Below the pieces are notes generated by a model that did not search any database, was not told the origin of the DNA, and was given only the letters and a program-made list of their open reading frames with translations. The translations under genes and the position numbers were made by a program. Positions 1 to 64,000 of a DNA stretch of 64,000 bases are shown here, piece by piece. How positions within the stretch are numbered: position 1 is the stretch's first letter; each line of letters begins with the position of its first letter. Source of the stretch: Methanobrevibacter sp. YE315 (lineage in GTDB: Archaea; Methanobacteriota; Methanobacteria; Methanobacteriales; Methanobacteriaceae); contig NZ_CP010834.1 of NCBI RefSeq assembly GCF_001548675.1, positions 310,001-374,000 on the forward strand, read 5' to 3'.

Positions 1-1
1 G

Positions 2-3000
2 GACATGACCATTGTTGGAGACTACAAACCATATGGTGAAAATTCAACATTTACAATTAGAAACATACCTTCTGATATTTTAGGAAACAATGTAACTATA
101 AAAATCGATAATGTCAGTTATGTTGTTCCTATAAATGGCGGTGTTGCTACTTTGACATTGAACAATCTTTCAGCAGGCCAACACAGTGCGTCAGTAACAT
201 ATGATGGAGATGCAAATTACATTAATAAAACTAAAAAATTCTTCCCAGATATTCCTAAAGCAACTCCTACAGTTACATTAATACAAAATGGCACTGATGT
301 AATTGCTTTAGTCACAGGTAATGTGACTGGTAACGTAACATTCAGTGTAAATAATGTGGAATATACAGTTGATTTAACATCAGGAAGAAATGCAACATTG
401 ATTGGCAAATTAAGAATCGGAGAAAATTATGTGCTTGCCACATATAATGGTGATGAGAATTATACTCAAGCAAATGCAATGAATGTATTCAATGTTGACA
501 AATTAAATACTACAATCACAGTAACTCCAACAAACATTACATTCGGCGAAGATGAAATAATCAAAGTAAGTGTTGATCCGAGAGCTACTGGTTTCATTGC
601 GATAAATATCGATGGTAAAATATCTGTTGAATATATCAATGGAGAAGGTGTTGCCACATTCAACATTACCGGATTGGCCGCTAAAAAATATACTGATGTC
701 AGAGTGACATATTACCCAACTACCACTGACTTCAATGCAAATGTCACTACAACTTCATTTACAGTTAGTCCGACCACCGATTATAAATTACATGTAATAT
801 CTGATGATATAGAATACGGACAGAATGCTACCGTTAGGGTAATCGTGGATCCATCCGCAAACGGAAATGTGACAATCTATGTCGATGGAAAACCTGTAGG
901 AACTGTAAACATTACAAATGGTGAAGCGGTATTATCAAACATCAGCGGATTGGCTGGTGGCCAACATGTTGTAAACGTAACATATAATGGAGACTCAAAA
1001 TTCGCTCCTAAGGAAAACGGTACAAACTTCATGGTAAAACCAAACACTTCCTGGAAAGTTAACATAACTGAAGTGGACTACAGACCATACGGTGAAACTT
1101 CAACAATCAACATTACAAACATACCTTCCGATTTCACTGGTGAGAATTTAACCATAAAAATCGATGGCATTCCATATGTTGTTCCTATCGTTGATGGCAA
1201 AGCAACCTTAAGCTTAAACAATCTCTCTGCAGGTTCACACATGGCAACAGTTAATTATGGAGGTGACGCTAATTATAGTGCAATTTCACAAGTATTCCGT
1301 CCGAACATCCCTCAAGCAACTCCTACAGTCACATTGACCGAAGTCAATGGAGACGTGGTTGCCACTGTCAGCGGAAATACAACCGGAAATGTGACATTCT
1401 ATGTAAATGGTAAAGAATACACAATTAACCTCACTTCCGGAAGAAATGCAACATTAACCAAAGATCACTTAATCATTGGAAATAATAGTGTGGTAGCTAT
1501 TTACAACGGTGATAAGAATTACACATCCGCAAGAACAGTCGGTAACTTCACTGTTGATAAAATATCCACTGACTTAACTGTTGTTGCAACTCCAGAAACT
1601 GTATATGTAGGTCAAAATACAACAATTACAGTAACAATGGTAAATGTAACCAAAGGTAAAGTATTAATTGAAGTCAATAATTATAACTACACTGTTAATA
1701 TTAATAATGGTGTTGCAGTATTGAACCTTACCTTGCCTGTTGGAAACTACACAGTTAAAGCATATTACCCGGGTAATTCAACTCACAAAGTATCCAACAA
1801 AACAGGCAATGATTTCAAAGTCCTTGATAAGATAACTCCTGTAATTGAAATAACTGTTCCTAGTGATGTAAAAGTTGGTCAAACTGTTGAAATTCCTGTT
1901 TCATCCAACGGATATAACTTAACCGTTTGGATTAATGGTGTAAAACAAACAATTACTGACGGTAAAATCTTATACAATGTAACTGAAGTTGGAATTTACA
2001 CAATTTATGCAAATACAACTGAAAATGATACTCATTACAGCGTTGAAAGAACTGAAATATTTGAAGCTTTCAAAACCAATGCTACTTTAATCATATCTGA
2101 AATTGGAACTGTCTATGTTGGTGATGAAATCACAATTGAATTAACTACCAACATTACTGATGGTGAAATAACAATCAAAGTTGATGATACTGTAATTGGT
2201 GCTGACGGTAAATTCACTCCATTGCTTGAAGGCAAATACACAATTACTGTCGTATCCAAAGAAACCGGAAAATATTATGAAGGATTCAACTCAACAGTAT
2301 TCAACGTAATTAAACGTAACTCACAAATAAATGTAACCGCTACTGGTGCAGATGTTGGAAATAATGCTACAATCACTGTAAAAACTTATGATAATGCTAC
2401 TGGATATGTAACTGTAAATGTAAACGGTACAAACTACACAATCAAATTAAATAATGCTGGTGAAGGTTCACTTCAAATCCCTGGTCTTGGTAATGGAAAC
2501 TACAGTGTCAATGTTACCTACTTAGGTGATGATCAATATGAACCAAGCACAAACAGCACCTCATTTGAAATGACTAAAGTAAATACCACAATGGCTATTT
2601 CAGTCAGTGACATTACTTACGGTGAGTCTGCAAATATTACAGTAACAATTACTCCTGGAGCTACAGGATACATTACAATCAGAGTAAACAATACAAGAAA
2701 TATCACTTTACCTATTGTCGAGGGTAAAGTTAACTGGATTGTATCTGGCTTAGGAGCTAATAACTACACTGTTTGGGCTAACTACTCCGGTGACGGTAAA
2801 TATAACATTAATAACACTGATAAAGTTAACAATTCATTCGAAGTCAAAAAGGCAAATCCTGGCTTAATCTTTATAGTCGGCGGAACTGTTTATGAAAATG
2901 CTACTGTAGGAATCTACATTGATGATGAAATTCATGGAAAAGTGGTAAATGTCACTGTTGATGGAGTACTATATCCTAACGTTTCCGTTGATGAAGGATT

Positions 3001-6000
3001 CAAAACCCAAGTTCTCAATGAATACAAGCCTTACACAATCATTGTGGAATACGGCGGCAACGAAAACTTCACTGACGCTAGAGTTGAACAAGAGTTCACC
3101 CCTTCAAAGGTTAATACTTACGGAATTACAGTATATGGAATGAATATCACTGTTGGTGATGAGGAGATTATCACTGTTGAAGTTCCTGACCATGTTGATG
3201 ATGTGGTCATTTGGGTAAATGGAACTAAATTCAGAAATACTTCATTCTCAGGCAATAAAGCCACATTCAACATAACAGGCTTAAACCTTAAAGAAGGCAT
3301 TTACACTGTGACTGCTAGTGTAAATGATACAGAATTTAAACATATTAACTTCACTAGCATGTTCACTGTAAACAAAACATATCCTTCAATTAATATCACT
3401 ATAATTAACGAAACTAGCATCTATGTTAACGATACTGTTAAAGTGGTTGTGACTGTTCCTAGTGATGTGGCTGAAGATGTGACTATTGAGATTGACGGTA
3501 TGGAATTCACTAACAGTACTGTAAACGGTAATGCTACATTCTATGTACCTGGCATTACTTTCGGTAATAAGACTGTTGTTGCAACTTATCCTGGTGATGA
3601 TAAGTACAGATTCAATTCAACTACTGCTAAGTTTACTGTTAACAAACGTCAATCACAAGTTAATGTTACTGTTGATGCAGGTCTTGTTGGTGATGATGTT
3701 GTTATTAATGTGACTATTCCTGCTAACGCTGTTGGATATGTGGTTGTTAGTGTTGATGGAACTGATTACACTGTAAATACCACTAATGGTAATGGTTCAA
3801 TTTCTATTAAAGGATTAGGAAATACTACTCACACTGTTAATGTGACTTACATTGGTGATAATCAGTACTTGCCTAGTGAAAACAGCACTACATTCGGTAT
3901 TCCAAAAGACAATACTACTATCAGTATTGCTGTTGAAAGCATTGACTATGGTCAAAAAACTAATATTACTGTGATTGTTAAAGATGATGCTACAGGCTAC
4001 ATTACAATCAGAATTGATGGCATTAAAGAAATTACCTTGCCTGTTGTGAACGGTACTGTTAATTGGATTGTTGATGGTTTGGCTGCTGATAACTACACAG
4101 TCATTGCTAATTACTCTGGTGATGCTAAGTACAATAAGAATGAAACCACTAAACCATTTGAGGTTAGACAGATTTCACCTGGAATCGAGATTATTGATGT
4201 GATTTCAACTGCTGATAATAATGCAACCATTATTGTTAAAGTTGATCCGAGAGTATCTGAAAATGTCACTGTGACTGTCGATAATAAGGATTATAGCGCA
4301 AAACCTGTCAATGGAATTGCAATAATCACTACAGACATATTAGATTATGGCAATTACACTGTTAACGCTAGCTATGCTGGTGATAAGAACTTCACCAAAG
4401 GCTATGACATTTATAAATTCACTACTAATCAGACTGACGATTACTTAATCAATATTACTGCCAGCGATATCCATGTTGGCGATAATACTAATATTACCGT
4501 AAATGTTCCTAGTGATGCTACCGGCAAAGTCATCATTGAACTGAACGGTACTAACTACACTGCTACTATTGCTGGAGGCAAAGCCGTATTAAATAATGTA
4601 TCCACTCTTGAAGAGGGAGTTTACAATGTAACCGCTTACTTCGGTGATGATAAATATGCGAATAAGACTGTTGAAACCAGATTTGCAGTAAGCAAGGTTG
4701 ACACTCCTATCGCAATTACTGTAATCAACGATACCAGTATTCTTGTTAATGATACTGTTAAAGTGATTGTGACTGTTCCTGAAGATGCAACCAAGGATGT
4801 AACCATCGAAATCAATGGTATGAAATTCACTAACAGCACTGTCAATGGTAATGCAACATTCTACATACCTGAAATCACATTCGGCAATAAGACTGTTGTT
4901 GCTACATATCCTGGTGATGGCAAATACAGATTCAACTCAACTACCGCTAACTTCACTGTCAACAAACGCGAATTGGACGTTAAAGTCAATGTTACAGAAG
5001 TTATCAATGTTAGAGATGTCGCTCAAGTCAATGTAACTCTCCCAACCAATTCTACTGGACAAGTTCTTGTAAAAGTCGACGGTCAAAACTACACAATCAA
5101 CTTGACTCAAGGTAAAGGGTCAGTTGAAATTAAAGGATTGCTCAACGGAACTTACCCTGTAGAGGTAACTTACCTTGGAGATGACCAATACCTTCCAAGA
5201 AGCAACAATACTCAGGAAATTAAAGTCAACAAAGTTCCTTCAAGCATTAACGTGACAGTTGAAAACATTACCCTTGGCGATGTTGCGGCCGTAAACATTA
5301 CAGTAATTACTAATGCAACAGGTAATGTAACAGTCACTATCGGAGATGAATTCAATAAGACTGTTGGTGTAATCGATGGCGTAATCAGCGTCATTGTCCC
5401 TGGCTTGACTGTTGGAGATAAAACCGTAAATGTAACCTACAACGGTGATGACAGATTCCTGCCAAGCGGAAACTCAACCAACTTCACTGTCGGCAGAACA
5501 ACTACTGAAATCAGCCTTATTGTTCAAAACATTACCTATGGCGAAAATGAGACAATAATCGCATTCATAAACGCTACCGGCAATGTAACCATTAAGGTGG
5601 ATGGCGAAGTTAAAGGCACACCTGACATTGTCGATGGCAAAGTGATTTATGATATTGAAGGATTGAATGCAGGAAACTACACTGTCGAAGTAATATACAA
5701 CGGAGATGCCAATACTAATTCAACTTCCGCAAAAGCCAACTTCACAGTATTCAAAGCAGACGTCGAGCTTGAAATAAGCGTTCAAGACATTCCATATGGA
5801 GATGTTGAACATGTTATTGTCACTGTAAAAGCCAAAGGAAATGCAGAAGGCAACGTAACAATTACAGTTGCCGGAAATACAACAACCATTGTACTTGGCG
5901 ATGAACAAACTTGGGTGCTCAAAGCTCCAGCCAATTCTGAAGATTACACAGGCACAGCCAAATGGAACATCTATAACTTGGCCGTTGGCGAATATCCTGT

Positions 6001-9000
6001 AACCGCAACTTACAACGGTAATGAAAACTTCAATGCAATTACTAAAGATGCTTCATTCAGTGTTTATCAAACCAATACTACATTGGACGTCGATGTCCAT
6101 GATATTTTGGTATGGGATAAAGAATCAATCAATGTAACCCTTGCTAAGAATGCTACCGGAAATGTGATAATCAACATCAATGGAGTAAATCATACTGCAC
6201 CAATCACAGATGGTGTTGCACAATTGAACTTAACTAATTTAACTGTTGGACACAAAGTCGTTTGGGTATTCTATGATGGAGATAAGAATTACACTGCAAA
6301 CAGAACAATGGTTGAATTTGATGTTGGTCAAAGAACTCCTAAAGTAAATGTAACTGCCTTAAACGTCACCACTGCTCAAGAAGGCAAAATCACAATCAAC
6401 ATTCCTAAGAATGCAACAGGATATGTTGTCTTAGATGGAAACTTCACTGAACGCCCTATATATGTTGGTATAAATGAATTTACAGACGGAGTAGCTGAAA
6501 TTCCGGTCAATGGTTTAGCTGATGGAACCTATAGTGTAACCATTACATATTATGGTGATGCGCTTGACAACTACACAATTGGAGAAAACAAAACTACTTT
6601 CACAGTATCTAAAGTAAATACTACAATAGATATTACTGTTGAAAACATTAACTATGGTGAATCCGCTAATATCACTGGCACTGTTGAGGATGATGCTACT
6701 GGTTACATTACAATCAGAATCGATGGCATTAAAGATATTACCTTGCCTGTTGTGAACGGTACTGTAAATTGGATTGTTGATGGTTTGGCTGCAGATAACT
6801 ACACAGTTTATGCTAATTACTCTGGAGATGCTAAGTACAATAAGAATGAAACCAGCAAAGCATTTGAAGTTAGACAAATTTCACCTGGAGTCGAGATTAT
6901 CAGTGTGATTTCAACTGCTGATAATAATGCGACAATTATTGTTAAAGTTGATCCTAGAGTATCCGATAACATAACTGTAACTGTTGATAAGGATTACAGC
7001 GTAAAACCGGTCAACGGCATTGCTGTGGTCATTACTGATGTTTTAGATTATGGCAATTACACTGTTAATGCTAGTTATGCTGGTGATAAGAACTTCACAA
7101 AAGGTTATGACATTTATAAATTTACTACTAATCAGACTGATGATTACTTAATTAACATCACTGCTTCAGATATTAAAGTTGGTGATAATACTAATATTAC
7201 TGTAAATGTTCCATCTGATGCTACTGGTAAAGTCATCATTGAATTGAATGGAACTAATTACACTGCTACTATTGCTGGAGGCAAAGCTGTTTTAGATAAT
7301 ATCTCCATTCCTAAAGAGGGTGTTTACATTGTTACTGCTTACTTCGGTGATGATAAATATGCGAATAAGACTGTTGGAACCAGATTTGCTGTAAGTAAAG
7401 TTGATACTCCTATTGCAATTACTGTAATCAACGATACCAGCATCTATGTTGGAGATGCCGTTAAAGTCGTTGTTACAGTTCCTGAAGATGTAACTAAAGA
7501 TGTATCCATTGAAATTAATGGTATGAAATTCACTAACAGCACTGTAAATGGAAATGCAACATTCTATGTACCTGGCATTACTTATGGTAATAAGACTGTT
7601 GTTGCTACATATCCTGGTGATGATAAGTACAGATTCAACTCAACTACTGCTAATTTCACTGTAAACAAACGTGACTCCTATGATATAATCGTTAATGTTA
7701 CTGATGCCATCAATGTTGGAGATGTTGCTCAAGTCAATGTAACACTTCCTGAAAATGCAACCGGACAAGTGGTTGTAAAAGTTGACGGTCAAAACTACAC
7801 TATCAACTTAACTCAAGGTAAAGGATCTGTTGAAATTAAAGGATTGCTCAATGGAACCTATCCTGTAGAGGTAACTTACCTTGGTGATGACCAATACCTT
7901 TCAAAAAGCAACAATACTCAAGAAATTAAAGTCAACAAAATGCATTCAACAATAAGAGTTACTGTTGACAACATAACTGTTGGGGATGTTGCGGCCGTAA
8001 ACATTACTGTAATTACTACTGCTACAGGAAATGTGACTATCGTCATTGGCGATGAGTATAATAAGACTGTTGGAGTAACTGATGGCCTAATTAGTGTTAT
8101 TGTTCCGGGTCTGACTGCTGGTGATAAAACAGTTAACGTAACCTACAACGGCGATGACAGATTCCTGCCGAATGAAAACTCAACTACATTCACTGTCGGA
8201 AAAGCAACAGCTAAAATATATGTTGTTGCTCAAAACGTAACCTATGGCGAAAATGAGACAATTATTGCATTTATTGACGCTACCGGTAATGTGACTTTCA
8301 GAATAGATGGTGGAGATTATGGAACCGCCAATATTACAGATGGCAAAGCCGTATTCACATGTTCTTTGGAGGCTGGCAATCACACTGTTGAAGTGATATA
8401 CAATGGAGATAGCAATACCAATTCAACAAGTGCTGAAGCCAATTTCACTGTATTCAAAGCAGATCCGACAATCAGCGTTGAAGTTGAAGACATCGTATAC
8501 GGTGATGTTGAACACATTATTGTGCATGTGAATGCTGAGGGTACTGTGACCATTAAGATAAACGGCACTGGAATAACTGAGACAATTTCTTTAGAGAATG
8601 GTGAACGTGATATTGTCTTAAGAGCAACACAGTATGGAGATGAAGGACCTTTCAACTATGAGGGTAATGCTACTTTGAATGTCTACAATTTACCTGCCGG
8701 CAAATACTCTGTTGAAGTTACTTATAACGGCAACAATAACTTCAATAAGGCAACAGTAGAAGACAAATTCACTGTCTATAAAGCGAATACTACTATTAAT
8801 TTTGAAGTCATGCCTATCATTCCTGCCGGTGAAACCCAAGTCATTAACATTACACTGAGCAATACTACTGCAACAGGCAATGTTAGCATTTATATTGGTG
8901 GTGTTTGGCATACTGAAAACCTCACAAATGGTGCTGTTAACTTCACAACTCCTATATTAGGCAGTGGCCTTCAAGAATTTGTCATAGTTTATGGTGGTGA

Positions 9001-12000
9001 CAAGAACTTTACTAAGGCTTTGGCTTCAGGTTTATTTATGGTAGAGGAGGTTCCTAGTGCTTTAGATATATCCATTGATCTTGATGTCAAGACTTCCATT
9101 CCTGTCGGTGAAACTCAAGTGATTAACATTACAATGAGCAATACTTCTGCAACAGGTAATGTGACCATTAATCTTGATGGCAAAAACTATACCAGAAAAC
9201 TTATCAACGGTGTTGCTAACTTCACAACTCCTGTATTGCCTAGCGGCAACCATACTGTTGTTGTAATTTATGGCGGTGATGATTTCTTTACTCATAATTG
9301 GACTTCTGCAACATTTGAAGTAACTAAATTGACTCCTGAAATAGGATTAAATGTAACTTTGAATGGCGATACTGCAATCATAAATGTCACAGCACCTGAA
9401 AATGCAACAGAACCAATGTTTGTTGATGTGAATGGTGTAGGATACTATGTAAACCTTACTGGCGGTAAAGGTCAATTGAGACTCACTAATTTAACTGGCG
9501 GAGATTATAAGGTTGATGTCAGATATCCTGGAGATGACAACTACACAGAATCTGGCGTAAAATCCGACTCCTTCAAAATCAGCGGTCTTCCTTCAAACAT
9601 AACTGCTAAAGTCGATAACATTACCTATGGTGAGGTGGCAGTCATTGAAGTGACTGTTCCAGAGGATGCTACAGGCAATGTAACTGTTGAAATTGACGGT
9701 AAACCATATTATGCAAACGTATCCGGTGGAAAAGCTGTTGTAGTTGTTCCTGGCCTTGAAGCTGGCAATTACACAGTTGATGTAACCTATAATGGTGATG
9801 AGAAGTATGCACCAAACAGCACATCCACTAAGCTTGAAGTATCCAAACTTCAAACTGATGACCTTATTGTAATAGATCAAGGCAACGGCACTGTTGTCGT
9901 TGTTGTTCCTGACAATGCTACAGGAAATGTAACAATCAAAGTTGGAAATAATACTTACAATGCTACCGTTGAAAACGGTGTTGCTACAATTACATTGGAT
10001 AATGAGACTCCTGGAACTCATGACATTGAAGTAATCTATTCCGGTGATAAAAACCACACCGGCGCAAATACCACTTCAACTGCAACAATTCCTAAACTTG
10101 CAACTCCAATCGACGTCACTGTTGAGAACATCAAAGTCGGAGACAAAGAAAACATTATTGTAACAGTTCCTGACAATGCAACAGGTAATGTCACAATTGA
10201 AATTAATGGTGTAAAATACACTGAAGAGATTAAAGATGGCAAAGCAACATTCGAAATTGAAAACTTGACTGCAGGAAACAAAACAGTAGCTGTTGACTAT
10301 ATTTGCGATGATAACTACATAGGAAACCACACAACCGCTAACTTCACTGTATCCAAAGTAACTCCTGAAATCAAAATGAATGCAACTTTAGATGGCGATA
10401 CTCTAACTATAGATGTCGAAGTGCCTGAAGATGCAACAAAAACTGTACTTATTGATGTGGATGGTGTAGGATACTATGTAAATGTCACTGATGGTAAAGG
10501 ACAATTGAAACTCACTAATTTAACTGGCGGAAACCATGATATTGATGCTAGATATCCTGGAGACGATAAATACACTGAATCTGATGTTGTGTATGATTCT
10601 GTTGAAGTCAGAGGTCTTCCTTCAAATGTCACTGTTAAAGTTGATAACATTACTTATGGTGAGGTGGCAGTCGTTGAAGTGACTGTTCCGGAGGATGCTA
10701 CAGGTAATGTAACTGTTTTAATTGACGGTAAACCATATGATGCAAATGTATCCGGTGGAAAAGCTGTTGTAGTTGTTCCTGGCCTTGAAGCTGGCAATCA
10801 TACTGTTGATGTAACTTATAATGGTGATGATAAATATGCACCAAGCAACAGCTCTACTATTTTAGAGGTATCTAAAGCTCCAACTGATGAGCTTATTGTG
10901 ATTGATCAAGGTAACGGCACTGTTGTCGTTGTTGTTCCTGACAATGCTACAGGAAATGTAACAATCAAAGTTGGAAATAATACTTACAATGCTACCGTTG
11001 AAAACGGTGTTGCTACAATTACATTGGATAATGAGACTCCTGGAACTCATGACATTGAAGTGATTTACTCCGGTGACGAAAACCACACAGGTACAAATAC
11101 CACTTCAACTGCAACAATTCCTAAAGTTGAAACCCCAATGTCTATTGATGTGGATGACATAAAAGTTGGTGATACTGCAGTAATCACTGTTAATGTTCCT
11201 GAAAACGCTACAAGTAATGTAACCATTGAAATTGATGGTGTAAAATACACTGAAGAGATTAAAAACGGTAAAGCAGTATTTGAAATTGATAACTTGACTG
11301 CTGGAAATAAAACTATTGCTGTTGACTATCCTGGTGATGACACATATCTTGGAAACCACACAACCGCTAACTTCACTGTATCCAAAGTAACTCCTGAAAT
11401 CAAAGTTAATCCAACTTTAGATGGCGATACTCTAACTATTGATGTTGAAGTGCCTGAAGATGCAACAAAAACTGTACTTATTGATGTGGATGGTGTAGGA
11501 TACTATGTAAATGTCACTGATGGTAAAGGACGTTTAGTGCTCTTTAATTTAACTGGTGGAAGTCATGATGTTGAGGCCAGATATCCTGGTGATGACAAAT
11601 ACACGGAATCTGATGTAGTGTCCGATTCTGTTGATGTTAGTAATCTTCCTTCAGATGTATCTGTTAAAGTTGATAACATTACTTATGGTGATAATGCGGT
11701 TATTGAAGTGACTGTTCCAAGTGATGCTACAGGTAATGTAACAGTTACAATTGATGGCAAACCGTATGTGGCAAATGTGTCTGGCGGTAAGGCTATCGTA
11801 GTTGTTCCTGGCCTTGAAGCTGGCAATCATACTGTTGATGTGATTTATAGTGGCGATGATAAATATGCACCAAGCAACAGCTCTACTATTTTAGAGGTAT
11901 CTAAAGCTCCAACTGATGAGCTTATTGTGATTGATCAAGGTAACGGCACTGTTGTCGTTGTTGTTCCTGACAATGCTACAGGAAATGTAACAATCAAAGT

Positions 12001-14176
12001 TGGAAATAATACTTACAATGCTACCGTTGAAAACGGTGTTGCTACAATTACATTGGATAATGAGACTCCTGGAACTCATGACATTGAAGTGATTTACTCC
12101 GGTGACGAAAACCACACAGGTACAAATACCACTTCAACTGCAACAATTCCTAAAGTTGAAACTCCAATTTCCGTTGATGTGGATGATTGCAAAGTCGGAG
12201 ACACCGCAGTAATTACAGTTAATGTTCCTGAAGATGCTACTGGTAATGTGACTATTGAAGTTGATGGTGTGAAATACACTGAAGAGATTAAAGGCGGCAA
12301 AGCTGTATTTGAAGTTCCTGCTTTAACTGACGGAACTAAAACCATAGCTATTGAATATCCTGGTGATGATAAATATCTCGCAAACCACACAACTGCTAAC
12401 TTCACTGTATCCAAATGTGAATCTGAAGTGTCAGCTACAATAGATGACAGCAATGTTGGAGATAATGTGACTGTAACAGTAACCGTTCCAAAAGATGCTA
12501 CAGGTCAAGTATTGATTGACATTGATGGTGTGGGATACTATGTAAACGTAACCAACGGTACAGGTACAGCGCAAATTCCTCGTATACCTAGCGGTGTTTA
12601 CAATGTAACTGTAACATACCCTGGTGATGATAAATACTTGCCAAGCTCAAACAGCACTACCTTCAAAGTAGATAAAGTAGAATCATTTGTCATTCCAGAA
12701 GCAGAAGACATTTATGTTGGCGATAATGAGGTTATTACCCTTTCAGTTCCTTCTGATGCAACCGGAACCGTAACTATTCTCATAGATGGTGAAGCTTATA
12801 ACTTTAATTTAGATGATGGTTCATTAAGCAGTTCTGCTGGTGATAAATATTCAGTTGCCGTAAGCGGAGGCAATGGTAAATTAGTTATTTCTGGATTGCC
12901 TAAAGGAGAATACGTTGTAAGTGCAAGATACAATGGTGATGACAAATACTTGCCAAGCACTAATGAAACAACATTCAAAGTATTAAGAAAAGCTACAAAT
13001 ATGGATGTCACTGATTTAGGCAACGGAACAGTCGTTGTGGATCTGCCATGCGGCGCTACCGGTAATGTGACCATTAATGTTGGAAATAATACTTACACCG
13101 CTCCTGTTGAAAACGGCAGGGCTGTTATTGATTTGACTAACGAGACTCCTGGAACTCATGACATTGAAGTTATCTACTCCGGTGACGGTTCTCATGAGCC
13201 ACAAGTGGAAGACTCAAAAGTAACAATTCCGAAATATGATACTCCGATTAGTGTTGAGGTGGATGATATTAATGTTGGTGATACTGCTGTTGTTACCGTA
13301 ACTCTTCCTGATGGTGCTACTGGTACTGTAACTATTGAAATCAATGGTAAGTCTTATACTGCTGAAATTGAAGGTGGTAAGGCTGTATTTAATGTTGATG
13401 GATTAGAGGCGGGTAATAAGACTGTTGCTGTCATGTATGATGGTGATGAGAATTATGTTGGAAATTCAACAACCGGTCAGTTCATTGTATCCAAATGCGA
13501 ATCAACTGTGGAAGCTTCCAGTAAAAACATTAGTGTTGGAAATGATGAGGTTATTACAGTCATTGTTCCTAGCGATGCAACCGGTCGTGTATTGGTTGAC
13601 ATTAATGGCGTAGGATACTACGGAACAATCGTAAACGGCAAAGCTAAAGTTGTCATTCCGGAACTTCCAAGCGGAGAATACGATGCAACCGTGACTTATG
13701 AAGGTGATGGAAAATACTTGCCAAGCACAACAACAACCCAATTCACAGTAACCAAAGTCGCAACACCTATTCAAGCTACTGGCGACGATATCTACCAAGG
13801 AGATGACGCTACAGTTGTTGTAAATCTTCCAAGTGATGCAACCGGCACAGTCACAATCAATATTGAAGGTAAAGAGTACACCGAAGAAGTAAGTGACGGT
13901 AAAGCGGTATTTGTCATTCCTGATTTGCCTGAAGGCGACCACAAAGTTATCGTATCATATTCCGGTGATAAAAAATACGACGCCAATGAGACAATAACCG
14001 ATATTCAAGTTCACAACAAAGACTCTCCAAGCCCAAGTCCAAGTCCGAATGGAAGTGATGCGGACAGTGGTAATGCTGTTGACTTGACTAAACATGCAAC
14101 AGGTAACCCAATATTCGTATTGCTGTTGGTCATATTAGCTATCGGATCAACTCAAATCAGAAGATTTAAGAAATAA
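2..14176 (+). CDS. Giant adhesin-like surface protein with Ig-like repeats (5' end outside window)
   Basis: The reading frame is open from the first bases. The ATG at position 5 is internal, because the same repeat context (YKPYGE / YRPYGE) recurs about 352 codons later with coding sequence in front of it. More than 4,720 codons are visible. They form roughly 45-50 tandem modules of about 90-100 residues with recurring motifs such as DATGNVT, VTYNGDDKY and NFTVSK. This is typical of bacterial Ig-like repeat adhesins of Methanobrevibacter. Asn-X-Ser/Thr sequons are extremely dense, so heavy N-glycosylation is likely, and Cys is almost absent. The C terminus has a Ser-Pro linker (SPSPSPSP), one hydrophobic helix (IFVLLLVILAIGS) and a basic tail (RRFKK). 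It should therefore be anchored in the membrane and cross the pseudomurein wall. The role is inferred: attachment to host, feed or partner cells. Signal peptide and N-terminal domains are not visible. Confidence 0.9.
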   Translation, partial: DMTIVGDYKPYGENSTFTIRNIPSDILGNNVTIKIDNVSYVVPINGGVATLTLNNLSAGQHSASVTYDGDANYINKTKKFFPDIPKATPTVTLIQNGTDVIALVTGNVTGNVTFSVNNVEYTVDLTSGRNATLIGKLRIGENYVLATYNGDENYTQANAMNVFNVDKLNTTITVTPTNITFGEDEIIKVSVDPRATGFIAINIDGKISVEYINGEGVATFNITGLAAKKYTDVRVTYYPTTTDFNANVTTTSFTVSPTTDYKLHVISDDIEYGQNATVRVIVDPSANGNVTIYVDGKPVGTVNITNGEAVLSNISGLAGGQHVVNVTYNGDSKFAPKENGTNFMVKPNTSWKVNITEVDYRPYGETSTINITNIPSDFTGENLTIKIDGIPYVVPIVDGKATLSLNNLSAGSHMATVNYGGDANYSAISQVFRPNIPQATPTVTLTEVNGDVVATVSGNTTGNVTFYVNGKEYTINLTSGRNATLTKDHLIIGNNSVVAIYNGDKNYTSARTVGNFTVDKISTDLTVVATPETVYVGQNTTITVTMVNVTKGKVLIEVNNYNYTVNINNGVAVLNLTLPVGNYTVKAYYPGNSTHKVSNKTGNDFKVLDKITPVIEITVPSDVKVGQTVEIPVSSNGYNLTVWINGVKQTITDGKILYNVTEVGIYTIYANTTENDTHYSVERTEIFEAFKTNATLIISEIGTVYVGDEITIELTTNITDGEITIKVDDTVIGADGKFTPLLEGKYTITVVSKETGKYYEGFNSTVFNVIKRNSQINVTATGADVGNNATITVKTYDNATGYVTVNVNGTNYTIKLNNAGEGSLQIPGLGNGNYSVNVTYLGDDQYEPSTNSTSFEMTKVNTTMAISVSDITYGESANITVTITPGATGYITIRVNNTRNITLPIVEGKVNWIVSGLGANNYTVWANYSGDGKYNINNTDKVNNSFEVKKANPGLIFIVGGTVYENATVGIYIDDEIHGKVVNVTVDGVLYPNVSVDEGFKTQVLNEYKPYTIIVEYGGNENFTDARVEQEFTPSKVNTYGITVYGMNITVGDEEIITVEVPDHVDDVVIWVNGTKFRNTSFSGNKATFNITGLNLKEGIYTVTASVNDTEFKHINFTSMFTVNKTYPSINITIINETSIYVNDTVKVVVTVPSDVAEDVTIEIDGMEFTNSTVNGNATFYVPGITFGNKTVVATYPGDDKYRFNSTTAKFTVNKRQSQVNVTVDAGLVGDDVVINVTIPANAVGYVVVSVDGTDYTVNTTNGNGSISIKGLGNTTHTVNVTYIGDNQYLPSENSTTFGIPKDNTTISIAVESIDYGQKTNITVIVKDDATGYITIRIDGIKEITLPVVNGTVNWIVDGLAADNYTVIANYSGDAKYNKNETTKPFEVRQISPGIEIIDVISTADNNATIIVKVDPRVSENVTVTVDNKDYSAKPVNGIAIITTDILDYGNYTVNASYAGDKNFTKGYDIYKFTTNQTDDYLINITASDIHVGDNTNITVNVPSDATGKVIIELNGTNYTATIAGGKAVLNNVSTLEEGVYNVTAYFGDDKYANKTVETRFAVSKVDTPIAITVINDTSILVNDTVKVIVTVPEDATKDVTIEINGMKFTNSTVNGNATFYIPEITFGNKTVVATYPGDGKYRFNSTTANFTVNKRELDVKVNVTEVINVRDVAQVNVTLPTNSTGQVLVKVDGQNYTINLTQGKGSVEIKGLLNGTYPVEVTYLGDDQYLPRSNNTQEIKVNKVPSSINVTVENITLGDVAAVNITVITNATGNVTVTIGDEFNKTVGVIDGVISVIVPGLTVGDKTVNVTYNGDDRFLPSGNSTNFTVGRTTTEISLIVQNITYGENETIIAFINATGNVTIKVDGEVKGTPDIVDGKVIYDIEGLNAGNYTVEVIYNGDANTNSTSAKANFTVFKADVELEISVQDIPYGDVEHVIVTVKAKGNAEGNVTITVAGNTTTIVLGDEQTWVLKAPANSEDYTGTAKWNIYNLAVGEYPVTATYNGNENFNAITKDASFSVYQTNTTLDVDVHDILVWDKESINVTLAKNATGNVIININGVNHTAPITDGVAQLNLTNLTVGHKVVWVFYDGDKNYTANRTMVEFDVGQRTPKVNVTALNVTTAQEGKITINIPKNATGYVVLDGNFTERPIYVGINEFTDGVAEIPVNGLADGTYSVTITYYGDALDNYTIGENKTTFTVSKVNTTIDITVENINYGESANITGTVEDDATGYITIRIDGIKDITLPVVNGTVNWIVDGLAADNYTVYANYSGDAKYNKNETSKAFEVRQISPGVEIISVISTADNNATIIVKVDPRVSDNITVTVDKDYSVKPVNGIAVVITDVLDYGNYTVNASYAGDKNFTKGYDIYKFTTNQTDDYLINITASDIKVGDNTNITVNVPSDATGKVIIELNGTNYTATIAGGKAVLDNISIPKEGVYIVTAYFGDDKYANKTVGTRFAVSKVDTPIAITVINDTSIYVGDAVKVVVTVPEDVTKDVSIEINGMKFTNSTVNGNATFYVPGITYGNKTVVATYPGDDKYRFNSTTANFTVNKRDSYDIIVNVTDAINVGDVAQVNVTLPENATGQVVVKVDGQNYTINLTQGKGSVEIKGLLNGTYPVEVTYLGDDQYLSKSNNTQEIKVNKMHSTIRVTVDNITVGDVAAVNITVITTATGNVTIVIGDEYNKTVGVTDGLISVIVPGLTAGDKTVNVTYNGDDRFLPNENSTTFTVGKATAKIYVVAQNVTYGENETIIAFIDATGNVTFRIDGGDYGTANITDGKAVFTCSLEAGNHTVEVIYNGDSNTNSTSAEANFTVFKADPTISVEVEDIVYGDVEHIIVHVNAEGTVTIKINGTGITETISLENGERDIVLRATQYGDEGPFNYEGNATLNVYNLPAGKYSVEVTYNGNNNFNKATVEDKFTVYKANTTINFEVMPIIPAGETQVINITLSNTTATGNVSIYIGGVWHTENLTNGAVNFTTPILGSGLQEFVIVYGGDKNFTKALASGLFMVEEVPSALDISIDLDVKTSIPVGETQVINITMSNTSATGNVTINLDGKNYTRKLINGVANFTTPVLPSGNHTVVVIYGGDDFFTHNWTSATFEVTKLTPEIGLNVTLNGDTAIINVTAPENATEPMFVDVNGVGYYVNLTGGKGQLRLTNLTGGDYKVDVRYPGDDNYTESGVKSDSFKISGLPSNITAKVDNITYGEVAVIEVTVPEDATGNVTVEIDGKPYYANVSGGKAVVVVPGLEAGNYTVDVTYNGDEKYAPNSTSTKLEVSKLQTDDLIVIDQGNGTVVVVVPDNATGNVTIKVGNNTYNATVENGVATITLDNETPGTHDIEVIYSGDKNHTGANTTSTATIPKLATPIDVTVENIKVGDKENIIVTVPDNATGNVTIEINGVKYTEEIKDGKATFEIENLTAGNKTVAVDYICDDNYIGNHTTANFTVSKVTPEIKMNATLDGDTLTIDVEVPEDATKTVLIDVDGVGYYVNVTDGKGQLKLTNLTGGNHDIDARYPGDDKYTESDVVYDSVEVRGLPSNVTVKVDNITYGEVAVVEVTVPEDATGNVTVLIDGKPYDANVSGGKAVVVVPGLEAGNHTVDVTYNGDDKYAPSNSSTILEVSKAPTDELIVIDQGNGTVVVVVPDNATGNVTIKVGNNTYNATVENGVATITLDNETPGTHDIEVIYSGDENHTGTNTTSTATIPKVETPMSIDVDDIKVGDTAVITVNVPENATSNVTIEIDGVKYTEEIKNGKAVFEIDNLTAGNKTIAVDYPGDDTYLGNHTTANFTVSKVTPEIKVNPTLDGDTLTIDVEVPEDATKTVLIDVDGVGYYVNVTDGKGRLVLFNLTGGSHDVEARYPGDDKYTESDVVSDSVDVSNLPSDVSVKVDNITYGDNAVIEVTVPSDATGNVTVTIDGKPYVANVSGGKAIVVVPGLEAGNHTVDVIYSGDDKYAPSNSSTILEVSKAPTDELIVIDQGNGTVVVVVPDNATGNVTIKVGNNTYNATVENGVATITLDNETPGTHDIEVIYSGDENHTGTNTTSTATIPKVETPISVDVDDCKVGDTAVITVNVPEDATGNVTIEVDGVKYTEEIKGGKAVFEVPALTDGTKTIAIEYPGDDKYLANHTTANFTVSKCESEVSATIDDSNVGDNVTVTVTVPKDATGQVLIDIDGVGYYVNVTNGTGTAQIPRIPSGVYNVTVTYPGDDKYLPSSNSTTFKVDKVESFVIPEAEDIYVGDNEVITLSVPSDATGTVTILIDGEAYNFNLDDGSLSSSAGDKYSVAVSGGNGKLVISGLPKGEYVVSARYNGDDKYLPSTNETTFKVLRKATNMDVTDLGNGTVVVDLPCGATGNVTINVGNNTYTAPVENGRAVIDLTNETPGTHDIEVIYSGDGSHEPQVEDSKVTIPKYDTPISVEVDDINVGDTAVVTVTLPDGATGTVTIEINGKSYTAEIEGGKAVFNVDGLEAGNKTVAVMYDGDENYVGNSTTGQFIVSKCESTVEASSKNISVGNDEVITVIVPSDATGRVLVDINGVGYYGTIVNGKAKVVIPELPSGEYDATVTYEGDGKYLPSTTTTQFTVTKVATPIQATGDDIYQGDDATVVVNLPSDATGTVTINIEGKEYTEEVSDGKAVFVIPDLPEGDHKVIVSYSGDKKYDANETITDIQVHNKDSPSPSPSPNGSDADSGNAVDLTKHATGNPIFVLLLVILAIGSTQIRRFKK
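3900..8460 (+). repeat. Long-range duplication inside the adhesin gene (about 2.7-kb period)
   Basis: The segment from about 3900 to 5750 is repeated, diverged, from about 6606 to 8450. For example, the TTCAACTGCTG anchor is at 4204 and 6910, an offset of 2706 nt. A one-codon deletion in the second copy (VDNKDYS versus VDKDYS) shifts the offset to 2703. Module order is the same in both copies, so a multi-module block was duplicated as a unit and not single Ig domains. Confidence 0.7.
9332..12418 (+). repeat. Three tandem 1029-nt (343-codon) repeat units inside the adhesin gene
   Basis: Units begin at 9332, 10361 and 11390, each with a TPEI motif and exactly 1029 nt apart. Each unit contains several Ig-like modules. 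Units 2 and 3 share an apparently identical stretch of 308 bp (10826-11133 and 11855-12162), while surrounding parts differ at many third positions. Such local identity points to recent duplication or gene conversion. The frame is preserved, since 1029 is a multiple of three. Confidence 0.85.
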
Positions 14177-14186
14177 TTTTTCTTAA
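14166..14186 (+). terminator. Stem-loop around the adhesin stop codon
   Basis: The arms TTAAGAAA (14166-14173) and TTTCTTAA (14179-14186) are a perfect 8-bp inverted repeat. The 5-nt loop contains the TAA stop (14174-14176). T-rich DNA follows (about 14187-14201), so it resembles an intrinsic terminator or a 3'-end-protecting hairpin. Confidence 0.6.
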
Positions 14187-14482
14187 TTTTTTCTTTTTTT
14201 TAAGAAATTATATCAATTCATGTAGATTACCAAATTATTTTTTCATTATTTCTAATTAATACCTATATTTAATTAAAAGGATGTTTGATAATTATTAAGG
14301 TCATGTGATTATATTTAAAATTTTCATTCGTATTTTTAATTAAATGATAATCTAATTTTGACCCGTTTTTGGATTGTGGTGGGTGGTTGTCCTTTGTTAA
14401 AACTTTGTCAGATATTTATTAAAATTAACTAATACTTTTATATTCTTTTAAACATATAATTAATAGTGGATGTTGTGGTAGT
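14187..14482. other. Intergenic region, no gene seen
   Basis: AT-rich spacer between the adhesin and the DUF92 gene. It begins with T runs, with a second TAAGAAATTA that could also pair with the terminator arm. It ends with TATA-like sequence near 14430-14445, a plausible promoter for the next gene. I see no coding potential or tRNA-like folding. Confidence 0.5.
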
Positions 14483-15178
14483 ATGGTTGAATCAATGATG
14501 GTTAATTGGATTTATGTTATCCTCTTATTTATTTTAGCAGCAATAACCTATAAAAGAAAATCTTTGGATTTGGTTGGTGCCGCCGTAATGGTTATAATGG
14601 GCATTGTAATCATATTTTCGGCTGGGGCAAACTGGTTGCTGTTAATTGTCCTGTTTCTTGTAATGTCATTGTTCGCCACAAAATATTCAAAAAAATATAA
14701 AATGTCTTTAGGGGAGTTTGAAGGCAGAAGGACTTCTAAAAATGTTATATCAAACGGTGTTGTCGCTTGTTTTATGGCCGCTTTTGGAGGATTCTATTCC
14801 CCTCTTGTAGGAGGGTTTATAGGTGCAATTGCAACTGCAACAGCAGATACGCTAGCTTCTGAAATCGGTGTTTTATATCAGCCACGTTTGATTACTACAT
14901 TGCAGAAGGTGGATCCTGGAACTAATGGGGCGGTATCAACATTGGGAACTGCAGCAGGTATGGTCGGTGCAGCAATTATCGGGATTGCCGCTTACTTTTT
15001 AGGCATTATTCCAAATCCTTTGACTGCAATCCTGGTTTCTATAATTTCAGGTACTGTGGGCTGCTTTATGGACAGTATTTTAGGTGCTCTTTTTGAAAAT
15101 AGGAACTTGTTGACCAACGAACATGTGAATTTGATTGCAACAGTTGTTGGCGCTCTCGTTGGAATCTTATTAATGTAA
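14483..15178 (+). CDS. DUF92 family integral membrane protein
   Basis: The product has 231 residues and about six hydrophobic segments. It has the conserved family core: a GRRTSKNVISNG motif around residues 82-93, then an acidic TADTLASEIG motif and a GTNGAVSTLGT motif. These are hallmarks of the TIGR00297/DUF92 family. Plant and cyanobacterial members (VTE6) phosphorylate phytyl phosphate. The archaeal substrate is unknown, and a polyprenyl-phosphate kinase role in lipid or cofactor metabolism is only an inference. The start has a weak ribosome site (GTGGTAG), and an ATG at 14498 is an alternative. It stands alone, upstream of apgM-glmM. Confidence 0.82.
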   Translation: MVESMMVNWIYVILLFILAAITYKRKSLDLVGAAVMVIMGIVIIFSAGANWLLLIVLFLVMSLFATKYSKKYKMSLGEFEGRRTSKNVISNGVVACFMAAFGGFYSPLVGGFIGAIATATADTLASEIGVLYQPRLITTLQKVDPGTNGAVSTLGTAAGMVGAAIIGIAAYFLGIIPNPLTAILVSIISGTVGCFMDSILGALFENRNLLTNEHVNLIATVVGALVGILLM

Positions 15179-15185
15179 CTTTTTT

Positions 15186-15205
15186 TTCTAAAGTTCAATT
15201 TAGAA
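15186..15205 (+). terminator. Stem-loop downstream of the DUF92 gene
   Basis: TTCTAAA (15186-15192) and TTTAGAA (15199-15205) pair perfectly with a 6-nt loop, just after a T run. A competing stem, AACTTT/AAAGTT (15177-15182 and 15190-15195), includes part of the stop codon. Either may mark the transcript end. Confidence 0.4.
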
Positions 15206-15283
15206 TTTTAATCTAGTTTTTAAATAAATTATATAACTACTAAAAATAAAAATTATATTAGTATAATCTATTAGGTGATATTT

Positions 15284-16522
15284 ATGAAAGGAATTATTTT
15301 AATTATGGATGGTATGGGTGACCGTCCAATTAAAGAATTTGGTAATAAAACTCCTTTGGAAGCAGCTAATACTCCAAATATGGATAAAATGGCTGAAGAA
15401 GGAATTACAGGTATTATGGATTCAATAGCTCCGGGAATCATCCCTGGAAGTGACACCGCACATTTATCTATTTTAGGCTACAATCCTTATGAAGTATATA
15501 CTGGAAGGGGTCCGTTTGAGGCAAATGGTGTCGGATTGGAAGTGCTTCCGGGAGATATTGCATTCAGATGCAACTTTTCAACAGCAGATGAGGATTTTAT
15601 TGTAACTGACAGGCGTGCCGGAAGAATCAAAGAAGGCACTAAAGAGATAGTTGAAGAATTGAATAAGATGGTTTTAGAGGACTATCCTGACATTAAAATT
15701 ATTTTCAAAGAATCCACAGGCCACAGGGCAGTTTTAGTTTTAAGGGGAGAAGGACTCTCCGATAAAGTAAGCGATGCAGACCCTAAAGTGGAAGGCAATA
15801 AGCCTAAAGAAGTAAGGGCTTTAGACGACACACCTGAAGCGGCAAGAACCGCAGACATCTTGAACAAATTAGTCAAAAAAACTTATGAAATGGTTAAAGA
15901 TCACCCAGTTAACTTAAAAAGAATTGAAGAAGGCAAACCGCCAGCGAACGTTGTCATTCCTCGTGGTGCAGGAGAAGTGCCGGTTGTCGAACAGTTAAAC
16001 GACAAATATGAAATAAATTCAGCATGCATTGCAGAAACCGGACTTATCATGGGAATCGGAAGATTTGCAGGAATGGACATTATTGAAATGGAAGATGTGA
16101 CCGGCGGAATTGACACAAACTTGTATAACATCAGAGATACCATCATAGACCAAGTAAAAAATTCAGACCATGACTTTTTCCTGATAAACATTGACGGGGC
16201 TGACGAAGCAGGTCACGACGGCCAAACCATAGAGAAAAAGGAATTCATAGAGAAAGTTGACGAAGTAGTCATGAGCGAACTGATAAAACTTGAGGATGTT
16301 TATATCTACTTAACAGCTGACCATTCAACTCCAATTTCTGTAATGAACCACTCTGGAGACCCAGTACCTGTATTAATCAGAGGTCCTGAAGTAAGGGTTG
16401 ATGATGTTTGTGAATTCTCCGAAAGGGCATGTGCAAAAGGAGGACTCAACAGAATCAGAGGATCAGATGTGATGAATATAATGATGGACTTAATGAATTA
16501 TGCTCATAAATTCGGTGCATAG
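15284..16522 (+). CDS. apgM: 2,3-bisphosphoglycerate-independent phosphoglycerate mutase, archaeal type
   Basis: ApgM interconverts 3- and 2-phosphoglycerate in the cytosolic glycolytic/gluconeogenic path. The 412-residue product belongs to the alkaline phosphatase superfamily. It has the N-terminal metal-binding DGMGD (Asp9), a [12 protein letters not shown] motif with the probable catalytic Ser56, and later [12 protein letters not shown] and TADHSTP metal-site motifs. The length fits archaeal ApgM. A GTG nine bases upstream in frame is part of the GGTGAT ribosome site (15274-15279), so the start is the ATG at 15284. glmM follows after 8 nt, suggesting co-transcription. A TATA-like AATTATATAAC lies near 15227. 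Confidence 0.95.
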
Positions 16523-16530
16523 GTGAGAAT

Positions 16531-17868
16531 ATGGCAGCGAAAAAACTATTTGGAACATCCGGAATAAGAGGATTGATAGGTTCTGAAGTGACCTGTGAAC
16601 TTGCATTGAACGTAGGTAAATCATTAGCCTATTATTTGGGAAACAATGGTACAGTGGTTTTAGGTCACGATACAAGAACAACAAATGAAATGCTCGACCA
16701 GGCTATTTGCGCAGGATTGCTTGAAAGCGGAGTTAATGTGATTAAAATAGGTATGGTTCCAACCCCTTTAGTCGGATATGCTACCGAAAAATTAGGTGCT
16801 GATGCGGGAATCATGCTAACAGCTTCCCATAATCCTTCACAGTACAACGGAATTAAGTTATGGAATAAAAATGGGATGGCATATACCGCAGTTCAAGAAG
16901 CCGAAATCGAAGAAATCTATGCAAATAAATCTTATATTTCAGTGTCATGGGATAAGGTCGGAAAATTAAATGTCAACGAAGAAATCAAAGGCCAGTATGT
17001 CGATGATTTGGTAAATATGGTCGATATTAAAGAAGGCTTGAAAGTGGTCATTGACTGTGCATCCGGTGCAGGAAGCGAAATATCACCTTTAGTATTCAGA
17101 AAAGCAGGATGCGAAGTAACAACCTTAAATTCACAGCCTGACGGATTTTTCCCAGGAAGAAACCCTGAACCGAATGAAGAAAACTTACAGACCCTAATGA
17201 AAACAGTTGTAGCTATCGGCGCTGATTTGGGAGTAGCCCATGACGGAGATGCTGACAGAATGATTACCGTTGATGAAAAAGGTAATGTATCACCGTTCGA
17301 TTCACTTTTAGCATTGATTTCAAAAGAGTTCGACGGAGACATCGTAACAACCGTAGATGCAGGTTTGTGTATGGACGAATCCGTAAAAGGAAGAGTATTA
17401 AGAACACCTGTAGGTGATGTGAATGTTGCTGAAGTGATTATCGAGGAAAATGCGGCCTTTGGTGGAGAACCTTCAGGAACTTGGCTGCACCCGGACTTCT
17501 GCATGTGTCCTGACGGAATTCTTTCAGGATTGAGAATGGCAGAAATCGTTTCAAGGGACGGCAAGCTATCTGAACTATTGGAACAGATTCCGTCTTATCC
17601 GAATATCCGTGAAAAAATAACCTGCTCCAAAGAAGCTAAAGTTAAAGTGATGGAAAACATGGAAGAGCTATTGACTGATGCATTCGATGATATTGTAGAA
17701 GTCAATCCTCTTGATGGAGTCAGATTAACATTCGAAGATGACAGCTGGGTTTTGGTAAGGCCTTCAGGAACTGAAGATTACATTAGAATAACTTTAGAAT
17801 CTCGTGACGCTGAAAGGGCAGAAGAGATTAAAGAGACATGTGTAAAAATAATCAATGAAAACTTATGA
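16531..17868 (+). CDS. glmM: Phosphoglucosamine mutase (first copy)
   Basis: It converts glucosamine-6-phosphate to glucosamine-1-phosphate for UDP-GlcNAc synthesis. The 445-residue alpha-D-phosphohexomutase shows LFGTSGIRG at the N terminus, the phosphoserine loop TASHNP (Ser99), the Mg-binding DGDADR (238-243), the sugar-binding GEPSGT and the phosphate-binding RPSGTEDYIRI near the C terminus. The start is supported by GGTGAG at 16522-16527, which overlaps the apgM stop. A second paralog lies at 24878-26242. The substrate (glucosamine versus mannose or glucose) cannot be settled by sequence reading alone. Confidence 0.9.
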   Translation: MAAKKLFGTSGIRGLIGSEVTCELALNVGKSLAYYLGNNGTVVLGHDTRTTNEMLDQAICAGLLESGVNVIKIGMVPTPLVGYATEKLGADAGIMLTASHNPSQYNGIKLWNKNGMAYTAVQEAEIEEIYANKSYISVSWDKVGKLNVNEEIKGQYVDDLVNMVDIKEGLKVVIDCASGAGSEISPLVFRKAGCEVTTLNSQPDGFFPGRNPEPNEENLQTLMKTVVAIGADLGVAHDGDADRMITVDEKGNVSPFDSLLALISKEFDGDIVTTVDAGLCMDESVKGRVLRTPVGDVNVAEVIIEENAAFGGEPSGTWLHPDFCMCPDGILSGLRMAEIVSRDGKLSELLEQIPSYPNIREKITCSKEAKVKVMENMEELLTDAFDDIVEVNPLDGVRLTFEDDSWVLVRPSGTEDYIRITLESRDAERAEEIKETCVKIINENL

Positions 17869-17885
17869 AGATGATTTTCATCTTC
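17867..17885 (+). terminator. Terminator-like hairpin overlapping the glmM stop codon
   Basis: GAAGATGA (17867-17874) and TCATCTTC (17878-17885) form a perfect 8-bp stem with a TTT loop. The stem begins inside the TGA stop. An 8-base T run (17894-17901) follows. Confidence 0.65.
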
Positions 17886-18104
17886 AAAATTACTTTTTTT
17901 TAAATATAGCTTGTTTTAAACATTGATATAATGTTTTAAGGTATAAATGGGTTTTTTGACTAAAATACGTGCGATAAAATCGAGTTTTCCAAAGTTAATT
18001 TCCGATGTTTTTTGGAAAATAAAGTCTTGAATAGGTTTTGAATAAATTGGAATAGACTATCCAATTCTCTTTTTTTTGAAGTTTTTGTTTCCAGTAATTT
18101 CAAG

Positions 18105-18422
18105 TCATTTGCGCCTTTTCTTTGCAGCGGGAAGCTCTTCATACATTGCTTCAATCAGTTCTTTTAGAAACTCCCTATTTTCTATGTCATCGACAAGCAG
18201 CATTTCTTTTGCACCTTCATAGGGCAATTCCCTATTTGCATCGGGCATCATCTCTATTGCTGATTTTACGGGTTTGACAAGGAAGCGGTCATCGTAGATG
18301 CCTCCGACAATCTTGCCATGATAGTAAATAATGTATTCTCCCATCATTGCCCTATAAGATATGTCGTCTAGGTCTGACAACTGATCTAATATGTAATCCA
18401 GATATTCTTTACTTGATGTCAT
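18105..18422 (-). CDS. TfoX N-terminal domain family protein
   Basis: The 105-residue product starts with SSKEYLDYILDQLSDLDDISYRAMMGEYIIYYHGKIVG-like sequence and continues with DDRFLVKPV. This is the TfoX/Sxy N-terminal fold; YHGKIVGGIYDDRFLVK is characteristic. Bacterial Sxy/TfoX regulates competence. Stand-alone N-domain proteins in archaea have no established function. The C terminus is basic (AAKKRRK), which could help nucleic-acid contact. The start has a good ribosome site (AAAGGGGATTTG). It is monocistronic as far as can be seen. Confidence 0.75.
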   Translation of the reverse strand: MTSSKEYLDYILDQLSDLDDISYRAMMGEYIIYYHGKIVGGIYDDRFLVKPVKSAIEMMPDANRELPYEGAKEMLLVDDIENREFLKELIEAMYEELPAAKKRRK

Positions 18423-18580
18423 GATTCAAATCCCCTTTAAAAACAATTTTAATTTATTATCTTAATAATTAATAAGCTTGGGGCAATGTTTTAGATGGTC
18501 ATTTAAAAATTGGTATAATACTGGTCTGCACCAAATAATTTTTGTTTTAGAGATGATGGTTTTCTTTTCAATTGGCAATT

Positions 18581-18597
18581 GGAGGAGTTTATCCTCC
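18581..18597 (-). terminator. Hairpin with the DUF2207-like gene's stop codon in its loop
   Basis: GGAGGA (18581-18586) and TCCTCC (18592-18597) pair perfectly. The 5-nt loop holds most of the minus-strand TAA stop (18591-18589). The arms encode the final Gly-Gly codons. Confidence 0.5.
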
Positions 18598-19392
18598 GCC
18601 AGGTATGGTGTATTTATCGTTTACTCCGTAAAATATTCCTGTGCCTTTTGATTTTTTACTGACATTTGATAATGCATTGTTGAATATTATATTCAATAAT
18701 TTGTATCCGTCCTTATCGATAAAATCAGTCAGATTTGTATTATTTTCCCTCAGTTTCAGCGCATCTTTTTCAATGTCAAAGCATGATCCGTAGATTATCT
18801 GTGAGGAATTTTCTTCAGCTGATTCGGGTGGATATTTTCCGGTCAATTCTTCGGATTTCAGGTAATCCTTGAAGTTGTTCCATGATTTTTTAGCTTCTTT
18901 TCCCTCTTTTGTTAGTTTGCCGTTTTCCAAAAGATTCCTGTAATTTCCATCGTCGTAGCCATTTTCATTTTTTAAGGCTTTAACATATTCAACAAAGTCT
19001 TTTTCAAATTTGTTTGCGTTTGCAGTATTGTTGCTTTGCTTTGCCATGTTCTTCAAGTTGAATTTCTTATTCTTATTTATGGTCTTAAGCAGATTGATGG
19101 CTATTGTTTCGGAAGTTTTCAATTCACCTTTATTGGCTATCCTGAGGGTTATCTTCTTCATGACTTCCATATCGTCTTGGGTTAACTTTTTGCCGACATT
19201 ATACGATTCATTCAAGTCAATTTCACATTTGATTTGGTTTTTGTTGATTAAATCAAGTATTGTAAGTGATAATGTGTTCACGGTTATTTTATTGTTTTTT
19301 GAATATAATGTGCTGATTATTGGATATGAATCATCGCTTGGAGGATTTTTTACGTCTTCGTTGTCTAAATTTTTTTTGCCTAAACCTAACAT
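18589..19392 (-). CDS. DUF2207 C-terminal-like protein without membrane segments
   Basis: The 267-residue product resembles the cytosolic part of DUF2207 membrane proteins. It opens with PPSDDSYPIISTLYSKNNKIT, followed by a winged-helix-like region (LSLTILDLINKNQIKCEI). It then has a central helical part and KKSWNNFKDYLKSEE with a Pro and acidic stretch, and ends in PGGG, where full-length members have a longer Gly-rich tail. No signal peptide or transmembrane helix is evident, so this is a soluble or truncated version. Function is unknown. The start has an AAGGCGATT ribosome site. Family assignment is by motif resemblance only. Confidence 0.55.
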   Translation of the reverse strand: MLGLGKKNLDNEDVKNPPSDDSYPIISTLYSKNNKITVNTLSLTILDLINKNQIKCEIDLNESYNVGKKLTQDDMEVMKKITLRIANKGELKTSETIAINLLKTINKNKKFNLKNMAKQSNNTANANKFEKDFVEYVKALKNENGYDDGNYRNLLENGKLTKEGKEAKKSWNNFKDYLKSEELTGKYPPESAEENSSQIIYGSCFDIEKDALKLRENNTNLTDFIDKDGYKLLNIIFNNALSNVSKKSKGTGIFYGVNDKYTIPGGG

Positions 19393-19627
19393 TTTAATCG
19401 CCTTAATGTTTTTCTTTTTTGAATATTGATGTATTTTGCCTATTATTTAATTTTTACAATCTTATTTATATAGTTTTTCGAATGTAAGCGATAACTTGCA
19501 TCTTAAAATGTAGAATAAATGACATTCCATAAAGTTGATATTTTGGCAAGGGTTATACGATGGTTAAATTGAAAATAAGTTTTTAATCAATTTCTAAAAG
19601 TAAAAAAAAAGAAGAATAAAAATTTTG

Positions 19628-19652
19628 AGAAGAAGAAATCTATTCTTCTTCT
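19628..19652 (-). terminator. Hairpin with the rubredoxin stop codon in its loop
   Basis: AGAAGAAGAA (19628-19637) and TTCTTCTTCT (19643-19652) form a perfect 10-bp stem. The minus-strand TAG stop (19642-19640) lies in the loop. On the minus strand a T-rich tract follows, so this looks like an intrinsic terminator. Confidence 0.6.
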
Positions 19653-19807
19653 ACAATGAATGCGTCTTTTCCAAGAGCAGCACATTCTGGGCATACCCAG
19701 TCATCTGGCATATCTGCAGGAGTTGCTCCAGCAGGGATGTTGTATGAAGGGTCACCTTTTTCTGTGTCGAATCTGTATTCACAGTGTAAACAAACATATA
19801 CAGTCAT
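19640..19807 (-). CDS. Rubredoxin
   Basis: A 55-residue protein starting MTVYVCLHCEYRFD. It has the two iron-ligand pairs C6-x-x-C9 and C39-P-E-C42, the conserved GDPSYNIPAG segment, and PDDWVCPEC. It binds one Fe(Cys)4 centre and carries single electrons in the cytosol. In methanogens, rubredoxins serve oxygen and peroxide detoxification partners. The ribosome site GGAGATT stands before the ATG. It is divergent from the GlmU-like gene and has no redox partner next to it. Confidence 0.95.
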   Translation of the reverse strand: MTVYVCLHCEYRFDTEKGDPSYNIPAGATPADMPDDWVCPECAALGKDAFIVEEE

Positions 19808-19968
19808 TTTAATAATCTCCTTTTTTTATTGTTTATCAGCATAGCTAATATGGTTCTAGTATATTTCAACTATTATTTATAATTAGTCATTTAATTTTAG
19901 GAAAGTTAATTAATAATAAGAGAGTTAAACATATAATAATATTAGAAATTTTCAAGGGGATAATTAAA

Positions 19969-21252
19969 GTGAAAGCGATTATTTTAAGCGCCGGTGAAGG
20001 GTCTAGGATGAGGCCATTAACACTTACAAAGCCTAAGACCATGTTGCCGGTTGCTGGAAAACCAATTATGCAATATAATATTGAATCCTTGAGAGATAAT
20101 GGAATTAAGGATATTTTATTAATCGTTCGTTATAAAGAAGAGATGGTTAGAGATTACTTCGGTGACGGTAGCGATTTTGGTGTTAGAATAACTTATAAAA
20201 CACAGAAAGATTTCTTAGGAACAGCCAATGCAATTTCCTATGGGGAAGATTTTATTGAAGATAGTTTGATTGTATTGAATGGTGATATTATTTTGGACAA
20301 TGAAATCATCAATGAAATCATCAAAAAATACAATTATATGTGTCCGGATACATTGATGCTTTTAACTGAAGTTGACGACCCGTCCGCTTTCGGAGTAGTC
20401 GAAATTGAAGACGGAAACATAAAAAGCATTGTCGAAAAGCCTAAAAAAGAGGAAGCTCCAAGCAATCTTGTCAATGCGGGAATATATGTTTTCAATAAGG
20501 ATATTTTTGAAAAGATTAAAAGAACAGAACTCTCTGAAAGAGGCGAATATGAAATCACCGACTCAGTAAGTATGCAAATCAAGGAAGGCAAAAAAGTAAT
20601 TGGCCATAAAACAAGTAAAGATTGGATTGATGTGGGAAGGCCATGGGAATTAATTGAAGTTAATGAAGCTTTAATCAGTGAGCTTAAAACAGAAATTAAG
20701 GGAAAAATTGAAGAAGGAGCTCACATTCATGGTGAAATATTTTTAGATGAAGGCAGCATTATCAGGGCTGGAGTATACATTGAAGGTAATGTTTACATAG
20801 GAAAAGATTGCGATATCGGACCAAACTCCTATATTCGTGGCAATTCTTACTTCGGAGACAATGTTCATGTAGGAAATGCTGTGGAAATTAAAAATTCCAT
20901 TATTATGGAAAATACAAATGTAAGCCATTTGAGTTATGTCGGAGACTCAGTAATCGGTTCCAATTGTAACATAGCTGCAGGAACCAACATTGCAAACTTA
21001 CGTTTCGATAACAGGTCTGTAAAGACCAAAATCAAAAATCAAATGATTGATAGTGGAAGACGCAAACTCGGATCAATTATTGGCGATTCAGTCAAAACAG
21101 GAATCAATTCTAGTTTTTCACCGGGTGTAAAAGTAGGATTCAATTCCACTATAGGTTCAGGGGTTTTGTTGTATGATGATGTACCCTCCGATACAAGAGT
21201 ATTGGTAAAACAGAATCATATTATACAAGATAAAAATGCAAAAAAGAAATAA
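19969..21252 (+). CDS. glmU: GlmU-like bifunctional sugar-1-phosphate nucleotidylyltransferase/acetyltransferase
   Basis: The protein has 427 residues. The N-terminal nucleotidyltransferase domain (about 1-230) carries the LSAGEGSRMRPLTLTKPK signature loop, LNGDIIL (metal-binding Asp) and WIDVGRPWEL. The C-terminal part (about 245-420) is a left-handed beta helix of hexapeptide repeats (YIGKDCDIGPNSYI, SYVGDSVIGSNCNIAAG). This architecture matches archaeal enzymes that acetylate GlcN-1-P and make UDP-GlcNAc. The start codon is GTG, with AAGGGGAT upstream. It heads a plus-strand run with the carbonic-anhydrase-like gene and hisC. With two GlmM genes in the window, the UDP-GlcNAc route is well represented. 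Confidence 0.88.
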   Translation: MKAIILSAGEGSRMRPLTLTKPKTMLPVAGKPIMQYNIESLRDNGIKDILLIVRYKEEMVRDYFGDGSDFGVRITYKTQKDFLGTANAISYGEDFIEDSLIVLNGDIILDNEIINEIIKKYNYMCPDTLMLLTEVDDPSAFGVVEIEDGNIKSIVEKPKKEEAPSNLVNAGIYVFNKDIFEKIKRTELSERGEYEITDSVSMQIKEGKKVIGHKTSKDWIDVGRPWELIEVNEALISELKTEIKGKIEEGAHIHGEIFLDEGSIIRAGVYIEGNVYIGKDCDIGPNSYIRGNSYFGDNVHVGNAVEIKNSIIMENTNVSHLSYVGDSVIGSNCNIAAGTNIANLRFDNRSVKTKIKNQMIDSGRRKLGSIIGDSVKTGINSSFSPGVKVGFNSTIGSGVLLYDDVPSDTRVLVKQNHIIQDKNAKKK

Positions 21253-21264
21253 ATCGGCGATATT

Positions 21265-21747
21265 ATGGAAAATAAAAAAGACTCTATTGTAATATGCCCA
21301 GGCGCACAGGTATTAGGTGATGTTGAATTAGGTGAAAATGTCTCTGTATGGCATGGTGCCGTAATTAGAGGGGACACAGACTCAATAACTATTGGTGACA
21401 ATTCAAATGTCCAGGATAATTGTGTCGTACACTGTACTAAAGGATTTCCAGTTGAAATAGGCAAAAACGTTTCTGTTGGTCATGGTGCTGTTGTCCATGG
21501 ATGCAAATTGGATGACAATGTTTTAATTGGGATGAATGCAACAGTTCTTAACGGCGCACACATCTCTAAAAATTCAATTGTAGGTGCGGGGGCCGTCGTA
21601 AGTGAAGGAAAAGAATTCCCCGAAGGAAGTTTAATTTTAGGCGTTCCGGCCAAAGCTATTAAAGAGTTAACTCCTGAACAAGTTGAACTTATTCAGAACA
21701 ATGCAGATAATTACGTTAAACTTTCTAAACAGTATAAGGAAGATTAA
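21265..21747 (+). CDS. Gamma-carbonic-anhydrase-like hexapeptide-repeat protein
   Basis: The 160-residue product is a left-handed beta helix with the gamma-CA pattern VWHGAVIRGD, followed by NVQDNCVVHCT and VGHGAVVHGC. The histidines in HCT, GHG and VHG match the three zinc ligands of the family, and Arg and Asp of RGD are conserved. It lacks the long acidic loop of Cam from Methanosarcina, so it is closer to CamH/YrdA types whose activity is often unproven. It starts 12 nt after the glmU stop and ends 3 nt before hisC, so co-transcription is likely. Confidence 0.85.
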   Translation: MENKKDSIVICPGAQVLGDVELGENVSVWHGAVIRGDTDSITIGDNSNVQDNCVVHCTKGFPVEIGKNVSVGHGAVVHGCKLDDNVLIGMNATVLNGAHISKNSIVGAGAVVSEGKEFPEGSLILGVPAKAIKELTPEQVELIQNNADNYVKLSKQYKED

Positions 21748-21750
21748 ATC

Positions 21751-22851
21751 ATGAAAGCAAGGAAAATTGTAGATGAAATGGATTCCTATGTTCCGGGAAG
21801 GTCTCAAGATGAGATTGCAAAGGATTTCAATCTAAAAAAAGAGGATATTATTAAATTAGGATCCAATGAAAATCCATGGGGTCCTTCTCCTAAAGCATTG
21901 GAAGCTATTAAAAAGGAGATTAATTCAATAAACAGATATCCTGAATCACAATTACATGAGCTGGTTTCAGAAATTGCCAAATATTCTGGAGTTGACGATT
22001 CGCAGGTAATTATCGGTGGGGATGGAGCTGATGAAATCATTGATGTTTTAGCAAAGACATTCATTGATAATGGTGATGAGTTCATTGTTCCTTTACCGTC
22101 TTATATGTACTATGAATATTTATTAAAGCAATACGGTGCAATTCCTGTCTATGCAAAATGGGATTTGGAAAAAAATGGGCTGGATGTAGATTCAATCAAT
22201 CAGGCCATTAGTGACAAGACCAAAATGATTTTCCTGTGCAGTCCAAACAACCCTACAGGCACATTAATCGATAAAGAAACATTAAAGGAAATCGCTTCCA
22301 AAAACAAGGATGTTCTAATTGTTATTGATGAAGCTTACTTTGAATATTCTGAAGTTACCAATAAGGATTTGATTAATGAATTTGATAATATTTTCATCAT
22401 TCGTACAATGTCTAAAGTATTGGGTCTTGCAGGAATGAGGATTGGTTATGGCTTGGCATGTGCGGAAATCATTGAGTATATGCACAGGATCAAACCGGTA
22501 TTTTCTCTTACAAGATTGTCTTTTGCAGCTGCACTCAACACTTTTAGGGATAAGGATTACATTGAAGAATCAATCAGGAAAGGAATAGAATCAAGACAGT
22601 ATCTATATGATGAAGTGTCAAAAATCGATGGATTAGATCCGTTCCCGTCTAAATCTAACTTTATATTGATTCGTGTAAAGGACACTGGGTTTACAGCTAG
22701 TGAATTGGCTTTGGAACTCATGAAAAAAGGAATTATAGTGAGGGATTGTACTTCATTTAAAGGTTTGGATGAGTATTGGATTAGGATTAGCATCTGCACC
22801 CTTGAAGATGACAAAAAATTCATTGATATTTTAAAAGAGGTTTTAAGCTAA
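21751..22851 (+). CDS. hisC: Histidinol-phosphate aminotransferase
   Basis: A 366-residue fold-type I PLP aminotransferase of histidine biosynthesis. It converts imidazole acetol-phosphate to histidinol-phosphate. Visible motifs are [12 protein letters not shown] near residue 37, CSPNNPTG (about 163-170), VIDEAYFEY and the PLP lysine Lys222 in [11 protein letters not shown], then RIGYG. Length fits the family. The stop shares one base with the next start (TAATG), so translation is coupled to the radical SAM gene. Other his genes are not in this window. Confidence 0.93.
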
Positions 22852-23555
22852 TGTATATTGGAGGAACTGTAATATCTTCTGTTGAATTCCATGGAAATAT
22901 GTCTTTAGTTATTTTCATGTCAAAATGCCCATTGGCATGCAGATATTGCCACAATGTTGAACTTTTGGATGACAATACAGAATGGTCATTTGAAAAAGTT
23001 AAACATGAAATCGATTCCTCAGCTGATTTTTTAGACGCGGTTGTAATTTCTGGCGGAGAGCCATTGGTTCAGGTGGATGCCGTTATTGATATTTTAAAAT
23101 ATGTGCGTCAAATAGGATTGAAGACAAAACTTGATACAAGCGGAATCTATCCGGATAACCTGAAAAGGATATTGGATTTGGATTTGCTTGATTTCATTTC
23201 TTTGGATGTTAAAACCACATTTTCAAAATACAGGAAAATCACCGGAGCCAATGTGGGCTTTGAAGTTAAAAAATCAATGGAATTGATTAATCAGGCAGGA
23301 GTTCATTTGGAAGCTAGGACAACCTTTGTTCCGACATTGCATACAAAAAAGGATATTATTAATTTAGTCGATGAAATTAATGCTGATATATATACTATTC
23401 AACAATTTAGAAATAAGAACGTCTTGGATCCGGCTTTGGAAAAAGTTGAGGTTCCCAATCCTCATGATCTGGTTAAGTTAGCTGAAGAGATCAAACCATA
23501 TTTCGACGGGATTGTTAAGGTCAAATCAGGTGAATTCGGAGAACAGATAATTTAA
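22851..23555 (+). CDS. nrdG: Radical SAM anaerobic ribonucleotide reductase activating protein
   Basis: The 234-residue protein has the radical SAM cluster motif C26-x3-C30-x2-C33 (CPLACRYC), the ISGGEPL motif and LDTSG. This matches the NrdG-like family that generates the glycyl radical in class III ribonucleotide reductase. The reductase gene (nrdD) is not nearby. The start overlaps the hisC stop by one base. The family also contains uncharacterised pyruvate-formate-lyase-activating-type members, so the exact partner is inferred. Confidence 0.8.
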   Translation: MYIGGTVISSVEFHGNMSLVIFMSKCPLACRYCHNVELLDDNTEWSFEKVKHEIDSSADFLDAVVISGGEPLVQVDAVIDILKYVRQIGLKTKLDTSGIYPDNLKRILDLDLLDFISLDVKTTFSKYRKITGANVGFEVKKSMELINQAGVHLEARTTFVPTLHTKKDIINLVDEINADIYTIQQFRNKNVLDPALEKVEVPNPHDLVKLAEEIKPYFDGIVKVKSGEFGEQII

Positions 23556-23568
23556 GGGAGTGTCATAA

Positions 23569-24705
23569 ATGCCAATTTTATCATTTTCAAGCAATGATAT
23601 TGATGTTATCACTGGTAAGAAAACCAGAACTATACGTAAAGCATGGAAGACACCGCTTAAAGTTGGAGACAGACTTTATTGCTATTGGAATTTGGTTTCC
23701 AAAGAAAAAATGAAGATTTTTGAAGCTTTTGTCACAGCTATTGAAGACATTTCATTTGAGGAAATTTTAGGTAATGACGAATTGGCCCGTGAAGAGGGTT
23801 TTAAAGATTCCGATGACATGCTTAGAGAATTCAAAAAGATGTACGGCGGAAGAATTGATCCTAATGAAAAGTTTCAGATTATATATTTTGAAAAAATCAA
23901 CATAGATGATTGGAAAGGCGACAAGATTGATGAAAAGGCAATGATTACTAAACGTGCAGACATCCTTTTTGACAGCGGTAAGTTCGATAAATCCACAATG
24001 TGTTATGACGCCGCTTTGAGGCTTGACCCTCATGATGTCTATCTGCTTAACAAGCAGGGAGATAATCTCTCCAGGCTCGGAAAATTCATTGAAGCCATTG
24101 AATGTTATGATAAGGCTTTGGAAATAGAGCCGGATAACATTTATATCTTAAATAACAAGGCTATTGCTCTTCTAAATTCCGGAAATATTAATGAGGCATT
24201 AAAAATCAGCAATATTGCATATAATTACAGGCCAAGCAGTCCGATAGTGTTGTATTGGAGAGGTTTTATTTTAGAAATGCTTGGCAGATATGATGATGCT
24301 TTAAAAGTTTATGATAAGCTCATTGTTATCGACGGCGAAAATCCTGAAGTGTGGAACTCCCGCGGCAATCTGTTAACTGACATGGGAATGCTTGAGGAAG
24401 CTATCGAATCTTTCGATAAGGCAGTTGAAGTATGTTTGGATGATTCTGAAATGGATGCTTCAGCAATCAATAGGATGGGCAATGCATATATTGATTTGGG
24501 AAAGCTTGATGAGGCTTTGGAATGTTTTAATAAGGCAATATCTTTGGAAAAATATAATATTGACTTTTTATTGAATAAAGGTGTTGTTTTAATGGAATTA
24601 GGTCAATTTGAAGAAGCTGTTGATAGTTTCAATATGGTATTGCTTAGAAATCCTGATAATGAGGATGCATTTTTCTTAAAAGAAGAATGTTTGGAATATT
24701 TTTAA
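23569..24705 (+). CDS. ASCH-domain/TPR-repeat fusion protein
   Basis: The 378-residue product has two parts. Residues 1 to about 115 (ISFS-like start, GKKTRTIRKAW, PLKVGDRLYCYW, FEAFVTAIEDISFEEI, EKFQIIYFEKI) resemble ASCH domains, PUA-like beta barrels thought to bind RNA. From about 125 to the end there are about seven tetratricopeptide repeats with the usual W/G/A/P spacing (AIECYDKALEIEPDNIYILNNKA). No signal peptide is seen. It lies 13 nt after the radical SAM gene, preceded by a GGGAGTG ribosome site, so it may belong to that operon. The fold of the N-terminal part is inferred by pattern. Function is unknown, possibly an RNA-binding scaffold. Confidence 0.7.
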   Translation: MPILSFSSNDIDVITGKKTRTIRKAWKTPLKVGDRLYCYWNLVSKEKMKIFEAFVTAIEDISFEEILGNDELAREEGFKDSDDMLREFKKMYGGRIDPNEKFQIIYFEKINIDDWKGDKIDEKAMITKRADILFDSGKFDKSTMCYDAALRLDPHDVYLLNKQGDNLSRLGKFIEAIECYDKALEIEPDNIYILNNKAIALLNSGNINEALKISNIAYNYRPSSPIVLYWRGFILEMLGRYDDALKVYDKLIVIDGENPEVWNSRGNLLTDMGMLEEAIESFDKAVEVCLDDSEMDASAINRMGNAYIDLGKLDEALECFNKAISLEKYNIDFLLNKGVVLMELGQFEEAVDSFNMVLLRNPDNEDAFFLKEECLEYF

Positions 24706-24849
24706 CTATTTTTATCATTCCATATATGTTTGCAATTTTTATTTTAATGATTGGTGTTGCAGCTATTAATATTTTAAAGATAACTGTGATTAAATCAAAA
24801 GCATAGTTGCAAAAGTAATTTTAATCCATTCTATTTTCAATTTAATGGC

Positions 24850-24878
24850 AATGAATCGGTGATGGTTTTTGATTCATT
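24850..24878 (-). terminator. Hairpin touching the second glmM stop codon
   Basis: AATGAATC (24850-24857) and GATTCATT (24871-24878) pair perfectly, with a 13-nt loop. One arm ends inside the minus-strand stop (24880-24878). No strong T run follows on the minus strand, so it may act in 3'-end stability and not termination. Confidence 0.45.
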
Positions 24879-26242
24879 TATTTTTTATATTTTTTAATTA
24901 AACTGATTCCCCATTCTGTCATTTCATCAGCCTTCTGCTGGGAATCTGACTCGGCAAAGCATCTGAATATCGGTTCAGTTCCAGATGGTCTTATGATTAC
25001 CCAACCATCTTCTTTTAGAATTTTAACACCGTCAGTAAGATCTAATTCGAAATCAGTTGTTTTTTGAATCTCTTCTGCAATGCTTGACATAACAAACTCT
25101 TTTTGATCATCAGGACATTCGATTTTCATCTTTTTGGCATAATAAACCGGAAGTTCACAAACCAGTTCAGATAGTGTCTTTTTCTCTTTAGCAATGATTT
25201 CCAATATTTTGGCAACGGTCATCACGGCATCTCTTCCATAAACGAAGTCCGGGAAAATCAAGCCTCCGTTTTCTTCTCCACCGAATAATCCATCTTCATC
25301 TTTAAGTTTACGTGCTACAAGCAGGTCTCCAACTGCAGTAGCTATTACATTCCCGTTGTATTCCTCTGCAACATCATATATAGCTTGGGATGTTGCAACA
25401 GTAGTGACGATAGTGCCTCCGTTATTCTCTTTAAGCATCTGCTTTTCAACAAGGGTAAATGTCTTATCTCCCAAAACGAAATTTCCATTCTCATCGATGC
25501 AGATGGTTCTATCAGCATCTCCGTCATGAGCAATACCGATGTCCGCATTCAATTCCTTTACTACAGTTATTAAATCGCTTAAGTTTTCTTCAATCGGTTC
25601 AGGGTCACGTCCCGGGAAAAATCCATCAGCTTGGCAATGCAGTGTTGTTAATTCACAGCCTAACTTTTGAATTAGATAAGGTGCGGTATAACAGCCTGCT
25701 CCACATCCACAGTCTAGAACAACCTTTAATTTAGCGTTTCTGATTGCTTCAGCATCCACTTTAGATATTGCTTCATCAACGTATTCCTCGATTATTTTGT
25801 CGTTATTGTATATTTCTCCGATTTTAGAATATTCGACTCTGATAGGTTCTTCATCGAAGTATAATCTTTCAATTGCAAGTTCCATATCTTCTGCAATTCC
25901 GATTCCATCCTCATCTAAAAATTTAATTCCGTTATACATTGGAGGATTATGTGAAGCGGTAATCATAACTCCCCCGTTGTAATATTTACGAACCGCAAAT
26001 TGAACACCTGGTGTTGGAAGTATTCCTAAATCCACAACATCACAACCAGAAGATAAAAGTCCTGCTTTTACAGCTTCTTTTAGCATAGGTGTTGAGGTTC
26101 TGGTGTCTCCTCCTACAGCAACTGTTCCTTGAATCTGTGAACCATAACAAGCCGCAAGTCTAGATGCGAATTCAGGAGTTAAAACATCATTAGCTGTTCT
26201 TCTAACTCCAAATGTTCCAAATAATCTTTTTTTATCAGACAT
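24878..26242 (-). CDS. glmM: Phosphoglucosamine mutase (second copy)
   Basis: The 454-residue phosphohexomutase has RLFGTFGVRRTAND, the phosphoserine loop MITASHNP (Ser97), DGDADRT, FGGEENGGLIFPDF and RPSGTEPIFRCF. The N-terminal FGTFGVRR differs from the FGTSGIRG of the first copy: Phe replaces Ser in the loop. The GEENGG sugar-binding motif also differs from GEPSGT, so substrate preference may differ (glucosamine, glucose or mannose phosphates). The upstream in-frame ATG at 26269 lacks a ribosome site, while GGGATTT precedes the ATG at 26242, which I chose. It lies 63 nt downstream of the OB-fold gene on the same strand. Confidence 0.87.
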   Translation of the reverse strand: MSDKKRLFGTFGVRRTANDVLTPEFASRLAACYGSQIQGTVAVGGDTRTSTPMLKEAVKAGLLSSGCDVVDLGILPTPGVQFAVRKYYNGGVMITASHNPPMYNGIKFLDEDGIGIAEDMELAIERLYFDEEPIRVEYSKIGEIYNNDKIIEEYVDEAISKVDAEAIRNAKLKVVLDCGCGAGCYTAPYLIQKLGCELTTLHCQADGFFPGRDPEPIEENLSDLITVVKELNADIGIAHDGDADRTICIDENGNFVLGDKTFTLVEKQMLKENNGGTIVTTVATSQAIYDVAEEYNGNVIATAVGDLLVARKLKDEDGLFGGEENGGLIFPDFVYGRDAVMTVAKILEIIAKEKKTLSELVCELPVYYAKKMKIECPDDQKEFVMSSIAEEIQKTTDFELDLTDGVKILKEDGWVIIRPSGTEPIFRCFAESDSQQKADEMTEWGISLIKKYKK

Positions 26243-26305
26243 ATTTAAAATCCCTAATTTGTTTATCATTATTATTTTTGAATTTTTTTAAATAAAAATA
26301 TATGC

Positions 26306-26704
26306 TTAGACAATAATTCTTAAACTGTCTCCACTGGATAAAATCAATTCTAAATTGGATTTGTATTCCGTGACCGTTCCTGTAACCTCAACTTTACGGT
26401 CTTTAAAGTCCTCAATATCCAAGTTTTTTGATTGAATTTCAGCTACCTGCTTTTCGAATATGATTAGGGTTATTTGGCTTTCACCATCGTTGATGGTTAA
26501 AAAATAATTGCTTTTTGAGCTTGACTGTGAAATGTCGGTTATAACTCCATTAATACATATCTTTTCGTCAATCATGGACCTTGTGATATCTGAGATATCC
26601 ACTTTTTTAACTTCAATCGTTGGAGTAAATAGGATTAGTCCGATTATTCCAATAAGAGAGGTTATTAAAGCTATTTTCAATAGTTTATCATCTGTAATTT
26701 CCAT
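26306..26704 (-). CDS. Membrane-anchored OB-fold protein
   Basis: A 132-residue protein with one N-terminal transmembrane helix (about 9-27), followed by a single OB-fold-like domain. The domain runs from CINGVITDISQSSSKSNYFLTINDGESQITLIIFE to KVEVTGTVTEYKSNLELIL, typical of tRNA-anti/OB nucleic-acid or ligand-binding modules. The domain probably faces outward. No function is established. No ribosome site precedes the ATG, so translation may be leaderless. It is divergent from the transporter (84 bp between starts) and probably co-transcribed with the second glmM. Confidence 0.65.
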   Translation of the reverse strand: MEITDDKLLKIALITSLIGIIGLILFTPTIEVKKVDISDITRSMIDEKICINGVITDISQSSSKSNYFLTINDGESQITLIIFEKQVAEIQSKNLDIEDFKDRKVEVTGTVTEYKSNLELILSSGDSLRIIV

Positions 26705-26788
26705 ATTTTTAATTGATATTCAAAGTAGAAATAGCTTATAGGATTTAAACTTGTAAAATTTATTTATAATTAAAAATATAGTATAATC

Positions 26789-27421
26789 ATGTTTGAAAAT
26801 TTGACTAAAACGGAATTATATGCAATGTTGGCGGGTGTTTTCACTGCATGTCTGATTATTTCAAATATCATTGCAGGAAAGACATTCGATTTCTTTTCAT
26901 TCATATTGCCTTGTGGCGTAATGATATTTCCTATTATTTACATTGTTAATGATGTGCTTGCTGAAGTTTATGGTTATGATAATGCCCGTCGCGTAATATT
27001 GCTTGGGTTTTTCATGAATCTGATTGCTGTCATCTGTTATAATGTTACAATTTGGCTTCCGGCACCGGCATTTTTTGAAAATTCACAGGCTTTCAGCATT
27101 GTTTTAGGGTCAACATTTAGATTATTGATTGCCAGCTTCGCAGCATACCTGGTCGGATCCATCGTCAATGCAAAGACAATGGTTTATCTTAAAAAATGGG
27201 ATGATGACAAGCTATTTTTCAGATGCATCGTATCAACATTATTCGGCGAAGGTTTGGATGCAATTATATTTATCATAATCGGATTTGTTGGAACAATGCC
27301 TTTGGAGGCATTGGTGATGATGATTGTAGTTCAAGCATTGTTCAAGACAATATATGAGATTATTGTTTATCCTATTACAAGAATAGTAATCACCAATGTT
27401 AAAAAATTGCCTGAGATTTAA
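26789..27421 (+). CDS. YhhQ/VUT family transporter (queuosine/archaeosine precursor type)
   Basis: The 210-residue protein has about six hydrophobic helices and the family motifs SNIIAGKTFDF near the N terminus and FPIIYIVNDVLAEVYGYDNARRVI. Bacterial YhhQ (QueT-like) imports preQ0/preQ1. In archaea the same family is thought to salvage deazapurines for archaeosine. A short archaeosine synthase is encoded at 42118, which fits. No Shine-Dalgarno is seen. A TATA-like TTTATTTATAATT about 25-30 bp upstream of the ATG suggests a leaderless mRNA. The stop overlaps that of the convergent DNA ligase. Confidence 0.85.
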   Translation: MFENLTKTELYAMLAGVFTACLIISNIIAGKTFDFFSFILPCGVMIFPIIYIVNDVLAEVYGYDNARRVILLGFFMNLIAVICYNVTIWLPAPAFFENSQAFSIVLGSTFRLLIASFAAYLVGSIVNAKTMVYLKKWDDDKLFFRCIVSTLFGEGLDAIIFIIIGFVGTMPLEALVMMIVVQALFKTIYEIIVYPITRIVITNVKKLPEI

Positions 27422-27447
27422 TTTCCAGTATTGTACATGGAAATTAA
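27418..27447. terminator. Shared hairpin over two convergent stop codons
   Basis: TTAATTTCCA (27418-27427) and TGGAAATTAA (27438-27447) are perfect 10-bp arms with a 10-nt spacer. The left arm contains the stop codons of both the transporter (27419-27421) and the ligase (27420-27418). It could end or protect transcripts from both sides. Confidence 0.6.
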
Positions 27448-29076
27448 CCTCTCAACAGTGTCCGCATCCATCGGACCTTTATCTTTTCTTATATTTTTAA
27501 CAACAGGGAATCTCAAGGAGTATCCGGTTTCATATTCAGGAGATTCGACGATTTCTGAAAATGCGATTTCCAGGACTATTTTTGGCTCGACAATAATTTC
27601 CTTTCCCTTTGTTGAGATTTCAATTTCTTTCATTTTCCCGGTCAGATATTCTAAAGTGGCATCATCAAGACCTGTTGCGGCATAAGCCACACTTTTAAAA
27701 TCATCATTTTCATCCCTTAAAGCCACTAGGTATGACCCGACAAAGTCTCCTCTTTTACCTTTACCGTAGGTTCCTCCAATGACAACCATATCTAAGGTTT
27801 CAGGTTCCGCTTTGAATTTAAGCATTTTTTTGCCTCTAAGTCCAGGAATATATGGTGCGGTGGAATCCTTTATCATTATTCCTTCATGACCTTCCTGTAT
27901 TGATGTTTCGAACAACTCTTGGATTTCGGGGATGTTGTCTTCTGTTCCAATAATCATGTTGCTTAGATTCATTTCATCGACAGAAACGTCAACAATTTCT
28001 TCCAACACTTCCCTTCTTGTTTTTAAAGGTTCGTCAATCATTGGAACTTTATAGTAAAGCACGTCAAATAAGTATAATTTTAATGGGACATTTTCCATTG
28101 CTTCTTCAACATTGTATTTTCTTCTGACACGATGCAATATGTTTTGGAAAGGCAGGGGCTTGCCGTTTCTTGTAGCTATCACTTCACCTTCCACAATATA
28201 GTCCTCATGAGGTAAATGCTCATCAAATAGCTCAACGATTTCTGGAAGGGCATGTGTGATGTTTTCGAGCCTGCGGGTAAATATGTTGATTTCATCACCG
28301 CTTCTATGAACCTGCAGCCTGATGCCGTCATATTTTGTATCACAGATTGCCATACCCATTTCAGGAATAATCTCATTCAATGGGGGTGCAAGCTGCGCCA
28401 GCATTGGCTTGACAGGTGTTCCGGGGGTTAGATTAAGTTTTTCTAAACCTGCACTACCTTCTTCTTTTGCGGTTCTTGCAACCACTGAAAAATCGTTTGT
28501 AAGCATTTGTGCTCTTTCAACAATGGCCTTATCAATGTCAAATGCCTGTGCTATTGCATCCCGGACCACTCCGTCCCCTACACCGATTCTTAATTCTTCA
28601 GTAATGGTACGGGTTAAGTATTTGGCTTCTGTTGCACTTGCCTGACTTAATAACTCTAATAAGATTGCTATTTTACGATTGGTGGATCTTGAACCGCTGA
28701 TTGTGGATAATTTGCGCAAGCTATTGAAGACAAAGTCGATTGTTAAAGGCTGTGAGAAAAAGGTCATTTGGGATTTTTTAGCATATAATTTGACGCATGC
28801 TAGCCCAATATCTCCTTCATCACGAACTGCATCTTCAACTGTGGAGGGTGTAGTTCCAACAGCTTCTGCAACTGCTCTTTCCACTAATTTTCCGCCAATT
28901 CCAATTTCTTCTGAACTCCAAGCTGGAAATACGGCACCTAAAATTAGAAGTCCTACTTTTTCAATGGTATCTGAATCCAATTTTTTCAGGTATTCCGCTA
29001 TTATTTCAGTTTTCTCTAGTCTTTTTGTAGTTGCCTCTAAAGCTGAGTAGACATCTACTAATTCTTGGTATTTCAT
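27418..29076 (-). CDS. lig: ATP-dependent DNA ligase
   Basis: A 552-residue replicative-type archaeal DNA ligase that seals nicks. It has an N-terminal helical DNA-binding domain (about 1-220), nucleotidyltransferase motif I CDTKYDGIR with the adenylated Lys248, motif III FDVLYY, motif IV EGIMIK and motif V LKFK (KMLKFKAEPETLD), then the OB domain with RFPVV. Length is standard. The start overlaps the thiC stop by one base (TAATG), implying translational coupling. Its stop overlaps the convergent transporter's stop. Confidence 0.95.
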   Translation of the reverse strand: MKYQELVDVYSALEATTKRLEKTEIIAEYLKKLDSDTIEKVGLLILGAVFPAWSSEEIGIGGKLVERAVAEAVGTTPSTVEDAVRDEGDIGLACVKLYAKKSQMTFFSQPLTIDFVFNSLRKLSTISGSRSTNRKIAILLELLSQASATEAKYLTRTITEELRIGVGDGVVRDAIAQAFDIDKAIVERAQMLTNDFSVVARTAKEEGSAGLEKLNLTPGTPVKPMLAQLAPPLNEIIPEMGMAICDTKYDGIRLQVHRSGDEINIFTRRLENITHALPEIVELFDEHLPHEDYIVEGEVIATRNGKPLPFQNILHRVRRKYNVEEAMENVPLKLYLFDVLYYKVPMIDEPLKTRREVLEEIVDVSVDEMNLSNMIIGTEDNIPEIQELFETSIQEGHEGIMIKDSTAPYIPGLRGKKMLKFKAEPETLDMVVIGGTYGKGKRGDFVGSYLVALRDENDDFKSVAYAATGLDDATLEYLTGKMKEIEISTKGKEIIVEPKIVLEIAFSEIVESPEYETGYSLRFPVVKNIRKDKGPMDADTVERLISMYNTGN

Positions 29077-30356
29077 TAAAAATCGCCTTTAGCTATTTTT
29101 ACTGCACAATATTCTCCACACATTGCACACATTTCATTATCGTCAAGTTCACATTTGTCCCTGTAGGTTCTTGGTTTGGATTTGTCTAATGCCAATTCAA
29201 ATTGTTTTTCCCAATCGAATTCTCTGCGGGCTTTTGCCATGGCTTTTTCACGAGTCCATGCTGAGTCTAAGCCTTTTGCCACATCAGCAGCTTCCGCTGC
29301 AATTTTTGATGCGATGACTCCTTCCTTAACATCTTCCAAGCTAGGAAGGGACAGGTGTTCGGCAGGGGTGACATAACACAGGAAATTAGCGCCTGCAGTT
29401 GCAGCTATTGCTCCACCTATTGCTCCGGTAATGTGGTCATAGCCGGGTGCAATGTCAGTTACAAGAGGTCCTAAAACATAAAAGGGGGCTCCGTGACAAA
29501 CTGTTTTTTGAATTTCCATATTTGCCTTGATTTGATTTAATGGCATATGGCCGGGGCCTTCCACCATAACCTGCACATTGGCATCTTGGGCTCTTTTAAC
29601 AAGGCCTCCAAGGTTTACAAGCTCTTGAATTTGAGGGATGTCGCTTGCGTCCGCTAAACAACCGGGCCTTAAGCCATCACCTAATGATAATGTGATGTCG
29701 TATTCATAGGATAATTCAAGTAGATAATCGTAATTTTCGTATAATGGGTTTTCCATATCGTTATGGTTAATCCAAGAAGCCATGAATGTTCCTCCACGGC
29801 TTACAATGCCCATCATTCTGTTTGCATCTTTTAGTTTTTGAACCAGATCTTTGGTAATTCCGCAATGGAGTGTCATAAAGTCCACTCCTTCTTTTGCCTG
29901 ATTTTCAATGGCCTTGAAAATATCGTCAGGGTCCATGTCGATTATTTCCTTATTCTTGCCTAAAGTGACAACTCCGGCTTCATAGATTGGCACGGTTCCA
30001 ATGCAAATTTCTACCGCATCCATGATTTTTTTTCTAAATAATTTCAAGTCAGAACCAGTTGACAAGTCCATTAAAGCATCGGCACCATATTCCTGTGCTA
30101 GTTTCGCCTTATTTATTTCAAGTTCAATATCATCAATTTTAGATGATGATCCTATATTTGCATTAATTTTGGTTTTCAATCCTTCGCCAATACCGCAAGG
30201 TTTTGAATGTCCGTTTATATTTTTAGGAATTACAACTAATCCTTTATCGATTAATTTAGCTATTTTATTCACGTCTATATTTTCATATTCGGCAACAAAC
30301 TCCATTTCGGGAGTGATATTGCCTTTTCGAGCTTCGCTTTTTTGAGTCAAATTCAT
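29076..30356 (-). CDS. thiC: Phosphomethylpyrimidine synthase
   Basis: ThiC is a radical SAM enzyme that turns 5-aminoimidazole ribotide into HMP phosphate for thiamine. The 426-residue protein has the catalytic barrel (DALMDLSTG, MTLHCGI, RGGTF, GDGLRPG, VEGPGHMPL, GPLVTDIAPGYDHI) and the C-terminal cluster motif CAMCGEYC. This is the shorter archaeal form without the bacterial N-terminal extension. The downstream ligase start overlaps its stop. No THI-box (TPP riboswitch) consensus is seen in the roughly 190 bp upstream. Confidence 0.95.
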   Translation of the reverse strand: MNLTQKSEARKGNITPEMEFVAEYENIDVNKIAKLIDKGLVVIPKNINGHSKPCGIGEGLKTKINANIGSSSKIDDIELEINKAKLAQEYGADALMDLSTGSDLKLFRKKIMDAVEICIGTVPIYEAGVVTLGKNKEIIDMDPDDIFKAIENQAKEGVDFMTLHCGITKDLVQKLKDANRMMGIVSRGGTFMASWINHNDMENPLYENYDYLLELSYEYDITLSLGDGLRPGCLADASDIPQIQELVNLGGLVKRAQDANVQVMVEGPGHMPLNQIKANMEIQKTVCHGAPFYVLGPLVTDIAPGYDHITGAIGGAIAATAGANFLCYVTPAEHLSLPSLEDVKEGVIASKIAAEAADVAKGLDSAWTREKAMAKARREFDWEKQFELALDKSKPRTYRDKCELDDNEMCAMCGEYCAVKIAKGDF

Positions 30357-30551
30357 CCCTCACAATTGACTAATCATTAATATTATTGTTTTTCTTAATA
30401 TATAGAAGTTATTCTTTGTTTAAAAATACTGTTTAAAAGTAAAAAATTACTTTCTTTTTCAAGAAAATGGGCCATTTGGACAGAAGACCAATTTTTTTTA
30501 CCAATATCTTTTTTTATCATTTTGACAAAAACTAATATCACTGGTGGTTAT

Positions 30552-31406
30552 ATGGCTAAGGATAAACATGTAATTGAAGCACTCGGAAAAGTTCATGTAG
30601 TTATCGAAAACGGAGAAATAACAGAAGTGGGTTCTTCAGATGTTAAATACTGCCCAATGTTTCATGCGATGCATGGGGTGGAGGAATTAAATGAGGAATT
30701 CATACGAAAAAACATTAATTTCAGAATAAAGGACTTCGGAATGTGCACACCTCAAAGGATAATTGAAATGGATGATGTGGTGACTGTAGGAATATCTGAA
30801 ATCCTTAAAACTAACATGGAAAACGGCAATATCGATTGTGTTGTAGGGGCATGTGAAGGATCCGGAACAGTAATCATGACAAATCCCCGTGTTGTACAGG
30901 GCGTAGGGGCAAGAGTATCAGGTCTTATAAGCACAACACCAATACCTGAAGTCATTAAAAATCTTGAAGATAAGGGCAGTGTAGTGTTGAATCCTGAAAC
31001 TGCAGAATTGAATCAGTTGGAAGGTCTGAAATTGGCTTTAGATAAAGGATTTAAGAATATTGCAATAACAATACTTCCTTCACCGATGATTGAGGAAATT
31101 AGAAATTATCCTGTTGATGATGATGTAAATGTCTATATTTTCGTTGCCCATACGACAGGTGCAAGTCCCGATGAAGTTAAAATGCTTTTTGACAATGCAG
31201 ATATCGTAACAGCATGTGCATCAAAAGCTATTTCGGATTATGCTGATAAATATCAGCCATATTATTATGGTTTGAAGGTTCCAATATTCTGTGCAAGTGA
31301 AGATGGGCGCGAATTATTGGATAATAGACTTAAAAAGATAGGAAAACCCCTAACCACTAATGATTATCCAAGAAATAAAGATGATATGCCATATAAATTG
31401 ATTTAA
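30552..31406 (+). CDS. Methanogenesis marker protein 8 (DUF2099)
   Basis: The 284-residue product matches the marker 8 family in its ordered motifs: HVIEALGKVHVVIENGEI, VKYCPMFHA, NINFRIKDFGMCTPQR, VVGACEGSGTVI, VQGVGARVSGLI, TTPIPEVI and NPETAELNQLEG. The family is found essentially in methanogens and its biochemical role is not known to me. Three conserved cysteines (YCPMF, GMCTP, GACEG) suggest a metal or redox site. An upstream ATG at 30522 is possible, but GGTGG just before 30552 supports the ATG at 30552. The exonuclease gene follows after 9 nt. Confidence 0.85.
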   Translation: MAKDKHVIEALGKVHVVIENGEITEVGSSDVKYCPMFHAMHGVEELNEEFIRKNINFRIKDFGMCTPQRIIEMDDVVTVGISEILKTNMENGNIDCVVGACEGSGTVIMTNPRVVQGVGARVSGLISTTPIPEVIKNLEDKGSVVLNPETAELNQLEGLKLALDKGFKNIAITILPSPMIEEIRNYPVDDDVNVYIFVAHTTGASPDEVKMLFDNADIVTACASKAISDYADKYQPYYYGLKVPIFCASEDGRELLDNRLKKIGKPLTTNDYPRNKDDMPYKLI

Positions 31407-31415
31407 AGTGTTAAT

Positions 31416-32072
31416 ATGAAAGTGATATTTTTTGATACTGAAACTTCCGGATTGAACTGTAGGGACTGTGAAATCATTGAACTTGCCATGCTTACGGTTG
31501 AAGACGGCGTTATAACTGAATGTTATGATGAGTTTGTAAATATCGGAAAGGCAATTCATCCAAGAATCACCCAAATCACCAGCATTACAAACGACATGTT
31601 GAAAAATGAGGGATTGGATGAAAAAAGGGTTGCAGAGGATATTGCAGACAGATTAACTCCAGGAACATTGATGATTGCTCATAACTGTCAATTCGATTTG
31701 TCATTTGTCTTCAGTCTGCTGCAAAGACATTTTCCCGATGACGCTTTTGACATTGTAAAAAATGTTTATTGGCTGGATACATTGACTGTACTTAAAGACA
31801 GAAAGAAGTATCCTCATAAGCTAATAGATGCTGTAGAATATTACGGTGTTGAACCAGTTAATTTTCACAGGGCTATTGGCGATACAAAAGCACTGCGCAA
31901 TGTGACAATAGCCTTAAGGAATGAACGTGATGATCTGGTTGAATATATTAATATATTTGGTTTTAACCCCAAATATGGTGTTGAAGGGGTAAGATTCCCA
32001 TTTATAGAGTATAAAAAACAGTATTTTAATAATAGGATAGTCAATCCGAGTGATATTCTTCCAAGAAAGTAA
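31416..32072 (+). CDS. DnaQ-like DEDDh 3'-5' exonuclease
   Basis: The 218-residue protein has Exo I FFDTETSGL (Asp and Glu metal ligands), Exo II MIAHNCQFDLSFV and Exo III FHRAIGDTKAL with the catalytic His and Asp. It is a stand-alone proofreading-type or RNase T-like exonuclease with no polymerase domain. DNA or RNA substrate cannot be told from sequence. It is probably co-transcribed with the marker 8 gene. Three stem-loops lie directly downstream. Confidence 0.85.
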   Translation: MKVIFFDTETSGLNCRDCEIIELAMLTVEDGVITECYDEFVNIGKAIHPRITQITSITNDMLKNEGLDEKRVAEDIADRLTPGTLMIAHNCQFDLSFVFSLLQRHFPDDAFDIVKNVYWLDTLTVLKDRKKYPHKLIDAVEYYGVEPVNFHRAIGDTKALRNVTIALRNERDDLVEYINIFGFNPKYGVEGVRFPFIEYKKQYFNNRIVNPSDILPRK

Positions 32073-32090
32073 CATTAAATTTTATAGAGG

Positions 32091-32236
32091 TTGTGGGAAG
32101 ATTCCATATCTTCCCATTTGTGGAGAAATTATATAAGATGGAGGTTGGGAAAGATTTCTGTATCTTTCCCTAAATATGGTCAGAATTCTTTTAAAGAGAT
32201 AACAGAGAGAAGGAAGAAATTGTGGACTTTCTTCCT
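32091..32236. repeat. Cluster of three related perfect stem-loops
   Basis: Hairpin 1 is GGGAAGAT/ATCTTCCC (32095-32102 and 32108-32115). Hairpin 2 is GGGAAAGAT/ATCTTTCCC (32147-32155 and 32162-32170). Hairpin 3 is AGGAAGAAA/TTTCTTCCT (32211-32219 and 32228-32236) and overlaps the cdc48 stop. Arms are purine-rich on one side and alike among the three. TTGTGG also recurs three times (32091, 32118, 32220). The cluster fills the gap between two convergent genes. Confidence 0.8.
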
Positions 32237-34433
32237 ACATGTATTGAACTAACTGTTCTTCCTGGTTATTTCCAGGTTTCACTTTATCGATTGCTTCTTT
32301 AAAGTATTTATATGGAATTTCATTAGCTTCGAGGTTTTCTCTTAAAGTCAACATTGCTGCTTCTCTGCAAACTGCTTCAATGTCAGCACCAACATATCCA
32401 TCGGTGTGTTTTGCCAATTTTTTGAGGTCAACATCTTTTGCTAACGGCATATTTTTAGTGTGGACTTTAAAGATTGAAATTCTTGCTTCTTCATCAGGTT
32501 CTTTAACTTGGATGTGTCTGTCAAATCTTCCAGGTCTCATAAGTCCAGCATCTAAAATGTCTGGTCTGTTGGTGGCAGCAATGATTGCTACGTCTTCAAG
32601 TTCTTCTAAACCGTCCATTTCGGTTAATAGTTGGTTTACAACTCTTTTAGTTACACCGCTGTCAGCGTCATTTCCGCTACGTGCACTGGCTATTGCATCA
32701 ATTTCGTCGAAAAAGATCACTGTTGGTGCTGCTTGTTTCGCTTTTCTAAATACTTCTCTGACGCCTTTTTCAGATTCCCCGACCCATTTTGATAGAAGTT
32801 CAGGTCCTTTTACTGAGATGAAGTTTGCTTCACTTTCGCTAGCTACTGCTTTTGCTAATAATGTTTTTCCGGTTCCTGGAATTCCATAAAGCAAGGTTCC
32901 TTTTGGAGGCCTTATTCCTAAGCGTTGGAAGGTATCAGGGTGTTTTAATGGCCATTCAACAGCTTCTTTAAGTTCCTGTTTGACATCGTCAAGGCCACCT
33001 ACATCATCCCATTTGATATCTGGGATTTGCACGAGAACTTCTCTTAAAGCGGAAGGTTGAATTTCTTTTTGTGCTGATTTGAAATCGTCACCAGTAACCA
33101 CTATTTTTTTCATTACTTCTTCAGGAATCTCTTCATCGTTTTGGATTTCCGGCAAGATTCTTCTAACAACTCTCATTGCAGCTTCTTTACATAATGATTC
33201 GAGATCTGCTCCTACAAATCCATGAGTTGTATTTGCAATTTTGTCCAAATCTACGTCTTCTGCAAGAGGCATGTTTCTTGTGTGGATTTCAAGTACCTCT
33301 TTTCTTTCTTCAGAATCAGGTACTCCGATTTCTATTTCACGGTCGAATCTTCCAGGTCTCCTGAGTGCTGGGTCGAGAGAATCTGGTCTGTTAGTTGCAC
33401 CAATCACTACTACTTGGCCACGGGATTTAAGACCATCCATCAATGTTAGAAGTTGAGCAACGGTTCTTCTTTCAACTTCTCCATTGGTTTCTTCTCTTTT
33501 TGGTGCAATTGCATCGAGTTCATCGATAAATATGATTGAAGGAGAATTTTCTTCTGCTTCTTCGAAATATTCTCTTAGGTTTTCTTCAGATCCGCCCACA
33601 TATTTGCTCATGATTTCAGGTCCGTTTATTGCAATGAAGTGAGCATCACTTTCGCTAGCTACTGCTTTTGCAAGTAATGTTTTTCCGGTACCTGGTGGGC
33701 CGTGCATCAATACTCCTTTTGGAGGTGCAATACCTAATTTTTCAAAGAGTTCCGGTCTTTTAAGAGGAATTTCAATCATTTCCCTTACTTTTTTAACTTC
33801 ATCTTTAAGACCGCCGATATCTTCGTAGCTTACATCTACAAGATTTCCTACTCCTTCGATTTTGCTTACATCAACCGGGCTTTCATGGAGTTGTACTTCA
33901 GTATTTGGACCAACGATTACAATGTCTTTTGGGTTGGTTGATATTACTGCGAATTTGATTTCTTTCATTGTAGGTGTGAAGTCCATTAATTCATCAAACA
34001 GGCTGCCGAAACTCATGTTCATACTTGGTTTTGGGGCTCTAATTTGTGATCCAATGATATCTCCTTGCACCATTACTTTGCCTGCAAATAAACCACGTAC
34101 ATCTCCTTGTACACGGATGTTATTTTCAATTGGAGCTAAAACAACTTTTTTAGCTTCTGTTGCTTTAGTTTTTTTAACTGTGACTTCTCCACCGATAGTT
34201 GCTCCTGAGTTTTTACGTACTAATCCGTCAATTCTGATAACTCCAAGTCCAATATCGGTTTGGGAAGGAAGAGCGATAGCTGCAGTTCTTTTTTCTCCTA
34301 CGATTTCTATTAAGTCCCTTTCTTTGATGTTCAAGTCATCCATTACGTTTGGATCAAGTCTTGCGACTCCTTGACCAACATCTTTTTGGGAAATTGCTTC
34401 TGCAACTTTTAGAGTAATTTCATTTTTTGCCAT
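32235..34433 (-). CDS. cdc48: VCP/p97-like AAA+ ATPase (Cdc48)
   Basis: A 732-residue double-ring unfoldase that feeds substrates to proteolysis. Residues 1 to about 185 form the double-psi-barrel N domain. The D1 ATPase has Walker A GPPGTGKT (245-252), Walker [12 protein letters not shown] and arginine fingers in [11 protein letters not shown]2 has GIPGTGKT (517-524), [11 protein letters not shown] and [10 protein letters not shown]. The length is typical of archaeal VAT. The start has a very strong ribosome site, GGAGATGAT. A TATA box lies about 105 bp upstream. It appears to be monocistronic. Confidence 0.97.
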
Positions 34434-34538
34434 GATATCATCTCCTTTTTTATGGCTGTGATGTAATAATTGTTATTTGCGTCAATCTTTTATTAACTTT
34501 TTGTAAGTTTATTGACAGATATACTGTGTATGTTTTAC

Positions 34539-34558
34539 TATATAAACGTTTCGGTTTT
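34539..34558 (-). promoter_or_regulatory. BRE/TATA promoter of cdc48
   Basis: On the minus strand the sequence reads CCGAAACG followed by TTTATATAG, a B-recognition element plus TATA box about 105 bp upstream of the ATG. The same CCGAAAC-plus-TATATA arrangement occurs before the tRNA-Ile gene, so it is likely a strong promoter form in this genome. Confidence 0.65.
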
Positions 34559-34669
34559 GTGAGTTTTTAAATTATCCTTAAAAAAAGCTTATTTAATCTA
34601 AAAAGGATTAAATATTTCTAATTGATTTATAAAATTTATATTAAATATTTTTTTATAAAATAAGTGAAA

Positions 34670-34721
34670 GTTAAAGTGTTATAGTCGATTTAAAAATTTA
34701 ATTACTTTATGACACTTTAAC
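34670..34721 (-). terminator. Long stem-loop downstream of tyrA
   Basis: GTTAAAGTGTTATA (34670-34683) pairs with TATGACACTTTAAC (34708-34721): 14 bp with one G-U pair and a 24-nt loop. It sits 25 bp after the tyrA stop on the minus strand, in the 313-bp spacer before cdc48. The rest of that spacer is AT-rich and shows no gene. Confidence 0.5.
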
Positions 34722-34746
34722 ATTAGTTCGTATTGTATAAAACAAT

Positions 34747-36045
34747 TTATCTTATGATTCCGCCAAAGCCAGTGAATAGCTTTTTCACATCTTCAATGTC
34801 TTCTTTACTTATTGCAGTGATTTTGAAAGTTAAACTGATGCAATCATCATCTATTTGAGGGCCATTGTACTCATCGGTCAATTCACAGCTGATAATGTTG
34901 TTGTTATGCAGAACGGTTTTTATTATGGTTTCAACCTGAACGTTCTTTGTAAACACGCAGCTGATGGACTCGGTCTTTTTCAGATTTTTCACTTTCCAAT
35001 TATGAAGTTCATTTTTAGTTAAGATTCTGATATTAGCTATACGGAACGGCTTGATTTCTTTGCCGGTATTGAGGTATGCGGTTTTATTGTCTAAATCTTC
35101 AAGGATTCCAACATGTATTTTTCCTGAATAAATATGTTTTAGACCAATTTCCTCACCAATAGAATTGTTTAGATATTTAAATTCAAAATTCAGTGCACTA
35201 ATTGCTTTATCACTTCTACCTAAAGCGTTTTTAATATCACCCATATGTTTTGTTGCCTTAATTGCAATTTCAACAAACTTCTCATCATCCTTATTATTGA
35301 TAATATCCCTTAGTTCGAGCACGGCATCGGCGAAAGTATTTCTGATTTTCGGGCCGTTATCGTTCATGGATTGGATGTAGTATGTTAAGTATGGATTTTG
35401 AGCAACAATACGGGCAATCATATCTATCATGAGGTTGTAGATGGGACTTTCATAATCTTCGGTTTCAGACAAATCGACTTTCAGTTTCTCGATTGTTGAA
35501 GCTGTTGAAATGAATGAAAAGTGGGTTAAAACTTGGACAATACTCATCATATAATCATGTTTTTGAGCTGTAGTCTCAATTATTCTCATATTTTTGCTTT
35601 CAAGGTATCTATAAACCTTATCATACCATTTACCTTTCTTGTCTGGTGTAAGAACAATAACCTGGTTGTTCAAATCAGTTGTTCTAGGACCAAAAATAGG
35701 GTGTGTTGGGATGTATTCGATAGTTTCGGGCAGTACTTCTGCCATTGTTTTAGACGGTTCCTCTTTAACGGAAGTCACATCAACCATCAGGCTCCCCTCT
35801 TTCATGAACGGGGCAACTTCCCGTATGACATCTGAAGCATGGTTGATAGGCACGGAAATTACCAATATGTCACAGATATTTGCCAAATCAACATTTGATT
35901 CAATATAGTTAACATTCAACTCTTCCGCTACTGTTTTACCTTTCTTATGGTCTCTTCCGGTTATAAATACATTAAATTCGTCTCTAAAATAGTAGATGAG
36001 GGTTTTACCTAAACCGTCACTACCTCCAATAATTCCAACATTCAT
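34747..36045 (-). CDS. tyrA: Prephenate dehydrogenase with C-terminal regulatory region
   Basis: TyrA oxidises prephenate to 4-hydroxyphenylpyruvate in tyrosine synthesis. About 432 residues: an N-terminal Rossmann domain (VGIIGGSDGLGKTL, ITGRD, VISVPINHASDVI, MVDVTSVKEEP), THPIFGP active-site motif and helical dimerisation domain to about 270. A C-terminal extension of some 150 residues resembles an ACT-like allosteric module. The gene is divergent from pelA with a shared TATA element. No ribosome site is seen. The ATG at 36045 gives the natural MNVGIIGG start, but 36054 is possible. The short distance to the TATA box suggests a leaderless mRNA. Confidence 0.85.
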   Translation of the reverse strand: MNVGIIGGSDGLGKTLIYYFRDEFNVFITGRDHKKGKTVAEELNVNYIESNVDLANICDILVISVPINHASDVIREVAPFMKEGSLMVDVTSVKEEPSKTMAEVLPETIEYIPTHPIFGPRTTDLNNQVIVLTPDKKGKWYDKVYRYLESKNMRIIETTAQKHDYMMSIVQVLTHFSFISTASTIEKLKVDLSETEDYESPIYNLMIDMIARIVAQNPYLTYYIQSMNDNGPKIRNTFADAVLELRDIINNKDDEKFVEIAIKATKHMGDIKNALGRSDKAISALNFEFKYLNNSIGEEIGLKHIYSGKIHVGILEDLDNKTAYLNTGKEIKPFRIANIRILTKNELHNWKVKNLKKTESISCVFTKNVQVETIIKTVLHNNNIISCELTDEYNGPQIDDDCISLTFKITAISKEDIEDVKKLFTGFGGIIR

Positions 36046-36073
36046 TTTAATCATTAATAATATTAAATTAATA

Positions 36074-36084
36074 GATATATAAAT
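36074..36084. promoter_or_regulatory. Shared TATA element between tyrA and pelA
   Basis: GATATATAAAT at 36074-36084 is TATA-like on both strands. It lies about 30 bp from both the tyrA start (minus) and the pelA start (plus). No second good TATA box is seen in the 68-bp gap between the starts, so one element may serve both genes. Confidence 0.5.
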
Positions 36085-36113
36085 TATTAACAAGAAAGTG
36101 TTATTGTGAAATC

Positions 36114-37175
36114 ATGAAAATTTTAAATCAGAATACCAAGGAAGGAATAATCGAAATCGTTCCAGAAACACTGGATGATTTATGGCATTTGTCTCATATA
36201 GTGGAAGTTGGGGACAATGCATCCTCTAAAACAACAAGGCGTATCCAGGACAATACAGGCGATAAGCTAAGAAGTGATAGAGGGGTTAAAAAAACATTTT
36301 ATTTAGGTTTGGATATTGAAAGTATCAGTTTTCATTTGTTCACAGGAAAATTAAGATTAACAGGAGTCATTACACGGGGACCTGAAGATCTGATTCCTCT
36401 GGGATCTCACCATACCTTGGAAGTTAAGTTAAACACTCCAATCACCATTAAAAAGGAAAGATGGCCTAATTGGGCAATCAAAAGACTCAACCAAGCCATT
36501 GATGCATCAAAAAAACTATCTGCGATAATTGTAGTTTTGGAAGATGATACTGCGACATTGGGCCTTATGAGGCAGTACGGTATTGAATATTATGGTCCGA
36601 TTAAAGGGAATGTCTCAGGAAAAAGGATTATAGACAAGAACAGGCAGAAAAATATTGTTCAGTTTTATGAAAAGGTTGTGGAATCCATAGTCAAGTTTGA
36701 TTCAATACAGAATATTGTAATTGCAGGACCTGGCTTTGTCAAAAACGATTTTTATGATTATCTTAAGGACAATCATAAGGACTTGGCAAAAATTTCGATT
36801 ATTGAACCAACAGGCTCCGGCGGCCGCAATGGGATTTCCGAAGTTCTTAAAAAAGGAACAGTTGAAAAGTTAACTTCAGAAAATAGGGTTGCTTTGGAAA
36901 TGGGAGCTATTGACAATCTGCTTTCAGAAATTGGTAGAAATTCATCTAAAATTGCTTATGGTGCAAAAGAAACTAAAAATGCCATTAATTTAGGCGCGGT
37001 TAGTCAACTGTTGATTTTGGATACTAAAGTTGCCAGCGAAAACATGGGTGAATTAATGGACATGGTTGAAAACATGAAAGGGGAGGTAATGGTTGTAAGT
37101 AGTGAGCATGAAGGTGGAAAACAATTGGAAAGCTTAGGTGGTATGGCGGCTATTTTAAGGTATGAAATTAATTAA
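36114..37175 (+). CDS. pelA: Pelota homolog, mRNA surveillance protein
   Basis: The 353-residue Dom34/Pelota protein rescues stalled ribosomes together with aEF1A and ABCE1. The N-terminal Sm-like domain carries the DDLWHLSHIVEVGD signature, followed by the characteristic FHLFTGKLRLTGVI. The central and C-terminal eRF1-like domains follow (VVLEDDTATLG, VIAGPGFVKNDFYDYL, GAIDNLLSE). As expected for Pelota, the eRF1 GGQ motif is absent. Length is standard. A GTGA ribosome site precedes the start. Confidence 0.95.
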   Translation: MKILNQNTKEGIIEIVPETLDDLWHLSHIVEVGDNASSKTTRRIQDNTGDKLRSDRGVKKTFYLGLDIESISFHLFTGKLRLTGVITRGPEDLIPLGSHHTLEVKLNTPITIKKERWPNWAIKRLNQAIDASKKLSAIIVVLEDDTATLGLMRQYGIEYYGPIKGNVSGKRIIDKNRQKNIVQFYEKVVESIVKFDSIQNIVIAGPGFVKNDFYDYLKDNHKDLAKISIIEPTGSGGRNGISEVLKKGTVEKLTSENRVALEMGAIDNLLSEIGRNSSKIAYGAKETKNAINLGAVSQLLILDTKVASENMGELMDMVENMKGEVMVVSSEHEGGKQLESLGGMAAILRYEIN

Positions 37176-37245
37176 ATTAGTGTAAATTATTTATATCATG
37201 AAAAATTAAAAGATATAATAAGTTTAATGGGTTATTGTGATTGAC

Positions 37246-38208
37246 ATGTATTTTTCAATGTTTTATGCATTCATTTTTGTCTTTATTTTATCGGCTGTAG
37301 GTACTGCAGTTTTAGATATTATTTTTAGATTCTTAGGAAAAAGAGGTTACATGGGTAACCTATACCCAAACGTTAGGGGAGGAATTCCAAGAGGAATCGG
37401 ACTGGTACCGTTTGTCATACTGTCTTTTTATATGTTGCCCGGCCATAATACTCTTGTTTTAATTATAGGTATTTTTGCATTCCTTGATGATGTTTTGGGA
37501 AGAAGGCCATGCATCCCATTAGGTATTGAATGGGGTCAACTTTTAAGAGGCATTGGAATCTTTTTAGTGATGGCTGTTGGCATTCTTGAAGGCTTTGGCG
37601 TTTCAGCTATTTTCATAGCCTTGATGGTTCAGCCATTGAACATTTCAGATATGCAGCCGGGATCCACTTGTATTGTTACAATAATAATGTCAGTTTTAAC
37701 AGTATTATTCATGTTGATTATTGGATCACAAGGCCCTGGTGAACTACCTGCAACATACACTCCGTTATTAATATTAATTGTATGTTTAGGTTACTGTCCA
37801 TTAGATTTTTCAGGAAAAATCATGTTGGGAGAAGTTGGTAACCACACATTTGGAGTTGCATTAGGCATTGCCTATTATTTAGTGGGCGGTTTATGGTCAT
37901 TGATTCTACTCGGTTTTATTACCGTAGTCCTAATCGCTTTTGTTAGAAGAAATAATTTAAGAATATTTTTCACACAAAAATTAGGGATATACAATCCTAC
38001 ATTCGGGGATTATTTCATGGATGTATTGACTGGAGGGGGTCTAGGAGATTTGCTTAGGAGATTCTTCCTTGAAGACAAACAGTATAATATCACAAATCCT
38101 TTATTGATTTCATTAGGTTTCAGAAGATTACTATACAATCCATATGTATATCACCCAAAGAAATTCATTCCAAGCAGGGAAAAAGCAAGGCTGGGAAAAA
38201 GGTTATGA
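37246..38208 (+). CDS. MraY/WecA-like glycosyl-phosphotransferase, probably cell wall synthesis
   Basis: About 320 residues with roughly nine hydrophobic helices. It matches the polyprenyl-phosphate glycosyl-1-phosphate transferase family. NVRGGIPRGIG is the N-terminal cytoplasmic motif, AFLDDVLGRR the catalytic DD motif, and GKIMLGEVGNHTFG corresponds to the usual GDTGS-type motif. Members in Methanobacteriales are candidates for loading pseudomurein precursors on undecaprenyl phosphate. A GTG at 37237 is part of the GTGAT ribosome site, so I place the start at ATG 37246. The glycosyltransferase follows after 4 nt. The pseudomurein role is inferred from family and pairing. Confidence 0.8.
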   Translation: MYFSMFYAFIFVFILSAVGTAVLDIIFRFLGKRGYMGNLYPNVRGGIPRGIGLVPFVILSFYMLPGHNTLVLIIGIFAFLDDVLGRRPCIPLGIEWGQLLRGIGIFLVMAVGILEGFGVSAIFIALMVQPLNISDMQPGSTCIVTIIMSVLTVLFMLIIGSQGPGELPATYTPLLILIVCLGYCPLDFSGKIMLGEVGNHTFGVALGIAYYLVGGLWSLILLGFITVVLIAFVRRNNLRIFFTQKLGIYNPTFGDYFMDVLTGGGLGDLLRRFFLEDKQYNITNPLLISLGFRRLLYNPYVYHPKKFIPSREKARLGKRL

Positions 38209-38212
38209 TTTT

Positions 38213-39262
38213 ATGAAGATTCTATTCATTATTACAGGCAGAGGAATGGGTGGAGACTCTTCTGTCGCTCTTAATTTAATGCAAGCATTTGAAAAAAAAG
38301 GAGTCATATGCGAAGCGGGCTTAGATGAATCTGCACATTTGGATGCATTTGAAAAAAGAGGGTACCGCTGCCATAAAATTTCAGTTCCTCAGGCTGGGGG
38401 TCATTCGGCCACTAAACTTTCACTTATAAAAGGCGCTTTAAGATTAATAAAAGCTACTTTTAAAGCAAAATCAGTTATTAAAAAAGAAGATTATGATGCC
38501 GTTGTAGGAATTTTAGGAGGGGGTGCTATTGTAGGATCCCTTGGAGGCAAATTTGCTCGAAAACCTACTTTTTCATTAATTTCAACTCCTACTGATTCAA
38601 AAGTATGTCCTAGATTCAATAAATCTTATGTTTTACCGGAACATGAGCTATTCAAAGTAGATTCTCTTCCGGATAATATGGTAAAAGCTTTCTATCCATT
38701 ACCTGATAATATTGAGGAAGGTAATGAAAAAATTGCATTGGAAAAATTAAAAGAATATCCTATTTTTGATGAAAATAAGAAAACAATCCTGTTCTCTTCA
38801 GGTTCATCCATTTTCAAAGGAATAATTGAAGCTATTAATTTAGTCGCTAACCGTACTGACGAGTATAATCTTGTTCTGGTCGGTTTGCCATTGCACGACG
38901 AATATTTGGATTTAATCGATGAAAATACAACCATTTATGCAGGTTATATTGATTGGATAAATCATTTATTTAAGTTTTCTGATTTATCTGTTCTAACTGA
39001 TGACGGAATATCTATTGAAGAAGCATTGATTTGCGAAAAGCCGATTGTTACTCTTACCCGAGTCAAATGGGGAAGATATCAGAATATGGCTGGCGTATTT
39101 AAAGGTGCAATCATTGAATCTGAAGTTCAAGATGTTTATGAAAGTATTAATATGGCTTTTGAAAACTATGATTCACTTCAAAAAAGTGCTATTCATTACG
39201 GTAAACTCTGTAACGAAGCGGCAGATAAACTGGCCGATGATATTCTAAATCAATTAAAATAG
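38213..39262 (+). CDS. MurG-like glycosyltransferase
   Basis: The 349-residue GT-B type protein starts MKILFIITGRGMGGDSSVALNLM. It has a Gly-rich loop in GGGAIVGSLGGKFARKP and the C-terminal donor-site region TILFSSGSS, YAGYIDWINHLFKFSDLSVLTDDGISIEEALICEKPIV, matching MurG/GtrA-type UDP-sugar binding. Being coupled to the MraY-like gene (4 nt apart), it probably adds the second sugar to the lipid-linked precursor. Sequence overlapping the upstream gene extends the frame to 38144, but the natural start is ATG 38213 behind GGTTATG. It converges with the disulfide reductase gene. Confidence 0.72.
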   Translation: MKILFIITGRGMGGDSSVALNLMQAFEKKGVICEAGLDESAHLDAFEKRGYRCHKISVPQAGGHSATKLSLIKGALRLIKATFKAKSVIKKEDYDAVVGILGGGAIVGSLGGKFARKPTFSLISTPTDSKVCPRFNKSYVLPEHELFKVDSLPDNMVKAFYPLPDNIEEGNEKIALEKLKEYPIFDENKKTILFSSGSSIFKGIIEAINLVANRTDEYNLVLVGLPLHDEYLDLIDENTTIYAGYIDWINHLFKFSDLSVLTDDGISIEEALICEKPIVTLTRVKWGRYQNMAGVFKGAIIESEVQDVYESINMAFENYDSLQKSAIHYGKLCNEAADKLADDILNQLK

Positions 39263-39277
39263 TGGTATTATAACCAC
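39262..39277. terminator. Shared hairpin at two convergent stop codons
   Basis: GTGGT (39262-39266) and ACCAC (39273-39277) pair with a 6-nt loop. The plus-strand stop TAG (39260-39262) touches the stem, and the minus-strand stop (39270-39268) lies in the loop. A T-rich tract follows on the plus strand. Confidence 0.5.
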
Positions 39278-40569
39278 ATATTTTTAATAATTTTATAATT
39301 TGAATCAGCAGACGGATGTATCTCTATAAATTCATCAAAATCATCCAAATCATAGTCCATTCTCATCAGATAAGATAGATATGAAACATCGCTTACGGAT
39401 GATGGGGAAATTGCATTGATTTTGTTTATTCTGTTGTTTTTATTGTCAAATTCAATTTCAGTATATCCGGTATCCCATGTTAAAATATTCCAAAATGAGT
39501 TTGGCCCGGCAATTCCTGGAATTCCAATAGTTGTTTTATCGTTGTCGTCACAATCTGAATTTTCATTTTTGACAAAGCTGACTTCCATGTTCAAACTTAA
39601 TGTTTGAGGAATGCAACTGTAGCTAATTTTATTTGAGTATCCTGCCATATTCCTTGCAGCTGTGATACCTTCTTTTCTAGCTACTGGGGTTAGTTGATAT
39701 CCTCCGGTAACATCCCCTGCAGCATATATATTATCAACATTAGTTTTCATCATTTCATTTACTTTAATGGTTTTGTCATCATTTAATTCAACAATTCCTT
39801 CGGCGATTTCACTGTTTGGTGTCCTTCCTGTTGCAAAGAACGGAATTCCGTCCAGCTCCTCATCATTGTCGGTTAAAACTTTATCCTTAGAAACTTCAAC
39901 TACATTGGTGTTTTCGTAAATATTGACATCAGGTATAATTTTTTCTAGAACGAATCTCCTTGTTGATTCATTGATTTCTTTTAGGAATTTACTTCTGGCA
40001 AGGATATTGACTTCACTGCCAAGGCTGGAATATATATTGGCTATTTCTCCTGCAATTATGCCTCCACCGATGATATTCAATTTTTCAGGAACATCGTCCA
40101 ATTTTAAAATGTCCTTATTTGTCAAACCAAATTCGGAACCTTTAATATTCGGTATAAATGGTCTGGCACCAGTAGCTATTAACAGATTATCATATTCAAA
40201 GCTTTCATTATTGACATTAATTGTATCTCCATCAATGCTGGCTTCACCATAAATGATATTGTTTCCAACGTTTTCATTTTCCATCTGGTTGATTTTTCTA
40301 ACCACTTCCTGTGTTTCAACTATCTTTTCAACTATCTTTTCATATGAAATTTCAAGCTGACTTTTTATGAATCCGTGGTTGTTGAATCTGTTGTTTGAAT
40401 CTATGAATTTTGTAACGTCAGTAAGTGCACAGATAACCATACAACCTTCATTTAAACATGTTCCAGCTATATGGTTTTTTTCAATTAATGTAACTTCTTC
40501 GCCTAGTTTTCCAAGTTCTAAAGAGGCTAATCTTCCGGCAGGACCTGAACCAATAACAATATTTCTCAT
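39268..40569 (-). CDS. Dihydrolipoamide-dehydrogenase-like flavin disulfide reductase
   Basis: The 433-residue protein has the FAD motif VIGSGPAGRLASLELGKLG, the redox-pair region GTCLNEGCM, the NAD(P) motif IGGGIIAGEIANIYSSLGSEVNIL and the second FAD motif NIYAAGDVTGG. It is in the Lpd/mercuric reductase group. It departs from the consensus after the second Cys (CMVICAL in place of CIPSK). The C-terminal HPTxxE-type acid-base motif reads HPSADS, so the catalytic Glu seems replaced. Oxo-acid dehydrogenase partners are not nearby. Substrate is unknown. The ribosome site is AGGTGTTT. Confidence 0.8.
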   Translation of the reverse strand: MRNIVIGSGPAGRLASLELGKLGEEVTLIEKNHIAGTCLNEGCMVICALTDVTKFIDSNNRFNNHGFIKSQLEISYEKIVEKIVETQEVVRKINQMENENVGNNIIYGEASIDGDTINVNNESFEYDNLLIATGARPFIPNIKGSEFGLTNKDILKLDDVPEKLNIIGGGIIAGEIANIYSSLGSEVNILARSKFLKEINESTRRFVLEKIIPDVNIYENTNVVEVSKDKVLTDNDEELDGIPFFATGRTPNSEIAEGIVELNDDKTIKVNEMMKTNVDNIYAAGDVTGGYQLTPVARKEGITAARNMAGYSNKISYSCIPQTLSLNMEVSFVKNENSDCDDNDKTTIGIPGIAGPNSFWNILTWDTGYTEIEFDNKNNRINKINAISPSSVSDVSYLSYLMRMDYDLDDFDEFIEIHPSADSNYKIIKNMWL

Positions 40570-40646
40570 TTAAACACCTATTTAGATAATTTTATATAAT
40601 ACTAGTTTTGTAAATAATATATATTAAATTTTGGAGATGGAAATAA

Positions 40647-40922
40647 ATGTGTATTGCAGCACCCGCTCAAATAGTTGAAATAAATAGGGAAGAAAATTGG
40701 TTATATGCTGACTTTGGTGGAGCAAGACAACAAGCTAAATTAGATCTTTTACCTGATGTAGAAGTTGGCGATTATGTACTTATCCATGCTGGTTATGCAA
40801 TCGAAAAATTATCTGAAGAAGCGGCTAAAGAATCTTTAGAAGCTTGGGAAGAACTTTTAGAAGTTCTTGAAGAAGAAGATAGAGAAATGGAAAAAGCAAG
40901 AATGGAAAATTTAAATCAATAA
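40647..40922 (+). CDS. hypC: Hydrogenase maturation chaperone HypC
   Basis: The 91-residue protein begins MCIAAPAQIVEI; Cys2 is essential for carrying the Fe(CN)2CO group in [NiFe] hydrogenase maturation with HypD. The beta-barrel core is DYVLIHAGYAIEKL. The acidic, Glu-rich helix at the C terminus is common in archaeal HypC. A strong GGAGATGG ribosome site is present. No other hyp gene or hydrogenase is adjacent. Its last bases overlap the convergent ACT regulator gene by 7 nt. Confidence 0.95.
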   Translation: MCIAAPAQIVEINREENWLYADFGGARQQAKLDLLPDVEVGDYVLIHAGYAIEKLSEEAAKESLEAWEELLEVLEEEDREMEKARMENLNQ

Positions 40923-41419
40923 ATTGACACTCTTGTTACTCCTTTTATTTTTAAAAATTCATTAATTAAATCACCACTTACAGGTTCTTCTGTAATGATG
41001 GTTAATATCGGAGACTCTTGGAGCTCTGTATCTTCGGCATAAGCTTGTCTTATTCCGATTCCTTTTTTTGTAATCAAATTTGTTGTTGAAGCAAGGATTC
41101 CTTCATTTTCTGATCCCACTTCTATTTCAATAACTCCCAATTCCAGATTTTTAGCTATGTTTTTTAAAAGTGTTCCTGCAGGGATAATGTTGCTAAAAAG
41201 ATTATATAACTCTTTATCTTCTTTAATTATATCGATGGTTGATTTTATGGCTCTTCTATCAACGTCTGCTGCTGTAGCTAAGGATTTATCGCTGATTTTT
41301 AAATTTCCACAATAAATTTTTCCATCCTCATTCAGGGATAATCCGAGTTCAATCATTTTTTCTGCAACTCTCATTCTTGCAGGGTATTTTCTAAATTTTT
41401 CATTAATTTTTTCCCACAT
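40916..41419 (-). CDS. ACT-domain regulator of amino acid metabolism (COG2150 type)
   Basis: About 167 residues. The N-terminal half is helical and DNA-binding-like (MRVAEKMIELGLSLNEDGKIYCGNLKISDKSLATAADVDRR region; helix-turn-helix-like around 45-62). The C-terminal half is an ACT domain (GVIEIEVGSENEGILASTTNLITKKGIGIRQ). This matches the archaeal proteins annotated as regulators of amino acid metabolism. The ligand and targets are unknown. GGTGA lies just in front of the ATG at 41419, while an in-frame ATG at 41431 overlaps that site, so 41419 is preferred. Confidence 0.75.
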   Translation of the reverse strand: MWEKINEKFRKYPARMRVAEKMIELGLSLNEDGKIYCGNLKISDKSLATAADVDRRAIKSTIDIIKEDKELYNLFSNIIPAGTLLKNIAKNLELGVIEIEVGSENEGILASTTNLITKKGIGIRQAYAEDTELQESPILTIITEEPVSGDLINEFLKIKGVTRVSIY

Positions 41420-41565
41420 TATTGTCACCATTCAAACTTTTTGTACATTCAGGTTATCTTTTGTTGAATGTAATATATATTTGTTGGGATTGTAATTTGA
41501 AAATAAGTTAAAAAAAGATTAAATTGTCAAGAAACATGTAAAAATCTTTAAAAAATAGTTTTAAG

Positions 41566-41640
41566 TAGGCTAGATGGGATTCGAACCCATGACCTCCCGG
41601 TTATCAGCCGAGCGCGCTAACCAAGCTGTGCCACTAGCCT
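41566..41640 (-). tRNA. tRNA-Ile (GAT anticodon)
   Basis: Read on the minus strand, it has a 7-bp acceptor stem AGGCTAG/CTAGCCT, discriminator A and D-loop with TTGGTTAG. The anticodon stem is CTCGG/CCGGG with loop CTGATAA (anticodon GAT), and the T arm is ATGGG/CCCAT around TTCGAAT. CCA is not encoded and no intron is seen. GAT reads ATC and ATT codons for isoleucine. Confidence 0.95.
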
Positions 41641-41652
41641 ATGATATTTAAG

Positions 41653-41668
41653 TGACAGTTAACTGTCA
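41653..41668 (-). promoter_or_regulatory. Perfect 16-bp palindrome in the tRNA-Ile leader
   Basis: TGACAGTTAACTGTCA is fully self-complementary. It begins 13 bp upstream of the mature tRNA 5' end and about 22 bp downstream of the TATA box, so it falls at the expected transcription start or in the pre-tRNA leader. It could be an operator or a leader hairpin. Confidence 0.6.
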
Positions 41669-41690
41669 ACACTTACACTTATGTTAATTA

Positions 41691-41710
41691 CTATATATAA
41701 CTGTTTCGGT
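41691..41710 (-). promoter_or_regulatory. BRE/TATA promoter of tRNA-Ile
   Basis: On the minus strand this reads CCGAAACAG followed by TTATATATAG, about 50 bp upstream of the mature tRNA. It closely matches the cdc48 promoter. Confidence 0.7.
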
Positions 41711-41744
41711 AGTTATATATAGAATTAAATAAGATTTTAAAAAA

Positions 41745-42029
41745 TTATCTATTAATCATTTCGTTAATGGAATCTGCCATTGCATGACCTTCAACGATGA
41801 TTTTAGCATTTTCAACGCCATCAACTTGTTCTGCTCTAATTTTTGCATCAGCAGCGATACGTGTGATACTCATACAACCAGGATTAGTTGGTTTGAGGGT
41901 AATTTCAGCTTGGTCTCCATCAACAACAATATTTTGCACAATGCCCATTTCCACGATACTAATTCCCATGTGAGGGTCATTAATTACAGAAATAGCATCT
42001 TTAATATTATTCACTAAATCTTCAGACAT
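41745..42029 (-). CDS. MIP18/DUF59 family Fe-S cluster assembly factor
   Basis: The 94-residue protein is a single DUF59 (SufT/MIP18) domain. It has the INDPHMGISIVEMGIV motif, TLKPTNPGCMSI with the conserved Cys, and a long C-terminal helix. Such proteins help insert Fe-S clusters into target enzymes. The ribosome site GGAGACAAATC supports the start. It lies 88 bp downstream of arcS on the same strand and just upstream of the tRNA-Ile promoter, and may share the archaeosine-TFE transcript. Confidence 0.85.
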   Translation of the reverse strand: MSEDLVNNIKDAISVINDPHMGISIVEMGIVQNIVVDGDQAEITLKPTNPGCMSITRIAADAKIRAEQVDGVENAKIIVEGHAMADSINEMINR

Positions 42030-42102
42030 GATTTGTCTCCTATAATTTTTTTGTATTTTATAGATATTTATACAAGATATTTATAAACATTGTTATTTAT
42101 TG

Positions 42103-42124
42103 AAAGTAATCATTTAATTACTTT
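42103..42124 (-). terminator. Hairpin over the arcS stop codon
   Basis: AAAGTAAT (42103-42110) and ATTACTTT (42117-42124) form a perfect 8-bp stem with a 6-nt loop. The minus-strand stop TAA (42120-42118) is in the stem. There is no T run after it. Confidence 0.5.
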
Positions 42125-43026
42125 ACTCGATGTTTAATTTTTACAGCAATGCCGTTGTTGCATTCTTCCATTTCATAACCGGTCATTATTGCCTTTCCAA
42201 CTCCAACGACCTCGTTATCCTTAACAACAACCACCTCATCATTTGGAATGATATTATGCGCTGCTTTTTTAATTCCAGGCGAGAATACAGTATTTGTTGT
42301 CAAATCAAAATCAATCTCTACAGTATTGATGTTCAATTCGTTAAGTATTTCTCCTCCTGCCAAATTTAATCTGTATAATCCATAATCTTTATTTAATAAT
42401 GCTAATTGAGTTCCATTTGATAAAATTCTCTTATGGTACATTCCTTTTGTTTTGACATTATCTGGAATGAACTCATCCCCATTTTCACCAAATTGATATT
42501 TTGCAATTGATTTCAATTCATGTAAAGTCTTTTCTTTTCTATTATTTCTTTGATGATTTTTAAGTTCCATTCTTAAATTGTAAAGTGAATCTGGGGAAGT
42601 CGGACGACCGTCCTTGCAGGTATTGATAAAGTCATCAACATAGGCCTCACAGGATTCCAAATATCCTCCTGAAAGATTTGCAACAATTGTTTTTCCTTTG
42701 CAATATTTTGCAATTAGCTTTCCGGTTTCTTCAATTTCATCTTGAGACCATGAACCGGTTGTACTTACATCATATGATTGAATAGGGAATGTATTTTCGA
42801 GTTCTCTTGGACAAATTCCAAAAGGTGAAGTCACAATAAGCTCCTGATATGATCTTGTGATTTTCCTAAATTTCTGATGTGATTTTGAATTGGAATAAGG
42901 TTTTTTCATACTGCATGGCAATAGAACAACTGTATCTCCAAGAGGTTCCATCATTTCCATTCTTTGTCTCCACCTTACAGCTTCAGGGCGGTATAATGAT
43001 TCTTCACTTGAGCATATTACTTTCAT
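42118..43026 (-). CDS. arcS: Archaeosine synthase, short catalytic form
   Basis: ArcS converts preQ0-modified tRNA (position 15) to the archaeosine precursor or product. The 302-residue protein has the signature motif PCSMKKPYSNSKSH (residues 37-50), a fit to PC-x3-KPY-x2-S-x2-H. It then has the DUF5591-type region (ELIVTSPFGICPRELE) and a C-terminal PUA domain (DEVVVVKDNEVVGVGKAIMTGYEM). The TGT-like N-terminal domain of long ArcS is absent, so this is a short-form enzyme. A TTG-started extension to 43038 is unlikely. GAGGAAT precedes the ATG at 43026. The gene follows the HD gene by one base. Confidence 0.85.
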   Translation of the reverse strand: MKVICSSEESLYRPEAVRWRQRMEMMEPLGDTVVLLPCSMKKPYSNSKSHQKFRKITRSYQELIVTSPFGICPRELENTFPIQSYDVSTTGSWSQDEIEETGKLIAKYCKGKTIVANLSGGYLESCEAYVDDFINTCKDGRPTSPDSLYNLRMELKNHQRNNRKEKTLHELKSIAKYQFGENGDEFIPDNVKTKGMYHKRILSNGTQLALLNKDYGLYRLNLAGGEILNELNINTVEIDFDLTTNTVFSPGIKKAAHNIIPNDEVVVVKDNEVVGVGKAIMTGYEMEECNNGIAVKIKHRVK

Positions 43027-43027
43027 A

Positions 43028-43519
43028 TTATTCCTCAAAGGCTTTAATTAATTCGTCATCGAGCTTTATTAGTCTTTCAATATTTTCATCACTAATTTCA
43101 GCATTCCTTTTCCATTTCTTTATTACAAAATCAATATCCACTTCATCGCTGCCGCTTATTAGATTGTCTGCATGAGCTACGATTTTTTCTTCAAGAGTTT
43201 CCGGTACATATGATTTTTCAGGAAGTCCCAGTTTTAAGGCTTCACTTTCGGTTATCCCTGCACCGATGTGTCTTTCGATAATGTTTAAAACATCTTGGGA
43301 ATATCCATATTTTTTAGCTATTTTAACTCCTTCAATGGCATGAGTGATTCCATGAGTTTTAGATCTCCCGATATCATGTAAAAGAGCGCCTTTTCTAATT
43401 AAGTCTTCATTAACATCATCAAAATTAGCAGCTATTTTCATAGCCTTTTTACAAACGGCTTTGCAATGGGCGATGACATTTTCAGGAGTGTTCTCCTTTT
43501 TAAGTAATTCAATTTCCAT
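43028..43519 (-). CDS. HD-domain protein (TIGR00295 type)
   Basis: The 163-residue HDIG-type phosphohydrolase-like protein has an early metal His (IAHCKAVCKKA), the core LLHDIGR with His48-Asp49, a later THAIEGVKIAKKYG and ERHIG histidines, and the final HADNL Asp. All metal ligands seem intact. The substrate is unknown. The family is widespread in methanogens. An upstream start inside the TFE gene is unlikely, and the ATG at 43519 lies 10 nt after the TFE stop. It forms an operon with TFE and arcS. Confidence 0.8.
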   Translation of the reverse strand: MEIELLKKENTPENVIAHCKAVCKKAMKIAANFDDVNEDLIRKGALLHDIGRSKTHGITHAIEGVKIAKKYGYSQDVLNIIERHIGAGITESEALKLGLPEKSYVPETLEEKIVAHADNLISGSDEVDIDFVIKKWKRNAEISDENIERLIKLDDELIKAFEE

Positions 43520-43529
43520 TTTATCTTGT

Positions 43530-44048
43530 TTATTTGTTTTTTTCAGTAAAGGAATTAAAATTACTTTCAACCATTTTAATGTCTTCTTTTATTTGTTCGA
43601 TGGTTTCTGCATTGTCTTGGAATTCTAATTCTTCACCACATGCTGGGCATAGGAATTCATAATCTGAAGATTCATCAAAATCAAGTCTTACATGACCTAA
43701 AGGACAGATGAAGAACATATTGTTTTCTTCACGCTCTAATTCTTCATTAAGCATTTTTAAATAATTTTCAGAATCTTTTATAATACGATTGATGACTTCT
43801 TCTTTTTCAAATTTCCAAGAATAAGTGAACCATTGGGTTTCAGGGTCTTTGCTTCTTTTATAACTAGCTACTCCAACATCATAAAGCCTGTAAAGTATTT
43901 TTCTAACAATATTTAATTTAATTCCAGTTTTATTTGCAATTTCCTCGTCAGTTTCAATGCCGTCGTTTAATGCTTCAACAATAGGTAAATTACTTTCATC
44001 TTCGACAATGCTAGTTAATAAAGTCTTTACTAATGGATCGTTTATCAT
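43530..44048 (-). CDS. tfe: Transcription factor E, alpha subunit
   Basis: The 172-residue TFE helps TBP/TFB open promoters for RNA polymerase. It has an N-terminal extended winged helix (about 1-90, IVRKILYRLYDVGVASYKR) and a C-terminal zinc ribbon. The first zinc half reads FFICPLGHVR, so the usual second Cys is apparently replaced by His119 (C115-x3-H119). The second half, CPAC (134-137), is normal. It heads the operon with the HD and arcS genes, an unusual mix of transcription and tRNA modification functions. Confidence 0.92.
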   Translation of the reverse strand: MINDPLVKTLLTSIVEDESNLPIVEALNDGIETDEEIANKTGIKLNIVRKILYRLYDVGVASYKRSKDPETQWFTYSWKFEKEEVINRIIKDSENYLKMLNEELEREENNMFFICPLGHVRLDFDESSDYEFLCPACGEELEFQDNAETIEQIKEDIKMVESNFNSFTEKNK

Positions 44049-44167
44049 TTAATTTCCCCTAAAACTTACTAAAATCGAATTATCATATATGAGTAAAAAT
44101 TAATTAAGTTTATGATATAAGATTTAAAATCGATATTAGGTATATCTTTTTTATTATAAATATATAT

Positions 44168-45367
44168 CTAATATTCATCTAAAATTTCCAATAGATTTTG
44201 TATAATATATTCAACTTCTTCATCAGTTAATGTAGAATATATAGGCAAACTTATTTCGTTTTCAAATAGATTGTAGGCATTCGGATAATCTTCAATCTTA
44301 AATCCTAAGTTTTTATATGCAGTAAGCATTGGAAGCGGTTTGTAGTGTACATTAGTGCTGATTCCCCTTTCTTCCATTTTTATTATAATTTCATTTCGTT
44401 CTTCTAATGAAATCCCATCTATTCTTGTCAGATACAAATGTCCGGATGATGTTGAATTTTCACTAATGTGTTTTGGTGTAATGACTCTGCTGTTTTCAAA
44501 TCCTTTTTCATACTTTTCAACAATTTCCAACCTTCTTTTCAGCAGGGAAGCATATCTTTCGAGTTGTCCAAGTCCGATTCCCGCCTGAACATCGGTCATA
44601 TTGCATTTGTATGCAGGAATTAGGATGTCGTACTCCCAAGATCCTTTTTGAGTTTTTTCCAAAGCATCTTTGGTTTGTCCATGCAATGAAAGGATTTGTA
44701 ATTGCTTGTATAGCTTTTCGGAATCTAATCCGTCATGATTTTTCCAGGTTACGGCTCCTCCTTCAGCTGTTGTTAGGTTTTTAACAGCATGGAATGAAAA
44801 ACAGGTGAAATCTGCGAGTGACCCTGCCTTTTTATTGTTCTGTATGGCGCCGAAACCATGAGCACAGTCAGCTAATACAATAATTCTATTGAATGCTTCT
44901 TGAATTTCGTTATTTGGTGAGAATAATTCTTTTTTATTTTCAATGATTTCAAAGATTTTATCATAATCGCATAATATTCCCGCAATGTCAACAGGCATTA
45001 TTATTTTGGTTTTATCCGTTATCGCTTCACTCATTAATGAATAGTCCATTTCTTCCCTGTCTTTTTGACTGTCTATCATTACAGGTGTAGCTCCAACATG
45101 GCATATGACGCTGCATGTGGCAGTATATGTATATGCTGGTACAATTACCTCATCACCTTTTCCAATGCCCAATAATCGTAATGTCATCTCAAGGGCAGTA
45201 GTTGCAGCACTTAAACAAACGGTTTTGTCGCTTCCGCAATATTCGGTTATTCTTTTTTCAAATTCTTTTGTTTTAGGTCCTGTTGTAATCCAGCCGGACT
45301 TTAATGTATCAATTACTTCTTCAATTTCTTTGTCAGTGATGTCTGGTGGTGAAAATGGTATGTTCAT
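44168..45367 (-). CDS. DegT/DnrJ/EryC1 family sugar aminotransferase
   Basis: The 399-residue PLP enzyme has the family start MNIPFSPPDITDKEIEEV and LKSGWITTGPKTKEFE, then a PAYTYTATCSVI segment, DCAHGFGA with the PLP-binding Asp, and SFHAVKNLTTAEGG with the catalytic Lys196. It probably converts a UDP-4-keto-6-deoxy-sugar to the 4-amino form, as PglE/PseC do. The dehydratase that would make that substrate is 4 nt upstream. The product likely decorates surface glycoproteins or polysaccharides. Confidence 0.87.
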   Translation of the reverse strand: MNIPFSPPDITDKEIEEVIDTLKSGWITTGPKTKEFEKRITEYCGSDKTVCLSAATTALEMTLRLLGIGKGDEVIVPAYTYTATCSVICHVGATPVMIDSQKDREEMDYSLMSEAITDKTKIIMPVDIAGILCDYDKIFEIIENKKELFSPNNEIQEAFNRIIVLADCAHGFGAIQNNKKAGSLADFTCFSFHAVKNLTTAEGGAVTWKNHDGLDSEKLYKQLQILSLHGQTKDALEKTQKGSWEYDILIPAYKCNMTDVQAGIGLGQLERYASLLKRRLEIVEKYEKGFENSRVITPKHISENSTSSGHLYLTRIDGISLEERNEIIIKMEERGISTNVHYKPLPMLTAYKNLGFKIEDYPNAYNLFENEISLPIYSTLTDEEVEYIIQNLLEILDEY

Positions 45368-45371
45368 GTTG

Positions 45372-47255
45372 TTATTCTCCGTTTACTTCTTTAGGATCTT
45401 TATAAGTAGGAACACATTTTTTCATTGTTTGCTTAATGGTTTCTTTATCATAAATGTCATTATCAATAATTTCTCTGAGTGAATCCAATTTCTCTTCAAC
45501 TTCGTCCATTGTGAAGTTCATTGGCTCTGTGATAAATATCTTTTCGTGATTTGTTCCTTCAAGGTTTTCTTCGTTCATTAGCAATTCTTCGTATAGTTTT
45601 TCTCCAGGTCTCATACCGGTAATTTTAATTTCAATATCTTTTCCAGGTTCTAATCCGGATAATTCAATTAAACTTTTTGCCAGGTCGTAAATTTTAACGG
45701 GCTCGCCCATGTTCAATACAAATATTTCCCCTCCCTTAGCATAAGTGATTGATTGGAGCACAAGGGCTACGGCTTCGGGGATTGTCATGAAAAACCTTGT
45801 AATCTCTTTATGGGTGACGGTTACAGGCCCGCCTTCTTTTATCTGTTTTTTGAATAGTGGCACAACTGATCCGTTACTTCCCAAAACATTTCCAAAACGA
45901 ACGGCTACAAATTCAGTTTCGCTTTCTCTGTCTTTTGCCTGAATAATCATTTCACATAATCTTTTTGTAGCTCCCATTATATTTGTCGGGTTAACGGCTT
46001 TATCTGTGGATATTAAAATAAAACGTTTTGTATGGTATTTATCGCATGCATTAACAAGATTGTATGTTCCAAACACATTGTTTTTAATTGCTTCGGTTGG
46101 GTTATTTTCCATTAATGGAACGTGTTTGTGTGCTGCCGCATGGAAAACAACATCCGGAGAGTATTCTTCGAATATTTCATACATCCTTTTTTCATCCCGG
46201 ATATTTGCAATGATTGCAATTATGTCATTATTCGGATATTTGGATTTTAATTCTAATTCGATATCATATAGGCTATTTTCATATATGTCTAACATTAGCA
46301 GCTGTTTTGGATTGTGCAGCATTATTTGTCTACAGAGCTCTTCACCAATAGACCCGCCTCCGCCGGTCACCAAAACTGTTTTATCGTTTATTATGCTTTT
46401 TATGTTATTATTGTCAAGTTCTATTGATGGTCTTCCGAGCAGGTCTTCAATTTCTATATCCCTTAAGCTTTCATATAGATTTTCTTCAGCGGAAATAAGT
46501 TCCCTTAATCCAGGCAATATTTTGACTTTTGCATTTGTTTTACTACAGAGCTCTAAGATTTCCTTTCTATTTTCATCGTCAATATTTACAATTGTGAAAA
46601 AGATTAAATCGACATCGTATTTTTCACAAATCGGTATAATGTCATTTCTGTTACCGATAATTCTTACTCCTGCCACAGAATATCCTTGACGTTTTTCATT
46701 ATCATCTATAATTCCGATAATGTCATATTTTCCTTTCAATGTTGAATTTAGTGTTTTTATAATATCATTGGCGGAATATCCTCCGCCTATAAGCAATAGT
46801 TTTTCTAGATTTTCATCGGTTTTATCCCCATTATTTGCAGGATTGGACAATAAGATGGATTTTATGATTATGCGCACTATAACAATTAGGACACCTGTGA
46901 TAACTCCAACAGCTAAATTGACTTTGAGGGCGGGATCTCTCATGCCCAGAAATTCTTCGATTATTGATACAATAATCAGGGATAATAATGAAAGTACAAT
47001 GTACATCATATAATCATGATTGTTTTCGTATCGTATGATGTTGGAGTAGCGTCTGCTGAATCTAAAAACAACTTGCAGGACAATGATTGCTAAAAGTGTA
47101 CTTATTAACATGTTAGTATGGGATATTGTTTGCCCGATATCTAAAAATGTATCGCTGATTAACACGGACACTAGATAATAGCTTATAATTATTGCAATTG
47201 AATCTGCCAACGGCAATAAAATATTCCTATATTTTCCGATGTTATCTATGTTCAT
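45372..47255 (-). CDS. CapD/PglF-like membrane nucleotide-sugar 4,6-dehydratase
   Basis: About 627 residues. Four N-terminal transmembrane helices (about 10-125) are followed by a first Rossmann-like domain (LLLIGGGYSANDIIKTL). The catalytic short-chain dehydrogenase domain follows: VLVTGGGGSIGEELCRQI, AAAHKHVPLME, and STDKAVNPTNIMGATKR, where Met replaces the usual Tyr as in PglF/FlaA1. Predicted reaction: UDP-GlcNAc to UDP-4-keto-6-deoxy-GlcNAc or its epimer. An in-frame TTG lies upstream at 47261, but the ATG at 47255 behind GGATGATT is the likely start. It is coupled to the aminotransferase. Confidence 0.88.
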   Translation of the reverse strand: MNIDNIGKYRNILLPLADSIAIIISYYLVSVLISDTFLDIGQTISHTNMLISTLLAIIVLQVVFRFSRRYSNIIRYENNHDYMMYIVLSLLSLIIVSIIEEFLGMRDPALKVNLAVGVITGVLIVIVRIIIKSILLSNPANNGDKTDENLEKLLLIGGGYSANDIIKTLNSTLKGKYDIIGIIDDNEKRQGYSVAGVRIIGNRNDIIPICEKYDVDLIFFTIVNIDDENRKEILELCSKTNAKVKILPGLRELISAEENLYESLRDIEIEDLLGRPSIELDNNNIKSIINDKTVLVTGGGGSIGEELCRQIMLHNPKQLLMLDIYENSLYDIELELKSKYPNNDIIAIIANIRDEKRMYEIFEEYSPDVVFHAAAHKHVPLMENNPTEAIKNNVFGTYNLVNACDKYHTKRFILISTDKAVNPTNIMGATKRLCEMIIQAKDRESETEFVAVRFGNVLGSNGSVVPLFKKQIKEGGPVTVTHKEITRFFMTIPEAVALVLQSITYAKGGEIFVLNMGEPVKIYDLAKSLIELSGLEPGKDIEIKITGMRPGEKLYEELLMNEENLEGTNHEKIFITEPMNFTMDEVEEKLDSLREIIDNDIYDKETIKQTMKKCVPTYKDPKEVNGE

Positions 47256-47443
47256 TAGCAATCATCCTCACGTTAATTAAAGAAAAATATAACTTATAAC
47301 TTATAATAAATTTAGTAATAGTATATATTATAGATTATTAAATATAAAATTTTCTTTTTAGAATTTTTTTCAGTTATGAATTCTTTTTTTTAAGTCTTCA
47401 TTGAGTAATTCTAATTTTTTTTAAAATAGGATTTGGTAATTTT

Positions 47444-48304
47444 TTAGATTTTTCTTATTATTACAGCTGGTGTGTGTATGATTGAATCAAGGTCTTCAAT
47501 GGTGACTTCATCAATTTCAGTGCCCAAAACCGCTTTGACACTATGTATGGTTTTCATTTCAGTTGAAAGGGATTTTTGATAATCTTCGGCAATATTTGCA
47601 ATTTTGAGAGCAGTTTCAACATCGATTTTTTCACTGCATCCTAATGGTGTGGATCCCTTATTTTCAGACAGTTGACCTTTAAAATATCCGAAAAATCCTT
47701 TATCCGCTTCAATTCCATCTATGGCTATTGGCAGGCCTGTGAAATATTTTCCATTTTTAAAGTAAGTTGCATCAGTGTCAATAATCATAACTTTAACGTC
47801 TTTTCCAATTTCATTTTTAATTTCTTTTGCAACCTTTTCAGGATTTTCAGGCAATAATGAAACATAGGTTCCAGGAGCATTGCTTAAATCTATTCCTGCT
47901 TCAGAAGCAGGTTTTAAAGCATGTTTCAAACCATATAATTGAAGGACTACTTCCTTATGCGCTTCAGTTTCTTTCGGCAGTTTCCTTAGATTTTTAATGG
48001 TTCTCTTTTTAATTTTCAATAGCGGACCTAAAACATAGCCCCAAAGGTATTTGCTCCAAATCACTGTTAGAAATTTTGCAGTTAATGAAGGGGTATATTT
48101 GGATTCATCAACCAATCTGCCCTGGGAAATTGAAATTGGAGTTTCCGCAATGACCAGATAATCATCGTCTTTCATCAATTCCTTTGCAGGAATTATGATG
48201 GAATCCAGATTATCATTTGGCTTAATGTAGCCAGTTTCTATTGGAATTACAACATATTCTCCATTAATCACATGTTTGATATTCTTCAGTTCTTCGGATG
48301 TCAT
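47444..48304 (-). CDS. CofE-like (F420-0:gamma-glutamyl ligase family) protein
   Basis: The 286-residue product has features of the CofE family: VVIPIETGYIKPNDNLDSII at the N terminus, DYLVIAETPISISQGR, a metal-site-like VMIIDTDATYFK, and GLPIAIDGIEADKGFFGY, close to the GAIGVAGIE region of CofE. It is somewhat longer than typical CofE (about 250) and contains an extra basic segment (LLKIKKRTIKNLRKLPKE). It is therefore probably a paralog with another amide-forming substrate and not the F420 enzyme itself. No ribosome site is seen. A TATA-like ATTTATAATAT about 25 bp upstream hints at a leaderless transcript. Confidence 0.65.
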   Translation of the reverse strand: MTSEELKNIKHVINGEYVVIPIETGYIKPNDNLDSIIIPAKELMKDDDYLVIAETPISISQGRLVDESKYTPSLTAKFLTVIWSKYLWGYVLGPLLKIKKRTIKNLRKLPKETEAHKEVVLQLYGLKHALKPASEAGIDLSNAPGTYVSLLPENPEKVAKEIKNEIGKDVKVMIIDTDATYFKNGKYFTGLPIAIDGIEADKGFFGYFKGQLSENKGSTPLGCSEKIDVETALKIANIAEDYQKSLSTEMKTIHSVKAVLGTEIDEVTIEDLDSIIHTPAVIIRKI

Positions 48305-48381
48305 ACAAATCTTTATTTGAAATAGATATTATAAATATAAAATGATGGATTTTAAATAATTATCTATTTTGTGGTGTGAAC

Positions 48382-48954
48382 ATGGCAAGAAAATTTATTA
48401 CATATTTCGAAAAAGAAGGAAATGATTATACTGAAGAATTGATAATGGCTGTTAAAGACAAATTAGAGTCTTCAAAACACATTAAAAGGATTTTAATCGC
48501 TTCCGCTTCTGGAGAATCTGCATTAAAATTATACAATGCAGTTGGGGATGAAGTGGAAATAATTAATGTAACTCACCACATGGGGTTCAGCGGTCCTAAT
48601 GAATCCGACATTTCAGAGGAAATGATTGAAAAACTTGAAGATGTTGGAATAAAAACTTATTTCGGATTGCATGCATTTAGTGGTGCTGCAAGAGGAGTCA
48701 CTAATAAATATGGAGGTTATTCTCCATTGGATGTTGTTGCAGATACATTTAGAATGTTTTCCCATGGTGTCAAAGTGGCCGGTGAAATTTCAATCATGGC
48801 TGCTGATGCGGGATTGGTGCCTGTTGGTGAGGAAATAATTGCTATCGGCGGTAGAGCCCATGGTGTTGATACTGCAGTCATTTTAACACCTGTCAATTCT
48901 AAAAATCTATTTGATTTGAAATTCCATGAAATTATTGCAATGCCTCGTGATTAG
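48382..48954 (+). CDS. Pyruvate kinase alpha/beta-like domain protein
   Basis: The 190-residue protein is composed of the domain that forms the C-terminal part of pyruvate kinase. Visible motifs are RILIASASGESALKLYNAV, VTHHMGFSGPNE and GIKTYFGLHAFSGAARGVTNKYGGYSPLDVVADTFRMFSHGVKVAGEI, then GRAHGVDTA. Stand-alone copies are common in methanogens; I know of no proven function. An in-frame GTG at 48376 overlaps the ribosome-site-like GGTGTGA, so the ATG at 48382 is preferred. Confidence 0.75.
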   Translation: MARKFITYFEKEGNDYTEELIMAVKDKLESSKHIKRILIASASGESALKLYNAVGDEVEIINVTHHMGFSGPNESDISEEMIEKLEDVGIKTYFGLHAFSGAARGVTNKYGGYSPLDVVADTFRMFSHGVKVAGEISIMAADAGLVPVGEEIIAIGGRAHGVDTAVILTPVNSKNLFDLKFHEIIAMPRD

Positions 48955-49074
48955 CATATTTTTCTAATTTGTACAAAAATAATTTTATTTATATATAAGT
49001 AGTTGCATTTAAATATAAGTAAAAATAGAAATATTTAACAATTATTTTAATAGCAGAGTATGTGGGGTTAACTT

Positions 49075-50211
49075 GTGAAATTTATAGATGATGCAATTAA
49101 AGAATCCGAACAGAGAATGGAAGAGAATGTTCCTGAAAAACTCTCTTCAGATATTGATGATGATCTTATAGAAATGATTAAAGGGGCTAAGACTCATATA
49201 TTTGTTGTTGGTGCTGGTGGAGCAGGAAACAATACCATTTCAAGATTAAACGAAATGGGTATTGAAGGTGCAACAACAATTGCAGTAAATACTGATGCTC
49301 AAGATTTATTTTATAGCCAATCCGCTAAAAAAATCCTTTTAGGCAGACAAACTTCTAAAGGTTTGGGTGCTGGCGGAGACCCTGAAGTAGGCCAGGAATG
49401 TGCTGAAGAAAGCGAAGATGAAATTAGAGATGAATTGGAAGGCGCAGACATGGTATTTGTTACCTGTGGTCTTGGTGGAGGAACCGGTACTGGTTCAGCA
49501 CCAATCATCGCTAAATTAGCTAAAAAATTAGGCGCATTAACTGTTGCTGTGGCTACCATGCCATTTTCTGCAGAAGGTATTAAAAGAAGAGAAAATGCAG
49601 AACAAGGTTTGGAAAAACTTCAAGAATCAGCAGACACTGTTATTGTAATACCAAATGACAAATTATTAGAAGTAGCACCTAACTTGCCTTTAAACAAAGC
49701 ATTCATGGTTTCTGATGAAATCTTAGGAAGAGCAGTTAAGGGCATAACTGAATTGATTACTAAAAAAGGTCTTGTAAGTTTAGACTTCGCTGATATCAGA
49801 AGTATCATGGGAGGTTCTGGAATGGCTATGATTGGTATGGGTGAATCCGATACTGGTGATAGAGCTTTAGAATCTGTACATGAAGCATTAAGCAGTCCAT
49901 TATTAGATATCGATATTTCAAATGCTACTGGCGCTTTAGTTAACATATCAGGTAGTTCTGATTTAACTTTACATGAAGCTGAGAAAATCGTTCAAGTTGT
50001 TGCTGATAAATTGGATCCTGAAGCTAACATTATTTGGGGTACTCAAATTGATGAAAGCCTTCAGAATACTGTTAGGACAACTGTTGTTGTTTCAGGTATT
50101 AAATCTAATTATGATACTGAGATCACTCCTGAAGTTGAATCTGTTGAAGAAAAACCTGAAAATGACGCAGCTGGTGATCAATTAGATGATTTCATTGATG
50201 GAATCTTCTAA
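49075..50211 (+). CDS. ftsZ: Cell division protein FtsZ
   Basis: The 378-residue tubulin homolog forms the division ring. It has [16 protein letters not shown], the GTP-binding tubulin signature [10 protein letters not shown] (134-143), [17 protein letters not shown] and the T7 loop region [13 protein letters not shown] Glu-rich linker and a short C-terminal peptide, DDFIDGIF, finish it. The start appears to be GTG, preceded by GTGGGGTT. TATA-like TTTATATATAAG lies near 48987-48998. It is followed by secE and spt5, the usual archaeal order. Confidence 0.97.
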
Positions 50212-50218
50212 TTCTATC
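50197..50218 (+). terminator. Hairpin around the ftsZ stop codon
   Basis: GATGGAAT (50197-50204) and ATTCTATC (50211-50218) pair over 8 bp with one G-U pair. The TAA stop (50209-50211) is in the loop and stem base. The run TTTTATTTTTTT follows. Confidence 0.55.
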
Positions 50219-50327
50219 TTTTATTTTTTTCCAAAAAATGCAAACATTTATTAATGTTTAAATTATAAATTATTTTATTACTATTATTTTATTATAATCT
50301 ACAAATTTTTTAATTTTGGGTATTTAA

Positions 50328-50507
50328 ATGAATGTTGAAGAAAGTTTTAATAAATTTATAAAAGACAGTAAAAGGGTATTGAAAGTATCTAAAAAACCAG
50401 ACTTGCCAGAATACCTTGATTTGGCTAAAGTTTCCGTATTAGGGGTAATTATAATTGGCGTTATTGGTTATGTAATAGTTTTATTAGGTTCTTTAGTAGG
50501 TTTATAG
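50328..50507 (+). CDS. secE: Protein translocase subunit SecE (Sec61 gamma)
   Basis: A 59-residue protein with an amphipathic N-terminal helix (ESFNKFIKDSKRVLKVSKKPDLPEY region) and one transmembrane helix (about 35-57, SVLGVIIIGVIGYVIVLL). This is the standard archaeal SecE architecture, which clamps SecY in the translocon. The motif KPDLPEYLDLAKV matches the family (usually KPxxxEF/Y). It lies between ftsZ and spt5 as in other archaea. Confidence 0.93.
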   Translation: MNVEESFNKFIKDSKRVLKVSKKPDLPEYLDLAKVSVLGVIIIGVIGYVIVLLGSLVGL

Positions 50508-50512
50508 AACCT
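50498..50512 (+). terminator. Small hairpin with the secE stop codon in its loop
   Basis: AGGTT (50498-50502) and AACCT (50508-50512) pair around loop TATAG, which contains the TAG stop (50505-50507). A T-rich run (50517-50528) follows. Confidence 0.45.
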
Positions 50513-50750
50513 CTCATTTATTTTTTTTATCCTAAGGTAGTATAATAAAATTTTTTTGTAATAGTCTATTTTATTCAAAAATCCATTTTTTTGAAAACTT
50601 TTAAATACTACTATTTATATAGATATTGATATTATAGAAATCTTATTTTCGAGACTATATTTTTCTTGAAAATTATGGCTTTTATAATATTTTTAACTTA
50701 ATGTATGATTTTATTAACAAGCAAAAATTTTAAAAATAGGTGAATTTTTC

Positions 50751-51221
50751 ATGGAAGATACTAATAGTTCCATATATGCTCTTAAGACCTCTGCAGGCCA
50801 AGAAAGAAATGTTGCTAGATTATTAGCACGTAAAGCTAAAACCATTGATGGTATAGGCATTTCATCAATTCTTGTTCCAGAATCTTTAAAAGGATATATT
50901 TTAGTTGAATCTTCAACAAAAATAGATCTTAGGAACCCTGATTTAAAAGTACAACATTTGAGAGGGGTTGTTGAAGGTACCGTAGGCATTACTTTTGATG
51001 AAGTAAAAAGATTCTTAAAACCAGAACCTATTATTTCCTCTATTCAAAAAGGAAGTATTGTTGAGCTTATTTCTGGTCCTTTCAAAGGAGAAAGAGCAAA
51101 AGTGGTTCGTATTGATGAATCACGTGAAGAAGTCGTTCTTGAGTTAATAGAAGCTGCAGTACCGATTCCGGTTACTGTTAAAGCTGATCAAATTAGAATA
51201 ATTCAAAAGGAGGCTGACTGA
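50751..51221 (+). CDS. spt5: Transcription elongation factor Spt5
   Basis: The 156-residue NusG/Spt5 homolog binds the RNA polymerase clamp with Spt4. The NGN domain (about 8-90) includes [19 protein letters not shown] and KGYILVE. The KOW domain (about 95-150) carries [27 protein letters not shown] precedes the ATG. The stop overlaps the L11 start by one base (TGATG), so the two are translationally coupled. Confidence 0.96.
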
Positions 51222-51703
51222 TGGCTAAAGATACAGTCGAAGTTCTTATCGAAGGTGGCACTGCTACTCCTGGACCACCATTAGGCCCTGCTTTAGGACC
51301 TTTCGGTATTAATATGATGCAAGTAGTTGAGGAAATCAATAAGAAAAGTGCTGACTTTGCAGGAATGAAAGTGCCTGTAAAAGTTACTATTGATAGAGAT
51401 ACTAAAGATTTCGAAATTGAAATCGGAACTCCGCCAACAACTGCACTTATTATGGAAGAATTAGGCATCGAAAAAGCTTCTCATGAACCAGGTTTAGATA
51501 TTATTAATGACTTACCTATCGAAACCGCTTTAAAAATCACTAGAATGAAATTTGATTCATTATTATCTAATGATTACAAAGCAGGTATTAAAGAAGTCAT
51601 GGGAACCTGTGTAAGTATGGGTTTATCTGTAGATGGTAAAGATCCAAGAGAAGCACAAAAAGATGTTGATGCTGGAAAATACGATGATATCTTATTAGAA
51701 TAG
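51221..51703 (+). CDS. rpl11: Ribosomal protein L11
   Basis: The 160-residue 50S stalk-base protein carries the classic Gly-Pro-rich [16 protein letters not shown]-terminal motif. Its C-terminal RNA-binding domain has the [18 protein letters not shown] and [13 protein letters not shown] segments. Length is typical of archaeal L11. It is translationally coupled to spt5. A long stem-loop follows before L1, so L11 may belong to a transcript separate from L1-L10-L12. Confidence 0.96.
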
Positions 51704-51740
51704 ATATTATTTGATTAAATTTAAATTAAGTTAATAATAA

Positions 51741-51784
51741 CAGTGTATATGATGTTATAATCTCTGATTATGATTGATATACTG
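51741..51784 (+). terminator. Long interrupted stem-loop between L11 and L1
   Basis: Outer stem: 51741-51748 pairs with 51777-51784 (8 bp, one G-T). Inner stem: TTATAATC (51755-51762) pairs with GATTATGA (51766-51773), loop TCT, one G-T. TTTTT follows (51785-51789). It could end the spt5-L11 transcript or be a processing or regulatory structure in the L1 leader. Confidence 0.5.
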
Positions 51785-51854
51785 TTTTTAATTCATGCAA
51801 TCGTTTAAGAATTTTTTCTTGTAATGATACTCATGAAACCAAAAAAATAATCCA

Positions 51855-51870
51855 ATGAACATTTGTTCAT
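51855..51870 (+). promoter_or_regulatory. Hairpin abutting the L1 ribosome binding site
   Basis: ATGAACA (51855-51861) and TGTTCAT (51864-51870) are perfect inverted repeats. They end right before GGGGGATGA, the Shine-Dalgarno of L1. Such a structure can influence initiation, which fits known L1 autoregulation in methanogens. Confidence 0.4.
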
Positions 51871-51881
51871 GGGGGATGAAT

Positions 51882-52520
51882 ATGACACAAGATGTAATTA
51901 ACGCGGTGAAGGAGGCAAAAGAACAATCAAAGCCGAGAAACTTCACTGAGTCCGTAGATATTATTATTAATATCCGAGACTTAGATGTCAGAAAGCCAGA
52001 AAATAGGTTTAATGAGGAAGTTGCTCTTCCTAACGGCCGTGGCAAAGATGTTAAAATCGGAGTCATTGCTGATGGGGAACTCATTGTTCAAGCTAAAGAG
52101 GCTGGTCTTGACACTGTAATTAATAAAGGAGATTTAGAAGAGTTTGGTAAAGACAGAAAAGCTGCTAAAAAAATGGCAAATTCTGTTGATTTCCTTATAG
52201 CTCAAGCTGATATGATGCCACTTGTTGGTAGATTCTTAGGTCCAGTTCTTGGTCCTCGTAACAAAATGCCAAAACCAGTGCCTGCAAGTATCAAATTAGA
52301 TCCTCTTTTAGAAAGATTACAAAACACTGTCAAAGTTGGTGTAAAACAACAAGCAAGTATTCAAATTGTTGTTGGAAGCCAAGACATGTCAGACGAGGAC
52401 ATAGCTGAGAACGTTGAAACTGTTCTTGCAGTCTTAGACCGCAATTTAGAAAAAGGAAGAAGTCAAATCAAGTCCATGTTTATTAAAACAACTATGGGAC
52501 CAGTAGTGAGGGTGATCTAA
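51882..52520 (+). CDS. rpl1: Ribosomal protein L1
   Basis: The 212-residue L1 of the large subunit has [49 protein letters not shown] and a C-terminal TTMGPVVRV. In methanogens L1 represses translation of its own L1-L10-L12 mRNA. Longer in-frame starts exist (51855), but GGGGGATGA in front of the ATG at 51882 fixes the start. Codons 8-11 and 17-18 are G-ending and rare for this genome (see regulatory site). The stop overlaps the L10 start by one base. Confidence 0.96.
51903..51938 (+). promoter_or_regulatory. Probable L1 autoregulatory RNA site inside the L1 coding region
   Basis: About 20-56 nt into the gene, codons GCG GTG AAG GAG and later AAG CCG AGA cluster in a genome that prefers A- or T-ending codons. 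GGC (51914-51916) can pair with GCC (51932-51934) to form the core of a small stem with asymmetric loops. In Methanococcus the L1 binding site on its mRNA lies about 30 nt after the start codon, the same place. Confidence 0.5.
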
Positions 52521-53530
52521 TGGCTCATGTTGCTGAATGGAAAAAAGAAGAAGTTAACGAGCTAAAAGGCATAATCGATCAGCATGACGTTATCGGTATT
52601 GTCGATTTAATGAACATTCCTGCAAAACAGCTCCAAGAAATGAGAAAATCTCTCAAAGGCAAAGCTGTTATCAGAATGTCTAAAATAAATCTAATTAATT
52701 TAGCTCTTGAAGATTGTAATGCTGATAAAAACAACATTGTTGATTTATCTGAACATATGGAAGGTCAAATTGCAATTATTGCAACCGAAATGAATCCTTT
52801 CAAATTGTACAAAATATTAGAAGACAGCAAAACCCAAGCTCCTGCAAAACCAGGAACTATTGCTCCTGAAGATATTATTGTACCTGAAGGTGATACAGGT
52901 TTTGAACCAGGTCCATTTTTAGGTGAATTACAGCAAGTTGGAATTCCTGCAAAAATTGATAAAGGTAAAATCTGCGTACAAAAAGAAACTGTTGTCGTAA
53001 AAGCAGGCGAAGAAGTTTCTAAACAAGTATCCGCAACCTTATCAAGATTGGATATCAATCCAATGGAAGTGGGAATGGATTTAAAAGCAGTATATGAAGA
53101 AGAAGCAATTTATACTTCTGATGTACTTGCAATCGACGAAGAACAAACATTAGCTGACGTACAAAATGCATTTAGAAGTGCATTCAACTTATCTGTAAAC
53201 GCAGCTATCCCAACAGATGAAACTATTTCAACAATCATTACTCTCGCATACACTAGAGCTATTAATGTTGGTGTAGCAGGAGCAATTATGACTTCTGAAA
53301 CTTCCGAACCAATCATCGGTTTAGCACAAGCTAAAATGTTAGCTTTAGCATCTGAAGTTGCTGACGCACCTGGTGCTATTGATGATGAATTAGCTGATAA
53401 ACTTTCTAATGTTGCTGTAGCAGCTGCTCCAGTAGTCGAAGAAGTTGTCGAAGAAGAAGAGGAAGAAGAGGAAGAAGAAGAAAATAGTGAAGAAACAGCA
53501 GCAGCTGGGTTAGGAGCTCTGTTTGGTTAA
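52520..53530 (+). CDS. rpl10: Acidic ribosomal stalk protein L10 (P0)
   Basis: The 336-residue P0/L10 anchors L12 dimers on the stalk. It has the rRNA-binding N-terminal domain ([32 protein letters not shown]), the archaeal insertion domain ([21 protein letters not shown]), helical spines for L12, and an acidic Glu-rich linker ending in GLGALFG. The same tail ends L12, as is known in archaea and eukaryotes. The start overlaps the L1 stop. Confidence 0.96.
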
Positions 53531-53588
53531 AATTAAAAATTTTTTATTATTATAAAAACTAACACTTTAAAAAATTAATGGTGATAAC

Positions 53589-53897
53589 ATGGAATATATA
53601 TATGCGGCAATGATTTTGCACAGTGCAGAAAAAGAGATTAACGAAGAAAATGTTAAAAGTATTATTGAAGCAGCAGGAATTGAAGCTGATGATGCTAGAA
53701 TCAAAGCTTTAATCGCAGCTTTAGAAGATGTAGACATCGACGAAGCTATGGAAACTACTGCTATGGCAGCAGCAGCACCTGCAGCTGCACCTGCAGCAGC
53801 TGAAGCAGCTGAAGAAGAAGAGGAAGAAGAGGAAGAAGAAGAGGAAGAAGCTTCTGAAGAAGCAGCAGCAGCTGGATTAGGTGCTCTCTTCGGATAG
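53589..53897 (+). CDS. rpl12: Ribosomal stalk protein L12 (P1)
   Basis: The 102-residue stalk protein recruits translation GTPases. It begins [22 protein letters not shown], the archaeal dimerisation domain. It continues with an Ala-Pro hinge and a Glu run, and ends with the GLGALFG factor-binding tail. GGTGAT before the ATG supports the start. It is the last gene of the L1-L10-L12 unit. Confidence 0.97.
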
Positions 53898-53912
53898 ATT
53901 TTTTAATCTATC
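53893..53912 (+). terminator. Terminator-like hairpin over the rpl12 stop codon
   Basis: GATAGATT (53893-53900) and AATCTATC (53905-53912) are perfect arms with a TTTT loop. The TAG stop (53895-53897) is in the left arm. T-rich sequence (about 53918-53927) follows. Confidence 0.65.
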
Positions 53913-54320
53913 ACCTTTCTTTTTTTATTTTACTTTTTTTATACTTAATTTAATATACTATTTTTACTACCTTGTTTTTACTTTAAAAAATTGATTTCAC
54001 TTTGGAATATCGTTTTTAGCTATAATTCAGCCATATATATGAAATCAGCTAATTGTTGTTTTTTTGTAACAATTTCAGGTGTTAAAAATTATGGTATCAA
54101 TCTGATTATTACTTGAAAGTTCCTACAAAAGGCACTAAAGAGTATGAAAATTGGCTCTTTTGCGATGAGGAATATGCGATTGATGTTGCAAAGAAAATCA
54201 TTAATATGTTTGAAAATAGATTTAAAAATTCATAATTTCTTTTTCAAACTCTTTTTTTCACTAATTATTTATTAAACAAAATATATAGTATATACTAATG
54301 AATAATTAAGACTGATTCAT
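53913..54320. other. Intergenic region between rpl12 and alaS
   Basis: About 400 bp, AT-rich. It contains a short open stretch that looks like a gene remnant (54092-54235) and, at 54275-54298, TATA-like sequence (AAATATATAGTATA) about 35 bp ahead of alaS. No tRNA or intact gene is seen. Confidence 0.5.
54092..54235 (+). pseudogene. Possible gene remnant
   Basis: An open stretch of 47 codons ends at TAA 54235. It reads like real protein (YYLKVPTKGTKEYENWLF, then CDEEYAIDVAKKIINMF) but has no start codon with a ribosome site, and a stop stands just upstream. Composition resembles coding sequence more than the flanks. The parent family is not recognised. It could be the 3' end of a lost gene. 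Confidence 0.35.
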
Positions 54321-57011
54321 ATGGTAGAAATTTTTGATGAACTTGGTTATAAAAAACAAACTTGCAAAACTTGTGGACAAGAGTTTTACTCACAGGTTGA
54401 CAGAGATACCTGTGGTGACGCTCCATGTGATGAGTATGAGTTTATCGCTAATCCTGCTACCGATAAGCCATACAATTTATATGAAATCCAACAAGTTTTT
54501 AGAGAATTTTTAGAAAGTGAAGGGCACACACATGTCCACAGATATCCTGTTCTGGCTAAAAGGTGGAGAGATGATGTATTTCTGGTTGGAGCATCAATCT
54601 TCTGTTTCCAGCCTTGGGTCACTTCAGGTCTTGTCAAACCTCCGGCCAATCCTATAGAAATGGCCCAGCCTTCAATTAGGCTCAATGATGTTGATAATGT
54701 TGGAAGGACCGGAAGACACATGACCTGTTTTACAATGGGAACACACACTGTAATTAACAAGGAAGATGATTTTATTTATTGGGAAGACGAAACAATCAGA
54801 CTCTGTCACGAATTTTTCAAATCAATTGGAATCAACACAGAGGAAATTACTTTCATCAAGTCCTGGTGGGCCGGTGGAGGTAATGAAGGGCCTTGTTACG
54901 AAGTATGCTGCAGGGGTGTGGAACTCGCTACTTTAGTATTCATCCAATATGAAACATTGGAAGACGGATCCAAAAAAGAAATCCCAATTAAAGTTGTAGA
55001 TACAGGTTACGGTTTGGAACGTATCGCTTGGATTTCACAAGGAACTCCAACAGCTTATGATGCATGTTTTGCACCTGTTGTCGACAAGTTAAAAGAATTG
55101 ACAGGTGTTGAAATCAATGAAGATATCCAAGGAAGAAATGCGCAGATTGCCGGAATGATGGATATTGAAGACATCGGTGATTTAAAGGAATTAAGACAAC
55201 AAGTGGCTGACAGCCTAAACATTTCTTTAGAGGATTACTTGAAAGCAGCCGAACCGATGGAAGCAATTTATATTATTGCGGACCACACACGCTGTCTGGC
55301 ATTCATGCTTGCAGACGGTATCATTCCATCAAATGTTAAGGAAGGATATTTGGCACGTTTGGTTTTAAGAAGAACAATTAGGTTTATGAAAGATCTTAAC
55401 ATGGAAGAGTCATTGGCCGATGTAATGGCAATCCAATTGGACTTCCTATCTGAATTCTATCCTGAAATTCGCGATTCAGAAGAACATATCATGAATATCA
55501 TCAATTTGGAAGAAGAAAGATTTACTGCCACTGTTAAGAAAGGAAGGAGCATTGTTAAAAGGACAATCAAAAGACTCAAAAAAGAAGGCAAGAAGGAAAT
55601 GCCTCTTGACATGCTGATTGATTTGTATGATGCTCATGGAATTCCTCCAGAAGTGGTAGTCGATATGGCAGGAGATGATTTCACAGTCAATGTTCCGGAC
55701 AACTTCTTTACTCAAGTAGCAGGGGCTCATGAAAAAGACACTACAAATAAGAAAGATACTTTCAAAGTAGATTTCCCTGAAACTGAATTATTGTTCTATA
55801 AAGATTTCTACCAACAAGAATTTGAAGCGGAAATTTTAGGTTGTGTTGAGAAAGATGGAGACTTCTGCTTAATCTTTGATAAAACCGCATTCTACCCTGA
55901 AGGAGGGGGTCAACCTTCAGACATAGGTGATATTTCCATTGAAGGATTTGCTCATAAAATACATCATGTCGAAAAAGTTGATGATGTGGTACTGCATCAT
56001 GTAGAGGGATTCATACCAAAAGCCGTTGTTGGCGAGAAAGTCATAGGTAAAGTTGACTGGACAAGAAGGATTACCCTCGCGCGCCACCACACAGGAACCC
56101 ACTTGGTCATTGCGGCTGCAAGAAAGGTATTGGGCAAGCACATCTGGCAAGCAGGATCCCAAAACGGTCTTACAAGGGCACGTATTGACCTGTCACACTA
56201 CAAGCGTATTACACAAGAAGAGCTGAATGAAATCGAAAAGTTGGCAAATGAATATGTAATGGACAACATCGATTTGGACATCCAGTTCCACACAAGGGAT
56301 GAGGCACAGGAGTTATACGGATTTGTGCTTTACCAAGGAGGTATCGTTCCGGGTAAAATGATTCGTGTTGTTAAAATCCCTGGTGTTGATGTACAGGCTT
56401 GTGCAGGTACACATGTCTTAAGAACAGGTGTAGTTGGACCAATCAAGATCAATAAAACCGAAAGGGTTCAGGATGGTGTTGAAAGAATCGACTTTTCAGC
56501 AGGTCTTGCAGCAATCGATTCAATGCAGCATGATGGCGAAATTTTACGCGAAAGTTCAGGCGTCTTTAAAGTTGAAAACGACCAGTTGCCAAGAACATGC
56601 GACAGGTTCTTCAGCGAATGGAAAGCACAGAAAAATGAAATCGATCGCTTAAAATCAGAAATTGCAAGTTTAAAAATGAATTCTTTGGCAGAAGAATTTG
56701 ATGAAATTAACGGATTAAAAGTTGTTCATCAGTTAATCGAAGCCGACTTTAAGGAACTTCAAAAAATGGCCACAGACTTCACAGACAATGGAAAGGCGGA
56801 TGTGGTCATTATGGGTAATAAAGACGGTAAGATTGTAGGTGCAGCTTCACAAACTGCTATTAATAACGGAGTAAAGATTAATGAAATTATCAAAACTGCC
56901 GCTGGCGTATTGGGTGGGGGCGGCGGAGGCCGTTTAACCCTTGCACAAGGTGCAGGTAAAAATGCAGATAAAATGGATGAAGCTATTCAAACTGCAGTTG
57001 ATTTAATTTAA
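54321..57011 (+). CDS. alaS: Alanine-tRNA ligase
   Basis: The 896-residue archaeal-type AlaRS has an N-terminal Cys cluster typical of archaea (CKTCGQEFYS and DTCGDAPC), class II catalytic motifs (RPSIRLND-like QPSIRLNDVDNVGRTGRHMTCF, GYGLERI), and the editing domain with the zinc motif RHHTGTHL and the later CAGTHV. The C-terminal oligomerisation part is Gly-rich (GGGGGGRLTLAQGAGK). It is complete. No clear Shine-Dalgarno is present and the TATA box is close, so the leader is short. It follows the ribosomal stalk operon. Confidence 0.97.
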   Translation: MVEIFDELGYKKQTCKTCGQEFYSQVDRDTCGDAPCDEYEFIANPATDKPYNLYEIQQVFREFLESEGHTHVHRYPVLAKRWRDDVFLVGASIFCFQPWVTSGLVKPPANPIEMAQPSIRLNDVDNVGRTGRHMTCFTMGTHTVINKEDDFIYWEDETIRLCHEFFKSIGINTEEITFIKSWWAGGGNEGPCYEVCCRGVELATLVFIQYETLEDGSKKEIPIKVVDTGYGLERIAWISQGTPTAYDACFAPVVDKLKELTGVEINEDIQGRNAQIAGMMDIEDIGDLKELRQQVADSLNISLEDYLKAAEPMEAIYIIADHTRCLAFMLADGIIPSNVKEGYLARLVLRRTIRFMKDLNMEESLADVMAIQLDFLSEFYPEIRDSEEHIMNIINLEEERFTATVKKGRSIVKRTIKRLKKEGKKEMPLDMLIDLYDAHGIPPEVVVDMAGDDFTVNVPDNFFTQVAGAHEKDTTNKKDTFKVDFPETELLFYKDFYQQEFEAEILGCVEKDGDFCLIFDKTAFYPEGGGQPSDIGDISIEGFAHKIHHVEKVDDVVLHHVEGFIPKAVVGEKVIGKVDWTRRITLARHHTGTHLVIAAARKVLGKHIWQAGSQNGLTRARIDLSHYKRITQEELNEIEKLANEYVMDNIDLDIQFHTRDEAQELYGFVLYQGGIVPGKMIRVVKIPGVDVQACAGTHVLRTGVVGPIKINKTERVQDGVERIDFSAGLAAIDSMQHDGEILRESSGVFKVENDQLPRTCDRFFSEWKAQKNEIDRLKSEIASLKMNSLAEEFDEINGLKVVHQLIEADFKELQKMATDFTDNGKADVVIMGNKDGKIVGAASQTAINNGVKINEIIKTAAGVLGGGGGGRLTLAQGAGKNADKMDEAIQTAVDLI

Positions 57012-57029
57012 GGACATAACATTGTCCTT
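57010..57029 (+). terminator. Terminator-like hairpin at the alaS stop codon
   Basis: AAGGACA (57010-57016) and TGTCCTT (57023-57029) pair perfectly with a 6-nt loop. The stem includes two bases of the TAA stop (57009-57011). T7 follows at about 57036. Confidence 0.6.
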
Positions 57030-57541
57030 CAAATCTTTTTTTTATTTATTTAATATTGTTCTATTTTTTCATTATTGACCATGTTTATATGTTTTTAATT
57101 AATATGAATTGTATAAATGTGCCGTTGTTTACTCAGAATTTCCATTTGAGAATTTTAATCTATTTAATAATGATTTCTTCAAGTGTGAATTGGATGTTAT
57201 TATAATCTAAGAATGAAATGCAATTGAATCTTAAATGCATAATGAATACTTTGAATTAATTATAACTGATGCTTTATGAAACTATCATTATTCATTTGGC
57301 AATTTTTGGTTTGCCTGATTAAATCCCCTTAACGCTCAATATGATGATTGGAACATATCAGGTATTCATTATAAAAATATTGATTAAAAGGCTTATAAAA
57401 CATTTTAAAGTAATGTCCTCATTTTATTGAGGTTAAAAAAATGCAAGCATGTGCTTACATGCGCAAAACTTTATATGTGCTAATTATATAAGCCAATAAT
57501 AGTAACTACGAAATGTTGCTGTATATAAATGGAGGTTTAAA
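57030..57541. other. Long intergenic region before the chagasin-like gene
   Basis: About 510 bp. The part 57180-57400 is less AT-biased than other spacers. In one frame it reads as fragments broken by stops (NYHYSFGNFWFA, LNPLNAQYDDWNISGIHYKN), perhaps a decayed gene. Hairpin CCTCA/TGAGG lies at 57417-57432. The promoter with a dyad follows at 57447-57493. Confidence 0.35.
57447..57493 (+). promoter_or_regulatory. Dyad operator candidate and TATA boxes of the chagasin-like gene
   Basis: GCATGT (57447-57452) and ACATGC (57457-57462) are perfect half-sites separated by 4 bp. They lie just upstream of TATA-like CTTTATATG (57470-57478) and ATTATATAAG (57482-57492). The position suits a regulator that controls TBP/TFB access. 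Confidence 0.5.
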
Positions 57542-58012
57542 ATGAAATTCAGTAAGATAAGAAATAGGTCCCAATTTATATTTGTATTATTGGTGATTTT
57601 TTCAATATTTGTCGGCTTAAGCTGCATATCAGCTGCAGATGTTGACAAGAGTATTTCAAGTGTAGGCGATGTGAATAATTTAAATCTCGAAGAAAGCCCT
57701 ATTGATTCTTCTATTAATAATATTTCAGAAGATAGTAGTGATTCTGGTATTATTGTGGATGAAAATAACGATTTCACTATGTCAGTAAGATATACTGCAG
57801 GTACTGGTTACCATTGGGAAATTAGCCCAGAAAGTTATGGAGTTGACGTAAACTCTATCGATTACAAGGTTGACAATCCTAATCTCTTCGGTTCATCAGG
57901 AACAACTTTCTTTAGTTTCCATGTAAATGGTGAAAGTTATTACGTAAAATTAGTTTTAATTAGCCCTTCCGGTGAAATTGTAGATGAAGTTGACTCAAAC
58001 ATGGTCAACTAA
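57542..58012 (+). CDS. Secreted chagasin-like (I42) protease inhibitor-type protein
   Basis: The 156-residue protein has a signal peptide (basic start, then hydrophobic FIFVLLVIFSIFVGLSCISA, about 12-32). A low-complexity Ser/Asp/Asn-rich segment (about 35-75) follows, then a domain with chagasin features: TGYHWEI, matching the TGY-x-W loop, and GSSGTTFFSFHV, in place of the Gly-rich middle loop. The third loop (RPW) is not evident, so inhibition of cysteine peptidases is uncertain. The strong ribosome site GGAGGT supports the start. It would sit outside the cell, possibly lipid-attached through the Cys near residue 29. Confidence 0.65.
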   Translation: MKFSKIRNRSQFIFVLLVIFSIFVGLSCISAADVDKSISSVGDVNNLNLEESPIDSSINNISEDSSDSGIIVDENNDFTMSVRYTAGTGYHWEISPESYGVDVNSIDYKVDNPNLFGSSGTTFFSFHVNGESYYVKLVLISPSGEIVDEVDSNMVN

Positions 58013-58020
58013 ACTTATTG

Positions 58021-58037
58021 GGGATTGTTTCAATCCC
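58021..58037 (+). terminator. Terminator hairpin after the chagasin-like gene
   Basis: GGGATTG (58021-58027) and CAATCCC (58031-58037) pair perfectly with loop TTT. A T run (58044-58049) follows. It lies 8 bp after the stop. Confidence 0.65.
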
Positions 58038-58230
58038 TCTATTATTTTTTCAATTTATACTATTTTTAATGAATTTTTTTGTGATGCCTGACATTTGGAT
58101 GTTGGGGCTTCTTACATTTTTTTTAAAACATTTAATGCCGTTTGTTTTAGTGTTAATTTTATTAATAATTAAATTTAAAAAATATTATTGAATTGCTTTT
58201 TAGAGTATTCCAATTAATAGAGTTGTTCAA

Positions 58231-59385
58231 ATGAATCATGATTTAATTATTGCAAGGTATGGTGAAATAGGTCTTAAAAGTCCAAAAATAAGGTCACGAT
58301 TTGAAAAAAGGCTTGTTAAAAATATTAAAGCTACTTTTGAATGTGAAGTGGATAGAAATCAGGGAAGAATTTATATTTTCCCTAAAGATTTTGATGAAGG
58401 AATTGAAAAGTTGAATAGGGTATTCGGAATTGTTTCATACTCTCCTGCAACTTCAACAAACGCTAATTATGATGCTATTGATGAAACATTGACCAGATAC
58501 ACTGAAGATTTAATTGCTGAAAATATCTTGGATGAAAACACAAAATTCGCCATTAAATGTCGCCGTGTTGGAAAACATGACTTCACTTCCCAGGAAATGG
58601 CGGCACATTGTGGTGGTGTTGTGAGAAATGTTGTTATGGCTCCGGTCGACTTGACAAATCCTGATTTAACAATATTCGTTGAAATTAGGGAGGACAAGGC
58701 TTTTGTTTATCATCAAAAAATCAAAGGTCCGGGAGGTTTGCCTTTAGGAACACAAGGTAAGGTTGTTGTACTCTTATCAAGTGGTATAGACTCTCCCGTT
58801 GCAGCATACCTTATGATGAAAAGGGGTTGTGAGATTGTTGCACTTCACTGCAATAATGATCCGTTTTCAGGTCCAAAAGTAACTGAAAACTTCAATTTAT
58901 TGGTTGATCAGCTCAATATCTATGCAAAAGGATCTCCAATTAAAAAAAGAGTCATTGATTATGGTGAATACTTGACTGTTGCTAAAGAGAAAGCCCCTGA
59001 AAAGATGACTTGCGTTTTATGCAAATCAGGAATGTACAGGATTGCTGAAAAATTAGCCCAGAAATTGGGTGCTGATGCTATTGTTGATGGAAGTAGCGTA
59101 GGTCAGGTTGCTTCACAGACATTGTCAAACATTTTGGCTACCCGTTATGGTGTTGAAATGCCAATCTTATCTCCACTGATAGGTCTTGATAAGGAAGAAA
59201 TCACAGCAATTGCAAAAGATATAGGGACTTTTGAAATATCCAAAATAGATGATGGTGGATGCAGTGCGGTTCCTAAATATCCTGAAACACGTGCAGATTT
59301 AGACCGTGTTAAGCAGGCTTGTGAAGACATGAATCAGGATGTTGAAGTCGAAAAGGCTTTTATGAATATTAGGATACTTGATTAG
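58231..59385 (+). CDS. thiI: tRNA 4-thiouridine synthase ThiI
   Basis: The 384-residue enzyme makes s4U at position 8 of tRNA and may also serve sulfur transfer to thiamine. It has a ferredoxin-like N domain and THUMP (IARYGEIGLKSPKIRSRFEKRL), and the PP-loop ATPase VVLLSSGIDSPVAAYLMMKRG. CVLCKSGMYRIAE follows, with conserved cysteines. As in most archaea, the C-terminal rhodanese domain of E. coli ThiI is absent. No ribosome site is evident before the ATG. Confidence 0.95.
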   Translation: MNHDLIIARYGEIGLKSPKIRSRFEKRLVKNIKATFECEVDRNQGRIYIFPKDFDEGIEKLNRVFGIVSYSPATSTNANYDAIDETLTRYTEDLIAENILDENTKFAIKCRRVGKHDFTSQEMAAHCGGVVRNVVMAPVDLTNPDLTIFVEIREDKAFVYHQKIKGPGGLPLGTQGKVVVLLSSGIDSPVAAYLMMKRGCEIVALHCNNDPFSGPKVTENFNLLVDQLNIYAKGSPIKKRVIDYGEYLTVAKEKAPEKMTCVLCKSGMYRIAEKLAQKLGADAIVDGSSVGQVASQTLSNILATRYGVEMPILSPLIGLDKEEITAIAKDIGTFEISKIDDGGCSAVPKYPETRADLDRVKQACEDMNQDVEVEKAFMNIRILD

Positions 59386-59744
59386 GTTTTCACTTCTTTG
59401 TAGGCTGCGACTTCTAAAAATTGAAGTGGAATTTCCATTTTCCTTTTTATTTTTATAGTTAACTCATTAAATAAAAAAATCATAGATATTTATATAATTA
59501 AATAAATATTTTTCAAGGAATTGTCGAATAATAAAAGCTAAACATTTCTTTAATCAATAATAAACTAATTTTTGAAAATAAATGTTATTTAAAGTTATTA
59601 GATTGAATTAACATATAAATAAAAAAATAAGCCTAGAAAATTAGAATTCTCTAATTGATGCTGGTGACATAATAGTTAAATACTATTCAAATCATAAATA
59701 TAAATGTCTAGTAAATAATAAATTTACTTATTAGAGGTATTAAA
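59386..59744. other. Intergenic region upstream of fbp with several small dyads
   Basis: No gene is seen in 359 bp. A weak hairpin ACTTC/GAAGT (59410-59427) follows thiI. Perfect dyads lie at 59639-59656 (AATTAGA/TCTAATT) and 59671-59687 (AATAGT/ACTATT). TATA-like CATAAATATAAATG is near 59692-59705, and AGAGGTATT is the ribosome site of fbp. Confidence 0.5.
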
Positions 59745-60842
59745 ATGAAAACTACTGTTAGTGTAATTAAAGCTGATATTGGAAGTGTGTCTGGACACTG
59801 TGTCGCACACCCAGAATTAATGGATATTTGTGATGAAGTTTTAAACGAAGCTTTAGAAACTGGTATCATAAAAGATTACTATATATCCCGTTGTGGAGAC
59901 GACATAGACTTAATTATGACCCACGATAAAGGGGAAGAAAACGAAGAAGTACACAAAACTGCATACGAAGCATTCATGAAAGCTACTGAAAGAGCACGTG
60001 AATTAAAATTATACGGTGCAGGTCAAGACTTATTATCCGATACCTTCTCTGGAAACATCAAAGGTATGGGTCCTGGTGTAGCAGAAATTGAATTTGAAGA
60101 AAGACCATCCGATCCTGTACTTATCTTCTGCTGTGACAAAACCGAACCTGGTGCATTCAACTTACCAGTATTCAGAATCTTCGCAGACCCATTCAACACT
60201 GCAGGTCTTGTAATTGACCCAAGTTTACACGATGGATTCAAATTTGAAGTATTTGATGTAATCGAACACAGAAAAGTTGTCTTAAACTGTCCTGAAGAAA
60301 TGTACGATTTACTTGCATTAATCGGTTCCACCGGAAGATACGTAATTAAAAGAGTATGGAAGAAAAACGGCGAAATCGCAGCTGCAGTAAGTACTGAAAG
60401 ATTAAACTTAATGGCTGGAGAATACGTCGGTAAAGACGACCCAGTATGTATTGTAAGAGCACAATCTGGTTTCCCTGCTAACGGTGAATGTGTAGATCCA
60501 TTTGCATTCCCACACATGGTAAGTGGATGGATGAGAGGATCCCACAACGGTCCAATGATGCCTGTATCTGAAGCAGAAGCAAACCCAATCAGATTTGACG
60601 GACCACCTAGAGTAGTAGGATTAGGTTTCCAAGTAGCTAACGGTGAATTAATCGGTCCTGTAGACTTATTCGATGACCCTGCATTTGACCCAACCCGTGA
60701 ACAAGCTGCTAAAATTGCAACTTACATCAGAAGACACGGTCCATTCGAACCTCACAGATTACCATCTGAAGAAATGGAATACACTTCACTTCCTGGTGTA
60801 ATGGAAAAATTAGAATCCAGATTTGAAGATATGGATGATTAG
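59745..60842 (+). CDS. fbp: Fructose-1,6-bisphosphate aldolase/phosphatase
   Basis: The 365-residue class V FBPase makes FBP from triose phosphates and hydrolyses it to fructose-6-phosphate, committing carbon to gluconeogenesis. It begins TVSVIKADIGSVSGH, the metal-binding family start, with SRCGDDIDLIMTH, AGQDLLSDTFSGN, CDKTEPGAFNLPVFRIFADPFNT and DPFAFPHMVSGWMRGSHNGPMMP. Length is exact for the family. Codons are more biased (AAC, TTC, GGT) than in neighbours, as expected for a highly expressed gene. Confidence 0.97.
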   Translation: MKTTVSVIKADIGSVSGHCVAHPELMDICDEVLNEALETGIIKDYYISRCGDDIDLIMTHDKGEENEEVHKTAYEAFMKATERARELKLYGAGQDLLSDTFSGNIKGMGPGVAEIEFEERPSDPVLIFCCDKTEPGAFNLPVFRIFADPFNTAGLVIDPSLHDGFKFEVFDVIEHRKVVLNCPEEMYDLLALIGSTGRYVIKRVWKKNGEIAAAVSTERLNLMAGEYVGKDDPVCIVRAQSGFPANGECVDPFAFPHMVSGWMRGSHNGPMMPVSEAEANPIRFDGPPRVVGLGFQVANGELIGPVDLFDDPAFDPTREQAAKIATYIRRHGPFEPHRLPSEEMEYTSLPGVMEKLESRFEDMDD

Positions 60843-60847
60843 ATTTA

Positions 60848-60866
60848 AAGAGATTTAAAATCTCTT
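60848..60866 (+). terminator. Terminator hairpin after fbp
   Basis: AAGAGAT (60848-60854) and ATCTCTT (60860-60866) pair perfectly with a 5-nt loop. T7 follows (60868-60874). It starts 5 bp after the stop. Confidence 0.65.
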
Positions 60867-60896
60867 CTTTTTTTACTTTTTTTGTATGATTTCAAT

Positions 60897-61880
60897 TTAT
60901 TTTTTAAATTCTTCTAAAAATTCTCTAAACAGGTTTACAAACTGTGAATAATCGTAATTGTAAACGAAATTCTGAGCATCAAAAATATGGATTTCTATAT
61001 TCTCTATTTTGTCTTTAAGGGGGTATACATCAAATTCGGGAGAATAATAAATGTCTTCAGAAGCGCCAACGATTAATGTTTTCGCTTTAATGTTGGGCAA
61101 TTTGTCCTCTACGTCATAATCTAATATGGCGAGGTTTCTATATCTGAAGTCATAGATGTCTGTGTAGGATCCTTCATCAACAAAATTGTCCATAAATATG
61201 TCAAGCTCCTCTCGAGTGAACTTTTGAAATGCTCTTTTGGAGAAATATTGGGAATAAATCATTGAATTTATTGAAAACATGATTTTTGATAGATGTTCAG
61301 TATAGATAGTGCCCAGATAGGCATCGGATGAATCAATTATATAATCTAGGGCTTTGGAAGTGATGTACCTATAGCCATCTGTTTTAAAGGAGCTGTTGCC
61401 TATAATTACAAATTCCATTTCCTCGGGATATTCGCATGCCCAGGTATAAGCTTCGTAACCTCCTATTCCAACGCCTAAAATCCCGAGTATTTTGTTCATG
61501 CCAAATGTTTCAGCCAAAAACTTCCTTTTGAAATTCACGCAATCTTTAATGGAATATTTTGGAAAATCATATTTCAATTCGGTTGTAGATGGGGAACAGG
61601 ATTCTGGAAAGCCTAAGGAAGTAATTGATATATAAAAAAAGTTATAATCGCTCAACATGCTTTCCGGACCGACTAATTGATGCAGGTCCCCAATGGACAG
61701 GCAATTTCCATTGAATCTGTGACAATATATTATTGCGTTGGTTATGTTGCCTTCCTCATCATATTTTGGAGTTCCGCGGGTAGTATATTCCACTTCAACA
61801 TTATGGAGTACCTTGCCATTGCCAAATTCAAAGTCGTCTAAGATTTCTTTTCTATAACCTAGTTTTGAATCTTCAATCAT
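60897..61880 (-). CDS. MetX-like alpha/beta hydrolase-fold protein lacking the catalytic serine
   Basis: The 327-residue protein aligns with homoserine O-acetyltransferase (MetX): FEFGNGKVLHNVEVEYTTRGTP, IIYCHRFNGN (oxyanion region), then ILGVGIGGYEAYTWACEYPEEM where MetX has GGSxGGMQAxxWA. The nucleophile Ser position is Gly138. A typical C-terminal GHDAFL His is also absent (IFDAQNFVYNYD), while an acidic SEDIYYSPEF matches the Asp region. It is therefore probably not an active acyltransferase. GGGG precedes the ATG at 61880; 61892 is an alternative. Function is unknown. Confidence 0.65.
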   Translation of the reverse strand: MIEDSKLGYRKEILDDFEFGNGKVLHNVEVEYTTRGTPKYDEEGNITNAIIYCHRFNGNCLSIGDLHQLVGPESMLSDYNFFYISITSLGFPESCSPSTTELKYDFPKYSIKDCVNFKRKFLAETFGMNKILGILGVGIGGYEAYTWACEYPEEMEFVIIGNSSFKTDGYRYITSKALDYIIDSSDAYLGTIYTEHLSKIMFSINSMIYSQYFSKRAFQKFTREELDIFMDNFVDEGSYTDIYDFRYRNLAILDYDVEDKLPNIKAKTLIVGASEDIYYSPEFDVYPLKDKIENIEIHIFDAQNFVYNYDYSQFVNLFREFLEEFKK

Positions 61881-61892
61881 TTTTTTCCCCAT

Positions 61893-62551
61893 TACTTGAT
61901 TTATTTTCAGAATATATTATGATTTTTATTGTTTATAATATTTTTTTGTATAATATTTTTAACAATTATTGTTTCAACGACTAAAAAAATAATGCTCTTC
62001 CAGAAAGGATTGTAACTGTATTGAACTTGAATAATCTGATTTAATTGTTTGTCCAATATTTTTTTATTTTTTTAAATTTTTATCTGTTTAATTTATTTTT
62101 ATTGTTCAATAGCATATTTTACAAAATTTTTCCTAGAGGGCTGCTTTTTTTGAAATTCTTTTTCAGTAAGATTATGCTGATTTAAAATTTTTTTAATTTT
62201 TTTTAGAAATTTACAATTATTTTTAATAATAATTAATTATTCTAAATATTATTTAATTATACTTTAAATTCAAATTTTATAAATTTTAAATAAATTTATT
62301 ATTTTTTATATATATTTGCTTATTTTTTAGACTATTTTTTATATAAAAATTCAAAATAAATCAATATATTTATATGTAATGCACATATAATTTGATATAT
62401 GAATGTTTAATATATTCAAATTTCTTAATATGCTCTGATAAATGTAAAAGGAGCAGTGGGGGAGAATTATTGAGTGATTTTTCATCAAGAGTTTTCCATG
62501 CCGGAAATCTTTTTTTTTAAATGCGGGGCATATTATTTAAGAAGGATGAAA
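61893..62551. other. Very AT-rich intergenic region
   Basis: About 650 bp with long A/T runs and no plausible gene. A perfect dyad, TTATATGT/ACATATAA with a 5-nt centre, lies at 62370-62390. GGAGCAGTGGGGGAG at 62450-62464 resembles a ribosome site but leads to no good frame. Confidence 0.5.
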
Positions 62552-62632
62552 ATGAAAATTGGAAAAATCTTATTAATTGTTCTATTGGTTTTCATTTCAT
62601 TTTTTCCTACTCTAAATGATGCAATGGTGTAA
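62552..62632 (+). CDS. Possible 26-residue hydrophobic small protein
   Basis: ATG behind GAAGGATGAAA opens a 26-codon frame: MKIGKILLIVLLVFISFF followed by PTLNDAMV. It looks like a signal peptide or a single-helix small membrane protein. It lies 22 bp upstream of the UbiB-type kinase start and may be a leader peptide or the stub of a lost secreted protein. The only support is the ribosome site and composition. Confidence 0.35.
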   Translation: MKIGKILLIVLLVFISFFPTLNDAMV

Positions 62633-62654
62633 CCAAAACTTTCAGGTGATTTGA

Positions 62655-64000
62655 ATGGATAAGGAAACTAAAAAGCGTATACGTGAAATAACTGCTGCAA
62701 TGCGAAAATATGGTTTTGGTAAATTATTGAGTAAAACCATTAAGGATAAGATTCTTCCTTCAAAAGAGGATGAATACGATATTTTATTGGACCCTGATCT
62801 TCCGGTAAATCTAAGGATGATGTTTCAGGAATTGGGGACCAGTTTCATTAAATTAGGCCAGCTGTTAAGTACCAGGCCGGATATGGTTGGAGAAGCGATT
62901 GCAACAGAATTTGAAAAACTGCAGGACGACAATCCTCCAATCTCCTATGAGGAAGTCAAAAGAATAGTCGAAAGTGAACTTAACGGAAATATCGAGGATT
63001 TGTTTGCCGAATTTTCAGAGGAAAGTCTTGCAACAGCATCAATAGCTCAGGTTCATGAGGCCAGATTATTATCCGGTGAGAGGGTGGCCGTTAAAGTTCA
63101 AAAGGAGGGCATTACCGATACGCTTGAACAGGATATAGCCATCATGAAACACCTCACATCCCAAATTCATAAGTATAATGAGGACTTTAGGAAATTCAAT
63201 CTGCCGGGAATGATTGATGAATTTGACTATTCCATGCATATAGAAATCGATTTTACTAATGAACTGATTAATATGAAGCATGTGGAGGCGAATTTCGCTG
63301 ATGATGATACAATCCATATCCCAATTGGCTATTCAGATTATTCCACACCAAAAGTTCTTACAATGGAGTTTATTGACGGCACTAAAATGCAGGATGTATA
63401 CGAAAGCGACAGCGAAGAGTTCGACAAGCCACTTCTTGCCAAACGGACTATCGATTCCTTCATGAAACAGGTCCTGATTGATGGGGTTTTCCATGCTGAT
63501 CCTCATGCTGGAAATATAATAGTTTTGGATGATAATGTCTTATGCTATATTGATTGGGGGTCAATCGGACTTCTGGATGACGATTTTAGAAAAAACCTTT
63601 GCGACATGCTGATGCTTCTCGCCGACCAAGATGTCAATGGCGTGATTAACCAGTTCATTTACATGGGCGTGCTGAGGTATGACATGGACACCACTCCTTT
63701 AAAGCGTGACCTCAGGGATCTGTTCTTCCGATATTTTGCAGAGGGTTCCACAGGGTTGAATGATGCATTAGGCAAATTGCTTGACCTTATGCAGGATTAT
63801 GGTGTTGTTCTTCCTAACGAATTCGTTTCAATGGCTAGGGGAATTTCAATGATTGAATCCGTTGCCACTACACTGGACCCGGATATTGATATTATGGCTT
63901 CCATCGAACCGATAGCCAGAGAGGCAATGGAAGAAAGGATGGACCTCAAGAAAACCGTCACAGACAATAAGGGCAGTCTGCTTTACTATAAGAACATGCT
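62655..64000 (+). CDS. UbiB/ABC1 (AarF) family atypical kinase, 3' end outside window
   Basis: 448 codons are visible and the frame runs off the window. It carries the family motifs: FQELGTSFIKLGQLLSTRPDM (the KxGQ region), SIAQVHEA (Ala-rich loop, about residue 127-134) with VAVKVQ, then FHADPHAGNI (catalytic Asp and metal Asn, about 279-288) and YIDWGSIG (about 298-305, where the family more often has DFG). In bacteria and mitochondria UbiB supports ubiquinone synthesis. In methanogens, which lack ubiquinone, it may act on isoprenoid lipids, but this is unproven. GGTGATTTGA before the ATG fixes the start. Confidence 0.9.
   Translation, partial: MDKETKKRIREITAAMRKYGFGKLLSKTIKDKILPSKEDEYDILLDPDLPVNLRMMFQELGTSFIKLGQLLSTRPDMVGEAIATEFEKLQDDNPPISYEEVKRIVESELNGNIEDLFAEFSEESLATASIAQVHEARLLSGERVAVKVQKEGITDTLEQDIAIMKHLTSQIHKYNEDFRKFNLPGMIDEFDYSMHIEIDFTNELINMKHVEANFADDDTIHIPIGYSDYSTPKVLTMEFIDGTKMQDVYESDSEEFDKPLLAKRTIDSFMKQVLIDGVFHADPHAGNIIVLDDNVLCYIDWGSIGLLDDDFRKNLCDMLMLLADQDVNGVINQFIYMGVLRYDMDTTPLKRDLRDLFFRYFAEGSTGLNDALGKLLDLMQDYGVVLPNEFVSMARGISMIESVATTLDPDIDIMASIEPIAREAMEERMDLKKTVTDNKGSLLYYKNM

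Follow-up and report, generated by a model that had tools for sequence, protein, structure and literature searches.

The window, a stretch of 64,000 nucleotides of Methanobrevibacter sp. YE315, contains the perfect 16-bp palindrome TGACAGTTAACTGTCA at 41653-41668, which is read directly 12 nt upstream of a tRNA-Ile(GAU) gene on the minus strand; its sequence and position, as first given in a sequence-only reading of this DNA, were exact on re-reading. The tRNA gene is flanked upstream by an iron-sulphur assembly gene (41745-42029, FeS_assembly_P) and downstream by a 171-aa gene (40916-41431), for which no Pfam match was found at E 0.001. The tRNA-Ile gene lies just upstream of the 171-aa gene in 41 of the 42 retrieved contigs that hold that gene (L133 is the exception; L125 and L134 begin at tRNA-Ile). 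The two genes thus keep their order, but this does not speak for regulation. A minus-strand gene near the tRNA, at window positions 42118-43038, carries DUF5591, TGT_C2 and PUA domains and is presumably archaeosine-synthase-like. A known Rfam element was considered and rejected, as at gathering scores nothing in the window apart from the tRNA matched an Rfam family. The elements of the locus are as follows:

41703-41709, minus strand: BRE-like element CCGAAAC, read directly
41691-41700, minus strand: predicted TATA box TTATATATAG, each column 76-100% conserved in 37 aligned rows
41673-41690, minus strand: AT-rich spacer from TATA to start, unusually conserved (mean identity 0.91 at -19 to -1)
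41641-41672, minus strand: predicted transcribed leader of pre-tRNA-Ile, 32 nt, GTGTTGACAGTTAACTGTCACTTAAATATCAT, placed by the TATA-to-start distance
41653-41668, minus strand: the palindrome, read as a putative leader hairpin with arm TGACAG (41668-41663), loop TTAA (41662-41659) and arm CTGTCA (41658-41653)
41566-41640, minus strand: tRNA-Ile, anticodon GAU (Rfam, 62.6 bits; 41565-41640 by ARAGORN)
41550-41555, minus strand: T6 run 10 nt past the tRNA, read directly, with a possible terminator-like role

In the 37 aligned rows the CCGAAA columns of the BRE-like element are each 81-100% conserved and its seventh base is variable. The transcription start was predicted from the TATA box alone, by counting 28-33 nt from its first T, which gives approximately 41672-41667 and would therefore place the palindrome inside the transcribed leader, near the beginning of its predicted 32 nt. 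This agrees with the earlier proposal that the palindrome lies at the expected start or in a short pre-tRNA leader, the start itself being a prediction.

The bare palindrome is not unusual for this DNA, as the number of perfect palindromes of at least 16 bp in the window is at chance (two seen, 1.8 expected with sd 1.4 from 30 dinucleotide shuffles). As a conserved feature it does exceed chance. Of 67 genomes of the genus, 35 contain it with at most one mismatch, 34 of them at tRNA-Ile and 28 with an exact copy there, with one site per genome apart from G063, which has two, both at tRNA-Ile on two contigs; the single site of G060 lies elsewhere. The sequence-only reading had suggested looking for its absence in sister species, and the comparison shows the palindrome kept in those 34 genomes and lacking in 12 with short leaders. 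The full tally of the 67, which is our own reading of pattern matches and alignments, adds the same motif with more than one base changed and still foldable in five (G019, G027, G030, G054, G059), a different predicted hairpin in six (G011, G033, G021, G032, G065 and, weakly, G029), a left arm with the hairpin lost or weak in four (G004, G008, G010, G061), short leaders in the 12 (G009, G013, G014, G020, G022, G031, G034, G037, G041, G042, G046, G060), a lost promoter in three whose assemblies are 83-84% complete (G023, G047, G049), and three unclassified (G012, G040, G062). In G023, G049 and G047 (L074, L075, L087) the tRNA follows closely behind the end of the upstream gene where the promoter is missing, and in G023 and G049 the right half of the hairpin remains before the promoterless tRNA-Ile.

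A perfect dyad that spans a predicted start and is kept in 34 of 67 genomes could be an operator at which a dimeric regulator represses or activates tRNA-Ile, and this was the regulatory branch of the earlier proposal. That branch did not hold up. In its own genome the palindrome occurs once, at tRNA-Ile, the only other site within two mismatches lying elsewhere, and no second promoter bearing it was found at up to one mismatch in the 67 genus genomes or at up to two in the YE315 genome. Nor is there a constant half-site or spacing: half-sites and letters differ among relatives and the predicted loops of their Ile leaders range from 3 to 13 nt, which is ill-suited to a dimeric DNA-binding protein. 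Hairpins of different tRNA genes within one genome likewise bear different arms, and no candidate regulator is apparent in the one gene examined for this, the downstream 171-aa gene, which has no Pfam match. We therefore regard an operator as unlikely, and indeed as the least probable of the explanations considered here.

Where the palindrome changes, pairing often persists. In G011 and G033 the tRNA-Ile leader reads GTGTTGC-loop-GCGACAC, in G021 TTACTG-loop-CAGTAA, in G032 AATTGAAAC-loop-GTTTCAATT and in G065 GAAATCA-loop-TGATTTC, while G027 has TTGACA-loop-TGTCAA around a 7-nt loop and is no longer a palindrome as DNA. Other genera have further versions, namely ATAGTTG-loop-CAACTAT in L154 (p.017), CTTGTA..TGTAA-loop-TTACA..TACAAG in L141 (p.020) and ATATCTGAAAAT-loop-ATTTTTAGATAT in L145 (p.000), all by mononucleotide shuffles. 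Pairing is thus retained with changed letters in G011/G033, G021, G032, G065 and other genera, as is expected of a structured pre-tRNA leader. These observations are consistent with our preferred interpretation, to which we give somewhat better than even confidence, that the palindrome encodes a 5'-terminal hairpin of the tRNA-Ile precursor RNA. The perfect DNA palindrome would then be a by-product, because the loop TTAA happens to be self-complementary.

Covariation within the Ile alignment is modest. Among 30 distinct leaders the named stem is paired in 78.1% of cells compared with a shuffled mean of 75.8 (0 of 500 shuffles), and changes on both sides occur in five cells compared with 1.2 (0 of 500 as high), four of the five belonging to the sister pair G011 and G033 and the fifth to G008, which lacks the hairpin. 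The covariation score is 0.160 against 0.126 (1 of 500), and two other measures are unremarkable, namely three pairs that have changed on both sides (1.2 in shuffles, 43 of 500) and nine additional pair types (8.2 in shuffles, 162 of 500). Partners slid along the alignment fall below the named stem on every covariation measure, the nearest being +2 with four both-side cells.

Conservation is not confined to the stem. Calculated from 37 of 54 rows selected for holding TGTTGACAG, mean column identity is 0.62 ahead of the BRE and 0.87 across the BRE and TATA. It rises to 0.91 over the spacer and to 1.00 over the left arm, the latter partly because of that selection, and then falls to 0.81 over the right arm and 0.65 past it. 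The hairpin is gone in G004, G008 and G061 and weak in G010, yet the left arm GTGTTGACA persists in all four, which suggests that the hairpin is not indispensable and that something else constrains the left arm; a separate constraint at the level of the DNA may act on it and on the spacer. Alternatively, the whole stretch from TATA to left arm, ATAAGTATAAGTGTTGACA, could be a DNA initiator for the transcription machinery, with the right arm partly a product of drift or history. This would account for the spacer and left arm being the most conserved parts, for the left arm outlasting the right in G004, G008 and G061, and for the occurrence of TGTTG at approximately equal distance from the TATA box in short-leader genes. 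However, it leaves unexplained why the right arm is complementary and better conserved (0.81) than its flanks (0.62-0.65), and why other species and other tRNA genes have other complementary arms. An initiator acting in this way is the most credible of the alternatives, and we still consider it rather unlikely.

The RNA-hairpin interpretation can be compared with the predicted folding of the leaders. The YE315 Ile leader (41641-41672) folds at -6.6 kcal/mol with z -1.69, 15 of 200 dinucleotide shuffles folding as well, and its stem has p 0.083; in a 120-nt transcript the hairpin and the tRNA are predicted to fold apart from each other. Many individual leaders fall short of significance. By mononucleotide shuffles, p is 0.05 or lower in 32 of 43 own-genus Ile leaders of at least 25 nt, most of which share one motif and hence are not independent, and in 6 of 33 from other genera, where the rows include tandem copies and poor TATA calls. 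Tandem tRNA-Ile copies were seen in L140 (G070, three copies) and L139 (G094, two copies), with a promoter-like stretch before the first copy. A dense array of tRNA genes was also observed at G089:C1:360659-363464, G089 having 58 tRNA matches compared with 31-38 in the four other genomes searched.

Enrichment of start-anchored stems was evaluated from the length of the longest stem that begins within the initial 14 nt, relative to dinucleotide shuffles, in a set defined by a fixed rule (predicted leader of 25-60 nt) that decided what was counted. The TATA finder assigned a 7-nt leader to the YE315 tRNA-Gln, for which a longer leader picked by eye is able to fold, and over-long leaders to some others. 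Across the tRNA genes of three genomes (YE315 and two relatives), stems of at least 7 bp occur in 12 of 19 leaders compared with 6.0 in shuffles, and of at least 8 bp in 8 of 19 compared with 2.8, neither count being reached in 200 shuffles. Taken genome by genome the enrichment at 7 bp is weaker than when pooled (3 of 6 leaders in YE315, 25/200 shuffles; 4 of 5 in the second, 7/200; 5 of 8 in the third, 22/200). Ile leaders of other genera have at least 6 bp in 15 of 18 (10.8 in shuffles, 3/200) and at least 7 bp in 10 of 18 (5.9, 11/200), and those own-genus Ile leaders that lack the common motif have at least 8 bp in 5 of 16 (1.3, 1/200) and at least 7 bp in 6 of 16 (3.4, 17/200). The mRNA promoters of the window that served as a control, only eight in number, were at shuffle level.

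Hairpins with changing letters are also visible in the leaders of initiator Met, Gln, Ser and Pro tRNAs across many genomes. Search patterns for these leaders, whose counts are pattern matches rather than hairpins and include some leaders that have none, matched for initiator Met in 57 of 67 genus genomes (76 of 119 genomes and 8 of 17 genera in the family), for Gln in 11 of 67, for Ser in 26 of 67 (a pattern that may also catch the other Ser tRNA, which shares the 5' end) and for Pro in 40 of 67. Taken singly, 5 of 47 initiator Met leaders reach p 0.05 or lower, as do all eight of the chosen Gln leaders. No real stem was found in eight initiator Met leaders of the short type (G009, G014, G020, G031, G034, G042, G046, G060).

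The Pro leaders allow the two strands to be distinguished. In YE315 the tRNA-Pro(UGG) leader, just above position 1891882 of contig C1 on the minus strand, contains the arms GTATGT, ACATAC and GTATGT, the second of which can pair with the first or with the third, which ends at the tRNA; this switch-like arrangement is also seen in related genomes, and the motif of the first arm occurs in 38 of the 40 matched genomes. At the fixed arm positions in those 38 (G060 and G031 have no such arms and were left out), there are 25 G-U and 2 A-C cells, counted as cells rather than independent events, and this large excess of G-U favours pairing of the transcript strand. The Pro leaders are the sole part of the strand test on which we rely. 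In the Ile core A-C (8) outnumbers G-U (3), a confounded comparison that gives no support for transcript-strand pairing. The Ser arms, which were chosen by eye as paired, show six G-U and no A-C over the 18 rows other than G016. A pooled G-U to A-C count of 43 to 10 was set aside because of the Ser row G016, the eye-picked Ser arms and the confounded Ile part.

A leader hairpin may instead act as an attenuator, which, with a T run behind it, would in certain circumstances make RNA polymerase stop short of the tRNA. The initiator Met leaders of the genus, aligned in 27 chosen rows, have a T run directly 3' of the hairpin in many cases, and such an element would fit them, as it would the three Pro arms with their two mutually exclusive hairpins and the T5-T7 that ends some Ile leaders (G064, G017, G001, G024). 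In the window, however, no T run follows the hairpin of the Ile leader (CTTAAATATCAT), and the same is true of most of the relatives listed. Termination at T runs in archaea is not known to require a hairpin, which counts further against attenuation, and we consider it very unlikely at this locus. A broader proposal is that leader hairpins form a family-wide layer of tRNA gene control in the Methanobacteriaceae, by which single tRNAs are regulated without a protein operator. The three-armed Pro pairings and the initiator Met leaders with hairpin and T run would then determine for each gene whether its transcript is completed and cleaved by RNase P. We put this forward as speculation with little probability of being correct.

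For the tRNA-Ile hairpin we favour a simpler role, which is suggested by leader lengths. With transcription starting at approximately 41672-41667, the first bases of the transcript would pair with a segment located 10 to 20 nt downstream. Such a hairpin would sequester the excess length of a long leader, preventing this excess from pairing with the tRNA or the trailer, and would leave approximately 9-10 unpaired nt before the RNase P site, near the whole length of short leaders. Own-genus Ile leaders of 25-60 nt with a good TATA box fold at -2 kcal/mol or lower in 39 of 41 cases, with a median unpaired 3' tail of 9 nt, and the short Ile leaders of the genus are 9-13 nt in total (median 12, n = 4). 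For all tRNAs of the three genomes, 16 of 19 leaders are folded, with a median tail of 10 nt, and short leaders have a median of 13.5 nt (n = 14). The fit is poorer in other genera, with 11 of 15 folded, a median tail of 10 nt and short leaders of median 18 nt (n = 5). The nearness of tail lengths to short-leader lengths suggests that the hairpin may bring a long leader to the working length of a short one. Of the earlier alternative, regulation or a processing hairpin, the hairpin has thus gained support from stems with other letters in relatives and in other tRNA leaders, and the processing role is what we infer from it.

If this is right, one group of methanogens of the gut and rumen tends to fold the start of its long tRNA precursors, and promoter architecture, through the distance from start to tRNA, is tied to RNA processing. 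These leaders would provide natural structured substrates for studies of archaeal RNase P. They would also be a caution that a palindrome at a start site is not necessarily an operator.

Structured tRNA leaders are known as such. No report of leader hairpins in Methanobrevibacter or Methanosphaera, nor of a start-anchored hairpin in several tRNA genes across a methanogen family, was found in the open-licence papers searched. Among methanogens, the operators of dimeric regulators such as NrpR and TrpY are palindromic DNA near the start site; the YE315 palindrome differs from these in having no regulon and no constant half-site, and in that its letters turn over.

Archaeal tRNA genes provide a second comparison. 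Those of Nanoarchaeum equitans have a TATA-like box A approximately 26 nt upstream of the start (PMC3491384) and give leaderless tRNAs, whereas the tRNA-Ile leader of YE315 is approximately 32 nt long and foldable. It contrasts in the same way with the leaders of Methanopyrus kandleri, which are described as mostly short, the two printed being 12-13 nt (PMC3695527).

A third comparison is with pre-tRNA leaders from studies of bacterial RNase P, where a stem-loop likewise lies within the tRNA 5' leader. In the bacterial work, leader stem-loops and pairing between leader and 3' end are named as obstacles to RNase P (PMC9433436), which suggests to us that a hairpin placed as far 5' as possible would hold the excess leader aside. 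The arrangement differs from those bacterial structures, which hinder cleavage: the methanogen hairpins occupy the 5' end of the leader and are followed by unpaired nucleotides up to the cleavage site, 2-25 of them in the own-genus and three-genome sets, with medians of 9-10, and, unlike those bacterial cases, they recur over many species and several tRNA genes.
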